From positions 1-64,000 of the forward strand of contig NZ_BMMS01000028.1 in assembly GCF_014646055.1 (NCBI RefSeq): a stretch of DNA of 64,000 nucleotides, given 5' to 3'. The position numbers were made by a program, and so were the translations under genes. This document shows positions 1 to 64,000 of the stretch, in pieces; the stretch's first letter is position 1; each line of letters starts with the position of its first letter. Origin of the DNA: Wenjunlia tyrosinilytica (GTDB taxonomy: Bacteria > Actinomycetota > Actinomycetes > Streptomycetales > Streptomycetaceae). Below the pieces are notes generated by a model. The model made no database searches. It worked only from the letters and a program-made list of their open reading frames with translations, and was not told the origin of the DNA.

Positions 1-5
1 CGGGG

Positions 6-715
6 GTGTGGCGGCTGCTGCACCGGCATGGGTGGTCCTGGCAGTGTCCGGCCCGCCGAGCTCTGGAGCGCGATGAGCGCGCGTGCAGTTGTGGAAGAAG
101 GACGTGTGGCCGCAGGTGGAAGCACCGCGGCGGCGCTCGGGGCCCACATCGTCTTCGAGGACGAAGCCGGGTTCGCGATGACGCCGCCGCGGGCTCGCAC
201 TTGGGGACGGCGCGGGCGCACGCCCGTCGTCAGGGTCCGCGGCCGGTCCCGGCGGCGTATTTCCATCGCGGCGATGTGCTGTTACCGGCCCGGCGAACCG
301 TCGCGGCTTATCTACCGTCCGCGGTTCCACATGCCGTTCAAGGGCGCGCGCAAGAGCTTTGCCTGGACCGACTACCGTGACCTTGCGGTTCGTGCTCATC
401 TACAGCTCGGCACCCCGATTGTTCTTATCTGGGACAATTTGAACACTCATCTGGCTGCCGGGATGCGGCAGTACGCCGCCGATCACGACTGGTTAACCCT
501 CGTCCAACTGCCCAGTTATGCACCGGACCTCAATCCGGTGGAGGGCATCTGGTCACTCCTGCGGCGCGGGCCGCTGGCCAACACCGCCTTCACCGACCCC
601 GACCAGCTAGAGCGCACTCTTCGCCGGAGCCTGAGCCATATCCAGCGCCCACCCCGAACTCATCGACGGCTGCCTCGCCGGGACCGGCTTGACCCTCACC
701 CCACACCCGACATGA
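6..715 (+). pseudogene. IS630-family transposase remnant with several frameshifts
   Basis: The DDE catalytic core is clear in one frame: FEDEAGF (first Asp/Glu), IWDNLNTH (second Asp) and LPSYAPDLNPVEGIW (last Glu), the classic IS630/Tc1-mariner pattern. The helix-turn-helix end (WRLLHRHGWSW, RALERDE) is read in a different frame near the left edge, and a piece reading QLWKKDVWPQVE in a third. The C-terminus (ELIDGCLAGTGLTL) returns only after a +1 shift near position 644 and stops at 713-715. Some IS630 elements use one programmed frameshift, but three frame changes indicate a dead copy. The 5' end may lie outside the window. It has a TTA codon at 493-495 and marks the border of an accessory segment. 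Confidence 0.8.
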
Positions 716-1052
716 ACCCGAAAACCTCAGTAACCAAGTCCGTCAAGGATCAATTCGACCTCAGTCCGGGGACGGGGCAGGGCGATCAAGGCGAGGTTGT
801 TGTGGAAGTGCTCTCCAACCGGCCTGCACGCCAACAAGCTTGACCCATGTCTGGGCATCCAGCTGAATGCTCCCGAAACCTGGACATGATCGTTGGCGCC
901 GAGACGTTCAGGAAGGCGACGACGGCACCCCACCGATCGAGGAGGCATGCTCGCGCTGCCCCCTCAGCACAACACGCCGAAACAGTCCGCCAATTGCACG
1001 AGGCCGTCATGAACTGCCGAGGTCAATCAGCAGCAACAGATCTCCCCCGCCC
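716..1052. other. Intergenic stretch without a convincing gene
   Basis: This 337-base gap lies between the transposase remnant and the end of the minus-strand defence-like pair. Short open frames occur on both strands (for example a 73-codon minus frame), but none has a good ribosome binding site or a recognisable domain. It may be further decayed insertion-sequence DNA. I see no terminator or tRNA. Confidence 0.5.
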
Positions 1053-1817
1053 TCACACAGGACCACCGGACTCGCTCTCTGACCGATTCCCGGGCAGACG
1101 GTCCTCAAGTGCTCCCCGGGCTTCTGCGAGCTGAGCCTCGGCACGCAGGAGGTCATTGATCAACTTCGAGAGCCCGGTATCCCCCGCTGCTGGTTGACCG
1201 TCAGCATCACCGGCGTACGTTTCGAGGGTCCGTGCCAACTCGAGGATCGCATCCCGCGCGGCTCGCTGCTCGTCGTCTTCGACATGGTCAGAGAGCCTCA
1301 GCCACTTCGCCTCACTGTCGGCGGCTTCCCGTGCAGCGACTGTGACGATCGTACGTACGACGCGGCGGACGATCTCCTCAAGGTTCAATGCGATCCGAAG
1401 CAGCGGCGCTGCTGCCATGTCGTCCTCGCTGGGTTCACTCCCCCGCTGGAACATCCGGTAGAAGTCCCACGGATCTTGAGGCTCGCTCAGCCGTTCCAGA
1501 GCGGTGAAGACGGGCTCGAACGTGTCGAGCGGCGGTCTGGAGATGGGGAGTGCCGCCCGGTGGTTCCAAAGCGCGAGCACAGCGGTCGCCGTTTCACGCC
1601 GTACGTCGTCAGCTTCCGCCTCAGAGGCTGTCTCGGCGCGGATGATCAAGTCGCCGATGTGGTGGGCCATCCATCGGCCCAGTACATCGTGGTCCGGGAG
1701 GCTAGCTGCGATCTCTTTGCCCAGTTCGAGGGTGCGCTCAAAGCTCTCCGCATCTTCCGGAGTCATCGAAGAGGTAAATCTTGTAGGACCTTTCGCGTGG
1801 GGGGAGGGATTCGTCAT
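1053..1817 (-). CDS. Uncharacterised partner protein of the STAND NTPase
   Basis: This 254-residue protein is not recognised. It is strongly charged and looks all-helical, with long amphipathic stretches (residues about 20-70 and 120-230), no signal peptide, no membrane segment and no obvious catalytic motif. Its ATG lies 80 bases inside the 3' end of the large upstream NTPase gene on the same strand, so the two are almost certainly co-transcribed and probably translationally coupled. A GTGAGG element lies about 13 bases before this ATG. An internal ATG at 1766 would still overlap the upstream stop. By position it could be a regulator, inhibitor or sensor cofactor of the NTPase; that is inference only. 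Confidence 0.75.
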   Translation of the reverse strand: MTNPSPHAKGPTRFTSSMTPEDAESFERTLELGKEIAASLPDHDVLGRWMAHHIGDLIIRAETASEAEADDVRRETATAVLALWNHRAALPISRPPLDTFEPVFTALERLSEPQDPWDFYRMFQRGSEPSEDDMAAAPLLRIALNLEEIVRRVVRTIVTVAAREAADSEAKWLRLSDHVEDDEQRAARDAILELARTLETYAGDADGQPAAGDTGLSKLINDLLRAEAQLAEARGALEDRLPGNRSESESGGPV

Positions 1818-4800
1818 CGTCTGGGTCGTACCTCACCGAGTAGGGCTCATTGTGGTCTTTATGAGTGCGGTCGATCATCACTTCAACGATCATGCTGCGT
1901 CCGGTCAGGGAAAGGATTTGCTGGAGGGCATCGCGCCGGATTTCCAGCCGCTGTCCCTCAGTTCCTGTTACTCGGTCCGAGCTGGTCGCGGCTGTGTCGT
2001 CCCAGACAGTGCTGCGGAGGGCGAGGCCGTCGGCACGGGTCCATTCGCGCATGTCTGCGTCCGGTTCCAGCCCAAGCAGACCGATGAATTCCTCAACGGG
2101 CCGGTACGGCGGGTACCGGACCCCGCCGGCTAGCGGGTCTCTGTTGTCCTGGCCTTCGCGGCCGTCCGGGACGGCAATCCATCCCGTCAGTTGGAAGCCT
2201 TGGGTATCGAACTGGTACTCACTGTCGTCGGCGTCCGGGATGCGGTATGCCATGTACGAAGGGGCGGTCTGCAGGGCGAGCGCGAGCGCCCTGGCCTTTT
2301 CGGGAGTGACCAGAGCGCTGCGGATCAGGACTTGTTGCGCGGCCTCATAGCTCGTGTCGTCGGAGCTCTCCCAGACCGTGACCCACCCGTCGCTCGCCAG
2401 GAGACGCTCACTGAAGTGCTGGCTGTTCAACCGCCAGATCCAGTCGGGTCTTGGTGAGTCGTATGGTCCCTGGAAGACGCTTTGGGGCGAGGGGTCTCGC
2501 CGGTCGGCAAGCCATCTGCCGTCTTCGCGCGTGAGTAGGAAGTCACCGAGCCAGTCGGTGAACAGGTCTGTGTCCGCCTCGCTGTCCTGGTACACGGGAT
2601 GCGTCTTCAGCAGTTCCCCGGCGACAGTCCACACGGCGTGGGTGGAGAGATAAAAGTCTAGATCGTCGGCGTCCGGCCAGGTCGTATGGTGGGCGAAGGT
2701 GCTTCCTTCCCTGTACAACTTGAGCGCGTAGCGCGGGTCGTCCTCATGTACGCCACGACAGGCGAGCTGCCAGGTGGCCGTGATGGTGTGCCCGACGAGT
2801 CGCAGGACCGTCTCCTCTGAGATCCCGAAAGCCTCCCCTAGCGGTTTGCACCAGCGGTCTTTGAAGTCCCAGTCGAACCGGAAACCGCTCGGCTCAAGTG
2901 CGAGGGATCCCTCATCCGCGTCACTCGGTTCCCTTGCCCTGCATTCAGCCCATGACTGGCTGACAACATATCTCGGTCTGTTGATGCTGCGCACGATGTC
3001 GAGTTCGTCTGCTGTCAGACTTCCGTAGCCGGAAGAGGCCAGGGCGAGGCAGATCGCTTTCGCGCTTTCCTGCATCACGACATGCGGTTCATCATCGAAG
3101 ACGACCTTACGCAGCAACGGCTCGAATTCGATCAGTCCTTGATGCGTTGCCGTGTTCTGAGCGGCGCGTGCAAGGGCGAAGAGCAGCCATTGGAGGGCGT
3201 GTCGGTCGTAGAAAGGCAGACGGGCATCGTGGAACGGGGTGACGTCAAGAGTGCCCAGCGCGAAGCGCTGCAGCGCGTCGAGTTCTTCTTTGCAACCGAG
3301 TTCGGCGAGGAGTCGGACGCAGTGCGCCGCCCGCCATCTAGCGCCGTGCTCGGGGTCACCGAGAACCGCCCATAGATAGCCTGCGAAGCATTCTGCAGCC
3401 GCTGCTGGTTTGGCGGGAAGATCGGCGAACATCCCCTCGGCCGAATCCTCGGGGGCGAGGCCCGCCAGCATGGTCCCGCAGTCGTCCAGGACGACCTGCG
3501 CCTGTACGCCGGTGAGCCGTGGAGCGAGCCGGGCCGCCAGGTAGTAGCACTCCTCGGGGAGGAACGCAGCAGGCTGCGATCCGAGTTCCCGGAGTGCCGT
3601 TCCGAGCAGATCCGCATCAGGTGTGCCGGCCAGACCGGCGAGCCCTTGTAGTTTGATCGGCTCGTAGCCCTTTGTGGTCAGTTCCCGGCTGAACCGCGTG
3701 GTGACCGTGTCAGCGAGGTGACGTAGTTGCTGGCGGGCGGCCAGGGGCAGCAAGGGCAGCTCTTCCAGCCTCTGGACCAGATGTGTGTAGTCGAAGGTGC
3801 TGAGGTGGGGGTTGGACTGGAATGCGATGAGCATGTCGTCGAGTTTGCGCAGGGGGACCCTGACCGCGTGGTCGATGACCTGCTCCATACGCAGCAAGTG
3901 GCCCGATCCGCGAACCAGTTGGCGAGCCTTCTCCCAGCCCTCCGGGGTGGAGAGATCACACGCTGCTAGGGCAGCCTCCAACTGTCGCGTACGCGCCATC
4001 CGCCCTTCGTCCTCGTCACCCCGCGTCCACCGGGGAGAGCTGTAGCCGGACGACGCTGAGAACGCGATGTTGCGGGACCGGACGGCGAACAACGTGCCGG
4101 AGAGGTCGATGCCCAATTCGCTGGTGGCGTGGTCAAGGCGTTCGAAGGACTCGCTGCTGAAACGACGTGCCCGCAGGAACTCTCCCAGAATCCCGGCGAT
4201 GCGTTCGCCGTCGTCGGGAGCCTCGCGAAGGGCTCGTTCAACGAGCTGGAGGGCGCCGACTCGGTACTCGTCGAACGGCACCGTCGCCAGAGCAGTGACC
4301 GCGGAGGGAGCAAGCGGGCCCGCTTCCTCGTCGAGAAGTGCCTGAATGAACGGACCCTCAGAACACAACCGACGGTCACGCCAACGGGAGGCGACGACTG
4401 TCGCGGTCGTCGGGTTCAAGCGGCCCATGACGCTCAGGACCGCGGCGTGATCCATTCCGTCCCCGAGATAGGGCTGAATGCTCTCGGCAAGCTGTGCAAC
4501 GCGATATGCGCGGCGATCGTCGTCGTGATTGCCCTCGGAGGCTCGGCGAGCGACGGTGAGGACGCTCCCCCACAGCACATGTACGTCGTCGCCCACGCGG
4601 TCGGTCAGATCGATCGCCCTGGTGAAGTAGGCGTGAGCCTCGCGTATGTCAAATCGCTGGACTGCGCGAGCGAGTTTCACCATCTGCTCCGCCTTGTACT
4701 CAGCACTGTCCTGTGTGGTGTCGAGCGACGCAGCGACGGACTCCGCGAGTTCGACAGCGATGTGCTGCAATTCATCGACGGGGGCCGCTGCGCGGACGGC

Positions 4801-7800
4801 GTCAATCAGGACTTCGTCTGCAATGTTCCTCTGCGTGGCCCGGTACCAGTCGAGCAGGAGCTGACGCGTCACGTCGGACGAGCCGAAGGCGAGAATCCGG
4901 ACACCGAGTCGTGCGACTCCTCGATAGAGGAAGTACGGCACCTCATGTCCACCATGCTGTCCCGGCATGGAGGCCACGAGATCCCGGAACGGGACTTCTG
5001 TGTCGCCGGAGGCTCCGACTAGGCAGTCGGTCCAGAGGCTCGCCCAGGCACCGAGGGGCACGACGCTCTGCTCGTGGTCGTTCAGTGTGCGCGAGTACGT
5101 ATGAGGATGTTGCCGCGCTTCCAGGACGTCGTCGCCCGCAAGCATGTCTGCGTCAAAGGGCTGCCTCCGGATCTTCGAAAGCAGTGCGAAGCCGCACAGG
5201 AGGGCAAGTGTGTCGGTGTTAAGGCCGTAGCGGCTTCCGGCACCCCGGCCCAGGTCGTCAGGGAGATTGAGACGCAGGATCCGTTCGGCCTCCGCGTCCG
5301 ACAGCACGCCGTGGCGCAGCCCCATGGCGATGATCCAACCGACCGCCGGAAGTGCCTTGTTCTCCTCCGGGACACCCGGATGTCGGCGAAAGGAGACGGG
5401 TCTGCGTTGGCGCTTCAGCATTCTCACCAGGCGCCGCGCAAGCGGTGCCTGGCACACGAGGTTGGCCTGCCAGGCGGCATAGGCGACGGCGAACTGGAGG
5501 TACTTCAAGCGCGTGGCCGCGTGGCCGAGGGCCTCCAGTTCCTCGGTACGGCCCGAGTCGGCTAACCGGGTAGTGATGATCGCTCCAGCTTCGAAGCCAA
5601 CTCGATTGGGGCGCCATCGGGCCAAGTACTCGGCGCACGCCTCCACACCGTCGGTGTTGAGTAGCCCGAAGGCGACTTCAGCAATGTCCGCCGCGGTGAC
5701 GTGGTGTCGGTGCGGATCGTCGTCGTCAGGCCGCCGCACCCATGCCTTGAGCCATTCCGCCGCGCTGCGCAGTCGACTGCGGGCGAAGTCGGTCTGGCCT
5801 GCGGCGAACGAGAGCAAGGCGCCTTCGAAGTGAAGGTTGGAACCTGGCCAGTCCGCGGCAAGGCTGCGGTTCGCCACTATGTCTTCGACCGTGCTGGCGT
5901 CCAGGAACGCGCCCGCCAGATCGGTATTGCTCCTCAGCAGATGAAGCCGACGAGAGTGCCCGGCGGCCAGGCTTCCAGCCTTGATTGCAAGCCGGGCCGC
6001 CTCCCATTCCTTGCCCACGCGTAGCGTGGCCTTGAGGGCGAACTGAGCCCGCTGCTGAGCGATCTCCCGTTGTTCCAGATCGTCCCCCTCGGGGAGGGCG
6101 CCGTCGGTCATCGCCAGCTCAACCAGGGTGTCGACCTGACCGGCCTCCCACAGCAGTTGCGGCAAAGAAGCTGCCACATACGGTTCGCCTGCGGCGAGCG
6201 GCGTCAGGCGGTCAATGAAGTCAATCAGGGACTGGCCGGTCGGACGATACCTCGTTCGAAACCAAGTCTCGGTCGGTTCGTCACGGAACTGCAGGGCGTC
6301 ACCATCGACGAGCAGAGGGCGGCGGAGATCCGCTGCGAAGCTGTGGATGACCGAGGCCGGCACGCCGCACAGCTCGGCCAGAACGCCTACGGGGATCCTC
6401 GGCCGGAGTGCGGCCATGGCCTCGCACAGTCGGTCGATCTCCGCACTCAGATGATGGTTGGCGTCCTTACACTGGTCCACCAAGCCCTGCAGGAGTTCGT
6501 CGAGCAAGGAGACGTCGGGATGTCTCGCCTCCCCGAGAGAGGCGAGACAGGACTCGAGGTCCGACGTCGTGCTGAGAACGAACGCCTGGACCCGGGGGTT
6601 GCCGCCGGTACGACGGTGGAACTCGGCCGCCTGTGCCTCCGTGACCACTCCGAACACCGACGCCAAATGCTGCCTGGATTCGGCGACGCCGAATCCCGCG
6701 AGCTCGATTCTGTGGACACCAGGCGGCGGTTCCAGCAGATCGACGCGTTCGGTGCGGCACAGCATGACGAGTCGCACGTTGTCCGGTAGTGCCTCCCGCA
6801 ACAGGTCTGCGACGAAGGCGCGCTCACCACCATCTCTCGCGATGAGAGCCGCATTGTCGGCCGCGTCCACTACGAGAACCAAGAGCGCTCTCGGGGTGGA
6901 GGCCGCGATGGCTTCTGCCGCGCCCCGGACTCTCACCACGAATGCCTTCGCGTAATCGGTCGGCTGGGCCGTACCAGCCGGAATCAACGGATCGCAAAGG
7001 GCATGCGCAGCAAGCTCATTAGCCAGCTGGACCAAGCCTTGTTGATGCTGGTGGCGGGGCGAGCTGGAGCGACGGTAACTCCCGTTCCCGAAGCAGTCGT
7101 AGACGAGAGTGATGGAGCCCGCCGGCAAGTTCCGTTCAATCTGCGTGGTAAGTACAGATTTCCCGACACCGCCGGCCGCGTGGACAATGACAGGCCGCGG
7201 GGCGAGCCGCACGATGTCATCGACGATCGCACGAGTCTGCGGAGTCGCAATGACGCGTCCGGGCAGGTCGATGAGGTTGGGGGCAGGCAGAAGGCGCTCT
7301 GGTGGGACCCCGAGAGCAGTAAGCACAGTGGAGCGGTCGACGACGTGATTCGTCTCCAGCGAGGTCGCGCGTCGCGCGATCATCTCTTTCAGCAGAAGGG
7401 GCTGCACATCGGGAGCGCCGGGCAGAAATCCGGCTAGATCCAGCCGGAACAGCCCTTCGAGTCGCAGCAAGCCTGGCGCTGTGGGATCCACTTGCAGCTG
7501 ATTGAAGAAACCGGCTTCGCCGTCTCCGTCGTCCGAGAACCCCGCATATTGTTTGAGAAATTTGACCTCGTGAGCGTAGTCGCCGAGCTCACCGCCCACT
7601 GCCAGAACCCTGATCGCACGCAGAACGGAGTCGCGGACCGGCCGGTTGGATAGGAACTCGAAGATGACCTTCCGCTCAAGTCCCGGCGACTCCAGCTTGA
7701 TTCGTCGGTACTTCTCTGCAAACCCGCTGACGGTGCCGCCAAGTCCCGACACGGTCCACTCCTCGGTGGCCCGCGCAGTCGAATGCTTCAGCTGGCGATA

Positions 7801-8025
7801 CACCACGCGGTTCGCTTCGCGAAGTCCGGTCGCGCCGTAGTACTCGGCGATGTCAATGACGTCTTCACCGTCGCGCCCCGCCGTGTCATCCTGCGACACG
7901 CCCTCGATGGAGATCGCAGTCAAATCTGCACCAGGGAGCAACAGCTTCAGCGCCTGCCGAGCCGCCCAGTGATAGTGGAACTGATCGCCGTCACGGCTCG
8001 CACGCAGAAGATCGGTGTCAGGCAT
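1738..8025 (-). CDS. AVAST-like STAND NTPase with N-terminal Cap4-like nuclease domain
   Basis: This protein of about 2,095 residues has three parts. Residues about 10-200 resemble the Cap4/DUF4297-type PD-(D/E)XK nuclease, with GEDVIDIAEYYG (about 55-66) and the Q-x-K strand VYRQLKHS (about 77-84). Residues about 255-560 are a STAND P-loop core: Walker A HAAGGVGKSVL (about 284-294), Walker B LLVLVVDAAD (about 383-392), a sensor-like LVMLCRTER (about 421-429), and YDCFGNGSYR just after Walker A, which I associate with Avs-type proteins. The remaining 1,500 residues are alpha-helical, repeat-like and probably the sensor. Avs proteins detect phage terminase or portal proteins and activate the N-terminal effector. 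ATG 8025 is preferred over GTG 8031 because GGGAG lies 6 bases before it. It contains one in-frame TTA codon (5563-5565). Target and exact Avs type are unknown. Confidence 0.8.
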   Translation of the reverse strand: MPDTDLLRASRDGDQFHYHWAARQALKLLLPGADLTAISIEGVSQDDTAGRDGEDVIDIAEYYGATGLREANRVVYRQLKHSTARATEEWTVSGLGGTVSGFAEKYRRIKLESPGLERKVIFEFLSNRPVRDSVLRAIRVLAVGGELGDYAHEVKFLKQYAGFSDDGDGEAGFFNQLQVDPTAPGLLRLEGLFRLDLAGFLPGAPDVQPLLLKEMIARRATSLETNHVVDRSTVLTALGVPPERLLPAPNLIDLPGRVIATPQTRAIVDDIVRLAPRPVIVHAAGGVGKSVLTTQIERNLPAGSITLVYDCFGNGSYRRSSSPRHQHQQGLVQLANELAAHALCDPLIPAGTAQPTDYAKAFVVRVRGAAEAIAASTPRALLVLVVDAADNAALIARDGGERAFVADLLREALPDNVRLVMLCRTERVDLLEPPPGVHRIELAGFGVAESRQHLASVFGVVTEAQAAEFHRRTGGNPRVQAFVLSTTSDLESCLASLGEARHPDVSLLDELLQGLVDQCKDANHHLSAEIDRLCEAMAALRPRIPVGVLAELCGVPASVIHSFAADLRRPLLVDGDALQFRDEPTETWFRTRYRPTGQSLIDFIDRLTPLAAGEPYVAASLPQLLWEAGQVDTLVELAMTDGALPEGDDLEQREIAQQRAQFALKATLRVGKEWEAARLAIKAGSLAAGHSRRLHLLRSNTDLAGAFLDASTVEDIVANRSLAADWPGSNLHFEGALLSFAAGQTDFARSRLRSAAEWLKAWVRRPDDDDPHRHHVTAADIAEVAFGLLNTDGVEACAEYLARWRPNRVGFEAGAIITTRLADSGRTEELEALGHAATRLKYLQFAVAYAAWQANLVCQAPLARRLVRMLKRQRRPVSFRRHPGVPEENKALPAVGWIIAMGLRHGVLSDAEAERILRLNLPDDLGRGAGSRYGLNTDTLALLCGFALLSKIRRQPFDADMLAGDDVLEARQHPHTYSRTLNDHEQSVVPLGAWASLWTDCLVGASGDTEVPFRDLVASMPGQHGGHEVPYFLYRGVARLGVRILAFGSSDVTRQLLLDWYRATQRNIADEVLIDAVRAAAPVDELQHIAVELAESVAASLDTTQDSAEYKAEQMVKLARAVQRFDIREAHAYFTRAIDLTDRVGDDVHVLWGSVLTVARRASEGNHDDDRRAYRVAQLAESIQPYLGDGMDHAAVLSVMGRLNPTTATVVASRWRDRRLCSEGPFIQALLDEEAGPLAPSAVTALATVPFDEYRVGALQLVERALREAPDDGERIAGILGEFLRARRFSSESFERLDHATSELGIDLSGTLFAVRSRNIAFSASSGYSSPRWTRGDEDEGRMARTRQLEAALAACDLSTPEGWEKARQLVRGSGHLLRMEQVIDHAVRVPLRKLDDMLIAFQSNPHLSTFDYTHLVQRLEELPLLPLAARQQLRHLADTVTTRFSRELTTKGYEPIKLQGLAGLAGTPDADLLGTALRELGSQPAAFLPEECYYLAARLAPRLTGVQAQVVLDDCGTMLAGLAPEDSAEGMFADLPAKPAAAAECFAGYLWAVLGDPEHGARWRAAHCVRLLAELGCKEELDALQRFALGTLDVTPFHDARLPFYDRHALQWLLFALARAAQNTATHQGLIEFEPLLRKVVFDDEPHVVMQESAKAICLALASSGYGSLTADELDIVRSINRPRYVVSQSWAECRAREPSDADEGSLALEPSGFRFDWDFKDRWCKPLGEAFGISEETVLRLVGHTITATWQLACRGVHEDDPRYALKLYREGSTFAHHTTWPDADDLDFYLSTHAVWTVAGELLKTHPVYQDSEADTDLFTDWLGDFLLTREDGRWLADRRDPSPQSVFQGPYDSPRPDWIWRLNSQHFSERLLASDGWVTVWESSDDTSYEAAQQVLIRSALVTPEKARALALALQTAPSYMAYRIPDADDSEYQFDTQGFQLTGWIAVPDGREGQDNRDPLAGGVRYPPYRPVEEFIGLLGLEPDADMREWTRADGLALRSTVWDDTAATSSDRVTGTEGQRLEIRRDALQQILSLTGRSMIVEVMIDRTHKDHNEPYSVRYDPDDDESLPPRERSYKIYLFDDSGRCGEL

Positions 8026-8922
8026 GCCCACTCCCGGCAGACCTCAAAGCGACGGAATCGGGCAAGGGTTCCCTCACATCACCACAGACCAAGACGGCAC
8101 AAGCCTGCACACGCTACTCATGTCTCCCTGATTCCGGCAACGCATCCACCGACGCATCGTGTCCGAAACGATCGACGCGGATTCAAGACAGCGCTCGCAG
8201 CTCCCCTCGCCGGGTGTCAACGGCCGCGGTATGGGCGTTGCGGGCGCAGACAAATAGGAGCCGGCCCATCAGAAACCGCCTCGCCAAACCCTCCAGACTC
8301 TGCGACTGTGAACAGTGCCGTTGGCCCTACCCAACCCAGTCGAGTCTCGCTCAACCCACAACCAAGATCCGGACCATATGCGGGCCAGAGACCGCCAGAT
8401 CCACATCGGCCGTCACATTCGCGCTGGTCAGCGCCATGCAAGCCGTGTACCACCAGCAGACCAAGAATCTGCTGGGGCGAACGCGCACCGCGCCAAGCGC
8501 AGGGCCTTGCCCATGTCCCCGGCGGCTGAGCGAAAGGGCCGGACTCGGTCTCTCAGTCCGGTCACCGCCACGCAACGACTCCGAGTCGATCAATCCCAGA
8601 TGCCCGAGTTCAACGGAGCGTAGTCAGCACCAAGTCAGCACGGGACAGGTGAGGACGGGTGATGACGTGGGCTTTTAGTCAGCACTAAACCAGCACGGGA
8701 GTCAGCACCGCACCGTCAAATCACCCTGAACTACGCGTCCCGGGCGGCACTCGTTTGGACCACCATCGATCCCCTGAACCGCCTTTCCACGAGCCAGCAT
8801 GGTGGCCGCACGCACCTCCACACGCAGAACTATGGTGTCCCACTACATGTGCCCCTGACCTGCGGATTCCTACGGTATGGCGACACGAACACGTCCCCGT
8901 CACACCCCAGGAAGTGGTGCCG
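8026..8922. other. Long intergenic region at the edge of the accessory segment
   Basis: About 0.9 kb separates the divergently transcribed NTPase and MHS transporter genes. The open frames in it have poor codon usage and no recognisable domain or ribosome binding site, so I call no gene. It should contain both divergent promoters. The only clear structure is the iteron-like repeat cluster listed separately. No tRNA or integrase gene was found. Confidence 0.6.
8621..8708. repeat. Iteron-like repeats built on GTCAGCAC
   Basis: GTCAGCAC occurs exactly at 8623, 8634, 8678 and 8701, with a one-step variant ACCAGCAC at 8689. Two 26-base blocks (8621-8646 and 8676-8701) match at 22 positions and begin exactly 55 bases apart. 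Inside each block the half units are 11 bases apart, so all sites face one side of the helix. This resembles arm-type integrase sites, plasmid iterons or a cooperative operator. No integrase or replication gene is visible here. Confidence 0.65.
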
Positions 8923-10305
8923 ATGTCGTCGCCCGCAGCCGCTCCACCAGCCCCCGCCAGCCTCAAGCGCATCGTCGCCGCCAGCCTCATCGGCACCACC
9001 GTCGAGTGGTACGACTTCTTCCTGTACGGCGCCGCCGCCGCACTGGTGTTCAACAAGCTGTTCTTTCCCGGCTCCGACCCCCTCACCGGCACCCTGCTGT
9101 CGTTCCTGACCTACGCGGTGGGCTTCGCCGCGAGACCCGTGGGCGCCCTGGTCTTCGGCCACTACGGCGACCGCCTCGGCCGCAAGAGGCTCCTCGTGCT
9201 GAGCCTGCTCCTCATGGGCGGGGCGACCTTCCTCATCGGCTGCCTGCCCACGCACGCCACGGTCGGCGCGGCGGCGCCGGTTCTGCTGACCACACTGCGC
9301 CTGGTGCAGGGCTTCGCGCTCGGCGGTGAGTGGGGCGGCGCGGTACTGCTCGTCTCCGAGCACGGCGATGCCCGCCGCCGGGGTTTCTGGGCCTCCTGGC
9401 CGCAGACGGGCGCTCCGGCAGGGCAGTTGCTCGCCACCGGTGTGCTGTCGTTCCTGACCGCCGTCCAGTCCGACGCCGCCTTCGAGTCCTGGGGCTGGCG
9501 GGTGCCGTTCCTGCTCTCGGGCGTCCTGGTCGTGGTGGGTCTGTGGATCCGGCTGTCGGTCGACGAGTCACCTGTCTTCAAGGCGGCGCTGGCGCAGGCC
9601 GAGGCACGCAGGGCCGATGGGGCAGTCGAGCGCATGCCGCTGATCGCGGTGCTGCGCAACCACTGGCGCGATGTGCTGGTCGCCATGGGGGCGCGCATGG
9701 CGGAGAACATCTCCTACTACGTGCTGACGGCGTTCATCCTCGTCTACGCCACCGACCACGCGGGCCTGGAGAAGCAGACCGCGCTCAACGCCGTGCTGAT
9801 CGCCTCCGCCGTCCACTTCGCGGTGATCCCGGTGTGGGGCGCGGTGTCGGACCGGGTCGGGCGCCGGCCGGTGTACCTGCTGGGCGCGGTGGGTGTGGGC
9901 CTGTGGGCGTACCCGTTCTTCTGGCTGATCGACACCAGGGACTTCGGCGCGCTGATTGCCGCGGTGACGGTGGGCCTGTTCTTCCACGGCGCGATGTACG
10001 CGCCCCAGGCGGCGTTCTTCTCGGAGATGTTCGCCACCCGGATGCGGTACTCGGGGGCGTCGATCGGCGCGCAGTTCGCCTCGGTCGCGGCGGGTGCCCC
10101 GGCCCCGCTGATCGCCACGGCGCTGCTGTCCTCCTCCGGAGGCTCCTCCCCCATCTCGCTCTACGTGGCGCTGGCGGCGGTGGTCACCGTCGTGGCGGTC
10201 CTCGCCGGGAAGGAGACCCGCGAACGGGACCTCAACGACGTCGAGGCGAGTACGCCGGAGGGCGGGGCGGCGACGGCGGCGGACGCGGCGGTCACCGTCC
10301 GCTGA
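8923..10305 (+). CDS. MHS-family (MFS) metabolite:proton symporter
   Basis: This 460-residue membrane transporter shows metabolite:H+ symporter marks: GTTVEWYDFFLYG at residues 24-36, where TM1 begins, and the loop 2-3 motif GHYGDRLGRKR at about 79-89. About twelve hydrophobic segments follow. Relatives (ProP, KgtP, ShiA types) import compatible solutes, dicarboxylates or aromatic acids; the substrate cannot be read from sequence. ATG 8923 is preceded by AGGAAG at a good distance, whereas upstream in-frame starts lack both homology and a Shine-Dalgarno sequence. It runs toward a strong terminator shared with the gene downstream on the other strand. Confidence 0.9.
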   Translation: MSSPAAAPPAPASLKRIVAASLIGTTVEWYDFFLYGAAAALVFNKLFFPGSDPLTGTLLSFLTYAVGFAARPVGALVFGHYGDRLGRKRLLVLSLLLMGGATFLIGCLPTHATVGAAAPVLLTTLRLVQGFALGGEWGGAVLLVSEHGDARRRGFWASWPQTGAPAGQLLATGVLSFLTAVQSDAAFESWGWRVPFLLSGVLVVVGLWIRLSVDESPVFKAALAQAEARRADGAVERMPLIAVLRNHWRDVLVAMGARMAENISYYVLTAFILVYATDHAGLEKQTALNAVLIASAVHFAVIPVWGAVSDRVGRRPVYLLGAVGVGLWAYPFFWLIDTRDFGALIAAVTVGLFFHGAMYAPQAAFFSEMFATRMRYSGASIGAQFASVAAGAPAPLIATALLSSSGGSSPISLYVALAAVVTVVAVLAGKETRERDLNDVEASTPEGGAATAADAAVTVR

Positions 10306-10367
10306 GCCCCTGCTCCCGCCTCCTCCCCTCCGTCAGGAACCTCTGTGTCAGGTGTGTCAGGGCCCTT

Positions 10368-10410
10368 GGGAGCCCCGCACCACCCCTTCCCGGGGCGGTG
10401 CGGGGCTCCC
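10368..10410. terminator. Bidirectional intrinsic terminator
   Basis: GGGAGCCCCGCACC (10368-10381) pairs perfectly with GGTGCGGGGCTCCC (10397-10410), and the inner CCCC/GGGG can extend the stem. It lies midway between two convergent genes, 63 bases after one stop and 20 bases from the other. There is no U-tract, as is common in Streptomyces. Confidence 0.85.
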
Positions 10411-10429
10411 TCGGTGTCCGCGCACCGGG

Positions 10430-11086
10430 CTACGGCATCATCAGCATGCCCCCGGCGTCGCCGAGGATCCCGGCGACCGGCAGACGGGACTGCTGCTGCG
10501 TCGGCGCGACTCCGACCTGCGCCTGGGGCTGCCCGTCCATCCGGGGCGAGGTCAGGCTCACGTTCGGCATCGGGAAGCCCGACATCCCGAACATGTCCGG
10601 GATCGGGTCCCCGGCGGGCGCGACGACGTCGGCCTCGGGGCCGCTGGCGTGCAGCGGCACCTCCGGGGTGCCGACCTGGGCGACGTTCTTGCGGCCGTCC
10701 GGGGACACACCCGGCACCGGCGCCGCGACGGTGGCCGCCGGGCCGTCACCGTTCGTGGCGAGCGAGGGCAGCAGGGGGTGCGGAAGCATCTGCCCGTTCT
10801 GGTAGTTCGCCGGGCCGGGAGGGGCGACCGGCACGGCGGGCACCGATCCCTCCACGGCGGGTGAGTCCACCGGCAGCGCCGTCTCCATCGTGTTCAGGGG
10901 CACCATCAGGGGGACCCTCTGGCGCACCGACTGGCTCGCCACGTCGAGGGAGCCGCTGCTCCGGCCGGCGCCGGGGGCGGAGGCCTGGTCCTGGGCGTGC
11001 GCACCGGCTGCGGGGGCGACCGCGGCCACCGCTGCGGCGGCGCAGACCGCCATGGCCGCAAACGCTCCGCGCGAGGTCATCTTCAT
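10430..11086 (-). CDS. Secreted hypothetical protein
   Basis: This 218-residue protein has a typical signal peptide: MKMTSR, a hydrophobic Ala/Val run (about 8-28) and an AHA-Q cleavage site near residue 31. The mature part is rich in Pro, Gly, Ala and Val, without cysteines, enzymatic motifs or a sortase signal. ATG 11086 follows GGAAGGA; the longer in-frame extension lacks a signal sequence and is rejected. I do not recognise the family. Its composition suggests a flexible extracellular or wall-associated protein. Confidence 0.75.
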   Translation of the reverse strand: MKMTSRGAFAAMAVCAAAAVAAVAPAAGAHAQDQASAPGAGRSSGSLDVASQSVRQRVPLMVPLNTMETALPVDSPAVEGSVPAVPVAPPGPANYQNGQMLPHPLLPSLATNGDGPAATVAAPVPGVSPDGRKNVAQVGTPEVPLHASGPEADVVAPAGDPIPDMFGMSGFPMPNVSLTSPRMDGQPQAQVGVAPTQQQSRLPVAGILGDAGGMLMMP

Positions 11087-11273
11087 ACTGGTTGCTCGTC
11101 CTTCCGAACGCGTCCGACTCTCCTGGCGTCCTGAGTGAACGAGCCATGCCGCGGCAAGTGTGCGGCGCACCCATGGCAATGCACTCGAAAGGCGCACAGT
11201 CTCCGCATTCCCGCGATGGGATGATCGGCCGCTGGTCATACCCGCGACGCGGGGGCGTACCGCCGAACAGGGG

Positions 11274-13355
11274 TCAGTCCCCGGACGTCGGCGCGGACCC
11301 GGCGGGACGAGCGGCCATGGAGCCCTCACACGTGGACAGGCGCCTCAGCCGCAGCGCCAGCTGGATCTCCAGCGCCCGCTCGGGGCACTGCCAGTCGCCA
11401 CCGAGCAGCCGCCCTATGCGCTCGACGCGCTGCGCGACCGTGTTCACGTGCACATGGAGCTCGTCCTTGGTCCTGACCGGGCTCATGCCCGAGGCGAAGT
11501 AGGCACGCAGGGTCCGCTCCAGCTCAGTGCCGCGCCGGGCGTCGTAGTCGAGGACGGGGCCGATGGTACGCCGGACGAAGCCCTCCACGTCCCTGGTGTC
11601 GGCGAGCAGCAGACCGAGGAAGCCGAAGTCCGCCGGGGCGGCGGCCTCCCCGCGGCGGCCGAGCACCCGCAGGGTCTCCAGGCAGCGGCGCGCCTCGGCA
11701 TGGGCGGCGGCGAGCGCCCGGCGGCCCGCCGCCGGGGCGTCGACGGGTGCGGAGGAGCCCACAGTGACGGGGGCGTTGACCGCGGCGCCGAGTTCCTTGG
11801 CCACCCGGCGCGCGGTCGCGGACGCCGAGACCTCCTCGGCGGGCAGCAGCAGGACCGTTCCTCCGTCGCGGGCGGAGGCCAGTCCGTGCCCGACGGCGGC
11901 GAGATGGGACGCGGCGGACCACAGGCGCTGCCGGTCGGCCGCGTCCTCCGCGCCCGTGGGCCGGTCGATACGGGCGGTCAGCAGGGTGTACGGGGCGTCG
12001 AGGTCGGCGCCGAGGCGGGCGGCGCGCTCCCTCATCAACCGCGGGTCGCGGTCGGGGGCGTCGAGCAGGTCGTCGAGGAGTTCGCCGCGCACCCGCTGCT
12101 CGGCCTCGACCGCCGAGCGGCGCGAGAGCAGGAGCAGGGAGGTGACCATGGCGGCGCGCTCCAGGGTGCGCTGGTCGATGGGATCGAGGTCCGGGTGGCC
12201 GCCGAGGACGAGGGCGCCCAGGGGCTCTCCCCCGGCGGCGACCGCCGCCACCCAGAAGTCGCCGTGCCGCACCGCGTGCCCGTCCTCGCGGGAGCGGGAT
12301 ACCGCCTCCTCCAGCGGCCGGTCCGGCTGCTGCACCACCCGTACGTCGCCGGAGAGCACCTCGGACAGCGCCGAGGCAACCTCGCGCACCCCGCCGCCGC
12401 GCAGGACGACCTCGGTAAGCCGGTCGTGGACCTCCGAGGCGCGTTCGATCGCGGCGCTGTGGTTGCGGATGATCTCGTTCGCCGCCCCGAGCTCGGCGAG
12501 GGCGGAGCGGGTCTCCTGGAGCAGGTTCGCCGTGTCGATTGCGATGGCCGCGTGGGTGGCCAGGGAGGACAGCAGGGAGATCTGCTCGCGTTCGAAGACC
12601 CTGGCCCGGCGGTCGGCGGCGAAGAGCACGCCGATGACGTCGCGGCCGAGCACCAGCGGGACACCCAGGATGGCCACCAGACCCTCGTCGTGGACGGCGC
12701 TGTCGATGGGGCGGGTGTGCTGGAAGCGTGCGTCCTCGAAGTAGCTCTCGGTCACGTACGGCAGGGCGGTCTGCGCGACGAGGCCGCCCAGCCCCTCACC
12801 CATGCCCAGCCTGACCCGCTGGAAGCGGGCGGAGACCGAGCCGGCCGTGACCCGCATGTAGGTGTCGCCGGCCGCGGTGTCGTTGAGGCTGAGGTAGGCG
12901 ACATCGGTGCCCAGCAGGGATCTGGCCCGGTGGACGATGGCCTGCAGGACCGAGTCGAGGTCGCGCAGCCCCGCGAGGTCGTTGGCCGTCTCGAACAGCG
13001 CGGTCAGCTCGGTCTCCCGCCTGCGGCGGCCCTCGATCTCGTTGCGCACCCGAAGCGCGCTGAGCCTGGCCCGCTCCAGGGCGGCGACGTGCTCGGGGGC
13101 GGCCCCCGCCGCCCTGGCCCGCCGCAGCGGCAGTTCGTACTCCTCGGCGGCGGCGCCGCGGACCAGCAGCTCGAGGTAGGCGGCCTCTCCGGTCGGCTCC
13201 GGCCCGGCGGGCCGACCGGGCCGGTCCGGGGTCCGGTCCTCGACTCCCTCGGCGGCTCGGTCCTCGGACCGGTCGCCGGCTCGGCCTTCGGGCCGGTCCT
13301 CGTGATGCTCCTCGTGACGGTCCTCGGGCAGATCGTCGGGCTGATCGTCGTGCAT
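11274..13355 (-). CDS. GAF-domain PucR-family transcriptional regulator
   Basis: This 693-residue regulator starts with a low-complexity Asp/Glu/Arg-rich tail (1-55). A GAF sensor domain follows (about 110-280, with LLGTDVAYLSLND and VLGRDVIGVLFAADRR), then a middle CdaR/GGDEF-like region and a C-terminal PucR helix-turn-helix (about 616-655, LHVHVNTVAQRVERIGRLLG). PucR-type regulators usually respond to small metabolites and activate nearby catabolic genes. It lies 53 bases downstream of the 3-hydroxybutyrate dehydrogenase gene on the same strand, so that gene is a likely target. ATG 13355 lacks a clear Shine-Dalgarno sequence; a start inside the charged tail is possible. Confidence 0.85.
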   Translation of the reverse strand: MHDDQPDDLPEDRHEEHHEDRPEGRAGDRSEDRAAEGVEDRTPDRPGRPAGPEPTGEAAYLELLVRGAAAEEYELPLRRARAAGAAPEHVAALERARLSALRVRNEIEGRRRRETELTALFETANDLAGLRDLDSVLQAIVHRARSLLGTDVAYLSLNDTAAGDTYMRVTAGSVSARFQRVRLGMGEGLGGLVAQTALPYVTESYFEDARFQHTRPIDSAVHDEGLVAILGVPLVLGRDVIGVLFAADRRARVFEREQISLLSSLATHAAIAIDTANLLQETRSALAELGAANEIIRNHSAAIERASEVHDRLTEVVLRGGGVREVASALSEVLSGDVRVVQQPDRPLEEAVSRSREDGHAVRHGDFWVAAVAAGGEPLGALVLGGHPDLDPIDQRTLERAAMVTSLLLLSRRSAVEAEQRVRGELLDDLLDAPDRDPRLMRERAARLGADLDAPYTLLTARIDRPTGAEDAADRQRLWSAASHLAAVGHGLASARDGGTVLLLPAEEVSASATARRVAKELGAAVNAPVTVGSSAPVDAPAAGRRALAAAHAEARRCLETLRVLGRRGEAAAPADFGFLGLLLADTRDVEGFVRRTIGPVLDYDARRGTELERTLRAYFASGMSPVRTKDELHVHVNTVAQRVERIGRLLGGDWQCPERALEIQLALRLRRLSTCEGSMAARPAGSAPTSGD

Positions 13356-13408
13356 GGACCAGGGATACCGTTTCGGGTTCGGTGGCGCCACAGGTTGGCA
13401 GGGGGTGG

Positions 13409-14197
13409 TCAGTGGGCGGTCCAGCCGCCGTCCATCGCCAGGGAGGCCCCGGTGACGAACGACGACTCCGGCGCGCACAGGTAGGCGACGGCCTCGGCCA
13501 CCTCGGCGGGCTCGACCAGCCTCTTGAGCGCCGAGTCCGCGAGCATGACGTCGGTGAGCACACGTTCGGGCGCGATGCCGTGCGCGGCCGCCTGGTCCGC
13601 GATCTGCCGCTCCACGAGCGGGGTCCGCACATAGCCGGGGCTCACGCAGTTGGAGGTGACCCCGTGCTCGGCGCCCTCCAGCGCGATCACCTTCGACAGC
13701 CCTTCGAGGCCGTGCTTGGCCGTGACATAGGCCGACTTGTAGGGCGAGGCCCGCAGGCCGTGCACGGAGGAGATGTTGACCACGCGGCCCCACCCCTGCC
13801 CGTACATGTGCGGCAGGGCGCCGCGCACCAGGCGGAACGGTGCCTCCACCATGATCCGCAGCACGGTGGAGAAGACCTCCGGCGGAAACTGCTCGATGGG
13901 CCGAACCAGTTGGATCCCGGCGTTGTTGACGAGGATGTCGGTGCCCGCGGCGCAGCTCTCCGCCGCGTCGAGGTCGGTGAGGTCGAGGACGAGCGGTTCC
14001 AGGGAGCCCGGCAGGGCCGGCAGGCCCTCGGCGAGATCGGCGAGCGCTTCGGCGTCGCGGTCCACCGCGCGGACCTTGGCCCCGGCGGCGGCCAGCCGCA
14101 GGGCGCACGCGCGGCCGATGCCGCCGGCCGCGCCGGTGACGAGTGCGGTGCGTCCGCCGAGGTCCACGGCGACGGTGCGGGGCAGGCTGGTCGTCAT
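13409..14197 (-). CDS. bdhA: 3-hydroxybutyrate dehydrogenase (SDR)
   Basis: This 262-residue short-chain dehydrogenase carries the cofactor motif TGAAGGIG (21-28), NNAG (91-94), catalytic Ser143/144 and Y157-x3-K161. The segments VNISSVHGLRASPYKSAYV and LTDVMLADSALKRL are characteristic of D-3-hydroxybutyrate dehydrogenases, which interconvert 3-hydroxybutyrate and acetoacetate with NAD in ketone-body or polyhydroxybutyrate use. Start chosen at ATG 14197, with AAGG upstream; an 18-codon longer form is possible but not homologous. It is followed by the PucR regulator. Confidence 0.88.
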   Translation of the reverse strand: MTTSLPRTVAVDLGGRTALVTGAAGGIGRACALRLAAAGAKVRAVDRDAEALADLAEGLPALPGSLEPLVLDLTDLDAAESCAAGTDILVNNAGIQLVRPIEQFPPEVFSTVLRIMVEAPFRLVRGALPHMYGQGWGRVVNISSVHGLRASPYKSAYVTAKHGLEGLSKVIALEGAEHGVTSNCVSPGYVRTPLVERQIADQAAAHGIAPERVLTDVMLADSALKRLVEPAEVAEAVAYLCAPESSFVTGASLAMDGGWTAH

Positions 14198-14351
14198 GGT
14201 CGAGACCTTAAGGAAGCTCGGGACGACGGCCGATGTGGCGCCGCGACACACTTGGTCGCGTGAGGGTGGCGGCAGGACACATGACCGGTCCGCTCCGCAT
14301 GCCGTGAAACGTGCCGATTCGGGTACCGGCGTGCGAGCCGGACGTTACTCT

Positions 14352-14372
14352 CCGGACGGGGAATGCGTCCGG
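14352..14372. promoter_or_regulatory. Dyad in the leader of the epimerase gene
   Basis: CCGGACG (14352-14358) and CGTCCGG (14366-14372) form a perfect 7-base inverted repeat with a 7-base centre, 28 bases before the epimerase ATG. It could be an operator or an RNA hairpin. The regulator is unknown. Confidence 0.4.
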
Positions 14373-14399
14373 GGGAACGATCCGAGGGGGGATCCGGTC

Positions 14400-15338
14400 A
14401 TGCGTGTGGCGATCACCGGCGGGGCGGGGTTCATCGGCGGGAATCTGGCGCGGGAGTTGCTCTCGCGCCCGGAGGTCTCGCGGGTGTCCGTGGTGGACGA
14501 CCTGTCCACCGGCGGCAAGGCCAATCTCGAAGGGCTGGACGTCGAGTTCCACGAGGGCACCGTGCTCGATCCGGGGCTGCTGGACGAGGCGTTCACGGGC
14601 GCGGACGCCGTGGTGCATCTGGCGGCGCTGCCGTCGGTGCCGCGTTCGGTGCGCGATCCGCTGGGCAGCCACCACGCCAATGCCACGGGGACGCTGCAGG
14701 TGCTGGAGGCGGCCCGGCGGGCGGGCGGCCCGCATGTCGTGGCCGCGTCCTCGTCGTCGGTGTACGGGGCGAATCCCGTGCTGCCCAAGCACGAGGGCCT
14801 GCGGACCGCTCCGCTGAGCCCCTACGCGGTCAGCAAGCAGGCGACCGAGTCCTACCTGGTGGCGTACCACCACTGCTACGGGCTGCGGGTGCTGCCGTTC
14901 CGCTTCTTCAACGTCTTCGGGCCCCTCCAGCCCGCCGGGCACGCCTACGCCGCCGTGATCCCGGCGTTCGTGGACGCCGCTGTCGCGGGGCGCCCGGTGG
15001 TCCTGCACGGGGACGGGAGCCAGACCCGCGACTTCACCTACGTGGGCACCGTCTGCCGGGTCCTGGCGGACGCGGTGCTGCGCGGCGTCGCCCACCCCGA
15101 GCCGGTCAACCTGGCGTTCGGCACCCGCACTTCGCTGCGCGAGCTGCTGGGCGAACTGGAGTCACTGGTCGGCGCCCCGATCGCCGTGGAGCGCACCGGC
15201 CCGCGGGCGGGGGACGTCCCGCACTCCCAGGCGGACAACTCGCGGCTGCGCTCGCTGTTCCCCGATGTCGAGCCGGTCCCGCTGCGTGAGGGGCTGGCCA
15301 GGACGGTGGAGTGGTTCCGGGAGGGCGTTCAGGGCTGA
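14400..15338 (+). CDS. NAD-dependent nucleotide-sugar epimerase/dehydratase
   Basis: This 312-residue extended SDR has the NAD motif ITGGAGFIGGNL (5-16), the Ser cluster SSSSVYG (117-123) and catalytic Y142-x3-K146. It resembles UDP-glucose 4-epimerases and related epimerase/dehydratases that act on UDP- or dTDP-sugars. The exact substrate is not certain. It stands alone on this strand but could supply sugars to the surface-glycan locus starting 12 kb downstream. ATG 14400 follows a G-rich Shine-Dalgarno; the much longer in-frame extension crosses the divergent gene and is rejected. Confidence 0.88.
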   Translation: MRVAITGGAGFIGGNLARELLSRPEVSRVSVVDDLSTGGKANLEGLDVEFHEGTVLDPGLLDEAFTGADAVVHLAALPSVPRSVRDPLGSHHANATGTLQVLEAARRAGGPHVVAASSSSVYGANPVLPKHEGLRTAPLSPYAVSKQATESYLVAYHHCYGLRVLPFRFFNVFGPLQPAGHAYAAVIPAFVDAAVAGRPVVLHGDGSQTRDFTYVGTVCRVLADAVLRGVAHPEPVNLAFGTRTSLRELLGELESLVGAPIAVERTGPRAGDVPHSQADNSRLRSLFPDVEPVPLREGLARTVEWFREGVQG

Positions 15339-15817
15339 GCGGGGACGGTGGGGGCCTCGAACCAGGCGGGCCCGTCGGTCAGCGCGTGGTCGAGGGCGGC
15401 CCGCTGGCGCGGGTGCAGCTCGGGGAGCTCATCGAGGGCGAACCAGCCGACCTCGAGGGATTCGTCGTCGTTGACCCTCGCCTGCCCGCCGACCGCCCGG
15501 CAGCGGAAGACGATGTCCAGGTACTGGGAGCGGTCGCCGTTGGGGTACTCCACGACGGGGGTGGTGTAGACCCCGATGAGGCGCTCGGGCACCGCGTGCA
15601 CGGCCGTCTCCTCGTACACCTCGCGCACGGCGGTCTGCGCGGGCTGCTCGCCGGGCTCGGCGATTCCGCTGATGAGCGCCCATCTGCCGTTGTCGGCACG
15701 CTGTCCGAGGAGCACACGGCCCCCGTCGTCGAGGACGACGGCCACCACGCCGGGCAGGAAGAGCAGTCGGTTCCCGACGTGGGAACGGAGTTCGCGCAGG
15801 AAATCGGGCATCGGCAT
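15329..15817 (-). CDS. Nudix hydrolase
   Basis: This 162-residue protein has a Nudix box at 51-73 (G51, E57, R65-E66, E69-E70), with Ala72 where the consensus has Gly. Nudix enzymes hydrolyse nucleoside diphosphates linked to another moiety; the YPNGDRSQYLDIVF segment resembles ADP-ribose/NADH pyrophosphatase-like members. Its end overlaps the convergent epimerase gene by 10 bases. The substrate is unknown. Confidence 0.88.
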   Translation of the reverse strand: MPMPDFLRELRSHVGNRLLFLPGVVAVVLDDGGRVLLGQRADNGRWALISGIAEPGEQPAQTAVREVYEETAVHAVPERLIGVYTTPVVEYPNGDRSQYLDIVFRCRAVGGQARVNDDESLEVGWFALDELPELHPRQRAALDHALTDGPAWFEAPTVPAQP

Positions 15818-15916
15818 ACCCAGAACCCTATCCGGCCCGGTCCCCGGGACCCGTCCGGCTCGAACCCCGTCGGCCCGGACCCGCCCGCCCCGACCCCGTC
15901 CGGCCGCGTCGCGTAC

Positions 15917-16573
15917 CTATCCGGCGGCGTGCTGCCTCAGCTCGGCGTCGAGGATGCGCGCCCAGTGCCGTACGACGTGGGCGCGGCGGGCGCTGTCGTC
16001 ACTGAGGAAGTCGGCCAGCCCCAGGCCGCGGACCATGTCAAGGGTGGCCTGGACGCACTCGCGCACCCCTTCGGCGCTCTCGTCCACGCCCAGGAACTCG
16101 ATGGCGGCCCGGTGGGCCTCCCGGCCCACCCGGGCCTCGAGGTCGGTGATCCGCGGGCGCAGTTGCTCCTCGCTCGCGGCCGCCACCCACAGGTGCAGGG
16201 CGGCGCGGAACAGGGGCCCGGTGCAGAGCTGGACCAGCATCTCCACGACGGCTTCGGTGCGTCCCTCGCCGTGCGGGGGCAGCTGCCCGGCGTGGGCGCG
16301 CAGGGCGGCCAGCCGCTCGGCGGCGACGTACTCGACGGCGGCGGTGAACAGGTCCTCGCGGGTGGGGAAGTGGTGCTGCGCCGCGCCGCGCGAGACCCCC
16401 GCGCGCTCGGCCACGACGGAGACGGTGCTGCCGGTCCAGCCGAGTTCGGCCAGGCACTCGACGGCGGCCTCGAGGAGCCTTCGGCGGGTGGCACGGCTGC
16501 GGTCCTGCTTGGGGCTGCGGTCATGGCCGGTGCCGCGGTCCTGCCCGGTCCCGGGTTCCGCCTGGGTCGTCAC
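15917..16573 (-). CDS. TetR-family regulator of the acyl-CoA operon
   Basis: This 218-residue protein has a Gln/Asp/Arg-rich head and a TetR helix-turn-helix (about 28-75, including VAERAGVSRGAAQHHFPTREDL), then an all-helical ligand domain. GTG 16573 has GAAGGA eight bases upstream; longer in-frame starts overlap the preceding gene. It is the last gene of a minus-strand acyl-CoA catabolic operon, 34 bases after the enoyl-CoA hydratase. The likely role is ligand-controlled repression, with an acyl-CoA as effector, acting on the operator proposed upstream of the first gene. The last two points are inference. Confidence 0.85.
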   Translation of the reverse strand: MTTQAEPGTGQDRGTGHDRSPKQDRSRATRRRLLEAAVECLAELGWTGSTVSVVAERAGVSRGAAQHHFPTREDLFTAAVEYVAAERLAALRAHAGQLPPHGEGRTEAVVEMLVQLCTGPLFRAALHLWVAAASEEQLRPRITDLEARVGREAHRAAIEFLGVDESAEGVRECVQATLDMVRGLGLADFLSDDSARRAHVVRHWARILDAELRQHAAG

Positions 16574-16607
16574 GGCGGTGTCCTTCCCGTCGGTGCTGGT
16601 CAGCAGC

Positions 16608-17381
16608 TTAGCGAGCGTTGTCCGTCGCCCAGACGGGGGGCCGCCGCTCCAGGAAGGCGCGCATGCCCTCCTGTGCCTGCTCGGAGGAGAACAGTCTGGC
16701 GGACTGCTCGGCAAGGGACCGCGCGTCGCGGTCGAAGGCTCGCAGCACCTCGGCGGTGACCAGGCGCTTGGACTCGGCGAGGCCCTGGGGAGCGGCCTGC
16801 CTCAGTCCGTCCAGGATGGGGGTGAGGGCGGCGTCCGGATCGTCCGCCGCCTCGCTGACCAGACCGATTCTCGCCGCCTCGGCGGCGTCGAAGCGCTCCG
16901 CGGTCAGGTAGTAGCGGGCCGCCGCCCGGGGATCGAGGCGGGGCAGGAGCGGTGCCGAGATGACCGCGGGAGCCAGCCCCAGCCGCGCCTCGGTGAACGC
17001 GAACGAGGCGGCGGGGCCCGCGACGGCGATGTCGCAGGCCCCGACCAGACCGAGGCCGCCCGCGCGCACATGCCCGTCCACGCGGGCGACGACGGGTTTG
17101 GGCAGCTCGACGATGCTCCGCAGCATCTCGACCATGCGGGCGGGCCCCGCCGCGGGATCGTCGCCGGTGGCCTCGGACAGGTCGGCACCGGCGCAGAAGA
17201 CGACTCCGGTGTGCGTGAGGACGACCGCTCGCACCCGCGGGTCCTCGGCGCAGTCCGCCAGCGCGTCCCGCAACTCGTCCATCAGGCGCGTGGACAGCGC
17301 GTTGCGGTTGTGCGGCGAGTCGAGGACGAGCGCGGCGATGCCCCGCTCGTCGGCCCGCCGTACCAGTGCCTGCTCGCTCAC
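16608..17381 (-). CDS. Enoyl-CoA hydratase/isomerase family protein
   Basis: This 257-residue crotonase-fold enzyme has the substrate motif HNRNALS (24-30), the oxyanion segment FCAGADLSE (62-70) and GGLGLVGACDIAVA (108-121) followed by FTEARLGLAP. It should hydrate or isomerise 2-enoyl-CoA products of the acyl-CoA dehydrogenase encoded two genes upstream. GTG 17381 follows GAGGAG at 9-10 bases. It lies about 100 bases after the acyl-CoA ligase gene. Confidence 0.9.
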   Translation of the reverse strand: MSEQALVRRADERGIAALVLDSPHNRNALSTRLMDELRDALADCAEDPRVRAVVLTHTGVVFCAGADLSEATGDDPAAGPARMVEMLRSIVELPKPVVARVDGHVRAGGLGLVGACDIAVAGPAASFAFTEARLGLAPAVISAPLLPRLDPRAAARYYLTAERFDAAEAARIGLVSEAADDPDAALTPILDGLRQAAPQGLAESKRLVTAEVLRAFDRDARSLAEQSARLFSSEQAQEGMRAFLERRPPVWATDNAR

Positions 17382-17487
17382 GCCTGCCGTCTCCTCGTTC
17401 TCGGTGGTCGGGCCGGGGCTCCCGGCCGCGGTGTCGTTCGCTCGGTGCTCCCGGCCGGTGCCCGGTCGTTCATGGCGGTTCACGCGG

Positions 17488-19107
17488 TCACGGTCTGCTC
17501 CGCTCCCGGGAGAGCGCCTCCCTTGCCCGCAGTTCGCGGCGCAGGATCTTGCCGGAGGCGGCCTTGGGCACGGTGTCGATGAACTCGACGGCGCGCACCT
17601 TCTTGTAGGGGGCGACCTTCGCGGCCACGTAACCCACGATGTCGTCCTCGGTCAGTTCCATACCGGGCCGGGTGACGACGAACGCCTTGGGGATCTCGTT
17701 GCCGTCCTCGTCGTACACGCCGATCACGGCAGCGTCGGCCACCGCCTCATGGGTGAGCAGTACGGCCTCGAGCTCGGCCGGGGCCACCTGGTAGCCCTTG
17801 TGCTTGATGAGCTCCTTGACCCGGTCCACGACGAACAGGTAGCCGCGCTCGTCGAGGTGGCCGATGTCGCCGGTGTGCAGCCAGCCGTCGGCGTCGACCA
17901 TGGCGTCGGTGGCCTCGGGCCGCCCGAGGTAGCCCTTCATCACCTGCGGTCCGCGTATGAGCAGTTCGCCGGACTCGCCGGCGCCGAGCTCCTTGTCCGG
18001 GTCGTCGACCGAGACCACCCGCAGCTCGGTGTTGGGGATCATCTTGCCGACCGTGCCGGGCGGCGGGGAGAGTTCGTCGGCGGGTACGACGAACGCGCCC
18101 GGCGACAGCTCCGTCATGCCGTACGCCTGGCGGATCGTGGGTACGTCCAGTCGGCGTGCGCACGCCTCGGCGAGATCGGCGTCCAGCGGGGCCGCGGAGC
18201 ACACCACCCACTTCACCGAGGACAGGTCGTACCGGTCCACGACGGGGTGCTTGGCCAGGGCCAGCACGATGGGCGGCGCCACGAACAGGCCGTTGACCCG
18301 GTGTTCGGCGATCGCTCCGAGGAACTGCGCGAGTTCGAAGCGCGGCAGCACGACGACGGTGCAGCCGTGGCGCAGCGGGGCGTTCATCAACGCGGTGAGC
18401 CCGTAGACGTGGAAGAACGGTATGACGGCGAGGGTGCGCACCCCCGGCGGCTCGTGGTGGAGGGGGTCGACCTGGGCGAGGTTGGTGGCGACGCTGCGGT
18501 GGGTGAGCATCACCCCCTTGGGAGTGCCGGTGGTCCCCGAGGAGTAGGGCAGGACGGCGACGTCCTCGCCGGGGTCGAAGGCGATGTGCGGCTCGGGGGC
18601 GGTGGAGGCGATCAGGTCCTGGACGCCGCGGTGTCCCTCGGCCCGGTCGCACACGATCACCTCCCGGACCCGCGGCTCCTGCCCGTCGCCGGCCTCCGCG
18701 GCGAGGGTCTCCACCGCGGCGGTGACGGTCGGCAGGAACGCGGAGACGGTCACGATCCAGCGGGCGCCGCTGTCGCGCAGTTGGCCGGACAGGTCCTCGG
18801 CGGTGGCGAGGGAGCTGATCGTGGTGACGGTGGCTCCGGCTCTGGTGGCGCCGTAGAACACCACGGGGAACAGCACGGTGTTGGGGCTGAACAGCGCGAG
18901 GACGTCGCCCTTGCGCAGCCCGGACTCGGCCAGCGCCGCGGCGACGCGCCGGTGGTCATGGTCGAGTTGGGCATAGGTGACGGTCTCGCCGGTGAGGCCG
19001 TCGATCAGGGCGGGGCTGTCGCCGTAGGAGGCGGCGTCGCCGAGGACGACGTCGTGGATGGGCCGGTCGATGACGGGGACGTGGCTGTACTCGCTGTGGA
19101 ACACCAT
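17488..19107 (-). CDS. Acyl-CoA synthetase (4-coumarate-CoA ligase-like)
   Basis: This 539-residue ANL-superfamily ligase activates a carboxylic acid via acyl-AMP to its CoA thioester. Visible motifs are the P-loop SSGTTGTPKG (189-198), YGMTE (329-333), GWLHTGDIG and the C-terminal PKAASGKILRREL containing the catalytic lysine. The sequence is closest in style to 4-coumarate-CoA ligase-like fatty or aryl acid ligases. ATG 19107 has GGAGGG at a good distance. It probably feeds the pathway of this operon, but the acid is unknown (candidates are branched, terpenoid or aryl acids). Confidence 0.9.
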   Translation of the reverse strand: MVFHSEYSHVPVIDRPIHDVVLGDAASYGDSPALIDGLTGETVTYAQLDHDHRRVAAALAESGLRKGDVLALFSPNTVLFPVVFYGATRAGATVTTISSLATAEDLSGQLRDSGARWIVTVSAFLPTVTAAVETLAAEAGDGQEPRVREVIVCDRAEGHRGVQDLIASTAPEPHIAFDPGEDVAVLPYSSGTTGTPKGVMLTHRSVATNLAQVDPLHHEPPGVRTLAVIPFFHVYGLTALMNAPLRHGCTVVVLPRFELAQFLGAIAEHRVNGLFVAPPIVLALAKHPVVDRYDLSSVKWVVCSAAPLDADLAEACARRLDVPTIRQAYGMTELSPGAFVVPADELSPPPGTVGKMIPNTELRVVSVDDPDKELGAGESGELLIRGPQVMKGYLGRPEATDAMVDADGWLHTGDIGHLDERGYLFVVDRVKELIKHKGYQVAPAELEAVLLTHEAVADAAVIGVYDEDGNEIPKAFVVTRPGMELTEDDIVGYVAAKVAPYKKVRAVEFIDTVPKAASGKILRRELRAREALSRERSRP

Positions 19108-19178
19108 GGATTCTGCCCTCCGGGTCGGGTGGTACCGGGGGTCGGGGCTCAGGAGCCGGGGTGTCAGCGTGCCACCGT

Positions 19179-20357
19179 TCAGTACGACTTGGGCAGACCC
19201 AGGGTGTGCTGGGCCACGAAGTTGAGGATCATCTCCCGGCTGACCGGGGCGATCCGGGCTACCCGGGAGGCGGTCAGGAGGGCGCCGAGGCCGTACTCGG
19301 TGGTGAGGCCGTTGCCCCCGAGGGTGTGCACCGCCTGGTCCACGGCCTTGGCGGCGGCCTCGGCGGCGGCGAACTTGGCCATGTTGGCGGCCTCGCCCGC
19401 GCCCAAGTCGTCCCCGGAGTCGTAGAGGAACGCCGCCTTCTGCATCATCAGCCGGGACAACTCGATCTCGATACGGGCCTGCGCCAGCGGATGGGCCAGG
19501 CCCTGGTGGGCGCCGATCGCGGTCTTCCAGACCTCGCGGGTGCGGGCGTAGTCGACGGCCCGGTCGAGGGCGCAGCGGCCCATGCCGATGGAGAACGCGG
19601 CGGTCATGATGCGTTCGGGGTTGAGTCCGGCGAAGAGCTGGAGGAGCCCGGCGTCCTCGTCGCCGACGAGGGCGTCGGCGGGAAGCCTGACATCGTCGAG
19701 GAAGAGCTGGAACTGCTTTTCCGGGGAGGTCAGTTCCATCTCGATCGGCCGGTACTCGAAGCCGGGGGTGTCCCTGGGGACGATGAACAGCGCGGGCTTG
19801 AGCCTGCCGGTCCTGGCGTCCTCGGTGCGTCCCACGATCAAGGTGGCGTCGGCCGCGTCGACGCCGGAGATGAACACCTTGCGGCCGCTGACCAGCCAGT
19901 CGGTGCCGTCGCGGCGGCCGACGGTGGCGAGCCGGTGGGAGTTGGAGCCGGCCTCCGGCTCGGTGATGCCGAAGGCCATCCGGGCGGAGCCGTCGGCGAT
20001 GCCGGGCAGCCAGCGCCGGCGCTGTTCGTCGGTGCCGAAGCGGGCGATGACGGTGCCGCAGATGGCCGGTGAGACCACGAGCATCAACAGGGGGCTGCCC
20101 GCCGCGCCCAGTTCCTCGAGGACGATGGACAGCTCGGCGATGCCGCCGCCCCCGCCGCCGTACTCCTCGGGGAGGTTGACGCCGAGGTAGCCGAGCTTCC
20201 CGGCCTCCTGCCACAGCTCATGGGTGTGCTCCCCGGCGCGGGTGGTGCGGATGAAGTACTCGAGCCCGTAGCGGCGGCCGAGGGCGGCCACGGCCTGTCG
20301 CAGAGCCTGTCGTTCCTCGCTCTCGACGAACGTGCTGTCGAAGGTCGCGGCGGTCAT
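19179..20357 (-). CDS. Acyl-CoA dehydrogenase
   Basis: This 392-residue flavoprotein has the family's typical length and motifs: EEYGGGGGG near residue 65, AFGITEPEAGSNSH (substrate and FAD binding), and HTLGGNGLTTEYGL near the C-terminus. It introduces the 2,3 double bond into an acyl-CoA, passing electrons to ETF. ATG 20357 overlaps the stop of the carboxylase gene (ATGA) and has GAGGAG six bases upstream. Upstream in-frame residues read through the low-complexity end of the carboxylase gene and are not coding. Confidence 0.92.
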   Translation of the reverse strand: MTAATFDSTFVESEERQALRQAVAALGRRYGLEYFIRTTRAGEHTHELWQEAGKLGYLGVNLPEEYGGGGGGIAELSIVLEELGAAGSPLLMLVVSPAICGTVIARFGTDEQRRRWLPGIADGSARMAFGITEPEAGSNSHRLATVGRRDGTDWLVSGRKVFISGVDAADATLIVGRTEDARTGRLKPALFIVPRDTPGFEYRPIEMELTSPEKQFQLFLDDVRLPADALVGDEDAGLLQLFAGLNPERIMTAAFSIGMGRCALDRAVDYARTREVWKTAIGAHQGLAHPLAQARIEIELSRLMMQKAAFLYDSGDDLGAGEAANMAKFAAAEAAAKAVDQAVHTLGGNGLTTEYGLGALLTASRVARIAPVSREMILNFVAQHTLGLPKSY

Positions 20358-22513
20358 GGAGACTCCTCGTGGGTGGGAGTGACGTGGTCGGGGGTGACGT
20401 GGGTGGGAGTGACGTGGGTGGGGGTGGCGGCGCCGGGGGCGGCGTGACCTGGGGCGGCGCCGGGCGTGACAACGGCGAGCACGGTTCCGACGTCGACCTG
20501 CTGACCTTCGCTCACCCGCAGTTCGGCGAGGACGCCGTGCGCGGGGGCGGTGACGCGGTGCTCCATCTTCATCGCCTCGAGCCACACCAGGGGCGCTCCC
20601 GCCTCGACGGTGTCGCCGGGGGCGGCGCCGAGGCGCACGACCGTCCCGGGCATGGGGGCGAGCAGGGAGCCGGGGGCGGTCCGGACGACCGGATCGGGGA
20701 AGCGGGGACGAGCGGTCAGGGCGATGGCGCCCAGGGGTGAGTCGACGTGTGTGAGGGCGCCGTAGCGGGCGACGTCGAAGGCGCGCCGCACCCCGCAGTC
20801 CTCCAGCACGACGCGGCCGGGGGCGGCTTCGAGCAGCCGCACACCGGGGTGGGCGTCGCAGCGCAGCCCCTCGCGGGTGAGGCGGTAGGCGACCTCGTGC
20901 TCGGTGCCGGTGGCCAGGGCGGTGTACCGCTTGGTCTGCGGCTGCGAGGCGACATTGCGCCATCCGCCGGGCAGCCCCGACAGCACGGGCGCGGCGGCGC
21001 GGTTGGCGGCCGCGTCGGCGAGGGCCGCGGCGAGCGCCGACAGCGATTCTGTCTCCTTGTCGACAGATCCATTCGCCGTCACGTCCGCGTGGTGGCGCGT
21101 CAGGAACGCGGTGTCCACCAGGCCGGCGAGGAACCGCGGATGGCGCAGCACCCGCACCAGCAGGTCCCGGTTCGTGGTGAGGCCGTGGACACGCGAGCGG
21201 GCGAGGGCGTCGGCGAGTCTGCGGGCCGCCGCCTCACGGCTGGGCGCCCAGGCGATCACCTTGGCCAGCATGGGGTCGTAGTGCACACCGACGGTGCTGC
21301 CGTCCTCGACCCCGGCGTCGAGGCGCACTCCGGAGTCCGCCGTCCCCGGTTGGAAACGGGCGGTGACACCGGGGACGTCGAGGCAGTGGAGGGTGCCGGT
21401 CTGCGGCTGCCACTCGCGGGCGGGGTCCTCGGCGTACAGGCGCGCCTCGATGGCCCAGCCGCGGGGGGCGGGCGGGGCCTCGGGCAGCCGCCCGCCCTCG
21501 GCGGCGAGCAGTTGCAGCCGCACGAGGTCCAGGCCGGTGACGCACTCGGTGACCGGGTGCTCGACCTGGAGGCGGGTGTTCATCTCCAGGAAGTGGAAGC
21601 GGCCGTCGTCGGCGACGAGGAACTCCGCCGTCCCGGCGCCGGTGTAGCCGATCGCACGGGCGGCGGCGACGGCCGCGTCGTGCAGCCGGGTGCGTACCGC
21701 CTCCGGCAGACCGGGGGCCGGTGACTCCTCGACGACCTTCTGGTGGCGGCGCTGGAGCGAGCAGTCCCGCTCCCCCAGCGCCCAGACCGTGCCGTGCGCG
21801 TCGGCCAGGATCTGCACCTCGACATGGCGGGCCGTCTCCAGGTACGGCTCCAGGAAGACCTCCGCGTCGCCGAAGGCGGAGACGGCCTCCGCCTCGGCGG
21901 CGGCGAGTTCGCCGGGCAGATCGTCCAGCCGCCGTACGACGCGCATACCGCGGCCGCCGCCTCCGGCCGCCGCCTTCACCAGCAGGGGGAGGTCGGCCTC
22001 GGTGGCGCTCGCGGGATCGACCGGGCCGAGCACCGGCACCCCGGCCGCCGCCATGAGGCTTTTGGCCTCGGTCTTGGAGCCCATGGCGGCTATCGCCTCC
22101 GGCGGCGGGCCGATCCAGACCAGCCCGGCGTCGAGGACCGCTCGGGCGAACCCCGCGTTCTCGGACAGGAAACCGTACCCGGGGTGGACCGCGTCCGCGC
22201 CCGCCGCCCGCGCGGCGCGCACGAGCGCCTCACCGCGCAGATAGGTGTCGGCGGGGGCCGCGCCCGGCAGCCGTACCGCCGCGTCGGCCTCATGGACGTG
22301 CGGCGCGGAGGCGTCGGCGTCGGAGTACACCGCGACGGTGCGGACGCCGAGCTCACGGCAGGTGCGGAAGACCCTGCGGGCGATCTCGCCGCGGTTCGCC
22401 ACCAGCACCGAGGTGATCACGCGACCGGCCCGCGTCGTGCCCGCGGTCGTGTCGGTCGCCGTGCCCGCGGTCGTGCCGGTCGTCGTGTCAGTCGTGTCAG
22501 TCGTGTCAGTCAT
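20354..22513 (-). CDS. Acyl-CoA carboxylase alpha subunit (biotin carboxylase-BCCP)
   Basis: This 719-residue protein carries a biotin carboxylase with ATP-grasp fold (LVANRGEIARRVFRTC, HPGYGFLSENAGFA, KAAAGGGGRGMRVV, FLEMNTRLQVEHPVTE), a linker, and a C-terminal biotin carrier domain with EAMKMEH (646-652, biotinyl-Lys649). It carboxylates biotin for transfer by the downstream-encoded carboxyltransferase, acting on an enoyl- or acyl-CoA such as methylcrotonyl-, geranyl- or propionyl-CoA. Both ends are odd: a Thr/Asp repeat head (1-27) and a T-H-V-T-P repeat tail after the BCCP, both encoded by short tandem DNA repeats. Its stop overlaps the next start. Confidence 0.92.
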   Translation of the reverse strand: MTDTTDTTDTTTGTTAGTATDTTAGTTRAGRVITSVLVANRGEIARRVFRTCRELGVRTVAVYSDADASAPHVHEADAAVRLPGAAPADTYLRGEALVRAARAAGADAVHPGYGFLSENAGFARAVLDAGLVWIGPPPEAIAAMGSKTEAKSLMAAAGVPVLGPVDPASATEADLPLLVKAAAGGGGRGMRVVRRLDDLPGELAAAEAEAVSAFGDAEVFLEPYLETARHVEVQILADAHGTVWALGERDCSLQRRHQKVVEESPAPGLPEAVRTRLHDAAVAAARAIGYTGAGTAEFLVADDGRFHFLEMNTRLQVEHPVTECVTGLDLVRLQLLAAEGGRLPEAPPAPRGWAIEARLYAEDPAREWQPQTGTLHCLDVPGVTARFQPGTADSGVRLDAGVEDGSTVGVHYDPMLAKVIAWAPSREAAARRLADALARSRVHGLTTNRDLLVRVLRHPRFLAGLVDTAFLTRHHADVTANGSVDKETESLSALAAALADAAANRAAAPVLSGLPGGWRNVASQPQTKRYTALATGTEHEVAYRLTREGLRCDAHPGVRLLEAAPGRVVLEDCGVRRAFDVARYGALTHVDSPLGAIALTARPRFPDPVVRTAPGSLLAPMPGTVVRLGAAPGDTVEAGAPLVWLEAMKMEHRVTAPAHGVLAELRVSEGQQVDVGTVLAVVTPGAAPGHAAPGAATPTHVTPTHVTPDHVTPTHEESP
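20369..20428. repeat. 15-base tandem repeat, four units
   Basis: Units at 20369, 20384, 20399 and 20414 follow GTGGGTGGGAGTGAC with a few substitutions. They encode the T-H-V-T-P tail of the carboxylase alpha subunit in frame, so unit number can vary without a frameshift. Confidence 0.85.
22484..22510. repeat. 9-base tandem repeat, three units
   Basis: CGTGTCAGT is repeated three times and is directly followed by the initiation codon of the carboxylase alpha subunit on the minus strand. It encodes the T-D-T start of the protein and remains in frame when units are gained or lost. Confidence 0.85.
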
Positions 22514-22525
22514 CGTCGGTTCCCG

Positions 22526-24127
22526 TCACATCCGGAAGACGCCGAAGCCGCCGTGCACGCCCTGGACGGGCGCGCTGTGCACCGCCGACAGGCACAGCCC
22601 GAGCACGGTCCTGGTGTCGCGCGGGTCGATCACCCCGTCGTCGTACAGCCGCCCGGACAGGAACATCGGCAGGGACTCCGCCTCGATCTGCTGCTCGACC
22701 GCGGCGCGGATCGCGGCGTCGGCCTCCTCGTCGTAGGGCTGCCCCTTGGCCGCGGCCGACTGCCTGGCCACGATCGACAGCACCCCGGCGAGCTGCTGCG
22801 GCCCCATGACCGCGGACTTGGCGCTGGGCCAGGCGAACAGGAACCGCGGGTCGTAGGCCCGTCCGCACATGCCGTAGTGCCCGGCGCCGTAGGAGGCGCC
22901 GACGAGCACGGAGATGTGGGGGACCCGGCTGTTGGAAACAGCGTTGATCATCATGGCGCCGTGTTTGATGATGCCGCCCTGCTCGTACTCCTTGCCGACC
23001 ATGTAGCCGGTGGTGTTGTGCAGGAACAGCAGCGGGATGTCGCGCTGGTTCGCGAGCTGGATGAACTGCGCGGCCTTCTGCGACTCGGCGCTGAACAGCA
23101 CCCCCTGGGCGTTGGCCAGCACCCCGACGGGGTAGCCGTGCACACGGGCCCACCCGGTTACCAGGCTCGGTCCGTACAGCGGCTTGAACTCGTCGAAGTC
23201 CGAGCCGTCCACCACCCGGGCGAGGACCTCACGGGGATCGAACGGCACCTTCAGATCGCTCGGCACGATCCCCAGCAGTTCGTCCTCGTCGTACTTCGGC
23301 GGCTCGACCGGGGCCGACGGCGGCGGCCCCTGCTTGCGCCAGTCGAGGCGGGCGACCACCTGCCGCGCCTGCCGCAGCGCGTCCGGCTCGTCCACGGCGA
23401 AGTAGTCGGCGAGTCCGGAGGTGCGCGCGTGCATGCGCGCCCCGCCGAGCGATTCGTCGTCGGACTCCTCGCCGGTGGCCATCTTCACCAGCGGCGGCCC
23501 GCCGAGGAAGACCTTGGACCGCTCGTCGACCATGATCACGTGGTCGGACATCCCGGGCACATAGGCGCCGCCCGCCGTGGAGTTGCCGAAGACGACGGAG
23601 ACCGTGGGGATGCCGGCGGCGGACAGCCGGGTGAGGTCGCGGAAGACGGCCCCGCCGGGGATGAAGATCTCCTTCTGGCTGGGCAGGTCTGCGCCGCCGG
23701 ACTCCACGAGATTGACGACCGGGAGGCGGTTGCGCAGCGCGATCTCATTGGCGCGCAGCGCCTTCTTCAGCGTCCACGGGTTGCTGGCGCCCCCGCGCAC
23801 GGTCGGGTCGTTGGCCGTGATCAGGCACTCGACGCCCTCGACCACGCCGATGCCGGTGACCATCGCCGCGCCCACCGGGTAGTCGCTGCCCCACGCGGCG
23901 AGCGGGGAGAGCTCGAGGAACGGGGAGTCGGGGTCGACGAGGAGCTCGACCCGCTCGCGGACCAGCAGCTTGCCGCGCCGCCGGTGCCGCTCCACGTACT
24001 TGGGCCCTCCGCCGCCGACCGCCCTGGTGTGCTCGGCGTCGATCTCGGCGAGCCCGGCGAGCGCGCTCTCGCGGTTGGCGGCGTAGTCCGCGCCCGTGGT
24101 GTCCAGGGCGGAGTCCAGCACCGTCAC
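22526..24127 (-). CDS. Acyl-CoA carboxylase beta subunit (carboxyltransferase)
   Basis: This 533-residue carboxyltransferase has two crotonase-like halves. GGASNPWTLKKALRANEIAL, PVVNLVESGGADLP and GNSTAGGAYVPGMSDH lie in the N-terminal half, and NTTGYMVGKEYEQGGIIKHG and GASYGAGHYGMCGRAYDPRF in the C-terminal half. The pattern is like methylcrotonyl-/geranyl-CoA carboxylase beta subunits. It transfers CO2 from biotin to the acyl-CoA. GTG 24127 overlaps the preceding TGA (GTGA) with GGAGGT just upstream, indicating coupling. The upstream in-frame extension is the antisense-like reading of the AtuA gene and is rejected. Confidence 0.92.
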   Translation of the reverse strand: MTVLDSALDTTGADYAANRESALAGLAEIDAEHTRAVGGGGPKYVERHRRRGKLLVRERVELLVDPDSPFLELSPLAAWGSDYPVGAAMVTGIGVVEGVECLITANDPTVRGGASNPWTLKKALRANEIALRNRLPVVNLVESGGADLPSQKEIFIPGGAVFRDLTRLSAAGIPTVSVVFGNSTAGGAYVPGMSDHVIMVDERSKVFLGGPPLVKMATGEESDDESLGGARMHARTSGLADYFAVDEPDALRQARQVVARLDWRKQGPPPSAPVEPPKYDEDELLGIVPSDLKVPFDPREVLARVVDGSDFDEFKPLYGPSLVTGWARVHGYPVGVLANAQGVLFSAESQKAAQFIQLANQRDIPLLFLHNTTGYMVGKEYEQGGIIKHGAMMINAVSNSRVPHISVLVGASYGAGHYGMCGRAYDPRFLFAWPSAKSAVMGPQQLAGVLSIVARQSAAAKGQPYDEEADAAIRAAVEQQIEAESLPMFLSGRLYDDGVIDPRDTRTVLGLCLSAVHSAPVQGVHGGFGVFRM

Positions 24128-25815
24128 AGCAGTACCTCCGGGATGTCGAGGAGACGGGAGCGCAGCCACTCGCCGACGGCCTTGGCCTGCGGATCGAACC
24201 GGGCCCGGGCGGCGACGCCCTCGCCGAGCAGTCCCTCCACGACGAAGTTGACGGCGCGCAGGTTCGGCAGGACATGGCGGGTCACGGGGAGTTCGGCGGT
24301 CTCCGGCAGGAGCCGCCGAAGGCGCTCGGCGGTGAGGGTGTGGACGAGCCAGCGCCAGCCGTCGTCGTCGCGTGCCCACACCCCGATGTTGGCGCTGCCG
24401 CCCTTGTCCCCGCTGCGGGCCCCGGCCACCGCTCCCAGCGGTGCCCGCCGGGTCGGCCCCGGCGGCGCGGGCTCGGGAAGCGCCGGTTCCTCGACGGGGA
24501 GGATGTCTGCCGTGGCGGGCGCGGGGGGCACGTCCACGCGGACCCCGTCGGGGAGCACCACCGTGTGCGGCACCTCCTTCGCGTCCACGAAGGCGGCCTC
24601 GAAAACGCCGTACGGCGAGCCGTTGCCCGGGGGCGCGGTGAGATGGAAGCCCGGGACGCTGGCGAGTCCCAGTTCCACGGCGGCGCCGCTGACCGCCCGT
24701 CCCACGGCGTCGGGGTCGGTGTCGCGCACCACGAGCCGCAGCAGGGCGGCGGCCTCCTCCTCGGCATCCGCGTCGGGCCGGTCGGTGCGGGCCAGGGTCC
24801 AGCGCAGGTGCTTCGGCCGCCGCTTGGCGAGGGCGGTGTCCATCTGCTCGCGCAGGAGCGCCGCCTTGGCCTCGATGTCCAGGCCGGTGAGGACGAACAC
24901 CACCTCGTTGCGCCAGCCCGCCACGCGGTTGAGGCCGACCTTGAGGGTGGGCGGCGGGGCCTCGCCGCGCACGCCCGAGATCCGCACCCGGTCCGGTCCG
25001 TCCTCGTCGAGGCGCAGCGTGTCGAGGCGGGCGGTGGTGTCGGGGCCGGCGTAGCGCACGGGGCCGGTCTCGTAGAGCAGTTGGGCGGTGACGGTGCCGA
25101 CGGTGACGGCGCCGCCGGTGCCGGGGTGCTTGGTGATGACGGCCGTGCCGTCCTCGTGGACCTCGGCGAGCGGGAAGCCCGGGCGACGGATGTCGTGCTC
25201 GGTGAAGAAGGAGTAGTTGCCGCCCGTGGCCTGGGCGCCGCACTCGAGGACATGGCCGGCCACGACGGCTCCGGCGAGCCGGTCCCAGTCGTCGCGCGCC
25301 CAGCCGAAGTGGGCGGCGGCGGGACCGCTGACCAGTGCGGCGTCCGCCACCCGGCCGGTGACGACGACGTCCGCCCCGGAGCGCAGGGCCCGCGCGATGC
25401 CCCAGCCGCCGAGGTAGGCGTTGGCGGCCAGCACCCCGCCCTCCCAGCCGCGGGCGAGCAGGTCGTCGCCCTCGACGTGGGCGACGCGGACCGGGACGCC
25501 GACACGCTCGGCGAGTTCCCGCAGATGCCCGGCGAGGGCCGCGGGGGCGAGGCCGCCGGCGTTGGCCACGATTTTGACCCCGCGTTCATGGGCGAGGGCG
25601 AGGCACTCCTCCATCTGGCGCAGAAAGGTCCTGGCGTAGCCGCGGGACGGGTCCTTGGCGCGGTCCTTGGCCAGGATGAGCATGGTCAGCTCGGCGAGGT
25701 AGTCACCGGTGAGGACGTCCAGCGGACCGCCGGTGAGCATCTCGCGGAAGGCGTCGAACCGGTCGCCGTAGAAGCCGGAGGCATTGCCGATCCGCAGCGG
25801 CCGCGGCCGGCTCAT
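24124..25815 (-). CDS. AtuA-like acyclic terpene utilisation protein (DUF1446)
   Basis: This 563-residue protein matches the AtuA/DUF1446 family: [15 protein letters not shown] at the N-terminus, [27 protein letters not shown] and [18 protein letters not shown], with the C-terminal extension [17 protein letters not shown]. In Pseudomonas, AtuA belongs to the citronellol/geraniol pathway beside the geranyl-CoA carboxylase subunits; its biochemical role is not settled. Here it precedes the carboxylase genes with a GTGA overlap and follows the TIGR03084 gene with an ATGA overlap, so the neighbourhood is conserved. Terpene or branched-acid use is inferred. Confidence 0.9.
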
Positions 25816-26612
25816 GCGTGGGCTCCCGGCTCGCGCCCGGCGCCGGCGGGGCCCGCGAAGGCCTGGGCGATGTCCAGCCACCGGTCGGCGTCGGCGCCCT
25901 CGGCTCGCACCGCGAGGTCGGCGCGGTTCCTGCGCTGTGTCACCAGGAGGCAGAAGTCCTGGGCGGGGCCGGTGACGCGCTGGGCGGCGTCCTCGGGTCC
26001 GAAGGTCCACAGGGCCCCGTCCGGTGCGGTCAGCTCCAGCCGGAACTGCTCGGCGGGAGGGGTGAGTCCGCGCACGAGGTAGGCGTAGTCCCTGGTCCGG
26101 AAGCCGATCCGGGCGATCTGGCGCAGTCTGCGCGACGGCTGACGGGTCACCGCGAGGGTGTCGGCGACGTCCTGGCCGTGCGCCCAGGTCTCCATCAGCC
26201 GTGCGGTGGCCATCGAGGCCACGCTCATCGGCGGGCCGTACCAGGGCAGCCGGGTACCGGGCGGGAGCGCCCGCAGCGCCTCCTGCAGTGCCGCGCGCGC
26301 CGCGCGCCACCGCGCGAGGAGTTCGGCGGTCTCCAGCCGTGCGCCCTCTTCCGCGCCCTCGTCGACGTAGGAGTCGGGGTTGGCGAGCGCGGCCTCGGTG
26401 AGCTTGGCGAAGCGTTCGGCGTCGGTGGCCGAGAGCAGGGCGACCTCGTCGGTCCACAGGAGGTGCGCGATCTGATGCGCGACGGTCCAGCCGGGGGCGG
26501 GGGTCTGCTCGGCCCACCGCTCGGGAGGCAGCGCGCGGACGAGGCCGTCGAGCTCGGCACTCTCGTCGATGAGATCGTCGAGCACCTCGAACACCGCTGC
26601 GGAATCCGCCAC
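25812..26612 (-). CDS. TIGR03084-like metal-binding (DinB-fold) protein
   Basis: This 266-residue protein resembles the actinobacterial TIGR03084 family, with a DinB/maleylpyruvate isomerase-like four-helix N-terminus. [19 protein letters not shown] (about 41-59) and [14 protein letters not shown] supply the likely metal-binding His residues. The family commonly sits beside AtuA and carboxylase genes, but its reaction is unknown. It is the first gene of the operon. GTG 26612 has AAGGGGG about eight bases upstream, and a promoter with a dyad lies 60-90 bases upstream. The stop overlaps the start of the AtuA gene (ATGA). Confidence 0.85.
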
Positions 26613-26675
26613 GGCCTGGCCCCCTTCGCGATGGGAGAGTGACGCGTCGTCAGTGGCCCGCGCCGGTCGCAGGAC

Positions 26676-26704
26676 AGCCTGGCACCGCTCGAAGAAACAA
26701 TCAA
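26676..26704 (-). promoter_or_regulatory. Promoter of the acyl-CoA operon
   Basis: On the minus strand, TTGATT (26704-26699) and CAGGCT (26681-26676) are separated by 17 bases, a housekeeping-type spacing. The predicted transcript begins near 26668, about 55 bases before the first start codon. The -10 box is weak. Confidence 0.5.
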
Positions 26705-26721
26705 GCACGCTTGCATGATTT
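26700..26721. promoter_or_regulatory. Candidate TetR operator
   Basis: CAAGC (26702-26706) and GCTTG (26709-26713) form a dyad inside an A/T-rich block that stands out from the GC-rich surroundings. It covers the -35 box of the proposed operon promoter. AAGC-type dyads are common operators of TetR repressors of acyl-CoA genes. The TetR gene at the end of this operon is the natural candidate binder. Confidence 0.5.
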
Positions 26722-26784
26722 TTGGTCCGGGCACCGCCCACCCCGAGTTGGAAGGCGCGCGCGAGCCCGACCACGCGCGCCCGT

Positions 26785-27447
26785 TCACGAGATCGGGCGG
26801 GCCGGGGAGCCGATCACCACGGCTCGTGGGGGGACGTCGCGGGTCGCCACGGCGCCGGCCCCCACAAAGGCGCCTTCACCCACGGTCAGGCCCTGGAGGA
26901 TCACGGCGTTGCTGCCCACCGTCGCGCCGTCGTGCAGACTGACCGAGCCCGAGACATTGCCACCCGGATACACCGTCACGCGTTCACCGAGGACGGTGTC
27001 GTGGCCCACCGTCGCGTTGTAGTGGACCTGACTGTGGGAGCCCAGGGTCACATCGCTGGAGATGTACGCCCCGCCCTGCACCAGGCAGCCTTCGGCGATC
27101 TCGGTGTGCGGGGCGACGATCGCCCGGGGGTGCACCAGACTCACGGGCACCAGCCCCAGACCCTCCAGCACACCCATCAGCCGCAGCCGTGCCTGCGGGT
27201 CCGCGATGCCGATCAGGTACCGGCCCTCCCGGGGCGCCTCCTCCGGGCGGATCACCGGCAGTCCCCGTACCGTCTCCCCCGCTCGTTTGTCGTCGAGGAA
27301 CGCCGCAACCTCGAGGCCCGTCGCCAGCGCCGTGTCCAGCGCCTCCCGGCCCACTCCCCCCGCCCCTGCCACAAGGAGCGGGCGCTTCAGGTCGCCCTCG
27401 GCGTGCCCGGCAATATCCGCAACTACTGCATCATTCCTGCGCGACAT
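26785..27447 (-). CDS. NeuD/PglD-like sugar O/N-acyltransferase
   Basis: This 220-residue protein has an N-terminal Rossmann-like sugar-nucleotide domain ([18 protein letters not shown], about 26-43; VAAFLDDK) and a C-terminal left-handed beta-helix of hexapeptide repeats (about 110-215, with [15 protein letters not shown], the conserved His region). NeuD/PglD relatives acetylate amino sugars such as UDP-4-amino-sugars or sialic acid. ATG 27447 has AGGA seven bases upstream and is preferred to GTG 27453. It opens the surface-glycan locus and is divergent from the polymerase-like gene, sharing a 139-base intergenic region. Confidence 0.88.
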
Positions 27448-27586
27448 ATGCACATCCTGCCCCCGCAGCCGTTAGCGTGTCCGCAAGTCCGCGCCGGTGG
27501 GCCTTCGGCCAGGCACGGATCGCGAATGGTGGCGGGGGTAGGTGGCACTCCCCCTGCAGTCGCATCGTGTCGGGGGGTCGGGCCGG

Positions 27587-28654
27587 ATGCCGGTGGTGGC
27601 CGGAAGTGTGCCGTCGTCACGTGAGCGGAGCAGTGTTCCGGATCTTCTCGGAGCCGCTGTGCTCGTGTGCTGCGCAGTGTGGGCGCTGGTCAGCGCCGCC
27701 GGGCGGGCTGCCCGCCCCGAGGGGGTGCTGCTCGCGCTGCTCGCCGTGGCCGCGGGCTACGCGGCGGGGCGAATTGCGGGCGCGATCCTGCCGGTCGCCG
27801 CCCCAGCCTTCGCGGCCACCGTCGTGGCGGTCGTCGTCGTGGCCGTTCCCAAGGGCCTGTCAGGTGAGCCGATAGCGCCGCCGCTGGGCTACAGCAATGC
27901 CAACGCCGCCCTGCTCACCCTGGCCGCGGGCGCCGCGTGCTGCGCGGCCTGGGCCGCCCGCTCCGGGCCGCTGCGACTGGCTCTGCGCCTGCTCGCCGCG
28001 GCCACCGCGGGGATGGCCCTGGCCATGGGATCGGTGGCCGCCGGGGCGGCCTGCCTCGGCGTGCTGCTGTGCTCGCTGGCCGCCGCGCGGATGGACCGGC
28101 GGCTGCTGGGCCTGGCGGGACTCGCCCTGTGCGCGGTGCTCGCGGTCGGCGGCTCGGTCCTGGTCGCGTCGGACACGCTGCCCGGCACGGCCTCGCTCAC
28201 CACGCAGTTGACGCAGCGGCGCGTCGACCTGTGGCGCAGCGCGCTCGACCTGGCAGAGACCCATCCGCTGCGCGGGATCGGGCCCGACCGCTTCGGCGAG
28301 GTGAGCGAGGTCGCCCTCGCCGACGGCGACACCGACAAGGCGCACTCGGCGGCGCTCCAGGAGGCCGCCGAGCAGGGCGTTCCCGGGGTGACGCTGCTCG
28401 GCTGCGCGTACCTGTGGATGCTGTACGCGCTGTGGCGCTCGTGCCGCTCGACGCCGGTGGTCCTCACGGCGGCGGCGGCGCTGACGGGTCTCGCGGTGCA
28501 GGCGAGCGTGGACTACGTCCTGAGCTACGCCGCGGTGACCGCGGGCGCGGGTCTGCTGGCGGGGATGGCCACCGCCCGGCCCTTGGCGGACGAGCACGCG
28601 CACGACGGTGACGGCCACGACGGGTCCGAGCACGGAGCCGTCACCGTGCCGTGA
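27587..28654 (+). CDS. O-antigen ligase/polymerase-like membrane protein
   Basis: This 355-residue integral membrane protein has about nine hydrophobic segments. The large loop carries LWRSALDLAETHPLRGIGPDRFGEV and DKAHSAALQEAAEQGVPG, the Wzy_C/O-antigen ligase signature with the conserved Arg and His. It probably polymerises or ligates lipid-linked oligosaccharides outside the membrane. The length is short for the family (often 400 or more) and the tail is His/Asp-rich. ATG 27587 follows a G-rich ribosome binding site. It is convergent with the phosphoglycosyl transferase gene, with repeats between them. Confidence 0.8.
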   Translation: MPVVAGSVPSSRERSSVPDLLGAAVLVCCAVWALVSAAGRAARPEGVLLALLAVAAGYAAGRIAGAILPVAAPAFAATVVAVVVVAVPKGLSGEPIAPPLGYSNANAALLTLAAGAACCAAWAARSGPLRLALRLLAAATAGMALAMGSVAAGAACLGVLLCSLAAARMDRRLLGLAGLALCAVLAVGGSVLVASDTLPGTASLTTQLTQRRVDLWRSALDLAETHPLRGIGPDRFGEVSEVALADGDTDKAHSAALQEAAEQGVPGVTLLGCAYLWMLYALWRSCRSTPVVLTAAAALTGLAVQASVDYVLSYAAVTAGAGLLAGMATARPLADEHAHDGDGHDGSEHGAVTVP

Positions 28655-28670
28655 ACCGTCGTGGCCGTCG

Positions 28671-28733
28671 TGGCTGTCCTGGCTGTCCTGGCTGTCCTGG
28701 CTGTCCTGGCTGTCCTGGCTGTCCTGGCTGTCC
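28671..28733. repeat. 9-base tandem repeat, seven perfect units
   Basis: TGGCTGTCC is repeated seven times without a mismatch, starting 17 bases after the polymerase-like gene's stop. It is outside all called genes, so copy number is free to change by slippage. It is too short and lacks spacers, so it is not a CRISPR. Confidence 0.95.
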
Positions 28734-28837
28734 GCCCCAAGATCCGATCCCGGACACGCCGTTACTCGCCAGGGGCCTTTCGGCACGCTGGGGGCCCTTC
28801 CCAACGCGCTCAGGGACTTTCAGCGGGCTCTGCCAGC

Positions 28838-28951
28838 GCGTCGTCGGCGTCCACGCGTCGGCGTCCACGCATCGCCAGCGCCGGCGCGTCGTCGGCGTCC
28901 GAGCATCGTCGTCAGCGCGTCGTCGTCGTCAGCGCGGCGCGTCGTCGGCGT
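28838..28951. repeat. Dispersed 13-base repeat in low-complexity DNA
   Basis: GCGTCGTCGGCGT occurs perfectly at 28838-28850, 28886-28898 and 28939-28951, embedded in CGTCGTC-rich sequence between the ends of two convergent genes. Strong local secondary structure is likely. Together with the 9-base repeat it fills the 304-base gap, in which I see no gene. Confidence 0.75.
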
Positions 28952-28958
28952 GTCGGGC

Positions 28959-29621
28959 TCACGACGCCTCTTCCGCCGGTTCCGCGACCTTCATCGAAGC
29001 ACGCTGCGGCAGGGGCAGCACCGTCGGCCGCGGGCGGGACGCGGAAGCCGGGGCGGGGAAGCCGGGGTTGACGCCGTTCGCGCCGGTGATGCCATTGCGG
29101 CGCACCAGCACCCCCACCGTGCGCAGCATGATGCGGGCGTCCAGCGCGAGCCCTCGGCGCTCGATGTACCACAGATCGAGTTCTATGCGCTCCGGCCAGC
29201 TGAGCGAGTTGCGCCCGCAGACCTGTGCCCAGCCGGTCAGTCCCGGCCGGACGGCGAGGCGGCCCCGCTGGCGGGGCGAGTAGCGGGCCACCTGCTCGGG
29301 AAGGGTGGGACGCGGCCCGACGAGGGACATGTCCCCCCGCAGGACGTTCCACAGCTGCGGCAGTTCGTCGATGCTCGTCGTCCGCAGCATCCGGCCGAAG
29401 CCGGTGATGCGGGGGCCGTCGGGTTCACCCGGGTACCGCGGGTCGCGCATGGTGCGGAACTTGAGGATCTCGAACTCCTCGCCCCCGAGTCCGGTGCGTC
29501 GTTGCCGGAAGAGCGCCGTCCCTCCCGTGGTGATCCGCACCAGTGCGGCCACCACGAGCAGGACCGGGCTCAGTAGCAGCCCCGCGGTCAGCGCGACCGC
29601 GAAGTCACCGCCTCTTTTCAT
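28959..29621 (-). CDS. Initiating phosphoglycosyl transferase (bacterial sugar transferase)
   Basis: This 220-residue monotopic transferase moves a sugar-1-phosphate from a UDP-sugar to undecaprenyl phosphate, the first step of surface-glycan assembly. One N-terminal hydrophobic segment (about 8-28) is followed by the family motifs ILKFRTM, TSIDELPQLWNVLRGDMSLV, GPRPTLPEQ and RPGLTGWAQVCGRNSL. It is the short, PglC-like form without the four-helix N-terminal part of WbaP. ATG 29621 has GGGGGGA upstream. It is the last gene of a three-gene unit with a glycosyltransferase and a deacetylase. Confidence 0.92.
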   Translation of the reverse strand: MKRGGDFAVALTAGLLLSPVLLVVAALVRITTGGTALFRQRRTGLGGEEFEILKFRTMRDPRYPGEPDGPRITGFGRMLRTTSIDELPQLWNVLRGDMSLVGPRPTLPEQVARYSPRQRGRLAVRPGLTGWAQVCGRNSLSWPERIELDLWYIERRGLALDARIMLRTVGVLVRRNGITGANGVNPGFPAPASASRPRPTVLPLPQRASMKVAEPAEEAS

Positions 29622-29655
29622 CGTCCCCCCAGCTCTTCCCGCCGCTGCCGACGGC

Positions 29656-30837
29656 TCACAGACCCTGCCAGTCCAGGGATCTTCGCCGTGCCACCACGGC
29701 ATACGTGTCGATAGAGATCCGAGCGATGGTGCGTTGGTCGAACTCCGAGTGCGCCCGCCGCGCGGCGGCCTCCCCAAGCCGCTTGCGCAGGGGTTCGCCG
29801 GTCAGCAGCCGGCTGACGGCGGAAGTCAGCTCCACCGGGTCGCCGGGCGGCACCAGCAGGAGGTGCTCGTCGTGGCCGCCGATCTCCCGGCAGCCGCGGA
29901 TGTCGCTGAGCACCATGGGCAGGCCGCAGGCCGCGGCCTCCATCGCGGACCGGGAGAAACCCTCCCGGTACGAGGGCAGGACGAAGACGTCCAGCGCCGA
30001 ATACAGGGCGGGCATGTCCCGCCGTTCACCGATGAAGTCCACGCCGTCCTCGGAGGCGTCGTGGGCGTCGGCCTTGTCGGGCTCGAGCGGCCCGGCCCAG
30101 ACGAAACGGGCCTTGCCCGCGAGGGCGCGGGCGGTCGCCGCGTACTCGCGCACGCCCTTCTCCTCCACCCTTCGCCCCACCGCGCCGACCAGCAGCTCGC
30201 CCCCGGCGACACCCAGTTCGGCCCGCACACGCTCGCGGGCGGCCGGGTCGGCGCGGAAGCGGTCGAGGTCGACGCCGTTGCCGACCACCCGCGACCGCCA
30301 GGCCGGCGCGAAGGCGCGCAGGGTCCGGTGGTCCTCGGCGTTCTGGTACAGCTCCGCGTGCGAGCACCGCGCCGCCGCGCCTTCCGCCGAGTGCACCAGG
30401 AGCCTTTTGTGCCAAGGGTCGTGCGGCTGCGCCCACAGGCCGTGGCAGGTGTTGACCACCACGGGCACGCGCAGCGCCCGGCCGATCAGCCGGCCGAGCA
30501 CTCCGGTCTTCGGATTGTGCGTGTGCAGAACGTCCGGGCGTACGCGCCGCAGCGCCGCCGCCAGCTCCCTCGCCGCCGCCGCGTCACCGCGAGGGCTCCA
30601 GGCGCGGGTGAGGGCGCGCAGCGGCACATGGGTGACACCGAGCCCGGTGATCCGCTCGGTGTAGGGGCCGGGCGCGCTGATGCCGTAGGTGTCGAACCCG
30701 GCCTCGACGTCGACGGCGAGCTCCGTACCGAGCAGGAGATGCAGGCTCATGTCGACGGTGGTCAGGTGGGCGACGCGCAGGGGTCTGCCGCCCGGGCCGC
30801 GCAAGAGGTGGTGCCGGCCATGCCGCAGCTCAGCCAC
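29656..30837 (-). CDS. Glycosyltransferase family 4
   Basis: This 393-residue GT-B enzyme has the N-terminal strand PLRVAHLTTVDMSLHLLLG, DVLHTHNPKTGVLG (the usual H-x-H acceptor region), VVGNGVDLDRF, VGAVGRRVEEKGV and the donor-site E-x7-E motif in REGFSRSAMEAAACGLP. It should add a sugar to the lipid-linked chain. GTG 30837 overlaps the stop of the deacetylase gene by 8 bases. A sugar transferase follows 34 bases downstream. Donor and acceptor are unknown. Confidence 0.9.
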   Translation of the reverse strand: MAELRHGRHHLLRGPGGRPLRVAHLTTVDMSLHLLLGTELAVDVEAGFDTYGISAPGPYTERITGLGVTHVPLRALTRAWSPRGDAAAARELAAALRRVRPDVLHTHNPKTGVLGRLIGRALRVPVVVNTCHGLWAQPHDPWHKRLLVHSAEGAAARCSHAELYQNAEDHRTLRAFAPAWRSRVVGNGVDLDRFRADPAARERVRAELGVAGGELLVGAVGRRVEEKGVREYAATARALAGKARFVWAGPLEPDKADAHDASEDGVDFIGERRDMPALYSALDVFVLPSYREGFSRSAMEAAACGLPMVLSDIRGCREIGGHDEHLLLVPPGDPVELTSAVSRLLTGEPLRKRLGEAAARRAHSEFDQRTIARISIDTYAVVARRRSLDWQGL

Positions 30838-31669
30838 CCGCGCCCACCGCTTTCGCCGCGCCGACGATACGGCCGTAGGCGCGCTCCGGCCACAGGCCGC
30901 CGGCCAGCTTCGCCCCGAAGAAGCCCATCGGGTCGGTGCGCCGCACGGGAACGCGGCGCAGCCGGATCGGGTCGCAGCCGGGCGCATTGCGGCCCACTCG
31001 CCCGGTGGCGGCGCTCAGGAAACGTTCCCTCAGTGCCGGTTCCATGTGCGGGACGGGCACACCCCAGGTGTAGGCGAAGTGCCGCGGGCGGGTGCCGAGG
31101 TGCCGCTCGATGTCGTCGCTGCACGCGTCGAGTTCGGCGCAGGTCAGCCCGGACGGGCGGGCGTGGCTGCGGGTGTGGTTGGCCACGGTGCACAGGCCCG
31201 TGCCCGCCATCTCGGCTATCTGGTCCCAGGTCAGGGCGGGGGCGCCGGTGGTGCGGGCGGTAGAGCCCGTCCAGGTCATCCGCCCCGCCACACAGCCGCT
31301 GGTGAGGTAGAGGGTGAACGGCAGGCCGCGGGCCTTGAGCTCGGGCCAGGCATTGGTGTGGACGTCGGCGAAGCCGTCGTCGAAGGTGAGCACGGTGGAG
31401 GCTGTGGAGTCGCCCTGCCGCAGTCGGCCGACCGCGGTGTCCAAGGACACCACCGATCCGGGCGGCAGGGCGTCGAGCTGCGCCGCGAACCGATCCGCGG
31501 GGACGTCGAGTTCCTCTCTCGAGCCGCCGCCCACCCTGTGGTAGATCAGCAGCGTCGCGCCGGTCGGCGGCGCGTCCGAGGCGGTACGGGCCAGAAGTGC
31601 TTTCACACCGGTCCGCAGTCCGTCCCCACCAAAACGGCGCAGCACTGCGCCTGAGGTACGAGACCCCAT
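30830..31669 (-). CDS. Polysaccharide deacetylase (NodB-fold)
   Basis: This 279-residue carbohydrate esterase family 4 protein has metal site motifs TFDDGFADVH (general base Asp) and ANHTRSHARPS (HxxxH). Such enzymes remove N-acetyl groups from glycans. No signal peptide is visible, so it may act on a cytoplasmic intermediate, or export is cryptic. ATG 31669 with GGGGGGGA seven bases upstream is preferred to a TTG at 31684. It is the first gene of the unit with the glycosyltransferase and phosphoglycosyl transferase. Confidence 0.88.
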   Translation of the reverse strand: MGSRTSGAVLRRFGGDGLRTGVKALLARTASDAPPTGATLLIYHRVGGGSREELDVPADRFAAQLDALPPGSVVSLDTAVGRLRQGDSTASTVLTFDDGFADVHTNAWPELKARGLPFTLYLTSGCVAGRMTWTGSTARTTGAPALTWDQIAEMAGTGLCTVANHTRSHARPSGLTCAELDACSDDIERHLGTRPRHFAYTWGVPVPHMEPALRERFLSAATGRVGRNAPGCDPIRLRRVPVRRTDPMGFFGAKLAGGLWPERAYGRIVGAAKAVGAGG

Positions 31670-31902
31670 GGCTATCCCCCCCAACGGTGGCTCCCCACCA
31701 CCGCGGCAACAACTGTAGGACCACCCGTCGCTCCCGTAGGCGAACTTCGTGAAAGAACTGAGGAGAAGAGGGGAGGAAACCCGGAACCGGTTGACGGATG
31801 ACCAAGTGTCTTGTTATTGCCCCACAAAACGGTGAGCCGGGAAGGTTCACGGCCCCGCCGACGGCCCGGTTCAGGGCGTCATGGCAGGTCCCCGCCCGGA
31901 AG

Positions 31903-31916
31903 GGGCGCCGGCGCCC
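31903..31916. terminator. GC palindrome downstream of the PH-domain gene
   Basis: GGGCGCCGGCGCCC is a perfect 14-base palindrome ten bases past the stop of the PH-like membrane protein gene. It could form a compact stem or a protein site. A terminator role is only suggested by position. Confidence 0.35.
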
Positions 31917-31925
31917 ACGTGTGTT

Positions 31926-32552
31926 TCAGGCCGTGCCCGGCGCTCCGGAACGGGGAGTCAGACGGGCCTGGATCGCCCGCACCGCCCCCTCGGCGTCGTC
32001 CACGGTCACGGTGAAGCGGTGCCCCCCGCCGAGTTCGAGGACGACCCCCGGCCCCCGCCGGACCACCACGGCGGTGCCCCGGTCCGGCCGCCAGCGGTAG
32101 CCCCACCCGCCCCACTGCCTCGGCGTGACCTTGGCGATCGAGACACTGTCCACCTCCGCCCAGGCGATCCGGCGGCGCGGCAGGCCGATGTGCCCGCAGC
32201 GCACCTCCAGGCCCTCGCGGTCGATGCGCACCCGGACATGGACGAACGCCACGGTCCCGGCGAGCATCAGCAGTCCGGCGGCGATACAGCCCGCGATCGA
32301 CATCACCAGCGGGGCCAGGCCGCCGGTCCAGCCGGTCCACCCGTAATCGACGGCCAGGTCGATCCCCAGCGCCAGGCAGGCCGCCCCGGCCGCGGCGAGC
32401 AGCCACTGGACCCGGTTCGTCGCGTGCCCCGTCCACACTTCGAACGCGGTCCCCTCGCCCGTCCACTCCTCCTGCGGCACACCGGCCGCCGGCCCGGAGC
32501 CCTCGGCGCGCGGTGAGCCGTCGTCGGCGTCGTCGTCGTGGGACTGCGTCAT
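31926..32552 (-). CDS. PH-domain-like membrane protein
   Basis: This 208-residue protein has an acidic head (1-30), two transmembrane helices (about 49-66 and 79-105) and a C-terminal bacterial PH-like domain: VRVRIDREGLEVRCGHIGLPRRRIAW (read in two halves), then a Trp-rich YRWRPDRGTAVVVRRGPGVVLEL and a final helix. Such proteins are common and uncharacterised in Streptomyces. It is transcribed away from the deacetylase gene on the other side of a 164-base gap. A direct role in glycan synthesis is not indicated. Confidence 0.8.
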   Translation of the reverse strand: MTQSHDDDADDGSPRAEGSGPAAGVPQEEWTGEGTAFEVWTGHATNRVQWLLAAAGAACLALGIDLAVDYGWTGWTGGLAPLVMSIAGCIAAGLLMLAGTVAFVHVRVRIDREGLEVRCGHIGLPRRRIAWAEVDSVSIAKVTPRQWGGWGYRWRPDRGTAVVVRRGPGVVLELGGGHRFTVTVDDAEGAVRAIQARLTPRSGAPGTA

Positions 32553-32716
32553 GCTCGCAGCCTAGTAGCAGATTGGGGCCCGCGTCCGGAAGGCGTACTC
32601 TCCGCGCGCATTCACCCCTCGACTGCCACCGATACACCGCACAAGTGCGCAAAGGGGTGCCCGCGGGCGTCCGGCGTTGATACCTTGACACACGCCGTCG
32701 CCTGAGGGGGGACCTC

Positions 32717-33655
32717 TTGCGAGAGCTGACCGCAGCCACGCCCGGACGTCGCAGGCGCATCGACGCCGCACTGCGCCGTTCACCCGTTCAGCCGTATTTC
32801 CGAGCCCGTGCCTCGAGTCGGCTGGCCGTGCTCGCCTACCACGGGATCGACGACACCGGCAGCTTCGCCGCCCAGCTGGAGCGGCTGCGACGGCTGGCGA
32901 ACCCGATCGGCTTCGAGGAGGTCGCCGCCTGGCTGGTCCTGGGCAAGCCGCTGCCTCCGCACAGTGTGCTGGTGACCTTCGACGACGGCGACCACAGCGT
33001 GGTCGAACGCGGTCTTCCGCTGATGGCCGAGCACCGCATCCCCGGTCTGGCGTTCGTCATCGCCGAGCTCGTCGGCACCGACCGCCCCTTCTGGTGGAGC
33101 GAGGCCCAGGCGCTGGTGAAGGAGGGCGGCGCCGCCCGGCTGGTGACGACCTCCTCGCCCAGCGCGGCGATCAGGGCGCTCAAGCGCATGCCCGACCCGG
33201 ACCGCCGCAGGTCCCTGGAGGAGCTGCGGGTCTCCGCCCGCCGCCCGGCGCCCCGGCAGCGGCAGCTGTCCGTGGAGGACCTGCACCGGCTGGCCGAGGG
33301 CGGAATCGAGATCGGCAACCACAGCCTGGGCCATCCGTGTCTGAACCAGTGCGACGACGCGACGGTCCGCACGGAGATCGTCGAGGCGCACCGGCTGCTG
33401 ACCGGCTGGCTCGGCACTCCTCCGCGCGCGTTCGCCTATCCCAACGGGTTTGTGATCAAGCACGCCGAGGAACTGCTGGACCAGCTCGACTACACCGCCG
33501 CCTTCCTCTTCGACCACCGGCTCGCGCCTCCCCGGCCCAAGCACCGGCTGCGGATCAGCAGGCTGCGGGTCAACTCCACCACCTCCAGGGACCGTTTCGA
33601 CACGATCCTGTCCGGCCTGCACCCGGCGGTGCACCGGCTGCGCGGCGGCGTGTGA
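32717..33655 (+). CDS. Second polysaccharide deacetylase
   Basis: This 312-residue CE4-type protein has AVLAYHGIDDTGSFAAQ, the catalytic TFDDGDHSVVERGLP, the metal motif GNHSLGHPCLNQ (HSxxH) and FAYPNGF. It is only distantly similar to the deacetylase on the minus strand 1 kb away. TTG 32717 is the first codon after a GGGGGG Shine-Dalgarno with 5-base spacing; the first in-frame ATG would delete conserved sequence. It heads a plus-strand trio with a FemAB-like and a GT2 gene. Confidence 0.87.
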   Translation: MRELTAATPGRRRRIDAALRRSPVQPYFRARASSRLAVLAYHGIDDTGSFAAQLERLRRLANPIGFEEVAAWLVLGKPLPPHSVLVTFDDGDHSVVERGLPLMAEHRIPGLAFVIAELVGTDRPFWWSEAQALVKEGGAARLVTTSSPSAAIRALKRMPDPDRRRSLEELRVSARRPAPRQRQLSVEDLHRLAEGGIEIGNHSLGHPCLNQCDDATVRTEIVEAHRLLTGWLGTPPRAFAYPNGFVIKHAEELLDQLDYTAAFLFDHRLAPPRPKHRLRISRLRVNSTTSRDRFDTILSGLHPAVHRLRGGV

Positions 33656-33658
33656 CCC

Positions 33659-34744
33659 ATGGCCGCGCCCGAGCCTGAGATCCATCGGGACCCGGGCACC
33701 CTTGCCGCCCACGAGGACGGGTGGCGGCAACTGGCAGTCGGCGGCTCGTACTTCACGACCCCCGACTGGATGCTGGCCTGGTGGCGGTCGTATCCGGACG
33801 CGGGGCGGGGCGAGGTCGCGGTGTGGCGCGGCCCGGACGGGCGGGTCGAGGCGGTCGCGCCGCTGATGCGGACACGCCACCGGCTCCGTCCCAACCTGCC
33901 GCTGTCCGTGCCGTGTCTGACCCTGCTGGGGTCGGGCACGGGGGCGGCCGACCACCTCGGCTTCCCGGCTCTGCGGCACCGCCGCGACGATGTGCGCCGC
34001 TGGCTCGCCCGGCGGGCAGGCGGCATCTCCCTGTGGCTGCCCAGCGTCGACGAGAGCGCCGCCCCGATGCTGCCCCCGGGCTTACGCCCCTTGGCCCGTA
34101 CCGCCGCACCCCGCCTTGACCTGACCGCGGACCCGGCCCGCCTCGGCTCCGCCGACCACCGGCAGAACCTTCGCCGCTACGGCCGCAAGCTCGACCGGGC
34201 AGGTGTGTCCTTCCGCTGGGTGGCGCCCAAGGAGATGACCCCCGGCGTCCTCGACGACGTCCTGCGGCTGCACCGCTTACGCGCCGACTCCATCGGCCGG
34301 GCCACCACCTTCACCACCGAGCGGCGCGCCTTCCATCTGCGGCTGATCGAGGCGGCCTCACGGGGAGCCGGAGCGGGCGAACGGGGCCCCTGCGCACTGC
34401 TCGCCGAACACGACGGCGCGGCCGTGGGCGCGGTCTACGGGTTCTGGTGGGGCGCCTGCTTCGCCTACTACCAGACGGGCTGGGAGCCCCGTCTGGCCCC
34501 GCTGCGACTCGGCCTGCAGCTCGTGGCGCGGTGCGTCGGCGAGGCCAGGGAGCACGGCGCCGCGGTCTTCGACTTCCTGCGGGGCGGTGAACCGTACAAG
34601 TACCGCTTCGGCGCGGTGGACCGCTACGACACCGACAGCCTTCTCCCGCACGGCCCGGCGGGCGCACTGCTGCGGGCCAAGTTCCACGCCAAGCAGCGGA
34701 CAGCACTGCCCGACGGGCAGCACATGGGGGGTCGGGGAGTATGA
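33659..34744 (+). CDS. FemAB/BioF2-like GNAT acyltransferase
   Basis: This 361-residue protein resembles the acetyltransferases of exopolysaccharide loci (CelD/BcsL, FemAB-like). It shows YFTTPDWMLAWWRSY near the N-terminus, then QNLRRYGRKLDRAG in the middle and the C-terminal GNAT core with YYQTGWEPRLAPLRLG and FDFLRGGEPYKYRFG. It probably acylates the glycan or its precursor. It carries two in-frame TTA codons (34082-34084 and 34277-34279), so translation should require the bldA leucyl-tRNA. Its stop overlaps the start of the GT2 gene (ATGA). Confidence 0.85.
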   Translation: MAAPEPEIHRDPGTLAAHEDGWRQLAVGGSYFTTPDWMLAWWRSYPDAGRGEVAVWRGPDGRVEAVAPLMRTRHRLRPNLPLSVPCLTLLGSGTGAADHLGFPALRHRRDDVRRWLARRAGGISLWLPSVDESAAPMLPPGLRPLARTAAPRLDLTADPARLGSADHRQNLRRYGRKLDRAGVSFRWVAPKEMTPGVLDDVLRLHRLRADSIGRATTFTTERRAFHLRLIEAASRGAGAGERGPCALLAEHDGAAVGAVYGFWWGACFAYYQTGWEPRLAPLRLGLQLVARCVGEAREHGAAVFDFLRGGEPYKYRFGAVDRYDTDSLLPHGPAGALLRAKFHAKQRTALPDGQHMGGRGV

Positions 34745-35784
34745 GCAGCGTCACGGTGGTCGTTCCCGCGTACAACTACGCGCGCTATCTGCCGGGGTGC
34801 GTGGAGGCCGCGCTCGCGGAGGAGGGGCTGGACGTCCGGGTCCTGGTCATCGACGACTGCTCGAGCGACGACACGCCCGAGGTCACGGCCGAGCTGGCCC
34901 GCGACCCGCGCGTGAGCTGCCTGCGCCACGAGGCCAATCAGGGCCACGTCGTCACCATCAACGAGGGGCTGGCCGCCGTCACCACCGACTACACGGCCCT
35001 GGTCTCGGCCGACGACCTGCTCACCCCCGGCGCGCTGGGCCGCGCCGTCCGCGTCCTCGAGGAGAACAGCGGCGTCGGGTTCGTCTACGGGCGCGCGCTG
35101 CGGTTCGTCTCCGGCCGACCGCTGCCGTCCGCCCGCGCGGACGGCTCACGTGCCGTCGTCGTGCCCGGCGGGCAGTGGGTGGAGCGGGTGTGCCGGGCCG
35201 CCCGCAGCCCGATCCTGTCCCCCGAGGTGGTCATGCGCACCTCCCTGAGCCATGAGGCGGGCGGCTACGACCCGCGGCTGCCGCACGCGGGGGACCTCGC
35301 CATGTGGCTGCGGCTGGCCTCCCGCGCCGATGTGGCCTGGCTGCCGCGCGCGGACCAGGCGTTCTACCGGGTCCACGACTCGAATATGCACCACTCGGTC
35401 TTCGACGGGCGCCGCCGCCTCGACCAGCTCATCGCGGCCTATGACGTCTTCCTGGAGAAGGAGGGCCCCCGCCTCGGTGGGCGAGAGAGCGCCCGCCTGG
35501 ACGGGCTGGCGAAGCGGGCGGTGGCGCGCTGGTGTGTGCGCAAGGCCGTCACCGCCCTGGACGAGGGGCGGCGGGAGGTGGACGGCATGACCGTGGAGGA
35601 ACTGCACGAGGTGGCGGCCGGGCTCACCGATCTGCGGCGGCTGCCCGAGTACCCCGCGCTGCGGCTGCGGCTGCGGCTGGGGGCGCGCCGGTGCGGGCGG
35701 CTGCGCCCGCTGACCTCACTGCTGACCCTGAGCTATCCGCGCGCCTGGGTCCGCTGGCACTCGCGCAGGCTCCGACCGGTCTGA
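34741..35784 (+). CDS. Glycosyltransferase family 2
   Basis: This 347-residue GT-A enzyme has TVVVPAYNYARYL at the N-terminus, VLVIDDCSSDDTPEV, the DxD-like VSADDLL, and LPHAGDLAMWLRLA (the conserved acceptor/catalytic-base region). It is coupled to the FemAB-like gene by an ATGA overlap. Its last 69 bases overlap the end of the convergent racemase-like gene. Sugar specificity is unknown. Confidence 0.9.
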   Translation: MSSVTVVVPAYNYARYLPGCVEAALAEEGLDVRVLVIDDCSSDDTPEVTAELARDPRVSCLRHEANQGHVVTINEGLAAVTTDYTALVSADDLLTPGALGRAVRVLEENSGVGFVYGRALRFVSGRPLPSARADGSRAVVVPGGQWVERVCRAARSPILSPEVVMRTSLSHEAGGYDPRLPHAGDLAMWLRLASRADVAWLPRADQAFYRVHDSNMHHSVFDGRRRLDQLIAAYDVFLEKEGPRLGGRESARLDGLAKRAVARWCVRKAVTALDEGRREVDGMTVEELHEVAAGLTDLRRLPEYPALRLRLRLGARRCGRLRPLTSLLTLSYPRAWVRWHSRRLRPV

Positions 35785-36612
35785 CCGCGCCGCCGGTCCC
35801 GCCTGCGGGTGCGCCCCGGCGCCGCGGGCCCGACCGGCGCCCTGAGCGAGGGCGGGGACGAGCAGGCGCGCCTCCGGATAGGCGAGAGCGACCGCCGGAA
35901 GCTGCGCGGGGCGGCCGCTGAGGACAACGGTCAGCGAGCCCGAGCCCTCCCCCGCCCCGGCGCCGATCCGGCGCAGGGCCTGCCCGGCCACCGCGTCGGC
36001 GGAGCCGTGGAGGCGCACCTCGGGCCCGCCCGGGCGGCGCACGGCGGCCGCGATCCGCTCCTCCAGCAGCTCGTAGTGGGTGCAGCCCAGCACCACCGCG
36101 CGTACGTCGTCGGGTGTGCGGGAGGCGGCAACGGCCACGGCCTCGTCGATGGCGGCCTCGTCCGCGCGCTCCACCGCGTCGGCGAGCCCCGGGCAGGCCA
36201 CCTCGGTGACCTCGACGCCCGCCGCGAAGTCCCTGATGAGCCCCTGCTGGTAGGAACTGCCGGTGGTGGCCGGGGTGGCCCAGATCGCGACCGGGCCGCC
36301 GCCGAGGGCGGCCGGCTTGATCGCCGGAACGGTGCCGACGACCGGCACATCCGGCTCCAGCTCCGCACGCAGCGCGTCCAGCGCGTGCACCGAGGCGGTG
36401 TTGCAGGCGATGATCACCGCGTCGGGCCGGTGCTCCGCGGCCGCCCGGGCGCAGGCGAGCGCGTGGGCGGTCACATCGTGCGGGGTGCGGGGACCCCACG
36501 GCATGCCGTCGGGGTCGGCGGAGATGACGAGATCGGCGTCGGGGCGCAGACGCCGCGTCGCCGCAGCGGCCGCCAGCAGACCCAGGCCTGAGTCAACGAG
36601 CGCGATTTTCAC
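35716..36612 (-). CDS. Aspartate/glutamate racemase-family protein (glutamate racemase-like)
   Basis: This 298-residue protein has both catalytic-cysteine motifs of glutamate racemase, IACNTASVHALDALR and LGCTHYELLEERI, and the N-terminal DSGLGLLAAAA. It would convert L- to D-glutamate for peptidoglycan or another polymer. The N-terminal motif and active-site loops are slightly divergent from housekeeping MurI, and the C-terminus has a low-complexity tail, so a secondary racemase is likely. The tail overlaps the convergent GT2 gene by 69 bases. Confidence 0.82.
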   Translation of the reverse strand: MKIALVDSGLGLLAAAAATRRLRPDADLVISADPDGMPWGPRTPHDVTAHALACARAAAEHRPDAVIIACNTASVHALDALRAELEPDVPVVGTVPAIKPAALGGGPVAIWATPATTGSSYQQGLIRDFAAGVEVTEVACPGLADAVERADEAAIDEAVAVAASRTPDDVRAVVLGCTHYELLEERIAAAVRRPGGPEVRLHGSADAVAGQALRRIGAGAGEGSGSLTVVLSGRPAQLPAVALAYPEARLLVPALAQGAGRARGAGAHPQAGPAARSDRSEPARVPADPGARIAQGQQ

Positions 36613-36724
36613 GGCGCAACCCTAGTCGATGCCTTCCGCGCGGGCGCCGCCCCTCCCGGTGACCGTCGGGTGCCGGGTGCGCGAATCCAGCCGGAGCCGG
36701 TCGGTTTGCGGCAGACTGCGGCGG

Positions 36725-37900
36725 GTGACCTTGCTGCTGCCGATCGCCGTGGTGTCGTTGCTGGCCTGGGTGTGGCTCACGCTGTTCCAGGGGTTCTTCT
36801 GGCGCACGGACGTGCGCCTGCCGGAGCGGACCGCCCCGCGCCGGTGGCCGTCCGTGGCCGTGGTGGTACCCGCTCGGGACGAGGCCGAGGTGCTGCCCGC
36901 GAGCCTGCCCTCCCTGCTCGCCCAGCGGTACCCGGGGTCGGCCAGGGTCATCCTCGTGGACGACAACAGCGGCGACGGCACCGCTCAGGTCGCGGCCGAG
37001 CTGTCGCGGCTGCACGGCGGGCTGCCGCTGACGGTGGCCTCCCCCGGCGAGCCCGAGCCCGGCTGGACGGGGAAGCTGTGGGCGGTCCGGCACGGCGTCG
37101 CGCTCGCCGACGAGGAGTTCGTGCTGCTCACGGACGCGGACATCGCCCATGGACCGGACTCGCTGGCCCAACTGGTCGCCGCCGCCGACGCCTCCGGCCG
37201 CGACCTCGTCTCGCAGATGGCGCGGCTGCGGGTCGAGACCGGCTGGGAGCGGCTGATCGTCCCGGCGTTCGTCTACTTCTTCGGCCAGCTCTACCCCTTC
37301 CGCCGGGTCAACCGGCCCGGCGGGCGGACAGCGGCCTCGGCGGGCGGCTGTGTGCTGGTGCGGCGGGACGCCCTGGAGCGGGCGGGCGCCCCCGAGTCCA
37401 TCAGGCAGGCGGTGATCGACGATGTCGCCCTCGCACACGCCGTCAAGCGCAGCGGCGGCCGCATCTGGCTGGGCCTCGCCGACCGGGTGGACAGCGTCCG
37501 CCCGTACCCCCGGCTGTCCCAGCTGTGGCGGATGGTCTCGCGCAGTGCCTACGCGCAGCTGAGGCACAATCCGGCTGTGCTCGCCGGGTCGGTGCTGGGC
37601 CTGGCGCTCGTCTACCTGGTGCCGCCGTTCGCGACCGCGGTGGGCGCGGCGACCGGTGACCCGCCCGTGCTGGGGGCGGGCGCGGCGGCCTGGGCGCTGA
37701 TGACCGGGACGTACCTGCCGATGCTGCGCTACTACCGGCAGCCGCTGTGGACGGCGCCGCTGCTGCCGTTCACCGCCGCGCTCTACCTGCTGATGACGGT
37801 GGACTCCGCGGTGCAGCACCACCGGGGGCGCGGCGCGGCCTGGAAGGGCCGCACCTACCCGGCGCCGCGCGAGGAGCGGCCCTCTCACGGCACGACGTGA
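36725..37900 (+). CDS. HpnB-like family 2 glycosyltransferase
   Basis: This 391-residue membrane glycosyltransferase resembles the hopene-associated HpnB type. It has an N-terminal membrane helix (about 3-22), VAVVVPARDEAEVLP, ILVDDNSGDGTAQVA, the DxD motif LLTDADIAHGPDS, and a Q-x-x-R-W-type SQLWRMVSRSAYAQLRHN region, followed by two or three C-terminal helices. No hopanoid genes are nearby, so the acceptor lipid is open. GTG 36725 places the start just before the first helix; the longer frame adds an Arg/Ser-rich, non-homologous head. It overlaps the next gene's end by 16 bases. Confidence 0.85.
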   Translation: MTLLLPIAVVSLLAWVWLTLFQGFFWRTDVRLPERTAPRRWPSVAVVVPARDEAEVLPASLPSLLAQRYPGSARVILVDDNSGDGTAQVAAELSRLHGGLPLTVASPGEPEPGWTGKLWAVRHGVALADEEFVLLTDADIAHGPDSLAQLVAAADASGRDLVSQMARLRVETGWERLIVPAFVYFFGQLYPFRRVNRPGGRTAASAGGCVLVRRDALERAGAPESIRQAVIDDVALAHAVKRSGGRIWLGLADRVDSVRPYPRLSQLWRMVSRSAYAQLRHNPAVLAGSVLGLALVYLVPPFATAVGAATGDPPVLGAGAAAWALMTGTYLPMLRYYRQPLWTAPLLPFTAALYLLMTVDSAVQHHRGRGAAWKGRTYPAPREERPSHGTT

Positions 37901-38610
37901 AGCCCCAGGGCGGCGCAGATCCGCTCGGCCTGGGCGGGGCTGATGACGGCGCCCCGGAGGACCTCCACGGCCGGGGCGCCGAGCTCTCCGAGATCGGCGC
38001 CCCGCACATCGGCCCCGGCGAACCGGACATCGCGCAGCTGTGCCTCCCGCAGCTTGCAGTCCTCGAAGACCGCGTCCCGCAGATCGGCGCCCCGCAGATC
38101 CGCCTCGGTGAGGTCGACCCCGGTCAGCCGGACACCGCGCAGGCTCACATCCCGCAGCTCGGCGAGCTGCATGGCGCAGCGCTCGAGGGTGAGGGTGACG
38201 GCGAGCCCGCGGATCCCGCTGAGCCGGACACCGGTCATCCGGCAGCCGGTGAAGCGGGCGTCGTCGAGCATCGCCTCGCCGAACTCGGCGCCCGCCAGAT
38301 CCACCGCGTCGAAGACGGCGTCGGCGAGATCGGCGCCGCGGAAGTCGGCCGCGGCGGCACTGCCCCCGGTGAACCTCGCGCCGTCCAGCCGGGCCCCGCG
38401 GAAGTGGGCGCCCGTGGCGGCGCACTCCTCGAAGACGGCCTCGGCGAGATCGGCCTCGCGAAGATCGGCCCGGGTGAAGTCGCATCGGCGGAACACCCTG
38501 GGGCCGGGGCCCTCGGCGAGCGCGTCGCTCAGATCGAGGCCCGAGAAGTCGGCGCTCTCGGCCTCCGCCTCGGCGGCGAGCTGTTCGAGGGGGTCGTGCG
38601 CAGCGGTCAT
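37885..38610 (-). CDS. Pentapeptide-repeat protein
   Basis: This 241-residue protein consists of A(D/N)Lxx-type pentapeptide repeats through residues about 20-225 (for example DLTEADLRGADLRDAVFEDC), which fold as a right-handed quadrilateral beta-helix. Members can mimic DNA and protect gyrase, but most are of unknown function. Residues 1-18 form a short acidic head. ATG 38610 has no obvious Shine-Dalgarno; an upstream extension is not repeat-like. Confidence 0.88.
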   Translation of the reverse strand: MTAAHDPLEQLAAEAEAESADFSGLDLSDALAEGPGPRVFRRCDFTRADLREADLAEAVFEECAATGAHFRGARLDGARFTGGSAAAADFRGADLADAVFDAVDLAGAEFGEAMLDDARFTGCRMTGVRLSGIRGLAVTLTLERCAMQLAELRDVSLRGVRLTGVDLTEADLRGADLRDAVFEDCKLREAQLRDVRFAGADVRGADLGELGAPAVEVLRGAVISPAQAERICAALGLHVVP

Positions 38611-38723
38611 GAGCGAAGTGTGCCGCGCCCCACTGACAGCGGCGCGCCACGAGCCGGTGCGCACCGCCGCTGCCCGCCCCCGCGGCCGGCCGGGTGCGGG
38701 TTCTCGTCCGGGGCGGCGCCTCC

Positions 38724-40811
38724 TCACACGGCGGCGCACTCCACCAGCAGGACATGGTCGGGATTGAGCAGCGGCATCGCAAGCCCATGGGCCGCCAGTT
38801 GGCGGCCGGTCAGCACGGCCCCCTCCGCGAGCCAGAGCGGCAGCGACTTGGCGGGGCCGTGGCCGTGCGCGCCCGGCGCCAGCCTGCGGACCCGGTAGGA
38901 GCGCTCGGGATCGAGTCCGGCCAGGCGCAGGGGCGCGGGGCCCGTGCAGCGGTCGGCGGCGGTCTGGACGAACGCGAACAGGGCCGCGGAGCGGTCCGCC
39001 GCGACGGCACCGTGGGACAGGCCGTCCAGCCGCACGACGGTGCCGGAGTGCAGCAGGGGCCGCAGCCGCCGGTGGGCGGCGATGGCGCCGGCGATCACCT
39101 CGCGGTCCCCCGGCCCGGCCGCGGTGACGTCCCACTCGATGCCGAGGTGGCCGAAGAGCGCGGTGGCGACACGGAATTCGAGGTCGTGCACCCGTCCGGT
39201 GGTGTGGGCACGGGGCGGCCCGATGTGCGCGCCCATGACCTCGGGCGGGAAGAAGTAGGAGAAGCCGCGCTGGATGGACTGGCGCTCGTGGGCGTCATTG
39301 CAGTCCGAGGTCCAGATCCGCTGGGTGCGCTCCAGGACCGCGAAGTCGGCGCGGGCGCCGCCGGAGGAGCAGCTCTCGATCTCCACCCCCGGATGCCGGG
39401 CGCGCAGGGCGTCGACGAGGGCGTAGTACGCGAGGGTCTGCGCGCGCACTCCCGCCGTGCCGTCCGCGCCGCTCGCCTGTACGAGGTCGCGGTTCATGTC
39501 CCACTTGAGGTAGGCGATGTCGTACTCGCTCAGCAGCGCGTCGAGCCGCTCCAGGATGTGGGCGAAGGCCTCGGGGCGGCCGAGGTCGAGGACGAGCTGG
39601 CGGCGGAAGGTCAGCGGGTCGTATCCGGCCGTGGTCAGCGCCCAGTCGGGGTGGGCACGCAGCAGGTCGGAGTCGGGGTTGACCATCTCCGGCTCGACCC
39701 ACAGGCCGAACTCCATGCCGAGTGAGCGCACATGGTCGATCAGCGGTGTGAGGCCGTCGGGGTACATCACCGGGTCGACGTACCAGTCGCCGAGGCCCGC
39801 GCTGTCGTCGCGCCGGCCGAGGAACCACCCGTCGTCCAGCACGAACCGCTCCACGCCCAGTTCGGCCGCCGAATCGGCCAGGCTCCGCAGCCGGTCGAGG
39901 TCGTGGTCGAAGTAGACCGCCTCCCAGGTGTTGATGAGCACGGGGCGCGGCGATGCGGGGTGTGCGGGCCGTGAGCGCAGGAAGGTGTGGAAGGCCGCGC
40001 TCATGGAGCCGAGTCCGTCTCCCGAGTAGGCCGCGTACAGCCCCGGCGTCTCGTACGACTCGCCGGGAGCGAGCGTCACCTCGCCGGGCATCAGGAGCTC
40101 ACCGGCCTGGAGGAAGACCTGCCCGGTGGCCAGGCGTTCGACCCGGAACTGGTGGTTGCCGCTCCATCCCAGGTGCGCGCCCCAGACCTCGCCGTGCCGC
40201 TCGCCGAATCCGGGCGTGCCCACGACGAGGCCCGGCGGGTTGTCGTGGGAGGTGCGGCCCCGCCGGTTCTCCTGCACCAGGGCGCCGACGCCGACGGGAG
40301 TGCGCTGCTCCTGCCACTCCCGGCACCAGCGCCCGGTGAAGTGCAGCACCTCGTCGGCGTGCGCGGGCAGCGGGAGCGTGGCGACGAGCCCGTCCAGCAG
40401 GTACGGCGTGTCGCCGGTGTTGGTCAGCCGAAGCGAGACACGCAGTACATCGCCCGACAGCACGGCGGTCACCTCCAGTCGGAGCCCCGCGACCGGGTCC
40501 TGCGAGCGGATGGTCAGCGCGTCGCCGTCCGCGCTGTGCTCGACGTGGTGGAAGCGGGGTGACCAGGCGGTGCCGTCGGGCCGTCTGCCGGTGACGGCGG
40601 GACGGGAGGGGAAGCCGGAGCCCTCCTCGGGGGCGAGGGTGAGCGGGACGGGGTCGTCCAGCCCGGCCTCGGGCACCGCCGGGGTGACGGCGGTGCGCAG
40701 CCCCGGCAGGTCCTCGGCCTCCAGCGGTGCGCCCCAGTGCAGGACCGTGCCCGTGGCGGGGTCGATGACGGCGCTGCCGCGCGGGCCGCGCAGGTGGATC
40801 GTTTCGGTCAC
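38724..40811 (-). CDS. Alpha-galactosidase (GH36)
   Basis: This 695-residue glycoside hydrolase releases terminal alpha-galactose from raffinose-type or galactomannan-derived oligosaccharides. It has an N-terminal beta-sandwich and a catalytic barrel with LDDGWFLGRRDD (325-336), nucleophile Asp438 in LKWDMN, SCSSGGARADF (480-490) and the acid/base Asp503 in WTSDCND. No signal peptide is present, so it works on imported sugars. It follows the two permease genes and ends a four-gene uptake operon. Confidence 0.93.
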   Translation of the reverse strand: MTETIHLRGPRGSAVIDPATGTVLHWGAPLEAEDLPGLRTAVTPAVPEAGLDDPVPLTLAPEEGSGFPSRPAVTGRRPDGTAWSPRFHHVEHSADGDALTIRSQDPVAGLRLEVTAVLSGDVLRVSLRLTNTGDTPYLLDGLVATLPLPAHADEVLHFTGRWCREWQEQRTPVGVGALVQENRRGRTSHDNPPGLVVGTPGFGERHGEVWGAHLGWSGNHQFRVERLATGQVFLQAGELLMPGEVTLAPGESYETPGLYAAYSGDGLGSMSAAFHTFLRSRPAHPASPRPVLINTWEAVYFDHDLDRLRSLADSAAELGVERFVLDDGWFLGRRDDSAGLGDWYVDPVMYPDGLTPLIDHVRSLGMEFGLWVEPEMVNPDSDLLRAHPDWALTTAGYDPLTFRRQLVLDLGRPEAFAHILERLDALLSEYDIAYLKWDMNRDLVQASGADGTAGVRAQTLAYYALVDALRARHPGVEIESCSSGGARADFAVLERTQRIWTSDCNDAHERQSIQRGFSYFFPPEVMGAHIGPPRAHTTGRVHDLEFRVATALFGHLGIEWDVTAAGPGDREVIAGAIAAHRRLRPLLHSGTVVRLDGLSHGAVAADRSAALFAFVQTAADRCTGPAPLRLAGLDPERSYRVRRLAPGAHGHGPAKSLPLWLAEGAVLTGRQLAAHGLAMPLLNPDHVLLVECAAV

Positions 40812-40849
40812 GTCGTGGTCCCTGTGTCGGGGATGTGGGCCGGCTGCCC

Positions 40850-41779
40850 CTAGCCCTTGCTGGCGCCGAGGGTGAGGCCGCCGATGAACTGGCGTTGGAG
40901 GGCGAAGTACACGACCAGCGTGGGGATGGCGGCGAGCAGGGAGGCCGCCGCGATGAGGTTGTTGTTGGTGAAGTACACGCCCTGCAGATTGCCCAGCGCC
41001 GAGGTGATGGGCCGCTTGTCACCGGTCTGCATGAGCACCAGCGCCCACAGGAAGTCGTTGTAGACCCAGGTGAACTCAAGCGTCGCCAGCGCCGCGAGCG
41101 GGGGCCGGCACAGCGGCAGGATGACCTGCCAGTACTGCCGAAACACGCTCGCCCCGTCGACGATGGCCGCCTCGGTGAGCTCGTGGGGGATCGTCTTCAT
41201 GTAGTTGGACAGCACAAAGGTGCAAAAACCCATCTGGAAGGCGACATGGATGGCGATGATGCCCCAGTAGGAGTCGTAGACGACCAGGGAGTCGCTCATC
41301 GACTCGGGCAGCGGGATCTCGTTGTACATGCGGTACAGGGGGGTGAGCATCGCCTGCGGGGGCAGCAGATTGCCCGCCGTGAACAGGATCAGCAGGGCGA
41401 TGTTGCCCCGCCACGAGTAGCGGGAGACCGCGTACGCCACGAACGAGGAAAGGAAGAGCACCAACAGCAGCGTCGGCAGGGTCACCAGGAGCGTATTGCC
41501 GTAGTAGTGCATCAGCTCCGCCTGGTTCCAGGCGTCGGCGTAGTTCTCGAAGCCGAGCTTGCGCGGCAGGGAGAAGTAGCCGTGCTCCGCCGTGTCCGAG
41601 TAGGGGCGCAGCGAGGTGTAGACCGTCCACAGCAGCGGCGCCAGGAAGGACAGCGCGGTGAAGGCCAGGAAGATGTGCAGGGCGATCCTGGCGGGGCGGT
41701 TGCCGCGGCGGGGCCGCTCGGGGGGTGTCGGGGGAGCCGTGGTCGGCACCGTGCCGCTCGGTGTGGCGGTCATGGTCAT
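40850..41779 (-). CDS. Sugar ABC transporter permease (MalG-type)
   Basis: This 309-residue permease has six membrane segments and the ABC contact loop EAAIVDGASVFRQYWQVILPL, placing it with MalG/CUT1 permeases. It pairs with the upstream-encoded MalF-type permease (4-base ATGA overlap) to import alpha-galactosides. No ATPase is encoded nearby; Streptomyces CUT1 systems usually share the ATPase MsiK. Confidence 0.92.
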   Translation of the reverse strand: MTMTATPSGTVPTTAPPTPPERPRRGNRPARIALHIFLAFTALSFLAPLLWTVYTSLRPYSDTAEHGYFSLPRKLGFENYADAWNQAELMHYYGNTLLVTLPTLLLVLFLSSFVAYAVSRYSWRGNIALLILFTAGNLLPPQAMLTPLYRMYNEIPLPESMSDSLVVYDSYWGIIAIHVAFQMGFCTFVLSNYMKTIPHELTEAAIVDGASVFRQYWQVILPLCRPPLAALATLEFTWVYNDFLWALVLMQTGDKRPITSALGNLQGVYFTNNNLIAAASLLAAIPTLVVYFALQRQFIGGLTLGASKG

Positions 41780-42717
41780 CGCTGCTCCCGGAAGATGGAC
41801 CGGACGTAGGGGATGATGAAGCTGAGCGAGATCGCCAGCAGGATCACGGCGAGCGCGGAGCCGTAGCCGATGCGGCTGGCCTCACCGACGATGTTGTTGG
41901 TGACGAGGACGGACAGCAGCTCGAGCCCGTTGGTCCCCTTGTTGATCACATAGACGATGTCGAAGGCGCGCAGCGAGTCGATGACGCTGACGACGAGGAC
42001 AACGACGTTGACCGGTCTCAGTGCCGGGAAGACGACATGCCAGAACGCCTGGCGGGAGCTGGCGCCGTCGATGGCGGCCGCCTCGCGCAGGCTGGGGTCG
42101 ACGCTCTTGAGTCCGGCCAGGTAGAGGATCATGATGTAGCCGACATGGCGCCAGCTCGCGGCCACCAGCACCGCCCACAGGTTGAGGCTGGGGTCGCCGA
42201 GCCAGTCGATGAGGTCGCCCTGGCCGGTGCGGCCGAGGATGTTGTTGATCAGGCCCTGTTCCGGCGAGTACACGAGCTGCCAGATGAAGCCGACGATGGC
42301 GAGGGAGAGCATCACCGGCAGGTAGATGGCGCTCTGGTAGAGGCGGCTGCCCTTGATGTTCTTGTCGAGCTGGACGGCGAGGAAGAGGCCGAAGGTCGTG
42401 GGGACCAGCAGGAAGAACACCAGCCAGATCACGTTGTGCTGGAGAGCCGGCCAGAACGGCGGGTAGTTGGTGAAGATCTGCCGGTAGTTGTCGAACCCCG
42501 CCCATTCGATGGTGTCGAACCCGCCGATGCCGTCCCAGCGGGTGAAGGAGAGCAGGACCGAGCCGAACGCGGGAAGCCAGACGAGGCCGATGTGGACGAG
42601 GGCGGGTATGCCGACCATGAGGCCGAGGACGGCGCGGTCGCGGGAGCTGAGGCGGCGGGTGCGCCGGGGGCGCCCTCGGGGGGCGGAGGGCGACTTCTTG
42701 AGTTCAGTGCTGGCCAT
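41776..42717 (-). CDS. Sugar ABC transporter permease (MalF-type)
   Basis: This 313-residue MalF-like CUT1 permease has six helices and the coupling loop EAAAIDGASSRQAFWHVVFPAL. A basic Arg/Pro head (10-30) precedes the first helix. It lies 96 bases after the binding-protein gene and overlaps the MalG-type gene by 4 bases. Confidence 0.92.
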   Translation of the reverse strand: MASTELKKSPSAPRGRPRRTRRLSSRDRAVLGLMVGIPALVHIGLVWLPAFGSVLLSFTRWDGIGGFDTIEWAGFDNYRQIFTNYPPFWPALQHNVIWLVFFLLVPTTFGLFLAVQLDKNIKGSRLYQSAIYLPVMLSLAIVGFIWQLVYSPEQGLINNILGRTGQGDLIDWLGDPSLNLWAVLVAASWRHVGYIMILYLAGLKSVDPSLREAAAIDGASSRQAFWHVVFPALRPVNVVVLVVSVIDSLRAFDIVYVINKGTNGLELLSVLVTNNIVGEASRIGYGSALAVILLAISLSFIIPYVRSIFREQR

Positions 42718-42813
42718 GAGGGCGGGCTCCTCGGGCGGGGCGGACCGTGGTTCCGCCGGAGCCCGTGCGAGGCGGGCTCCGGCGGAGGTCTGGCGGCGGT
42801 CGACTGGCGGCGG

Positions 42814-44127
42814 TCAGCTGGTGAAGATGCTCTTCTTCTGCTTCTCGATGTTGCCGAGCAGGCCGTCGATGTCCTTGGGGTTGCGGATGAAGGTCTGCAG
42901 GGACGGGATCATCACCGTGGAGGCGAAGTCGGGGCGGGTGTCGCGGTCGAGGAACTGCGAGATGTTCTCGGCCCCCGAGATGAGGTCGGCGCACTTCTTC
43001 TGCAGCGGGTTGTAGCCGGAGGTGTCGGCCGCCTTGCTCGCGGCGACGTTGTTGGGGTCGCTCTTGAGGTACGCCTCCTGGGTGGAGGCCTTGGCGAAGT
43101 ACTCCAGCAGCTTCTTGGCGCCCTCGGGGTTCTTGGGCTTCTTCGAGAGCATGAAGCCGTCGATGGGGGCCTCGACGGCGCCGGTGCCGACCGTGGAGTC
43201 CACCTCGGGGAAGGGGAAGAAGTCGACGTCCTCCGCGTCCTTGCCGGTGAACTGCTGGCTGACGAAGGAACCGATGACGTACATCCCGGACTTCTTCTGG
43301 GCCAGGGACTGCGCGGCCTCCTGCCAGGTGCGCGAGAGCGAACCGGTCTGGTGCAGGGGCAGCAGCTCGCGCCAGGTCTCGAAGACCTTCTTGACCTTGG
43401 GGTCGGTCCAGGACTCCTTGCCCGCCATGAGGCTGACATGGAAGTCGTAGCCGTTGGTGCGCATGTTCAGGTAGTCGAAGGTGCCCATCGCCGGCCAGCC
43501 GTCCTTGTCGGCGAAGGCGATGGGGGTCAGCCCGTCCTTCTTCATCCTGTTGCCGAGCGACTTGAACTCGTCGAGGGTCTTGGGCGCCTGGTAGCCATGG
43601 GCCTCGAAGACGGACTTCCGGTAGAAGACCGCCCACGGGTAGTTGTAGAGCGGGACGAAGTACTGCTTGCCGTCCTTGCCGGTGGACGCCTTCTTCATGG
43701 CGTCGCTGTAGTTGCCGCCGATCTTGGTCCAGACATCGGATATGTCACCGACGAGCCCGCGCTCGGCGAAGAACTGCATCCGGAACCCGGCGAACCAGGT
43801 GAACACGTCCTGCGGCTTGCCCTGGAGATAGTTGTTGATCTGCTCCTGGAAGGAGTTGTGCGCGACCGTGTTGATCTTGACCGAGAGGCCGGACTCCTTC
43901 TCGAAGGAGTCCATGATGCCCTGAAGCGCCTTCTTGGGGACGGCGTCGCTGAAGTTCGAGCCGAGCGAGACCGACTTGGTCGAGGAGCCGCTGTCGGAAC
44001 TGCCGCACGCGGACAGGACCGGGGCGAGGCCCGTCGCGGCGCCCGCCGCGAGGACTCCCTGGAGGAGCCTGCGCCGGGAGATCGCCTGAGTGACGCTCGC
44101 GGACGACGAGTACGTGGTGTGCGGCAT
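42814..44127 (-). CDS. Sugar ABC transporter substrate-binding lipoprotein
   Basis: This 437-residue extracellular binding protein has a Tat-type leader with SRRRLLQG, a hydrophobic core and a lipobox LSAC (lipidated Cys near residue 40). The mature fold is a CUT1 type 1 solute-binding protein (FTWFAGFRMQFFAERG, YFVPLYNYPWAVFYRK). It should capture alpha-galactosides for the permeases. ATG 44127 has GGAGG five bases upstream; the longer frame lacks the signal at its N-terminus. Confidence 0.92.
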   Translation of the reverse strand: MPHTTYSSSASVTQAISRRRLLQGVLAAGAATGLAPVLSACGSSDSGSSTKSVSLGSNFSDAVPKKALQGIMDSFEKESGLSVKINTVAHNSFQEQINNYLQGKPQDVFTWFAGFRMQFFAERGLVGDISDVWTKIGGNYSDAMKKASTGKDGKQYFVPLYNYPWAVFYRKSVFEAHGYQAPKTLDEFKSLGNRMKKDGLTPIAFADKDGWPAMGTFDYLNMRTNGYDFHVSLMAGKESWTDPKVKKVFETWRELLPLHQTGSLSRTWQEAAQSLAQKKSGMYVIGSFVSQQFTGKDAEDVDFFPFPEVDSTVGTGAVEAPIDGFMLSKKPKNPEGAKKLLEYFAKASTQEAYLKSDPNNVAASKAADTSGYNPLQKKCADLISGAENISQFLDRDTRPDFASTVMIPSLQTFIRNPKDIDGLLGNIEKQKKSIFTS

Positions 44128-44168
44128 CCTGGCCTCCACAGAAGGCTTCACAAGAAGCCAACAGGAAT

Positions 44169-44183
44169 GAACATTTGAGAACA
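44169..44183. promoter_or_regulatory. Direct repeat upstream of the alpha-galactoside operon
   Basis: GAACA is repeated at 44169-44173 and 44179-44183, one helical turn apart, in an A/T-rich patch 42-56 bases upstream of the binding-protein start. The position suits an operator or promoter element. No regulator gene is adjacent. Confidence 0.35.
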
Positions 44184-44330
44184 CATAACACCGCCACGAA
44201 ATGTGACTGTCAAGAGTGCGCAACCAGGTTTTTTCTCGACGTGCGCGCAAGATGGCCGAGCGGGCCAACTGGTCCCAGCGCTTCCGCTTCCGGAACGACC
44301 CATTCGCAAGCAATCAAAGTCGAACAGGAG

Positions 44331-45485
44331 TCAAGGCAGGAACTGGTCCGCGCCGACCGTCCGGTAGACCTCCGCCAGGCGCTGCCCCACGCTCTCCAGG
44401 CCATAGCCCCGGCGGCCCCGCTCGGACAGGGCGGCGCGGTCGTAGGAGCCCAGGGTGTCCGCGACGTGCAGAAGGGCCTGCGCCAGCGCCTCGGGGTGCT
44501 CCGGGGCGACCGTGACTCCGCCGCCGTCCGCGGCGAGCTCGGGCAGCGCCCCGGTCCGGGTGGCCACCAGCGGCAGACCGCAGCACTGGGCCTCGAGCGC
44601 GACGACGCAGAAGCTCTCGGCGTTGCTGGCGGTGGCGAAGAGGTCGGCGTGCGCCATCTCGTGGAGCATCGCCGCCCGGTCGAGGTGGCCGAGCAGATCC
44701 ACCGTGCCGACCAGCCCCAGCCGCCGGATCCTCTCCTGCAATTCGGGCCTGAGCCGGCCCTCCCCGATGATGCGCAGCCGGAGCCTGGAGTCCTTGGCCC
44801 GGGCGGTGGCGAACGCGTCCAGCAGGACGTCGTACCCCTTCTGCGGGGCGAGGCGCCCGGCGCTGACGATACGCACCGGGTCCTGGCCGATCCGTGAGCG
44901 GGCGGGCAGCGGCGGCAGGGCGCCGGTGTCCACGGGGTTGGGCACGACCCGGACCCGGCCGGGCATCCCGAGTGCGCGCAGGGCGTCGCGCAGGGAGTCG
45001 CTGACCGCGATCACCGCGGCCGAGCCCTCGTACAGCCGGGCGGTGCGACGAAGCGCCGGACGGCCCGGGACCGGCCGGGACGGATGGCCGTACCAGGCCG
45101 GGTCGTGCTCGGTGACCACGTAGGGCAGGCCGCTCGCCCGGCCGAGCCACGGCAGGTGGTCGGCGGCGTAGTAGGTGTGCGCGTGCAGCAGGTCGAGCGG
45201 CCCGCACTCGGCCGCCTCGCGCCCGAGCACCTCACGGATCCGCCGGGCGGTCACCCGGTGGGCGACCTGGCCCAGCAGCCGCGAGGGGCGCCAGTGGAGC
45301 TTGACCACCTCGTAGCGGTGCGGGTCCTGCGGGTCCCGGCCGGCGAAGGGCAGTCCGGGCAGGGGTGGCAGGGACAGTCTCGCGACGGGGGCGATCACGA
45401 CGACGTCGGCCACGGTCGCCGCCGCCTTGCACCAGTCCTCCTGCCACGGCAGGCCGGGGTACATCAGCAGCATCGCGACGCGCAC
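44331..45485 (-). CDS. Glycosyltransferase family 4
   Basis: This 384-residue GT-B enzyme has AMLLMYPGLPWQEDWCK at the N-terminus, LLHAHTYYAADHL, VTEHDPAWYG, VVPNPVDTGAL, RIVSAGRLAPQKG and the donor motif E-x7-E in NAESFCVVALEAQCCGLP. GTG 45485 starts one base after the stop of the GT2 gene, indicating coupling. It ends the wzm-wzt-GT2-GT4 unit, so it likely contributes to the exported polymer. Confidence 0.9.
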   Translation of the reverse strand: MRVAMLLMYPGLPWQEDWCKAAATVADVVVIAPVARLSLPPLPGLPFAGRDPQDPHRYEVVKLHWRPSRLLGQVAHRVTARRIREVLGREAAECGPLDLLHAHTYYAADHLPWLGRASGLPYVVTEHDPAWYGHPSRPVPGRPALRRTARLYEGSAAVIAVSDSLRDALRALGMPGRVRVVPNPVDTGALPPLPARSRIGQDPVRIVSAGRLAPQKGYDVLLDAFATARAKDSRLRLRIIGEGRLRPELQERIRRLGLVGTVDLLGHLDRAAMLHEMAHADLFATASNAESFCVVALEAQCCGLPLVATRTGALPELAADGGGVTVAPEHPEALAQALLHVADTLGSYDRAALSERGRRGYGLESVGQRLAEVYRTVGADQFLP

Positions 45486-45486
45486 G

Positions 45487-46476
45487 TCAGCCGCCCTCTG
45501 TGCCGGCGGGGGCCGGTCCGCCGGCGGGAGCGGGGCCGGACCCGTTGGCGGGCGCGGGGCCCGGTCGCGCGGCCTGCCCGGGCGACGCCGGCGGCGGGAG
45601 CGTCATGCCGGTCACCCCGCGCAGCCCATGCCAGGCGCCCCGCAGGCGCAGCGCCACCCGCTGCCGTCTTCGGTCCCGCCCGCGCAGTGCGGTGGCCGTG
45701 CAGAACTTGACCGTGCGTACTCCCCAGAACCACAGCTCCGGCAACGAGCGGTGCTCCAGCGTCATCGCCAGCTGATTGCGCGTCTGGTAGTACTCGCGCC
45801 AGGGCGGCGCCGACGGCCCGGAGCCCGCGTGCAGCGACTCGGTGAGCGGCCGCGGCACCATCAGCAGGCGCCGCCCCGTCCTTCGGGCGCGCAGGCAGTA
45901 CTCCATCTCCTCCCACATGATGAAGTACTCCTCGCGCGGCACACCGATCTGCGCCACGAGGGAGGCGTCCATCAGCGCTCCCGCGAAGACCATCAGATCC
46001 ACGGGGTAGGCCGGACCGCCCTCCACGACGGGCGGCGGGGTGCGGTGGCGGTGCTTCCAGAGCAGGCCCGGCCGCTGCACTCCCCCGCCGGGCTCTCGCT
46101 GCCAACTGCCCAGCATCGCGGGCCGTCCGCCGCTGTTCCGCTCCTCCTCGGCCGCCGCCTCCAGGAGCACGTCCAAGGCGTCCGGGTCGGGCCGGTCGTC
46201 GTCGTTGAACAGCCACAGCCACGCGTGCCCGCCCTCGGCCGCCGCGCGCATCCCGGCCGCGTAGCCCCCCGCGGGACCGGTGTTGACCGGCAGCCTCAGA
46301 TGCCGCACCTTCGGGAAGTGGGCGGCCAGCATGGCGGGGGTGCCGTCGCCGGAGGCGTTGTCCACCACCACGACCTCGTCCACCGGGCGGTCGAGGGCGG
46401 CGATGGCCTCCAGGGTGCTGCGCAGGATCGCCTCGCGGTTGTGGGTGACCAGCACGGCGCACACGCTGTGCGGCAT
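45487..46476 (-). CDS. Glycosyltransferase family 2 (rhamnosyltransferase-like)
   Basis: This 329-residue GT2 enzyme has VCAVLVTHNREAILRSTL, VVVVDNASGDGTPAML, the DxD-like FNDDDRPDPDAL, and MWEEMEYCLRARRTGRR (the ED/E-Y-C catalytic region typical of rhamnosyl/galactofuranosyl transferases). The last 40 residues are Pro/Ala/Gly-rich. ATG 46476 has GAGGGGG seven bases upstream and lies 11 bases after the exporter ATPase gene. A galactofuranosyl or rhamnosyl donor is a guess from the motif style. Confidence 0.88.
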   Translation of the reverse strand: MPHSVCAVLVTHNREAILRSTLEAIAALDRPVDEVVVVDNASGDGTPAMLAAHFPKVRHLRLPVNTGPAGGYAAGMRAAAEGGHAWLWLFNDDDRPDPDALDVLLEAAAEEERNSGGRPAMLGSWQREPGGGVQRPGLLWKHRHRTPPPVVEGGPAYPVDLMVFAGALMDASLVAQIGVPREEYFIMWEEMEYCLRARRTGRRLLMVPRPLTESLHAGSGPSAPPWREYYQTRNQLAMTLEHRSLPELWFWGVRTVKFCTATALRGRDRRRQRVALRLRGAWHGLRGVTGMTLPPPASPGQAARPGPAPANGSGPAPAGGPAPAGTEGG

Positions 46477-46487
46477 CTCACGCCCCC

Positions 46488-47669
46488 TCAGGACCACTCG
46501 TGCTCGACGTAGACCGGGGCGGCCAGCACCACCGCGCGGGGAGGCGGGTCCAACTCCGGTCCGTACACCTCGAATTGTCCGGCCGGATGCCAGGCCATGA
46601 GGGACTGTCCCTCGATGTGCCACATTCCATAGGCCCCGACCCACAGGGTGTAGCGCCCGCGCGGCAGCGGGAGGCGGGGTATGACGCAGCGAACGCGCGC
46701 CTCGCCGTCCTTGGTGGTGATCTCGTGCCGCAGCGAGAAGACCGGGCTCGCGGTGCCCTCGCTCACCCCGAGGTGGAGCATGGCGGGATTGCGGTGGTCC
46801 CCGCCGAGCACGAGATCCACCACCAGGCCCTCGCCGGTGGCGGGGCTGTCCCGCTCGGTGCCGCGCACCTCGCACTTGAGCAGTTGCACCGGCTCGCCGA
46901 CCCGGGCCGACGCCTCGGTCTTGGCCTCGATGCTCTCCCGGTACGCCCCCAGGGCCTCGCGGATCCCGGCGTCGACACGGACGGTGCCCTGCTCCAGCCA
47001 GATGCCCCTGCTGCACACCGACTCGACGGCCGCCAGGTCGTGGGAGACGAACACCAGCGTGGTGCCCTGCTCCAGCACCTCGCGCATACGGTCCAGGCAC
47101 TTCTGCTGGAAGACGGCATCGCCCACGGCGAGCACCTCGTCGACCAGCAGGACCTCCGGCTCGAGATAGGCCGCCACGGCGAACCCCAGCCTCATCTGCA
47201 TCCCGGAGGAGTAGAACTTCACCTGCCGGTCGATCGCGGTGTTCAACTGGGCGAACTCCACGATGGCGTCGAACCGGGCGGCGACCTCCCGGCGCTTGAG
47301 GCCCAGCAGCGCGCCGAAGAGGTAGATGTTCTCCCGCCCGGTCAGATCGGGGTGGATTCCGGCGCGGATCTCGATGAGCGCTCCGATGCGGCCCCGTACG
47401 TCGACGGTGCCCGCGTACGGGTACATCACGCGGGTCAGCAGCTTCAGCAGCGTGGACTTGCCCGACCCGTTGGAGCCGATGAGCCCGACCGCGTCCCCCG
47501 GCTCGATGTGCAGATCGATGTCGCGAAGGGCCCAGCTCCAGTCCTCCGGGCCGCCTCCGCGCAGCCTGCGGCCCATCTGCTCCACGCGGTCGCGCAGGAG
47601 CATCCGCTGCCGGTCCGCGCGGAACCTCTTCCACAGGTGCTCGGTGCGGATCGTCCCGTCAGGCGACAT
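46488..47669 (-). CDS. Polysaccharide ABC exporter ATPase (Wzt/TagH-type) with C-terminal domain
   Basis: This 393-residue protein has a nucleotide-binding domain (about 1-235) with Walker A GSNGSGKST, signature YSSGMQMRLGFA, Walker B EVLLVDEVLAVGD and the H-loop VFVSHDLAAV. A beta-rich C-terminal domain follows (about 245-393), of the kind that in Wzt proteins recognises a modified terminus of the glycan. It works with the upstream-encoded permease; the start overlaps that gene's stop by 11 bases. ATG 47669 is preferred to an upstream start that lacks homology. Confidence 0.92.
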   Translation of the reverse strand: MSPDGTIRTEHLWKRFRADRQRMLLRDRVEQMGRRLRGGGPEDWSWALRDIDLHIEPGDAVGLIGSNGSGKSTLLKLLTRVMYPYAGTVDVRGRIGALIEIRAGIHPDLTGRENIYLFGALLGLKRREVAARFDAIVEFAQLNTAIDRQVKFYSSGMQMRLGFAVAAYLEPEVLLVDEVLAVGDAVFQQKCLDRMREVLEQGTTLVFVSHDLAAVESVCSRGIWLEQGTVRVDAGIREALGAYRESIEAKTEASARVGEPVQLLKCEVRGTERDSPATGEGLVVDLVLGGDHRNPAMLHLGVSEGTASPVFSLRHEITTKDGEARVRCVIPRLPLPRGRYTLWVGAYGMWHIEGQSLMAWHPAGQFEVYGPELDPPPRAVVLAAPVYVEHEWS

Positions 47670-48537
47670 CGGCGATTCCCGTCTCGAGCTTCTTGAAGAA
47701 CACATAGCCGCCCACCAGGACGACCAGCGCTCCGCCGGCGGCGATCAGGCTCAGCCTCATGTCCGGGTACTCCCCGTAGAGCACTGCCTTGCGGTAGCCC
47801 TCGATGACGGCGGCCAGGGGGTTGAACCCGACATACACCTCCTGGAGCCGGTGCGGGATCTTGTCGAGCGGGTAGGCGACCGGGGTCGCGAAGACGCCCA
47901 TCTGCGTGATGATCGGCAGGAGATGGCGGATGTCCCTCAGGTACACCACCGACACCGAAAGGACGAGCGCCACTCCGTAGGTGAAGGCGATCTGTATCAG
48001 CAGCAGCGGCAGCGCCAGATAGAAGGTGCCCGCCGGGGGGAACCAGAAGACCGCGAAGAGCACCCCCATCACCCCGAGCGCGATGAGCATGTCGACCGCG
48101 GCCACGAGCATCGTGGCCAGCGGGAAGACCTCGCGGGGGCAGTACACCTTGTTGAGCAGGCTGAGATTGGCCGACAGGCTCAGCGCGCCCTGGTTCATGG
48201 TGTTGCTGAAGAACTGCCAGGTGATGAGCCCGACATAGGTGAACAGCGCGTAGGGCGTCGGGCTGGTGTCGATCTTCACGGCCTTGTTGAAGACCAGCGT
48301 GAAGACGACCATCAACAGCAGCGGTGTCATCACCGCCCAGGCGAAGCCCAGGACCGCCTGTTTGTAGCGCGCTCTCAGATCTCGCTCGGCCAGCGCGCGC
48401 ACCAGCTCACGGGCGGCCCATAACTCCGCGGCGGTCCGCCTGAGCCGCAGCCTTCTGCGGAACCTCAGCTCCGGCGGCGGTCCGTACTCGATGTCCGGCA
48501 CCACGGACACGGTCGGTGACTGCGCGGGCAACGCCAT
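47659..48537 (-). CDS. Polysaccharide ABC exporter permease (Wzm/TagG-type)
   Basis: This 292-residue ABC-2 permease has six membrane helices, LVRALAERDLRARYKQAVLG just before the first helix and FATPVAYPLDKIP, typical of Wzm/TagG/RfbA proteins exporting undecaprenyl-linked polymers or teichoic acids. Codon 39 is TTA (48421-48423), making the whole unit a candidate for bldA control at its first gene. ATG 48537 is used. It starts the minus-strand unit wzm-wzt-GT2-GT4. Confidence 0.93.
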   Translation of the reverse strand: MALPAQSPTVSVVPDIEYGPPPELRFRRRLRLRRTAAELWAARELVRALAERDLRARYKQAVLGFAWAVMTPLLLMVVFTLVFNKAVKIDTSPTPYALFTYVGLITWQFFSNTMNQGALSLSANLSLLNKVYCPREVFPLATMLVAAVDMLIALGVMGVLFAVFWFPPAGTFYLALPLLLIQIAFTYGVALVLSVSVVYLRDIRHLLPIITQMGVFATPVAYPLDKIPHRLQEVYVGFNPLAAVIEGYRKAVLYGEYPDMRLSLIAAGGALVVLVGGYVFFKKLETGIADVA

Positions 48538-48781
48538 GCTCCCCGCCCCTCCCCCCTACACGCCCCTGCGGGCGCTCCCGCATTCCGCGTCCCCACGCGT
48601 CCTGCGGGCGATGGCTTGAACGATCCCCGCGACCACTGTGGCACACGGCACAAGCCCTCGTGGCACGATCGAGCGACTAACCCCACGATCGGGTGAAGGG
48701 TGCCATTTCCGGCGCTGCGGCGCCGAGCGGCGGGCGATCCGGAGGCACGTCCGGCCCCCGGGACCCGGTCCCGCGGTGCCC

Positions 48782-49765
48782 TCAGCGGTGGGCGACCCGG
48801 GCCAGCAACTCCTGCCAGGCGTCCGCCACGACCGAGAGCTCGAACCGCTCCAGGGCGTGCTCGCGCGCCGCCGCGCCGAGTGCCTCCCGGTCGGCGAGCA
48901 CCCGCTCGAGCGCGGCGGCCAGCGCGTCGGCGTCCCCGGGCTCGGCCAGCGCCCCGGTGCGCCCGTCCACGACCACGTCGCCGACCCAGCCGACGTCGGT
49001 CGCCGCCGCGGGGACCGCGGCCAGTGCCGCCTCCACCAGCACACCCGGCACACCTTCGCTGTCGCTGCTCAGCAGCAGGACGTCGGCCGCGCGGTAGACC
49101 GTGCCGGGCTCGTCCACGTTCCCCAGGAAGGTCACCCGGCCGGGAGCCGACTCCGCCGCCAGGGCCTCCAGCCGCTCGCGCAGCGGACCGGCGCCCGCCA
49201 CGGCCAGATGCACACCCTCGCTGCGCGCCACCGCCTCGACGGCGAGGTCCACCCGCTTCTCCGGCGCCAGTGCCCCCACGACCGCCGCCACCGCACCGTC
49301 GGGCGGCAGCCCCAGGGCCTCACGGGCCGCCCGGCGCCCGGCCGGATCCGCGGGCGGGAAGCGGTCGGCCCGGCGGGCGTTGGGAATGACCGTCAGCCGG
49401 CGCTCGGGCAGCCGGAAGCACTCGCGCAGCACCCCCACGGCACCGGGCGAGATCGCGGCGACCGCGGCCGCGCGGTGCAGCGCGGCGCCCACCCGCAGCC
49501 TTCGGGTGCCGCTGCCCGCCCAGTGCCGGGGATCGCCGATATTGACGTAGACGAACGGTGTACGGGCGCCCAGGAGCGCAGCGGCGCAGGCCGGCAGGGT
49601 GCTGGAGCCGTGTGCCACGACGACGTCCGCGCGCCGGGCGGCCCGGCGCAACGCGCGCAGGGTCGCCCGGGCGTACCGCTTCGGGCCGAGCACCGGGATG
49701 TCCAGCGCGCCGTCCGGGTGCGGCGCGAGGGCGGCGATGGCCGACGCCCCGGCGCGTGCGGACAT
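48782..49765 (-). CDS. Glycosyltransferase family 4 with uncertain start
   Basis: This 327-residue (from ATG 49765) GT-B protein has VVVAHGSSTLPACAAALLG, VYVNIGDPRHWAGSG, VIPNARRADRFPPADPAG, VVGALAPEKRVDL and the E-x7-E segment SDSEGVPGVLVEAALA. The first strand expected of a GT4 is encoded in frame upstream of the ATG: AVLHLVTDPRRRGAQLL (about 49785-49840), up to the end of the TerD gene. No ATG, GTG or TTG is available there before an in-frame stop, so translation may start at CTG (49829-49831) or the gene may have lost its start. It is downstream of the TerD gene on the same strand. Confidence 0.85.
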   Translation of the reverse strand: MSARAGASAIAALAPHPDGALDIPVLGPKRYARATLRALRRAARRADVVVAHGSSTLPACAAALLGARTPFVYVNIGDPRHWAGSGTRRLRVGAALHRAAAVAAISPGAVGVLRECFRLPERRLTVIPNARRADRFPPADPAGRRAAREALGLPPDGAVAAVVGALAPEKRVDLAVEAVARSEGVHLAVAGAGPLRERLEALAAESAPGRVTFLGNVDEPGTVYRAADVLLLSSDSEGVPGVLVEAALAAVPAAATDVGWVGDVVVDGRTGALAEPGDADALAAALERVLADREALGAAAREHALERFELSVVADAWQELLARVAHR

Positions 49766-49848
49766 CTCGCGGTGCAGGTCGTGGGCGAGCAGCTGCGCGC
49801 CGCGGCGCCGCGGGTCGGTGACCAGGTGCAGGACCGCTGGGAGTCGGC

Positions 49849-51366
49849 CTACTTGCGGCCCGGCGTCCAGTTCATCCCCCAGCCGTAGGCGTAGTCGATG
49901 GTGCGCTGGGGGCTGATGCCCCGGTCGGGCACCAGGAAGCGGGACTCGCGCTGGACGATCAGCTCACCGTTGACATTGGTGATCGTGGCCAGGGCGCAGA
50001 CGTTGGAGGGCACGGTGCACTCGTCGAGGGAGAAGTCGATCGGCGCGCCCTGCTGCGGGAAGAGGGTGACGGTCGCGTGGAGGTCGGCGAAGCTTCGGGC
50101 GCCCTCGTAGATGTAGACGAAGATCAGGACGCGGCGCAGCAGGTCCTTGTGGTCGAGGTTGATGGTGAGGTTCTCACCGGTGTCGACGGCGCCGGTGCGG
50201 TCGTCCCCGTCGAGGTGGATGAACGGGGGCTGGTGCAGCGAGCCGAAGGAGTTGCCCAGCGCCTGGACGATGCCCTTCTCGCCGTTGACCAGCTCGAACA
50301 TCGCGCACAGGTCGAGGTCGAGGTCGGAGTGCGCGGCGGCGGCGCGGCCGCCCTTGCGGATCCAGCCCTTGAACTGCTTGTGGACCTGCCAGTTGAGGTT
50401 GACCTTCATGAAGCCCGAGGTGGCGCCCTGCTTGGTCAGGGAGACGGTGGGGGCGTTCTTGGTCAGCGTGACCTTGGTGAGCTGCACCGGCTGCCCGGGG
50501 GCGGGGGCGGGCGGGGGCACATGTCCCTGTCCCGGCTGGACGGGCGGCATCGCCTGGGTGGGCGCCTGGTGCACCGGGGCGCCCGCCGCACCGCCGTAGG
50601 AGGGGGCGGGCGGCGGAGGCGGCGGGGCGTTGTAGGACGGCGCGGGCGGCGGCGTGTACTGCGGCGGCGGGGTGTGGGAAGGGGCCGGGGCCGGGGGTGC
50701 GTTGTACTGCGGCGCCGGCGGCGGCGTGTTGTAAGAAGGCGCGGGCGGCGGCGTGTACTGCGGCGCGGGAGGCGGTGTGTTGTGGGAGGGGGGCGCAGTG
50801 TTGTACGAGGGGGCGGGCGGCGGCTCCGGCGCGCTCGCGGGCTCGTCGTCCACGCTGATGCCGAAGTCCGTGGCCAGGCCCGCGAGGCCGGTGCTGTACC
50901 CCTGGCCGACGGCGCGGAACTTCCACGCGCCCTGGCGGCGGTAGAGCTCACCGAGCACGAACGCGGTCTCCACGGTCGCGTCGGCACTGTCGAAGCGGGC
51001 GATCTCGGCCCCGTTGGCAGCGTCCAGCACCCGGATGTAGAGGCCCGGAACCTGGCCGAAGGTGCCTCCGTCGGCCGAGGCGGCGAGCACCACCGTGTCG
51101 ATGGCCGGCTCCACCGCCGCCAGGTTCACGTGCAGGGAGTCGGTCACCGAGGCGCCGGAGGGGCGCTTGCCCTCGTGCCGCACCGCCCCGGAGGAGTGCT
51201 GGGCCTGGTTGTAGAAGACGAAGTCGGCGTCGGAGCGCACCTTCCCCGAGGAGAGCAGGAGCGCGGAGGCATCCGCGTCCGGGACTCCCGGCCCGCTCTG
51301 CCAGCCCAGCTCCACCCGCACCGCCGGAGCCGGAACCGGAACGTTGGTTCCCTTTTGCATCGACAT
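49849..51366 (-). CDS. Two-domain TerD-family tellurium-resistance-like protein
   Basis: This 505-residue protein contains two TerD/TerZ-like calcium-binding beta-sandwich domains. The first covers residues about 15-175 and includes [12 protein letters not shown]. The second covers about 300-505 and includes [13 protein letters not shown] and [19 protein letters not shown]. The linker (about 178-300) is a long Pro/Ala/Tyr/Gln repeat. Ter proteins support tellurite, phage and stress phenotypes; in Streptomyces they are numerous and tied to differentiation. ATG 51366 has GGGGA at a good distance. Membership in the glycan locus may be incidental. Confidence 0.9.
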
Positions 51367-51534
51367 CCTCGTCCCCTGTTCACCGCCTCGTGCGCACGTA
51401 CCAGCGCCCGACTCAGAACACTAGCGGAGACCCCCGCCGAAGCGGATCCGGCCGCCGATGCGATTCGGGCAGCGGGTGCGGGCGGCACCTGGAATGCTGG
51501 GGCGGTTCCGCGTGTGTCGAGGGGGGTCTTGAGC

Positions 51535-52686
51535 ATGCACGTTCTGCATGTCATCGACAGTGTGAGCCGCACCGGGGGCGCCGAGCAGGCACTGGCCGCC
51601 ACAGCGCCGCTGCTCGTGCGCTCCGGGGTGCGGCTGGACATCGCGTATCTGCTGCCCAGGGAGGGGCTCCAGGAACAGCTGGCCGCGGCCGGGGCCGCGC
51701 TGTTCTGCGTCCACCGGCCGGACCGGCTGCGCACGGCGGCGGCGCTGCGCTCGCTGATCAGGCGACGGCGGCCGGACATCGTTCACACCACGCTGTTCGA
51801 GGCGGATCTGCTGGGCCGGGCGGCCGCCAACGCGGCGCGGGTGCCCGTCGTCTCCAGCCTGGTCAACTCCTCGTACGGTCCCGAGCACCTCTCGTCCCCG
51901 GGACTTCAGCCCTGGAAGGTGCGCGCCGCCCAGGCGGCGGACGCCGCGACCGCGGTGGGGGTGCGCCGCTTCCACGCGCTCAGCCGCCATGTCGCCTCGG
52001 TGATGGCGAAACGGCTGGCGGTCCCCTCACACAGGATCGATGTGATCCCGCGCGGCCGGGACCCCGAGCTGCTGGGGACGGCGACCCCGCAGCGCCGGGC
52101 GGCCGTACGGGCGGCGCTGGGGCTGGACGCGCAGACCCCGGTGGTGCTGGCGGCGGCCAGGCAGCAGTACCAGAAGGGCCTCGACGTGCTGGTGGGCTGC
52201 TGGCCGATGCTTCGCGAACGGGTGGACGACGCGGTCCTTCTGCTCGCCGGCTGCGAGGGCGCCCAGACGCCTAAGCTGCGTTCCCTGGCGGCGGGGGACC
52301 CCTCGGTGGTCTTCCTCGGCCAGCGTTCCGACGTCTACGACCTCATGGCCGCCTCCGACGCGTTCGCGGTGCCCTCGCGCTGGGAGGGACTCGGCAGCGC
52401 GGCGATGGAGGCCATGGGTGTGGGGGTGCCGCTGGTGGCGTCGGACGTCCCCGCGCTGCGCGAGACCGTCGGATCGGAGGGGCACGCGCTGCTCGTCCCC
52501 TCCGAGCGCCCCGAGGAGTTGCACGACGCCCTCCTGGACACGCTCACGCACCGCGAGGCCGCGCACAAGCGGGCCGCGGCGGCCCGGGAGCACTTCCTGC
52601 GCCACTACACCCTCGAGCAGGTCACCGCGGAGATGATCGCCTTCTACCGCGGGGTGCTGGCCCGCGGACCGGAACGCCGCCTGTGA
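51535..52686 (+). CDS. Glycosyltransferase family 4
   Basis: This 383-residue GT-B enzyme has MHVLHVIDSVSRTGGAEQAL at the N-terminus, DIVHTTLFEADLLGR, VIPRGRDPELLG, VVLAAARQQYQKGLDVL and the donor motif SRWEGLGSAAMEAMGVGVP (E-x7-E). It is the first gene of the plus-strand unit leading through the Wzz-like protein to the aminotransferase. ATG 51535 follows a G-rich Shine-Dalgarno. Reading further upstream only follows the antisense of TerD. Confidence 0.9.
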   Translation: MHVLHVIDSVSRTGGAEQALAATAPLLVRSGVRLDIAYLLPREGLQEQLAAAGAALFCVHRPDRLRTAAALRSLIRRRRPDIVHTTLFEADLLGRAAANAARVPVVSSLVNSSYGPEHLSSPGLQPWKVRAAQAADAATAVGVRRFHALSRHVASVMAKRLAVPSHRIDVIPRGRDPELLGTATPQRRAAVRAALGLDAQTPVVLAAARQQYQKGLDVLVGCWPMLRERVDDAVLLLAGCEGAQTPKLRSLAAGDPSVVFLGQRSDVYDLMAASDAFAVPSRWEGLGSAAMEAMGVGVPLVASDVPALRETVGSEGHALLVPSERPEELHDALLDTLTHREAAHKRAAAAREHFLRHYTLEQVTAEMIAFYRGVLARGPERRL

Positions 52687-52755
52687 CGTGTGAACGCCTG
52701 AACACGTCTCGTTATCGCCAAAGTGCTTGCGCGGCGGCGCCATTCGGGGCAAGCA
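52685..52755. promoter_or_regulatory. Two stem-loops between glycosyltransferase and Wzz-like gene
   Basis: GACGTGT (52685-52691) pairs with ACACGTC (52702-52708) directly at the stop codon. TGCTTGC (52724-52730) pairs with GCAAGCA (52749-52755). Either may end or attenuate transcription before the next gene, or be an operator. Confidence 0.4.
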
Positions 52756-52854
52756 TCGCAAAGGGACGGACCACTCGAGTCCGTGGGGGCGGGCTGGGCG
52801 GTGCGACGCGGTGAGCGGCGCGGCGCTCGACGAGGAAGACCCGGGGGGCCACCG

Positions 52855-54615
52855 GTGGAACCTGCACAGCACTTGAGCGTCCTTCGTCGGCGCTGGCGAC
52901 TGCTGGCGGGCTGTGTGCTGGCCGCGCTGGTCGTCGGCTGGTGGCTGACGCCCGCGAGCCAGGGGCGGGACGAGAGCGCGTGGCAGTCCACGCTCACGGT
53001 GGTGCCCGCGCCGGGGTCGGAGGACTCGGTCAAGCTGGACGTGGTGCGCACCTTCGCCACCAGCGAGCAGGTCACGGCGGACGCCGCCAAGCGGCTGGGG
53101 CTCAAGGACCCGGCGGTCCTCAAGCCCAGGGTGGACATCTCGGCCGACGCCGAGGCGGGCATGATCACGATAACGGCGACGGGGGCGACCCAGCACGACT
53201 CCGAGGCGGTCGCGGGCGCGTTCGCCAAGGCCATGGTGCAGGGCTACCGCAAGAGCCTGCGTGACAGCGCCATGACCTCCGCCGACGAGCGCAGCAAGCA
53301 GCTCAAGTCGCTCGGGGACGACATCACGTCGATGCAGGACGACCTCAACGCGTCCCTGGGCTCACGCCGTACGCAGATCAAGGCGCAGTTGGACTCGCTC
53401 AACGGGCAGTACAGCGACCTGTACTCCACGATCGCCAAGCTGCGGCAGACCGCGAGGGCGCCGGTGCTCGAGCAGTTCGGCGGCATCAACAGCACGGCGA
53501 GCAGCGGCAGTGTGCTCAGCGCCCCGAGCAGCCGTTCGGCGCGCCTGGCCCTGGCGGCCGCGCTGGGACTGGCGCTCGGGCTGGTCGCGGTGCTGATGCT
53601 GGACCGGCTCGACACCCGGCTGCGCAGCCGCTCGCAGGCCGAGGAGGCGTTCGGCTTCCCGGTGATCGGGGAGATACCCGTGATGTCGCGCAGGCTCCGC
53701 CGCTCGCGCGTACCGGCGGTGGCCTCGAGTCCGGGGGCTCCGGCGGCGGAGGCGTACCGGGCGCTGCGGGCGGCGCTGCTGCTGACCGCTCCGTCGTCGC
53801 TGGCCTTTCCCATCGGCGGGCGGCGGGACGACCGCTCCTCGCTGCCGAGGCTGCCGCAGACCGCGCCTGTGGTGCTGGTGGTCTCCGCGCGGCCGGGCGA
53901 CGGCAGGACGACGACGGTCGCGGAACTGGCGGCCGCGCTCGCGGAGACGGGCCGCTCGGTGCTCGTCCTCGACTGCGACTTCCGGGGCTCGCGGGCCCAT
54001 GAGCTCCTGGGTGTGGAGCCGGGGCCCGGGATGGCCGAACTCCTCGGCGGGGACGGCGCGGAGGGCCTGAAGGAGGCGATCAGGCCGACCCGGGTGGAGC
54101 GGGTGGGCCTGGTGACGGCGGGCAGGCACTCCGGCTATCCGGCCGCGCTCGTGGTGCGGGCGGACGAGGTGCTCGACGAGGCGCGCAAGCACGCCGACGT
54201 GGTCCTCGTCGACAGCTCGCCCCTGCTGTACGCCAATGACTCCTACGACCTGGTCGGGCACGCGGACACCGTCCTGCTGACCGCGCGCAGCAGCCATGTG
54301 ACTCCCGAACAGGCGGGGCGCGTCGGCGAGTTGCTGGCCCGTACCAGTGTGCCGGTGGCCGGTATCGCGCTGACCGCCTCTCCCGGGTCGCCGGGAAGCT
54401 CCCCGTGGATCACCCGGCGCCCGTCCGAGACGGTCACCACGGGCGCCGTCACCCCTTTCCCGGCGATGGGCCCGGGCCTGGTGCGCGATCAGGACCGCTC
54501 CCGCGCCCAACCGCCCCGCCAGACGGCGGAGGCGGACCCGCCGGACCGGGGCGGGCCGAGCTGGGCCCTGGGCCGGGACGGCACCGCGCCGAAGGCGGAG
54601 GGCGACGACCTGTGA
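52855..54615 (+). CDS. Wzz/BY-kinase-like polysaccharide chain-length protein
   Basis: This 586-residue protein has a Wzz domain with two membrane segments (about 15-31 and 231-249) around a helical extracellular part, followed by a CpsD/CapB-like cytoplasmic P-loop domain. Walker A is SARPGDGRTTT (344-354), Walker A' is VLVLDCDF (369-376) and Walker B is VVLVDSS (449-455). The usual Walker A lysine is Arg351, and the tail lacks a tyrosine cluster. It probably sets chain length and interacts with the export machinery; kinase activity is doubtful. GTG 52855 has GGGGGG eight bases upstream. Its stop overlaps the next start (GTGA). Confidence 0.88.
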   Translation: MEPAQHLSVLRRRWRLLAGCVLAALVVGWWLTPASQGRDESAWQSTLTVVPAPGSEDSVKLDVVRTFATSEQVTADAAKRLGLKDPAVLKPRVDISADAEAGMITITATGATQHDSEAVAGAFAKAMVQGYRKSLRDSAMTSADERSKQLKSLGDDITSMQDDLNASLGSRRTQIKAQLDSLNGQYSDLYSTIAKLRQTARAPVLEQFGGINSTASSGSVLSAPSSRSARLALAAALGLALGLVAVLMLDRLDTRLRSRSQAEEAFGFPVIGEIPVMSRRLRRSRVPAVASSPGAPAAEAYRALRAALLLTAPSSLAFPIGGRRDDRSSLPRLPQTAPVVLVVSARPGDGRTTTVAELAAALAETGRSVLVLDCDFRGSRAHELLGVEPGPGMAELLGGDGAEGLKEAIRPTRVERVGLVTAGRHSGYPAALVVRADEVLDEARKHADVVLVDSSPLLYANDSYDLVGHADTVLLTARSSHVTPEQAGRVGELLARTSVPVAGIALTASPGSPGSSPWITRRPSETVTTGAVTPFPAMGPGLVRDQDRSRAQPPRQTAEADPPDRGGPSWALGRDGTAPKAEGDDL

Positions 54616-55850
54616 CCGACCGACCTGTGACCGACGGACCCGTGACCGACGCGGCCGGGATCGAAGCGGCTGTGACCGACAGGCCCCTGACCGACGGCGG
54701 GAGGCCGGTGCGGGTGCTCTGGCTCGCCAAGGGGCTCGGCCTCGGGGGCGCGGAGCGCCTGCTGCTCAACTGCGCGCGCCATGTCGACCGGGAGCGCTTC
54801 GAGGTGGAGGTCGCCTACGTCCTGCCGTGGAAGGACGCCCTGGCGCCGGATCTGGAGAAGGCGGGGATACCGGTGCACCTGCTGACCGGCGCTCCCGGCC
54901 GGCGCGGCCGGGACCCTTTGTGGCCGCTGCGGCTGCGCTCGCTCATGGCCCAGCGCCGCTACGGGCTGGTGCACACGCACATGCCCGTGCCCGCCGTCGC
55001 GGCCCGGATGCTGCTGCGCGGGCCCCTGTCGGTGCCGCTGGTGCACACCGAGCACAACATGTGGCAGCGCTACCGCCTGCCGACCCGGATCGCCAACTCT
55101 TGGACGTACGGGCGCAACGCGGCCGTGGTCGCGGTCTCGCGGGCAGTGGCCGCGAGCGTGCGGCCGCCCCGGCGGGTCGACCCCGGGCAGTGGCTGAACG
55201 TGGTGCACCACGGCCCCGACCTCGGCGGGGCGGCCGGGGGCGCGCAGGCCCGCGCCGAGGCCCGTGAGGCCCTTGGGCTGCCCCGCGAGGGCGTCGTCGT
55301 CGGCACGGTGGGCAACCTCACCGCCAAGAAGGACCAGCGCACCCTGCTCGACGCCTTCGCCCTCATGCGCCGCAACCACCCGGAGGCGGCGCTGGTGCTC
55401 ATCGGCTCCGGCCCGTTGGAGGAGCGGCTGCGCCGGCACGCCTCGTCGCTGGGGCTCGACGGCACCGCGGTCTTCGCGGGATCCCGGCCGGACGTCCCCG
55501 CGTTGCTGCCCGCGCTGGACGTGTTCACCCTCAGCTCGCGCCAGGAGGGGCTGCCGGTGGCGCTCATGGAGGCGATGGCCTCCGGACTGCCCTCGGTCGT
55601 CACCCGCGTCGGCGGTATGCCGGAGATCGTGGACCAGGGGGTGGAAGGGCTGCTGGTGCAGCCGGGAGACGCCGAGGCGCTGTCCGTCGCGCTGGGCCGG
55701 CTCGTCGGCGGTCCGGCGCTGCGAGCCCGGATGTCGGCGGCCGCCCGGGAGCGCGCGCGGCGCTTCGACGCCGAGGGCGCGCAGCGCCGCATCGAGGCCG
55801 TCTACGAGCAGGTTCTGGCGGGGCGGCGGAGCACGGGGGTCACCGCGTGA
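54612..55850 (+). CDS. Glycosyltransferase family 4
   Basis: This GT-B enzyme of up to 412 residues has VRVLWLAKGLGLGGAERLLL, LVHTHMPVPAVAARM, HTEHNMWQRYRLPTR, VGTVGNLTAKKDQRTLLDA and the donor motif SRQEGLPVALMEAMASGLP (E-x7-E). The start is ambiguous: GTGACCGAC occurs in frame four times (54612, 54627, 54642, 54672), each a possible initiation site. The first overlaps the upstream TGA as GTGA. The stop likewise overlaps the GNAT gene, so translation is coupled along this unit. Confidence 0.9.
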   Translation: MTDRPVTDGPVTDAAGIEAAVTDRPLTDGGRPVRVLWLAKGLGLGGAERLLLNCARHVDRERFEVEVAYVLPWKDALAPDLEKAGIPVHLLTGAPGRRGRDPLWPLRLRSLMAQRRYGLVHTHMPVPAVAARMLLRGPLSVPLVHTEHNMWQRYRLPTRIANSWTYGRNAAVVAVSRAVAASVRPPRRVDPGQWLNVVHHGPDLGGAAGGAQARAEAREALGLPREGVVVGTVGNLTAKKDQRTLLDAFALMRRNHPEAALVLIGSGPLEERLRRHASSLGLDGTAVFAGSRPDVPALLPALDVFTLSSRQEGLPVALMEAMASGLPSVVTRVGGMPEIVDQGVEGLLVQPGDAEALSVALGRLVGGPALRARMSAAARERARRFDAEGAQRRIEAVYEQVLAGRRSTGVTA

Positions 55851-56938
55851 ACCGGGGCGCGGCGGACTCCGGGGGGACGCCCGAGGGGTTAGAGATACGG
55901 GAGTTGGCGGCCGCCGACGAGCCCGAGGTGCTCGGTCTGCTCAGCACGTCGCTGGCGGGCGGCCCCACCGGGGAGCGCACCTCGGCGTTCTTCTCCTGGA
56001 AGCACCGGCGAGGGGTCTTCGGGCCGAGCCCCGGTCTGGTGGCGGTGGCCGACGGCAGGGTGGTCGGCCTGCGGCTCTTCCTGCGCTGGGAGTTCACCCT
56101 GTCCGGCAGGACGGTCCGGGCGGTGCGCCCGGTGGACACCGCCACCCATCCGGACTTCCGGGGCCGCGGCATCTTCCGCGCGCTCACGCTGGATCTGCTC
56201 GAACAGGTCGCCTCCGGCACCGATGTGGTCTTCAACACCCCCAACGCGAACAGCCTGCCCGGCTATCTGCGGATGGGCTGGCGGCGGGCGGGCACCGTGC
56301 CGATCGCCGTCCGCCCCGTCAGACCGGGTGCCTTCGCCGCGGGCCTGGGAGGCCAGCTCTCCCGGCTGCGCGGCGGCCCGCCCCGCCCGGGGGCGGCCTC
56401 GGCCCGCGCGACGGCACCCGGGGCCCGTTGCGCCCTGCCGGGCGCCGCGGAGGTCGTCGCTGCCGCGTCCGGGCTCAAGGAACTGCTGCGCGAGCGGGCC
56501 GAGGGGGACGAGCGCGCCCGGCCCGCCCGCCTGGGCACCGAGCGGACCCCGGACTTCCTGCGCTGGCGCTACGCCGAGGCCCCCGGTCTGGACTACCGCG
56601 CGGTGACGGTGGAGCGCGCGGGAGAGCTCGCCGGGATCGCCTTCTGCCGGCCCCGCGCACGAGGCGGACTCACCGAACTCACCCTGTCCGACGTGGTGGT
56701 GCGCCCGGGCGACCGGGAGGCCGCGGCCCGCCTGCTGGCCTCGGTGGCCCGCGGTGGCGGCTGCGACCACGTCGCCACCCACCTCGCCGAGGGCGGCGAG
56801 GCGGCGTCGGTGGGGCTGCGCCACGGGTATCTGCCGGTGCCGCGCGCCGGGATGGTGCTCGCCGTGCGGCCGGCCGGGCAGGAGCCGCCACGGGTCCACG
56901 GCTGGCGGTTCACCCTCGGCGACCTCGAGGTCTTCTGA
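55847..56938 (+). CDS. GNAT-family N-acetyltransferase
   Basis: This 363-residue protein has an N-terminal GNAT domain (about 16-150) with DTATHPDFRGRGIFRALT, the acetyl-CoA pyrophosphate loop (R-G-x-G-I/F), and a second, weaker GNAT-like half (LSDVVVRPGDREAAARLLAS). It could acetylate an amino sugar of the polymer. Codon 15 is TTA (55889-55891). Its GTG overlaps the upstream stop (GTGA). Confidence 0.85.
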   Translation: MNRGAADSGGTPEGLEIRELAAADEPEVLGLLSTSLAGGPTGERTSAFFSWKHRRGVFGPSPGLVAVADGRVVGLRLFLRWEFTLSGRTVRAVRPVDTATHPDFRGRGIFRALTLDLLEQVASGTDVVFNTPNANSLPGYLRMGWRRAGTVPIAVRPVRPGAFAAGLGGQLSRLRGGPPRPGAASARATAPGARCALPGAAEVVAAASGLKELLRERAEGDERARPARLGTERTPDFLRWRYAEAPGLDYRAVTVERAGELAGIAFCRPRARGGLTELTLSDVVVRPGDREAAARLLASVARGGGCDHVATHLAEGGEAASVGLRHGYLPVPRAGMVLAVRPAGQEPPRVHGWRFTLGDLEVF

Positions 56939-56961
56939 TGGCTGTGACGGCGGTCCTGTGA
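56938..56961 (+). other. Seven-codon minicistron between two coupled genes
   Basis: The TGA of the GNAT gene overlaps an ATG (TGATG), which reads MAVTAVL and then stops at a TGA that itself overlaps the ATG of the next gene. This would let ribosomes re-initiate twice across a 22-base gap. It may be a true leader peptide or an accident of sequence. Confidence 0.4.
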
Positions 56962-58493
56962 TGGTGCGGCAGTTCCTGGCGCGGACGGGACGAAGACCCC
57001 GGCTGCCGGAGATCCCCTGGCCCTCGCTCATGGCGGGCTCCCTGGTCACCGCCTATGTCGCCGTCTTCGTCTGGGGCATGGAGCACACCTCCTACGACAC
57101 GTGGGGGGCGCTGCTGATCCTGCCGCTCCTCATGGCCGTCAGCGCCCCGTTCATCGGCCGGATCGCGGCACGCGACCCCGATCCGCGCACCTACCGGCTG
57201 CTGATGCTCGCCCTGGCCTTCAAGCTCGTGGCGGCCTTCCCGCGCTTCCTCATGGCCTTCGTGCTCTACGACGGTCAGTCGGACGCGGCGATGTACGACG
57301 ACAAGGGCCGCGTGCTCGCGGCGCTCTTCCGGCACGGCGTCTTCCAGGCGGACATCGGGCGGCCGGTGGAGGGCACCGGGTTCGTCATCATCCTCACCGG
57401 GATCGCCTACACCCTGGTCGGGCCGTCCATCAGCGGAGGGTTCCTGTTCTTCTCCTGGCTGGGGTTCTGGGGCCTGGTGATGTTCTGGCGGGCCGTGCAG
57501 ATCGGCTTCCCCGCCGCCGACAGCCGCCGCTACGCGCTGTTCGTCTTCTTCCTGCCGTCGCTGCTGTTCTGGCCGTCGAGCATCGGCAAGGACTCGTGGA
57601 TGATGCTGACGCTGGGCGTCATGGCCTACGGGGCGGCCCGGGTGCTGCGCCGGATGCACGGCGGATTCGCGGTGCTGGCGCTGGGCTCGGTGGGCACGGC
57701 CATGGTGCGCCCGCACATCACCCTGCTGGCGGGCGCCGGACTCGGCGTCGCGTACCTGCTCAGGCGCCGCCCGGACAAGGTCTCCGCGCTGGGGCCGATC
57801 AAGGCGGTCGCGGGCATCGCCGTGATGGGCGTGGGGATCATGCTGATGCTCCAGCAGGCCAGCGCCTTCTTCGGGTTGGACGGCACGGACTCGCAGGGCG
57901 TCTCCCAGGTGCTGTCGGAGACTCAGCGGCGCACCTCGCAGGGCGGTTCCGCCGCGGTGGACGCCTCCGGGGAGGCGGCCGGGTCCGGACCGCCGGTGAA
58001 CCTGTCGCCGGTGAACCTGCCGATGAACGTGGTCACGGTCCTGTTCCGCCCGTTCCCCTTCGAGGCGCACAACGTCCAGGCGCTCGTCGCGTCCGTGGAG
58101 TGCTTCGCCCTGATGATCGTGTTCATCATGTCGTGGGCGAGGCTGCGACGGCTTCCCAAGCTGTTCCTCAAAGAGCCCTACATCGCCTTCACGGCCGTGT
58201 ACTCCCTGCTGTTCTGCTGGGCCTTCTCCAACATCAACAACCTGGGCATCCTCACGCGGGAGCGGGTGCAGGTTCTGCCCTTGGTCCTGGTGCTGCTGGC
58301 GATTCCGCGGCGTGCTCCGGAGGCGGGCACGGCCCGGGGCGCGGCCCGCTCCCAGCCCCTGGCCGGCCCGCACCCGCCGGGCCCTGCGGGGCCGGGCGGC
58401 CCGAGAGCCCCGGCCGGCCCGCACTCGGCGTTCCGGTCCCCACCCCCGCCCAGGCCACGTCGGCCGCACCGACCCCGAGAGGTCTCCCGATGA
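56961..58493 (+). CDS. Multi-spanning membrane protein of the glycan locus
   Basis: This 510-residue protein has about ten transmembrane helices, with FLPSLLFWPSSIGKDSWMMLTLG and AMVRPHITLLAGAG as conspicuous conserved-looking segments. The family is not named with certainty. It resembles large hydrophobic proteins in exopolysaccharide loci that could polymerise, flip or modify lipid-linked glycans. The last 55 residues are Pro/Gly/Ala-rich and cytoplasmic. ATG 56961 or the adjacent in-frame GTG 56958 could start it. Its stop overlaps the aminotransferase start (ATGA). Confidence 0.8.
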   Translation: MVRQFLARTGRRPRLPEIPWPSLMAGSLVTAYVAVFVWGMEHTSYDTWGALLILPLLMAVSAPFIGRIAARDPDPRTYRLLMLALAFKLVAAFPRFLMAFVLYDGQSDAAMYDDKGRVLAALFRHGVFQADIGRPVEGTGFVIILTGIAYTLVGPSISGGFLFFSWLGFWGLVMFWRAVQIGFPAADSRRYALFVFFLPSLLFWPSSIGKDSWMMLTLGVMAYGAARVLRRMHGGFAVLALGSVGTAMVRPHITLLAGAGLGVAYLLRRRPDKVSALGPIKAVAGIAVMGVGIMLMLQQASAFFGLDGTDSQGVSQVLSETQRRTSQGGSAAVDASGEAAGSGPPVNLSPVNLPMNVVTVLFRPFPFEAHNVQALVASVECFALMIVFIMSWARLRRLPKLFLKEPYIAFTAVYSLLFCWAFSNINNLGILTRERVQVLPLVLVLLAIPRRAPEAGTARGAARSQPLAGPHPPGPAGPGGPRAPAGPHSAFRSPPPPRPRRPHRPREVSR

Positions 58494-59725
58494 CGACGAC
58501 CGCAACCGCCCTGCCCGCCGCCCTCGGTGGAACACCCGCGTTCCCGGACGGCCTGCCGCTCACGGTCGTGCGGATCCCCCGGCGTGAGGAGGTGCTGGGG
58601 CGCATCGACGCGATCCTCGCCGACGGGCGGCTGACCAACGGGCGCACCGTGGCCGCCCTGGAGGAGGAGGCGGCCGGGCTGCTGGACGTACCGCACGTCG
58701 TCGCGGTGTCGAACTGCACCTCCGGGCTCATGCTCGTCCTCCAGGCGCTGGAGGTGACCGGACCGGTGGTCATGCCCGGCTTCACGTTCTCCGCCACCGC
58801 GCACGCGGCGGTGTGGGCGGGCAGCAGCCCGGTCTTCGCCGAGTGCTCGGCCGACTCGCTGACCCTGGACCCCGACCACGCGGCGCACACCCTGCGCAAT
58901 GTCGGGGGGACCGCGGTGATGGCCACCCATGTCTACGGGACCCCGTGCCGGGTGGAGCGGCTCCAACAGGCGGCCGACCGGTCGGGGGTGCCGCTGGTCT
59001 ACGACGCGGCGCACGCCTTGGGCAGCCGGCGGGCCGGGGTGCCCGTGGGCGGCTTCGGGGCGGCCGAGGTGTTCAGCATGAGCCCCACCAAGGTGGCGCC
59101 GGCGGGCGAGGGCGGTCTGATCGCCACGCGGAACGAGGCGCTGGCCCGGACCCTGCGGACGGCGCGGGACTACGGCAACCCCGGTGACTACGACTGCCTG
59201 TTCGCGGGATTGAACGCTCGAATGTCGGAGCTGCACGCGGCCGTGGGGCTGGCGTCGCTGTCCGGGCTGACGGAGCGGGTGGCGCACCGGGGGGAGTTGG
59301 CCGCCGTGTTCGCCGAGGAGGTCAAGGGGCTGCCGGGGCTGCGCTTCCCTGTCGTCGACGAGGGGGACACCTCCACGTTCAAGGACCTCACCCTCGTGAT
59401 CGACAGGGAGGAGTTCGGCCTCGACGTCCCGTCGCTGGCCACCGCCCTGGGGGCCGAAGGCATCGACACCCGGCGCTACTTCCACCCCCCGGTGCACCGC
59501 CAGAAGGCGTACCGGGCGCTCGGGCAGGCCGACCGCCTGCCCCTCACCGACGCCCTGTCGGCAGCCGTGCTCACGGTCCCGCTGTGGTCGCACATGACGG
59601 CTGGGACGATGCGCCGCACAGCGGCCGCGGTGGCGAGGATCCAGGACCACGCGGACGAGGTGCGCGCGGCACTGCTCGGTGGTGCGCACGGCCCTCACCA
59701 GGACGTTCGACCGGCCGTCGAGTGA
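58490..59725 (+). CDS. DegT/DnrJ/EryC1-family sugar aminotransferase
   Basis: This 411-residue PLP enzyme has VSNCTSGLMLVLQAL, PVVMPGFTFSATAHA, YDAAHALGSRRAG and FSMSPTKVAPAGEGGLIAT, where the lysine of SPTK is the PLP-binding residue, then NARMSELHAAVGLASL. Members transfer an amino group to a keto-sugar nucleotide such as a 4-keto-6-deoxy sugar. It ends the plus-strand unit (ATGA overlap with the membrane protein). No 4,6-dehydratase is in the window, so its substrate must come from elsewhere. Confidence 0.92.
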   Translation: MTTTATALPAALGGTPAFPDGLPLTVVRIPRREEVLGRIDAILADGRLTNGRTVAALEEEAAGLLDVPHVVAVSNCTSGLMLVLQALEVTGPVVMPGFTFSATAHAAVWAGSSPVFAECSADSLTLDPDHAAHTLRNVGGTAVMATHVYGTPCRVERLQQAADRSGVPLVYDAAHALGSRRAGVPVGGFGAAEVFSMSPTKVAPAGEGGLIATRNEALARTLRTARDYGNPGDYDCLFAGLNARMSELHAAVGLASLSGLTERVAHRGELAAVFAEEVKGLPGLRFPVVDEGDTSTFKDLTLVIDREEFGLDVPSLATALGAEGIDTRRYFHPPVHRQKAYRALGQADRLPLTDALSAAVLTVPLWSHMTAGTMRRTAAAVARIQDHADEVRAALLGGAHGPHQDVRPAVE

Positions 59726-59745
59726 GGCCGGGCATCATCCCGAAA

Positions 59746-59762
59746 CCCTGTGCACCACAGGG
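59746..59762. terminator. Hairpin after the aminotransferase gene
   Basis: CCCTGTG and CACAGGG pair perfectly around a 3-base loop, 20 bases after the stop and followed by ATTT. It could terminate the glycan operon, or it could be an operator for the next gene. Confidence 0.5.
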
Positions 59763-59902
59763 ATTTACACGATGGGAACGTGGTGTGACGACCGTTTTTG
59801 ACTCATTCGCCATCATTGGCGAACACCAGTCGCCCCAGTCGCACAAATTAGCCCGCTGATCGGACTCCCCACAAAGCACATAGTGGGCTTACCTTATGCC
59901 TC

Positions 59903-60382
59903 ATGACCTCCCCCCGCGGCACCTACGGCGGCGGCTACTACGCCTCGTCGGCCTTCTTCCCCGACACCCCGATCTACGACAGGCTCGTCGCCGAGCGGGG
60001 CACTCCGCAGATCGCTCCCATCCGCGTCCCCTCGGCCTACGAGGGCAGCAACCTCCCGGCACTGCCGGCGCTGCCCTCCGCGGGCCACTCGTACACGCCT
60101 CCGTACGGCATGCAGAACGGTTACCTCGCGGCCGCGCCGCAGCCCGCTCCCTATCAGCAGCAGGCGGCTCCGACGGCGTACATCCCGCAGCAGGCGGGCG
60201 CGCCCCGAGGCGGGTACACGGCCGGCGCCCCGTACCAGGCCCAGGCCCAGGGCTACACCAACGGCGGCTACGAGACCGGCCCCATGCGCCCCGTCCCGCC
60301 CCGCCCGGTGCCCCCGCGCCAGTCGCCCGCGCCCTACAGCGACGACCCGTACCGCCGCCCCTACCAGGGCCCCGGCTACTGA
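59903..60382 (+). CDS. Tyr/Pro/Gln-rich small protein (DUF6643-like)
   Basis: This 159-residue protein begins MTSPRGTYGGGYYASSAFF and continues with PIYDRLVAERGTPQIAPIRVP, then a Pro/Gln/Ala/Tyr-rich disordered tail ending PYRRPYQGPGY. It matches my recollection of the Streptomyces-conserved DUF6643 family, whose function is unknown. Only the first 55 residues look conserved. It is monocistronic, with its own 177-base upstream region. Confidence 0.78.
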   Translation: MTSPRGTYGGGYYASSAFFPDTPIYDRLVAERGTPQIAPIRVPSAYEGSNLPALPALPSAGHSYTPPYGMQNGYLAAAPQPAPYQQQAAPTAYIPQQAGAPRGGYTAGAPYQAQAQGYTNGGYETGPMRPVPPRPVPPRQSPAPYSDDPYRRPYQGPGY

Positions 60383-60481
60383 CCCGGGTGGGCGCCCGGT
60401 CCGACCGCGAGCGAGCGGCCGGTGTCCGGCCCGAGCAGGGGCCCGGGACCCGCGCCGGGTGCCACCTGGGACGATGGGTCC

Positions 60482-61354
60482 ATGCCAGGACCACGGTCGG
60501 CGTCACGGCCGACACCACAGCCGGATCCAGCGCGGCCTTCGCCGCGGCTGAGCGCGATACACGTCTATCCGGTCAAGTCGGCGGCGGGTTTCGACGCCGG
60601 CGAAGCGGCCGTTGAGCCGTGGGGGCTCGCCGGGGACCGCAGATGGATGGTGGCCCGGCCGGACGGCCGGTTCACGACTCAGCGCGATCACCCGCGCCTG
60701 GCACTGGTGGGCGTGAGCCTGCGCCCGGACGGGTCGCTGGTCCTCGAGGCGCCGGACATGGCGCCGCTGGCCGTGCCGGTTCCCGGGCCCGGGCGGCCGA
60801 CCGTGCCCGTGCAGGTGTGGGGCTCCTCGTTCGAGGCGGTGCCCGCCGACGAGGCGGCCCACGAGTGGTTCACCCGGTACATCGGCGCGGATCTTCGGCT
60901 GATCCATCTCGACGACCCCCTGCGGCGGCCCGTCGACCCGGACTTCGCCCTGCCCGGCGAGACCGTCACCTTCGCCGACGGCTACCCGCTGCTGCTGACC
61001 ACCACCTCCTCGCTGACGGCGCTGAACGACCTGATCACCGAGGAGCACCAGGAGCCCTCGGCGCTGCCGATGGACCGCTTCCGGCCCAATGTGGTGATCG
61101 ACGGGACCGAGGCCTGGGCCGAGGACGGCTGGAAGCGGGTGCGGATCGGGGAGGTCGACTTCCGCGTCGCCAAGCCGTGCGGCCGCTGCGTCGTCACCAC
61201 CATCGACCAGAAGACGGCCCTCAGGGGCGGCGAGCCCCTCAGGACGCTCGGACGCCACCGGCGCTTCGGCAAGGATCTGGTCTTCGGGCAGAACCTGGTG
61301 CCGCAGGGCACGGGGACGCTCCGCCTGGGGGACGGGCTGACCGTCCTGGAGTGA
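60482..61354 (+). CDS. MOSC-domain protein (MOSC N-terminal beta-barrel)
   Basis: This 290-residue protein has the MOSC N-terminal beta-barrel (AIHVYPVKSAAGFDAGEA, WGLAGDRRWMV) and the C-terminal MOSC domain (PMDRFRPNVVIDG, KPCGRCVVTTIDQ with the conserved Cys, GQNLVPQGTG). MOSC proteins handle molybdenum-cofactor sulfur chemistry, as in YcbX- or mARC-type reductases. ATG 60482 is preferred; the longer frame is Pro-rich and not homologous. Confidence 0.92.
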   Translation: MPGPRSASRPTPQPDPARPSPRLSAIHVYPVKSAAGFDAGEAAVEPWGLAGDRRWMVARPDGRFTTQRDHPRLALVGVSLRPDGSLVLEAPDMAPLAVPVPGPGRPTVPVQVWGSSFEAVPADEAAHEWFTRYIGADLRLIHLDDPLRRPVDPDFALPGETVTFADGYPLLLTTTSSLTALNDLITEEHQEPSALPMDRFRPNVVIDGTEAWAEDGWKRVRIGEVDFRVAKPCGRCVVTTIDQKTALRGGEPLRTLGRHRRFGKDLVFGQNLVPQGTGTLRLGDGLTVLE

Positions 61355-61395
61355 GCCGCGGCGGCGTTGTCGGTGGCGGCTGCGACACTGCGGCC

Positions 61396-61896
61396 ATGGC
61401 GACATGGCGGCAGTTCGAAGAGGAGAGCCCCGATCTGGCGGCAGCGGTCCAGGCCCGCTTCCGGTCGGCGAAGTCGCATGTCCTGGCCACGCTGCGCCAG
61501 GACGGCTCGCCCCGGGTCAGCGGCACGGAAGTGGACTTCAACGGGCCGGACATGACGATCGGCTCGATGCTGGGGGCGGTCAAGGCGCGGGATCTGCGGC
61601 GGGACGGGCGCTTCGCCATCCATGCCGCCACCAATGACGACGAGGCTCTGGAAGGCGGTGACGCGAAGGTGGCGGGGTACGCCGTGGAGGTGGTCGGAGA
61701 CGCCGAGTTGACGGCCGCGGCGCAGGCGGCGGGTCAGACCGATCCCTTCCATGCCTTCCGGCTCGACCTGACCGAGGTGGTGCTCACGTCGCTGGCGCCG
61801 GGCGGGCAGGCCCTGCTGATCCAGACCTGGCGCCCCGGCGAGCCGGTGCTGCGCTACGAGCGGCGCAACGACGACCCGGTGCCGCGCCGCCTGTGA
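61396..61896 (+). CDS. Pyridoxamine 5'-phosphate oxidase-fold protein
   Basis: This 166-residue split-barrel flavin/F420-type protein has HVLATLRQDGSPRVSGTEVDF and a conserved beta-barrel pattern (MTIGSMLGAVKARDLRRDGRFAIHA). The family includes PNPOx-like FMN- or F420-dependent reductases and heme-binding proteins; substrate unknown. It follows the MOSC gene by 41 bases on the same strand. Confidence 0.87.
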   Translation: MATWRQFEEESPDLAAAVQARFRSAKSHVLATLRQDGSPRVSGTEVDFNGPDMTIGSMLGAVKARDLRRDGRFAIHAATNDDEALEGGDAKVAGYAVEVVGDAELTAAAQAAGQTDPFHAFRLDLTEVVLTSLAPGGQALLIQTWRPGEPVLRYERRNDDPVPRRL

Positions 61897-62060
61897 GGTG
61901 GCGGGCTCCGGGCGGGCGGGTGGTTCCGCGGGGCGGGCGGGCCCGGTAACGACTCGACGCAAAACCGGTCGGTCGGCCGACTCGTGGCCCGCTTCGCCCG
62001 GAGACCCCCGCGGCGCGCGATACCGTGGACCGGCCGGTTCCGCGCGGGGCCTCCTCTGGC

Positions 62061-62090
62061 CGTGGCAGTCGTCGGCAGTCGTCGGCAGTC
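62061..62090. repeat. Short 10-base tandem repeat
   Basis: GTCGGCAGTC occurs twice in tandem (62071-62090) after one diverged copy, in the 263-base gap before the beta-helix/AAA gene. No promoter is obvious in it. Confidence 0.6.
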
Positions 62091-62159
62091 GTCCGCGGTC
62101 ACAGCCGGGCGGCGGTCCAGCGGTGGTCCAGTCATATGACGTGGGGGCAAGACAGCACC

Positions 62160-64000
62160 ATGGCACAGAGCGTGGTTCAGGTGACGCATTCGGGCAGTTC
62201 CCGGTGGCGTCGCAGGATAGGTGAGTTCGACACGCTCACGGCCGCCCTCGAGGCGGCGGGCGACGGCGACATCGTGTCGGTGCGTCCCGGCACCTACCAG
62301 GAGAACGTGGTGGTGGCCCGGGCCGTCACGCTGCGCGGTGCGGACGGCCCGGGGACGGTACGGATCGCTCCCGCGGGTGGTGTGGCGCTGACCGTGCGCG
62401 CCTCGGCAACCGTCCAGGACCTCCACGTCGAGGGCCAGGACACCTCGGCGCCCGCCGTTCTCGTCGAGGGTGCCTCTCCCGAGCTGTCCGACGTGCGCGT
62501 GGTGACCCACTCCGCGGTCGGCATAGAGGTGAGGAACGGAGCCAGGCCCACCGTCCGCCGCTGCACCGTGGAGAACCCGGCGGGCCTCGGCGTCAGCGTC
62601 CTCGACCGCTCGGGCGGACTGTTCGAGGAGTGCGAGGTCGTCAGGGCCGGGCAGACCGGCTTCTCGGTGCGCGCGGGCGCCTCGCCCCGTCTTGAGCGCT
62701 GCCGGATCCACCATGCCTCGGGCGCCGGGCTCGCGGTCTCCGGGGAGGAGACCACGGCCGAGGCGGCGGGCTGCGAGATCTACGAGATCACGGGGACGGG
62801 CGTCCAGGTGACCGCGCGGGCCACCGGGCGGCTGGCCGACTGCGAGGTGCACCGCACCAGCGCCGACGGGATCACCCTGGACACCGACGCCGTGCTGACC
62901 ATGACGGACTCCCGGGTGCACGACGTCCCCGAGAACGCGATCGATCTGCGGTCTCGCTCGGTCCTGACGCTGCACCGCACCGCCGTCCGCCGGTTCGGGC
63001 GCAACGGCCTGTCGGTGTGGGACCCCGGCACACGGGTGGACGCCAACGACTGCGAACTCCACGACAGCACCGGCGACTACCCGGCCGTGTGGATCAGCGA
63101 CGGCGCGGTGGCCACGCTCGACTCGTGCCGCGTGCACGACGTCCCGGACGCCCTGTTCGTGCTCGACCGGGGGTCGCGGGCGGACGTGGTGGACAGCGAT
63201 CTGGCGCAGGTGCGCAACACCGCCGTGTCGGTGAGCGACGGCGCCACCGTCCAGCTCGACGACTGCCGGATCCGCGAGGCGGCGACGGGCGCGTGGTTCC
63301 GTGACCACGGAAGCGGCGGCGTGCTGTCGTCGTGCACCATCGAGTCCACCTCGACCGGCGTCATCGTCACCAAGGGTGCCGATCCCACGGTCGAGCGGTG
63401 CACCGTCAGCTCCCCGTCCGAGGCCGGCTTCTACGTCTCCGCGGGCGGGCGGGGCACCTTCCAGGACTGCACGGTCACCGGCAGCCGGGGATACGGCTTC
63501 CATGTGACGGACGGCTCGAGGACCGCCCTGCACCGCTGCCGTACGGAGCGGTGCGCCCGCGGCGGATACGAGTTCGCCGAGGGCGGCGCCGTCGCCGAGG
63601 ACTGCACGAGCGACGAGAGCGCGGAGCGGCGCTCGGTCTCGGCCGACCCGCTTGCCTCGGGGGTGGCAGGCGCCAAGCGCGGCGACCACCACCCGGGCGG
63701 CACCGCGACCGCGGCGCAGAGCGCGCCGGTGGCCCACGGGGTGCTGGGGTCGGTGCCCGCCCAGCGGTCGGCCGAGCCCGAGCCGGCCTCGGCGGGCGCG
63801 CCCGCGACAACGCCCGTCCCGGGGGCGCGCGCGTCGGACGAGGTGCTGGGCGAGCTGGAGGCGCTGGTCGGCCTCACCACCGTCAAGCAGGAGGTGCGAG
63901 CGCTGATCGACCTGATCGCGGTCGGGCGCCGACGGCAGAAGGCCGGGCTCAAGGCGCCCTCCCTGCGGCGGCATCTGGTGTTCACGGGCTCTCCCGGCAC
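62160..64000 (+). CDS. Right-handed beta-helix protein fused to CbxX/EccA-type AAA ATPase (3' truncated)
   Basis: The frame from ATG 62160 is open to the window end (613 codons shown). Residues about 25-480 are parallel beta-helix (PbH1) repeats with recurrent Cys in each turn (for example PTVRRCTVENPAG, DCELHDSTGDY, ERCTVSSPSEAGF). Residues about 485-550 are a Pro/Ala/Glu-rich linker. From about 555 begins an AAA domain (LVGLTTVKQEVRALIDL, then HLVFTGSPG, the start of Walker A). CbxX/SpoVK/EccA-like AAA domains remodel proteins, including type VII secretion substrates. This architecture is conserved in Streptomyces but its role is not established. Confidence 0.85.
   Translation, partial: MAQSVVQVTHSGSSRWRRRIGEFDTLTAALEAAGDGDIVSVRPGTYQENVVVARAVTLRGADGPGTVRIAPAGGVALTVRASATVQDLHVEGQDTSAPAVLVEGASPELSDVRVVTHSAVGIEVRNGARPTVRRCTVENPAGLGVSVLDRSGGLFEECEVVRAGQTGFSVRAGASPRLERCRIHHASGAGLAVSGEETTAEAAGCEIYEITGTGVQVTARATGRLADCEVHRTSADGITLDTDAVLTMTDSRVHDVPENAIDLRSRSVLTLHRTAVRRFGRNGLSVWDPGTRVDANDCELHDSTGDYPAVWISDGAVATLDSCRVHDVPDALFVLDRGSRADVVDSDLAQVRNTAVSVSDGATVQLDDCRIREAATGAWFRDHGSGGVLSSCTIESTSTGVIVTKGADPTVERCTVSSPSEAGFYVSAGGRGTFQDCTVTGSRGYGFHVTDGSRTALHRCRTERCARGGYEFAEGGAVAEDCTSDESAERRSVSADPLASGVAGAKRGDHHPGGTATAAQSAPVAHGVLGSVPAQRSAEPEPASAGAPATTPVPGARASDEVLGELEALVGLTTVKQEVRALIDLIAVGRRRQKAGLKAPSLRRHLVFTGSPG

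What the first reader, a model, noticed from the sequence alone, without database searches (positions are those of the whole stretch)
62160..64000. Beta-helix plus AAA ATPase fusion
About 450 residues of cysteine-spaced beta-helix fused to a CbxX/EccA-type AAA domain is a rare combination. It may recognise a repetitive surface or act as a secretion chaperone. The rest lies outside the window.
Basis: partly seen in the sequence, partly recalled or inferred. Interest (0 to 1): 0.5.

Follow-up and report, generated by a model that had tools for sequence, protein, structure and literature searches.

The report
Streptomycete beta-helix AAA+ chaperone-like protein
A gene found in nearly all streptomycetes sampled makes a protein that joins a long ladder-like beta-helix arm to an ATP-driven motor; its close cousins often sit beside type VII secretion genes or giant toxin-like genes, but this one does not, so it is probably a dedicated protein-remodelling machine whose client is unknown.

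Summary
The gene starts at 62160 and ends 637 bases past the window. It encodes 825 residues: a right-handed beta-helix of 23-residue coils with a cysteine ladder (about 20-485), a disordered linker (491-555) and one intact AAA+ module of the SpoVK/CbbX/EccA clade. It is not rare in its own group: 98 of 101 family genomes have helix plus AAA, two more the AAA part. The window gene has no type VII secretion (T7SS) neighbours (0 of 100 orthologue loci). Many paralogues do: EccC and/or EccD lie near 14 of 30, and a giant ORF lies upstream of another 14. An AAA tree joins orthologues, single-AAA paralogues and both tandem-AAA modules in one clade, apart from the genome's EccA-type protein. Two complete genomes without a detectable EccD still carry the orthologue. 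Best reading: a beta-helix-armed AAA+ remodeller, the housekeeping member of a family whose other members probably serve T7SS and toxin-like cargo; its client is unknown. A beta-helix in this AAA clade is already mentioned in print in one clause.

The parts
62160..64000 (+). Whole gene as far as the window holds it (runs on to contig base 64637; 825 aa protein P0001)
   Evidence: start codon ATG in 100 of 101 orthologue genes compared, GTG in one
62202..62216 (+). Basic N-terminal motif RWRRR (residues 15-19), constant in orthologues
   Evidence: present in 101 of 101 orthologues
62217..63614 (+). Right-handed parallel beta-helix, residues about 20-485, 23-residue coils with a Cys ladder
63630..63824 (+). 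Disordered, unconserved linker, residues 491-555
   Evidence: pLDDT under 50; 0 invariant residues in 21 diverse orthologues
63834..64000 (+). Start of the AAA+ module (residue 559 on); the rest, with most of Walker A, Walker B, sensor 1, Arg finger and lid, lies beyond the window
63987..64000 (+). First part of Walker A GSPGTGKTT (residues 610-618), cut by the window end
59903..60382 (+). DUF6643 protein (159 aa), conserved neighbour; possible but unshown client
   Evidence: PF20348 E 5.2e-40; near the gene in 95 of 100 orthologue loci
60422..61354 (+). MOSC-domain protein, conserved neighbour
   Evidence: 83 of 100 orthologue loci

Best explanation
The gene encodes a cytosolic AAA+ protein-remodelling machine of the SpoVK/CbbX/EccA clade. 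Where EccA has its own N-terminal arm, this protein has a long rigid beta-helix joined to the motor by a flexible linker. The beta-helix most likely recruits one specific client, and a ring of AAA modules uses ATP to remodel, partly unfold or activate it. It is the core, single-AAA member of a streptomycete family. Other members, with one or two AAA modules, sit in type VII secretion loci or right behind giant toxin-like genes and probably act as dedicated chaperones for that cargo. The core member itself has a client outside any linked T7SS, not yet identified. Shown by computation: architecture, intact motifs, conservation, relatedness, and the linkage of the paralogues. Inferred: ring formation, cytosolic location, recruitment by the helix, and remodelling.
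For: Architecture and motifs. Walker A, Walker B, sensor-1 GY and the SRF arginine are kept in 101 of 101 orthologues. CbbX is the best PDB match to the motor by sequence and by fold. Match in 100 of 101 family genomes. A quick AAA tree places orthologues, single-AAA paralogues and tandem AAA1 and AAA2 in one clade, SH-aLRT 99. Paralogue context: EccC and/or EccD near 14 of 30 loci, against 0 of 100 orthologue loci; 5 of 5 annotated plasmid loci inspected carry T7SS genes beside the paralogue (5 of 268 matching plasmid records); a same-strand giant ORF lies upstream in another 14 of 30. At AAA identity 0.7-0.8 mean helix identity is 0.53 in orthologues (38 pairs), 0.44 in the EccD-linked single-AAA group (21) and 0.40 in the giant-gene-linked group (38), as expected if the helix follows the client. 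Characterised clade members are described as narrow, dedicated chaperones with varied N-terminal domains that might recruit substrates (PMC10659427, passages read).
Against: No experiment and no known client. Pore-loop 1 has His where CbbX has Tyr (101 of 101 orthologues), and the first Arg of the CbbX/EccA1 'RSR' pair is Ala, Ser or Gly (no Arg there in 101 orthologues, nor in 37 paralogue AAA domains), so strong threading is unsure. The AAA part of the model has low to moderate confidence (block means about 38-88 pLDDT) and pTM is 0.61. The helix-versus-AAA pairs are not independent, and the paralogue loci were picked from high-scoring hits, not drawn at random. A helix can also diverge simply because constraint is weaker. 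Two of 30 paralogue loci (L094, L097) show neither T7SS gene nor giant ORF.
Confidence: 0.6

Rival explanations
1. It is an EccA-like chaperone of streptomycete type VII secretion acting in trans, on Esx or other T7SS substrates encoded elsewhere.
For: Many paralogues sit in T7SS loci; the own genome has EccC and EccD on another contig; EccC_a is over its cut-off in 97 of 101 family genomes.
Against: No T7SS gene in 100 orthologue loci. G162 and G381 (100% complete, 90 and 80 contigs) have the full orthologue but no EccD match at E 0.001 and best EccC_a E-values of only 8.0e-75 and 7.0e-113. G303 has only a short EccD fragment (1.6e-4). The own genome also has a separate AAA protein whose N-terminal region matches the EccA1 N-terminal domain (L037 8867-10861, PF21545 E 9.7e-15). 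A diverged T7SS in those genomes is not excluded; only 12 genomes were tested for EccD.
Confidence: 0.15
2. The AAA ring is an ATP-driven switch or scaffold rather than an unfoldase: the His pore loop and the missing first Arg mean that it assembles and presents the beta-helices, for example to bind a glycopolymer or another repetitive assembly.
For: The pore-loop aromatic is replaced by His in 101 of 101 orthologues, while Tyr is kept in 23 of 23 single-AAA paralogues and Tyr or Phe in 7 of 7 tandem AAA2 modules. Parallel beta-helices often bind polysaccharides (established knowledge); fold matches of the helix include tailspikes, lyases and epimerases.
Against: Walker A, Walker B and sensor-1 GY are kept in 101 of 101 orthologues. 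The missing first Arg is shared with all 37 paralogue domains. His can still serve in a pore loop.
Confidence: 0.15
3. The beta-helix is a carbohydrate-active enzyme and the AAA module regulates it.
For: Foldseek matches to PL6 lyases, AlgE4 and AlgG epimerases and a GH87 enzyme.
Against: No PDB sequence match to the helix at E 0.01. Over the Pfam cut-offs the helix hits only Beta_helix and NosD; the one lyase/epimerase model is under its cut-off (26.3 of 27 bits). Helix fold scores in the 50 rows shown are weak (TM-score by query length 0.44 at best, 0.28 or less for the enzymes). Catalytic residues were not examined one by one.
Confidence: 0.05

Closest known systems
EccA (type VII secretion AAA+ ATPase; EccA1 structure 9lur)
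   Same: Same AAA clade (TIGR03922 E 1.2e-70; 9lur aligned); many paralogues of the window gene occupy T7SS loci
   Different: Below the EccA equivalog cut-off (238.6 against 466.65 bits); beta-helix instead of the EccA1 N-terminal domain; the window gene is not in a T7SS locus; the own genome has a separate protein with the EccA1 N-terminal domain, outside the beta-helix clade in the tree, where only two such rows were used
Beta-helix EccA-like proteins mentioned by Delerue et al. 2023 (PMC10659427; passages read)
   Same: [quoted passage not shown] the T7SS-linked paralogues found here are probably these
   Different: The passages read do not describe a non-T7SS core orthologue, tandem-AAA forms or giant-gene linkage; the figure itself was not available
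CbbX (red-type Rubisco activase; 3syk, 3zuh)
   Same: Best solved match of the motor by sequence (E 8.3e-59 and 9.8e-59) and by fold (E 4.3e-14)
   Different: Below the CbbX cut-off; CbbX has no beta-helix (recalled); no Rubisco family among the ten neighbour proteins scanned
SpoVK (Bacillus sporulation chaperone that activates MurG)
   Same: Top NCBIfam hit (E 1.4e-82)
   Different: Below cut-off (276.6 against 422.95 bits); SpoVK has a short N-terminal domain and is reported only in sporulating Firmicutes (PMC10659427)
Streptomyces pan-proteome cluster 1451 (PMC13118837; passages read)
   Same: Right-handed parallel beta-helix proteins syntenic with cysK; a DeoR/GlpR cluster (1455) is also syntenic with cysK. 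This matches the layout here, so it is probably this gene
   Different: The passages mention no AAA module and propose no function; that it is the same gene is inferred from synteny

Membership tests
SpoVK/CbbX/EccA AAA+ clade | AAA module plus AAA_lid_6, with Walker A and B and a sensor-1 GY signature | tested here: met
   GY signature as described in PMC10659427
SpoVK/CbbX/EccA AAA+ clade | Arginine pair after the conserved Asn (seen as FRSR in CbbX and LRSR in EccA1) | tested here: not met
   Asn and the second Arg kept; first Arg replaced by Ala (96), Ser (3) or Gly (2) in 101 orthologues. That this is the paper's 'first arginine finger' is my reading, and some other clade members also lack it, so it may not define the clade
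EccA | NCBIfam EccA equivalog cut-off | tested here: not met
   238.6 against 466.65 bits
EccA | EccA1-type (TPR) N-terminal arm; the paper also names a beta-helix among EccA N-terminal regions | tested here: not met
   no TPR or EccA1 N-terminal family in the Pfam scan up to E 0.1; beta-helix instead
EccA | Encoded in a type VII secretion locus | tested here: not met
   0 of 100 orthologue loci, nor the window or the 20 kb around the gene; met by 14 of 30 paralogue loci
EccA | Needed for secretion of T7SS substrates | not testable with these tools
   needs a deletion mutant and a secretion assay
SpoVK | NCBIfam SpoVK equivalog cut-off | tested here: not met
   276.6 against 422.95 bits
CbbX | NCBIfam CbbX equivalog cut-off and Rubisco genes nearby | tested here: not met
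   239.5 against 459.25 bits; no Rubisco family among the ten neighbours scanned
Right-handed parallel beta-helix (PF13229) | Family match over cut-off and a coil-by-coil beta-helix model | tested here: met
   218.8 bits against 25.9; regular short strands at pLDDT mostly above 90
NosD | NosD_copper_fam subfamily cut-off | tested here: not met
   39.2 against 300 bits; the shorter Pfam NosD domain model is over its cut-off (48.8 of 23.6)

The most novel reading that the evidence does not exclude
Streptomycete-type actinobacteria evolved a separate family of beta-helix-armed AAA+ cargo chaperones, distinct from EccA proper, whose interchangeable beta-helix reads the cargo. Copies serve T7SS substrates or giant toxin-like proteins encoded directly upstream. 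The window gene is the housekeeping member, kept in nearly all streptomycetes even where no T7SS is detected, with an altered pore loop and an unknown conserved client.
Probability: 0.4. Interest if true: 0.65.

Novelty: new variant of a known kind. Interest (0 to 1): 0.47.

Why it matters
A nearly universal streptomycete gene, whose relatives are annotated only by their beta-helix, is shown to carry a conserved AAA+ motor and to have paralogues in secretion and toxin-like loci. That gives a testable job description to a gene of unknown function. It also suggests that T7SS and giant-protein systems in these bacteria use a beta-helix cargo reader in place of the mycobacterial EccA arm. The conserved orthologue and the faster-diverging linked helices form a natural experiment on how an AAA+ chaperone's arm is matched to its client.

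Tried and rejected
T7SS in the window's own neighbourhood: searched, not found. In one search the query that I had labelled 'EccD?' was not EccD (the true EccD of that locus was placed only), so one search tested EccC and Esx-like queries only; one search repeated the search with EccB, EccC, EccD, WXG100 and S8-peptidase queries, with hits in 15 of 30 paralogue loci and in the own T7SS locus as positive controls. WXG100 Pfam model in the own genome: 0 hits, though small Esx-like ORFs stand near EccC on contig 13 by eye, so its absence was not used as evidence. A link to the upstream glycosyltransferase/GNAT/DegT cluster: the GNAT-membrane-DegT part is shared by only 3 of 100 loci, dropped. DUF6643 as partner: near 95 of 100 genes, but DeoR (91), CysK (87), the membrane protein (86) and MOSC (83) are nearly as frequent, so it is a conserved chromosomal block rather than evidence of interaction. 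An S. coelicolor locus tag through SCO0992 cysteine synthase: the passages seen did not list the gene, dropped. Papers on DUF6643: none found. Literature on beta-helix AAA proteins in T7SS or Streptomyces: one clause in PMC10659427 and the synteny note in PMC13118837; searches and 89 of the open-licence PMC library only. PMC8401907 (passages) describes streptomycete ESX without the word EccA or beta-helix. The N-terminal regions of other actinobacterial AAA relatives looked TerB-like to me by recall; a Pfam scan of two of them found only AAA domains, so that label is dropped. An enzymatic beta-helix was considered and given low weight.

Full report
The observation. The window is bases 1-64000 of a 108,916-base contig of its own genome, so the gene could be completed. 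It starts with ATG at 62160 and stops at contig base 64637, giving 825 residues. Pfam finds four beta-helix stretches (PF13229, whole-protein E 3.6e-65), AAA (1.8e-16) and AAA_lid_6 (3.3e-16). The SpoVK, CbbX and EccA models of NCBIfam all match the last 260 residues, each under its own curated cut-off (276.6 of 422.95, 239.5 of 459.25, 238.6 of 466.65 bits). The cysteine spacing is real: 14 cysteines in the helix at a period near 23 (best fit 23.3), reached by 0 of 20000 random placements. AlphaFold2 on an alignment of 35 orthologues gives block means of 87-99 pLDDT over residues 71-470, a disordered linker at 491-555 and a motor of low to moderate confidence. The helix has no sequence match in the PDB at E 0.01. 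By fold the motor's best match is CbbX, and the helix resembles generic right-handed helices such as tailspikes, lyases and epimerases, with weak scores.

Conservation. It is not rare in its own group. In a sample of 101 genomes of the family, 100 have a match. Counting by hand from that listing, 98 show helix and AAA at one place (in eight of them as two pieces, in six only from about residue 160 on), G329 and G330 show the AAA part only, and G304 (5.2 Mb, 93% complete) has none. Four of the 98 have one stop inside the match. In a class-wide sample of 246 genomes the matches that start at residue 1 are in the 22 listed genomes of this family; other families gave partial or paralogue matches at E 1e-60 (161 genomes without a match were not listed by the tool). 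In a phylum sample of 296 genomes, 121 had any match at E 0.001; in the rows shown outside the family the strong matches cover the AAA part alone, weak ones either part, and only G205 shows both. On plasmids, 268 of 72,556 records match, all under 60% identity, so no orthologue was seen there. Among 101 orthologues compared, Walker A is G[SA]PGTGKTT and sensor 1 VVIVAGY in all, and the SRF arginine and an N-terminal RWRRR are present in all; no gene has a TTA codon.

Neighbourhood of the window gene. The DUF6643 protein (PF20348 E 5.2e-40) is found near 95 of 100 orthologue genes, DeoR 91, CysK (PALP family) 87, a large membrane protein 86, MOSC 83 and a polyketide-cyclase-like protein 75 (Pfam of neighbours). 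The downstream gene faces the other way and the upstream oxidase-like gene ends about 260 bases off, so the gene is probably transcribed alone. This layout agrees with a 2026 synteny study that places a right-handed beta-helix cluster (1451) and a DeoR/GlpR cluster (1455) each syntenic with cysK (PMC13118837, passages); it proposes no function in the passages read. With EccB, EccC, EccD, WXG100 and S8-peptidase proteins as tblastn queries (E 1e-4) there is no hit in the window, in the 20 kb around the gene, around the EccA-type gene, or in any of the 100 orthologue loci. A first search gave the same result, but its query labelled 'EccD?' was not EccD. Eleven of the 100 loci have under 7 kb upstream or under 5 kb downstream, so their view is short.

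The paralogues. The first search hit 6 of 17 loci with other AAA relatives, all six carrying beta-helix/AAA genes. Twenty more were fetched, chosen from high-scoring hits, some genomes giving two or three; with ten of the earlier ones they make 30 (29 from the family and one, L094, from another family of the class). By tblastn, EccC is within the fetched stretch in 12 of 30, EccD in 12, EccC and/or EccD in 14, WXG100 in 9, an S8 peptidase in 6 and EccB in 3 (EccC). EccD stands directly before the paralogue in 6 (L096, L191, L195-L198), about 1.6-2.2 kb before it in 3 (L202, L204, L207) and elsewhere in 3 (L090-L092); EccD of L096 is over its NCBIfam cut-off. Five annotated plasmid loci of five Streptomyces records, picked from the top annotated hits among 268 records, were inspected; [quoted passage not shown] Pfam confirms beta-helix plus AAA in 8 of 8 paralogues scanned, five of them with two AAA modules. 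In another 14 of 30 loci a same-strand ORF of at least 1800 residues lies upstream, against 0 of 100 orthologue loci, of which 10 have too little upstream sequence to show one. In 13 of the 14 the giant ORF ends inside, or within 12 bases of, the paralogue's open frame; in L209 it ends 1.5 kb away. Overlap lengths depend on start choice; where the start is plain the gap is -4 to 12 bases. Two of the five giant ORFs scanned near full length end in a Scabin-like domain (PF22596), which suggests toxin-like proteins; the other three have no Pfam match over a cut-off. L094 and L097 show neither context.

Family tree and motor details. A quick maximum-likelihood tree of 78 AAA domains (72 distinct; several rows repeat the same genomes) gives one clade, SH-aLRT 99, holding the orthologues (99), single-AAA paralogues (98), tandem AAA1 (97) and tandem AAA2 (99), with the other actinobacterial AAA proteins and two EccA-type proteins outside it. 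The root was set on those two, no mycobacterial EccA was included, and some outgroup branches are long, so the deeper order is unsure; the beta-helix motors nevertheless form one group. The own genome's EccA-type protein has the EccA1 N-terminal domain by Pfam (PF21545 E 9.7e-15). CbbX has GQYIG at pore-loop 1. The orthologue has His there in 101 of 101, single-AAA paralogues Tyr in 23 of 23, tandem AAA2 Tyr or Phe in 7 of 7, tandem AAA1 Val, Ile or His in 7 of 7. CbbX and EccA1 have an RSR pair after the conserved Asn; the first Arg is absent from all 101 orthologues and all 37 paralogue domains, and from some other clade members.

Helix divergence. For protein pairs whose AAA identity is 0.7-0.8, helix identity averages 0.53 in orthologues (38 pairs), 0.48 in tandem forms (5), 0.44 in the nine EccD-linked single-AAA proteins (21) and 0.40 in thirteen giant-linked proteins (38). 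At 0.8-0.9 it is 0.77 (21), 0.67 (4, EccD-linked) and 0.52 (7, giant-linked). At most 60 pairs per group were sampled and pairs are not independent. The direction fits a helix matched to a varied cargo in the linked copies and to one steady client in the orthologue, but weaker constraint would look the same.

Does the orthologue need a T7SS? EccC_a is over its cut-off in 97 of 101 family genomes, so co-occurrence alone says little. Of 12 genomes tested for EccD, chosen to include those with weak EccC, 9 are over the cut-off, G303 has a fragment (1.6e-4), and G162 and G381 have no match. These last two are listed as 100% complete, have EccC_a best E-values of 8.0e-75 and 7.0e-113, and carry full-length orthologues at 76 and 78% identity. 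G304, the one genome without the orthologue, has an EccD over the cut-off. This argues that the orthologue works without a standard T7SS, unless a diverged system was missed.

Mechanism and verdict. The known members of this AAA clade are described as narrow, dedicated chaperones with varied N-terminal domains, and the same paper lists a beta-helix among EccA N-terminal regions (PMC10659427, passages). The most likely reading is a beta-helix-armed AAA+ remodeller with a conserved client outside T7SS, related to copies that probably serve T7SS and giant toxin-like cargo. Ring formation, client recruitment and remodelling are inference. I rate it a new variant of a known kind: the motor clade is known and the fusion is mentioned in print in a clause, but the core non-T7SS orthologue, the tandem forms and the giant-gene linkage were not found in the searches, which cover only open-licence papers and of which I saw listings plus the passages named.

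Noticed in passing
L090-L095, L209, L210, L211, L214: Tandem-AAA beta-helix proteins of about 1100 residues, often near EccC and an S8 peptidase; in the seven aligned (L090-L095, L209) the first AAA has Val, Ile or His in the pore loop while the second keeps Tyr or Phe.
   Followed up: partly
L190 2-8347, L194 2-8281, L200 3-8186, L203 11374-19644, L106 11527-18999: Giant ORFs of 2490-2781 residues as fetched (some run off the stretch) directly upstream of beta-helix/AAA paralogues; two end in a Scabin-like domain, three have no Pfam match over a cut-off.
   Followed up: partly
window 52000-59725: Two glycosyltransferases, a GNAT protein, a membrane protein (no Pfam match) and a DegT aminotransferase: looks like the end of a surface polysaccharide cluster; the GNAT-membrane-DegT part is shared by 3 of 100 orthologue loci.
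   Followed up: partly
window about 62021-62026: A TACCGT/TACGGT block recurs upstream of the start codon in several orthologues; possibly a -10 element. Judged by eye from the output.
   Followed up: no
L037 8867-10861: A separate EccA-type AAA gene of the own genome (EccA1 N-terminal domain), also with no T7SS gene nearby; EccC and EccD are on contig 13.
   Followed up: partly
L107 1916-3068: Small Esx-like ORFs (by eye) in the own T7SS locus that the WXG100 Pfam model did not pick up at E 0.001.
   Followed up: no
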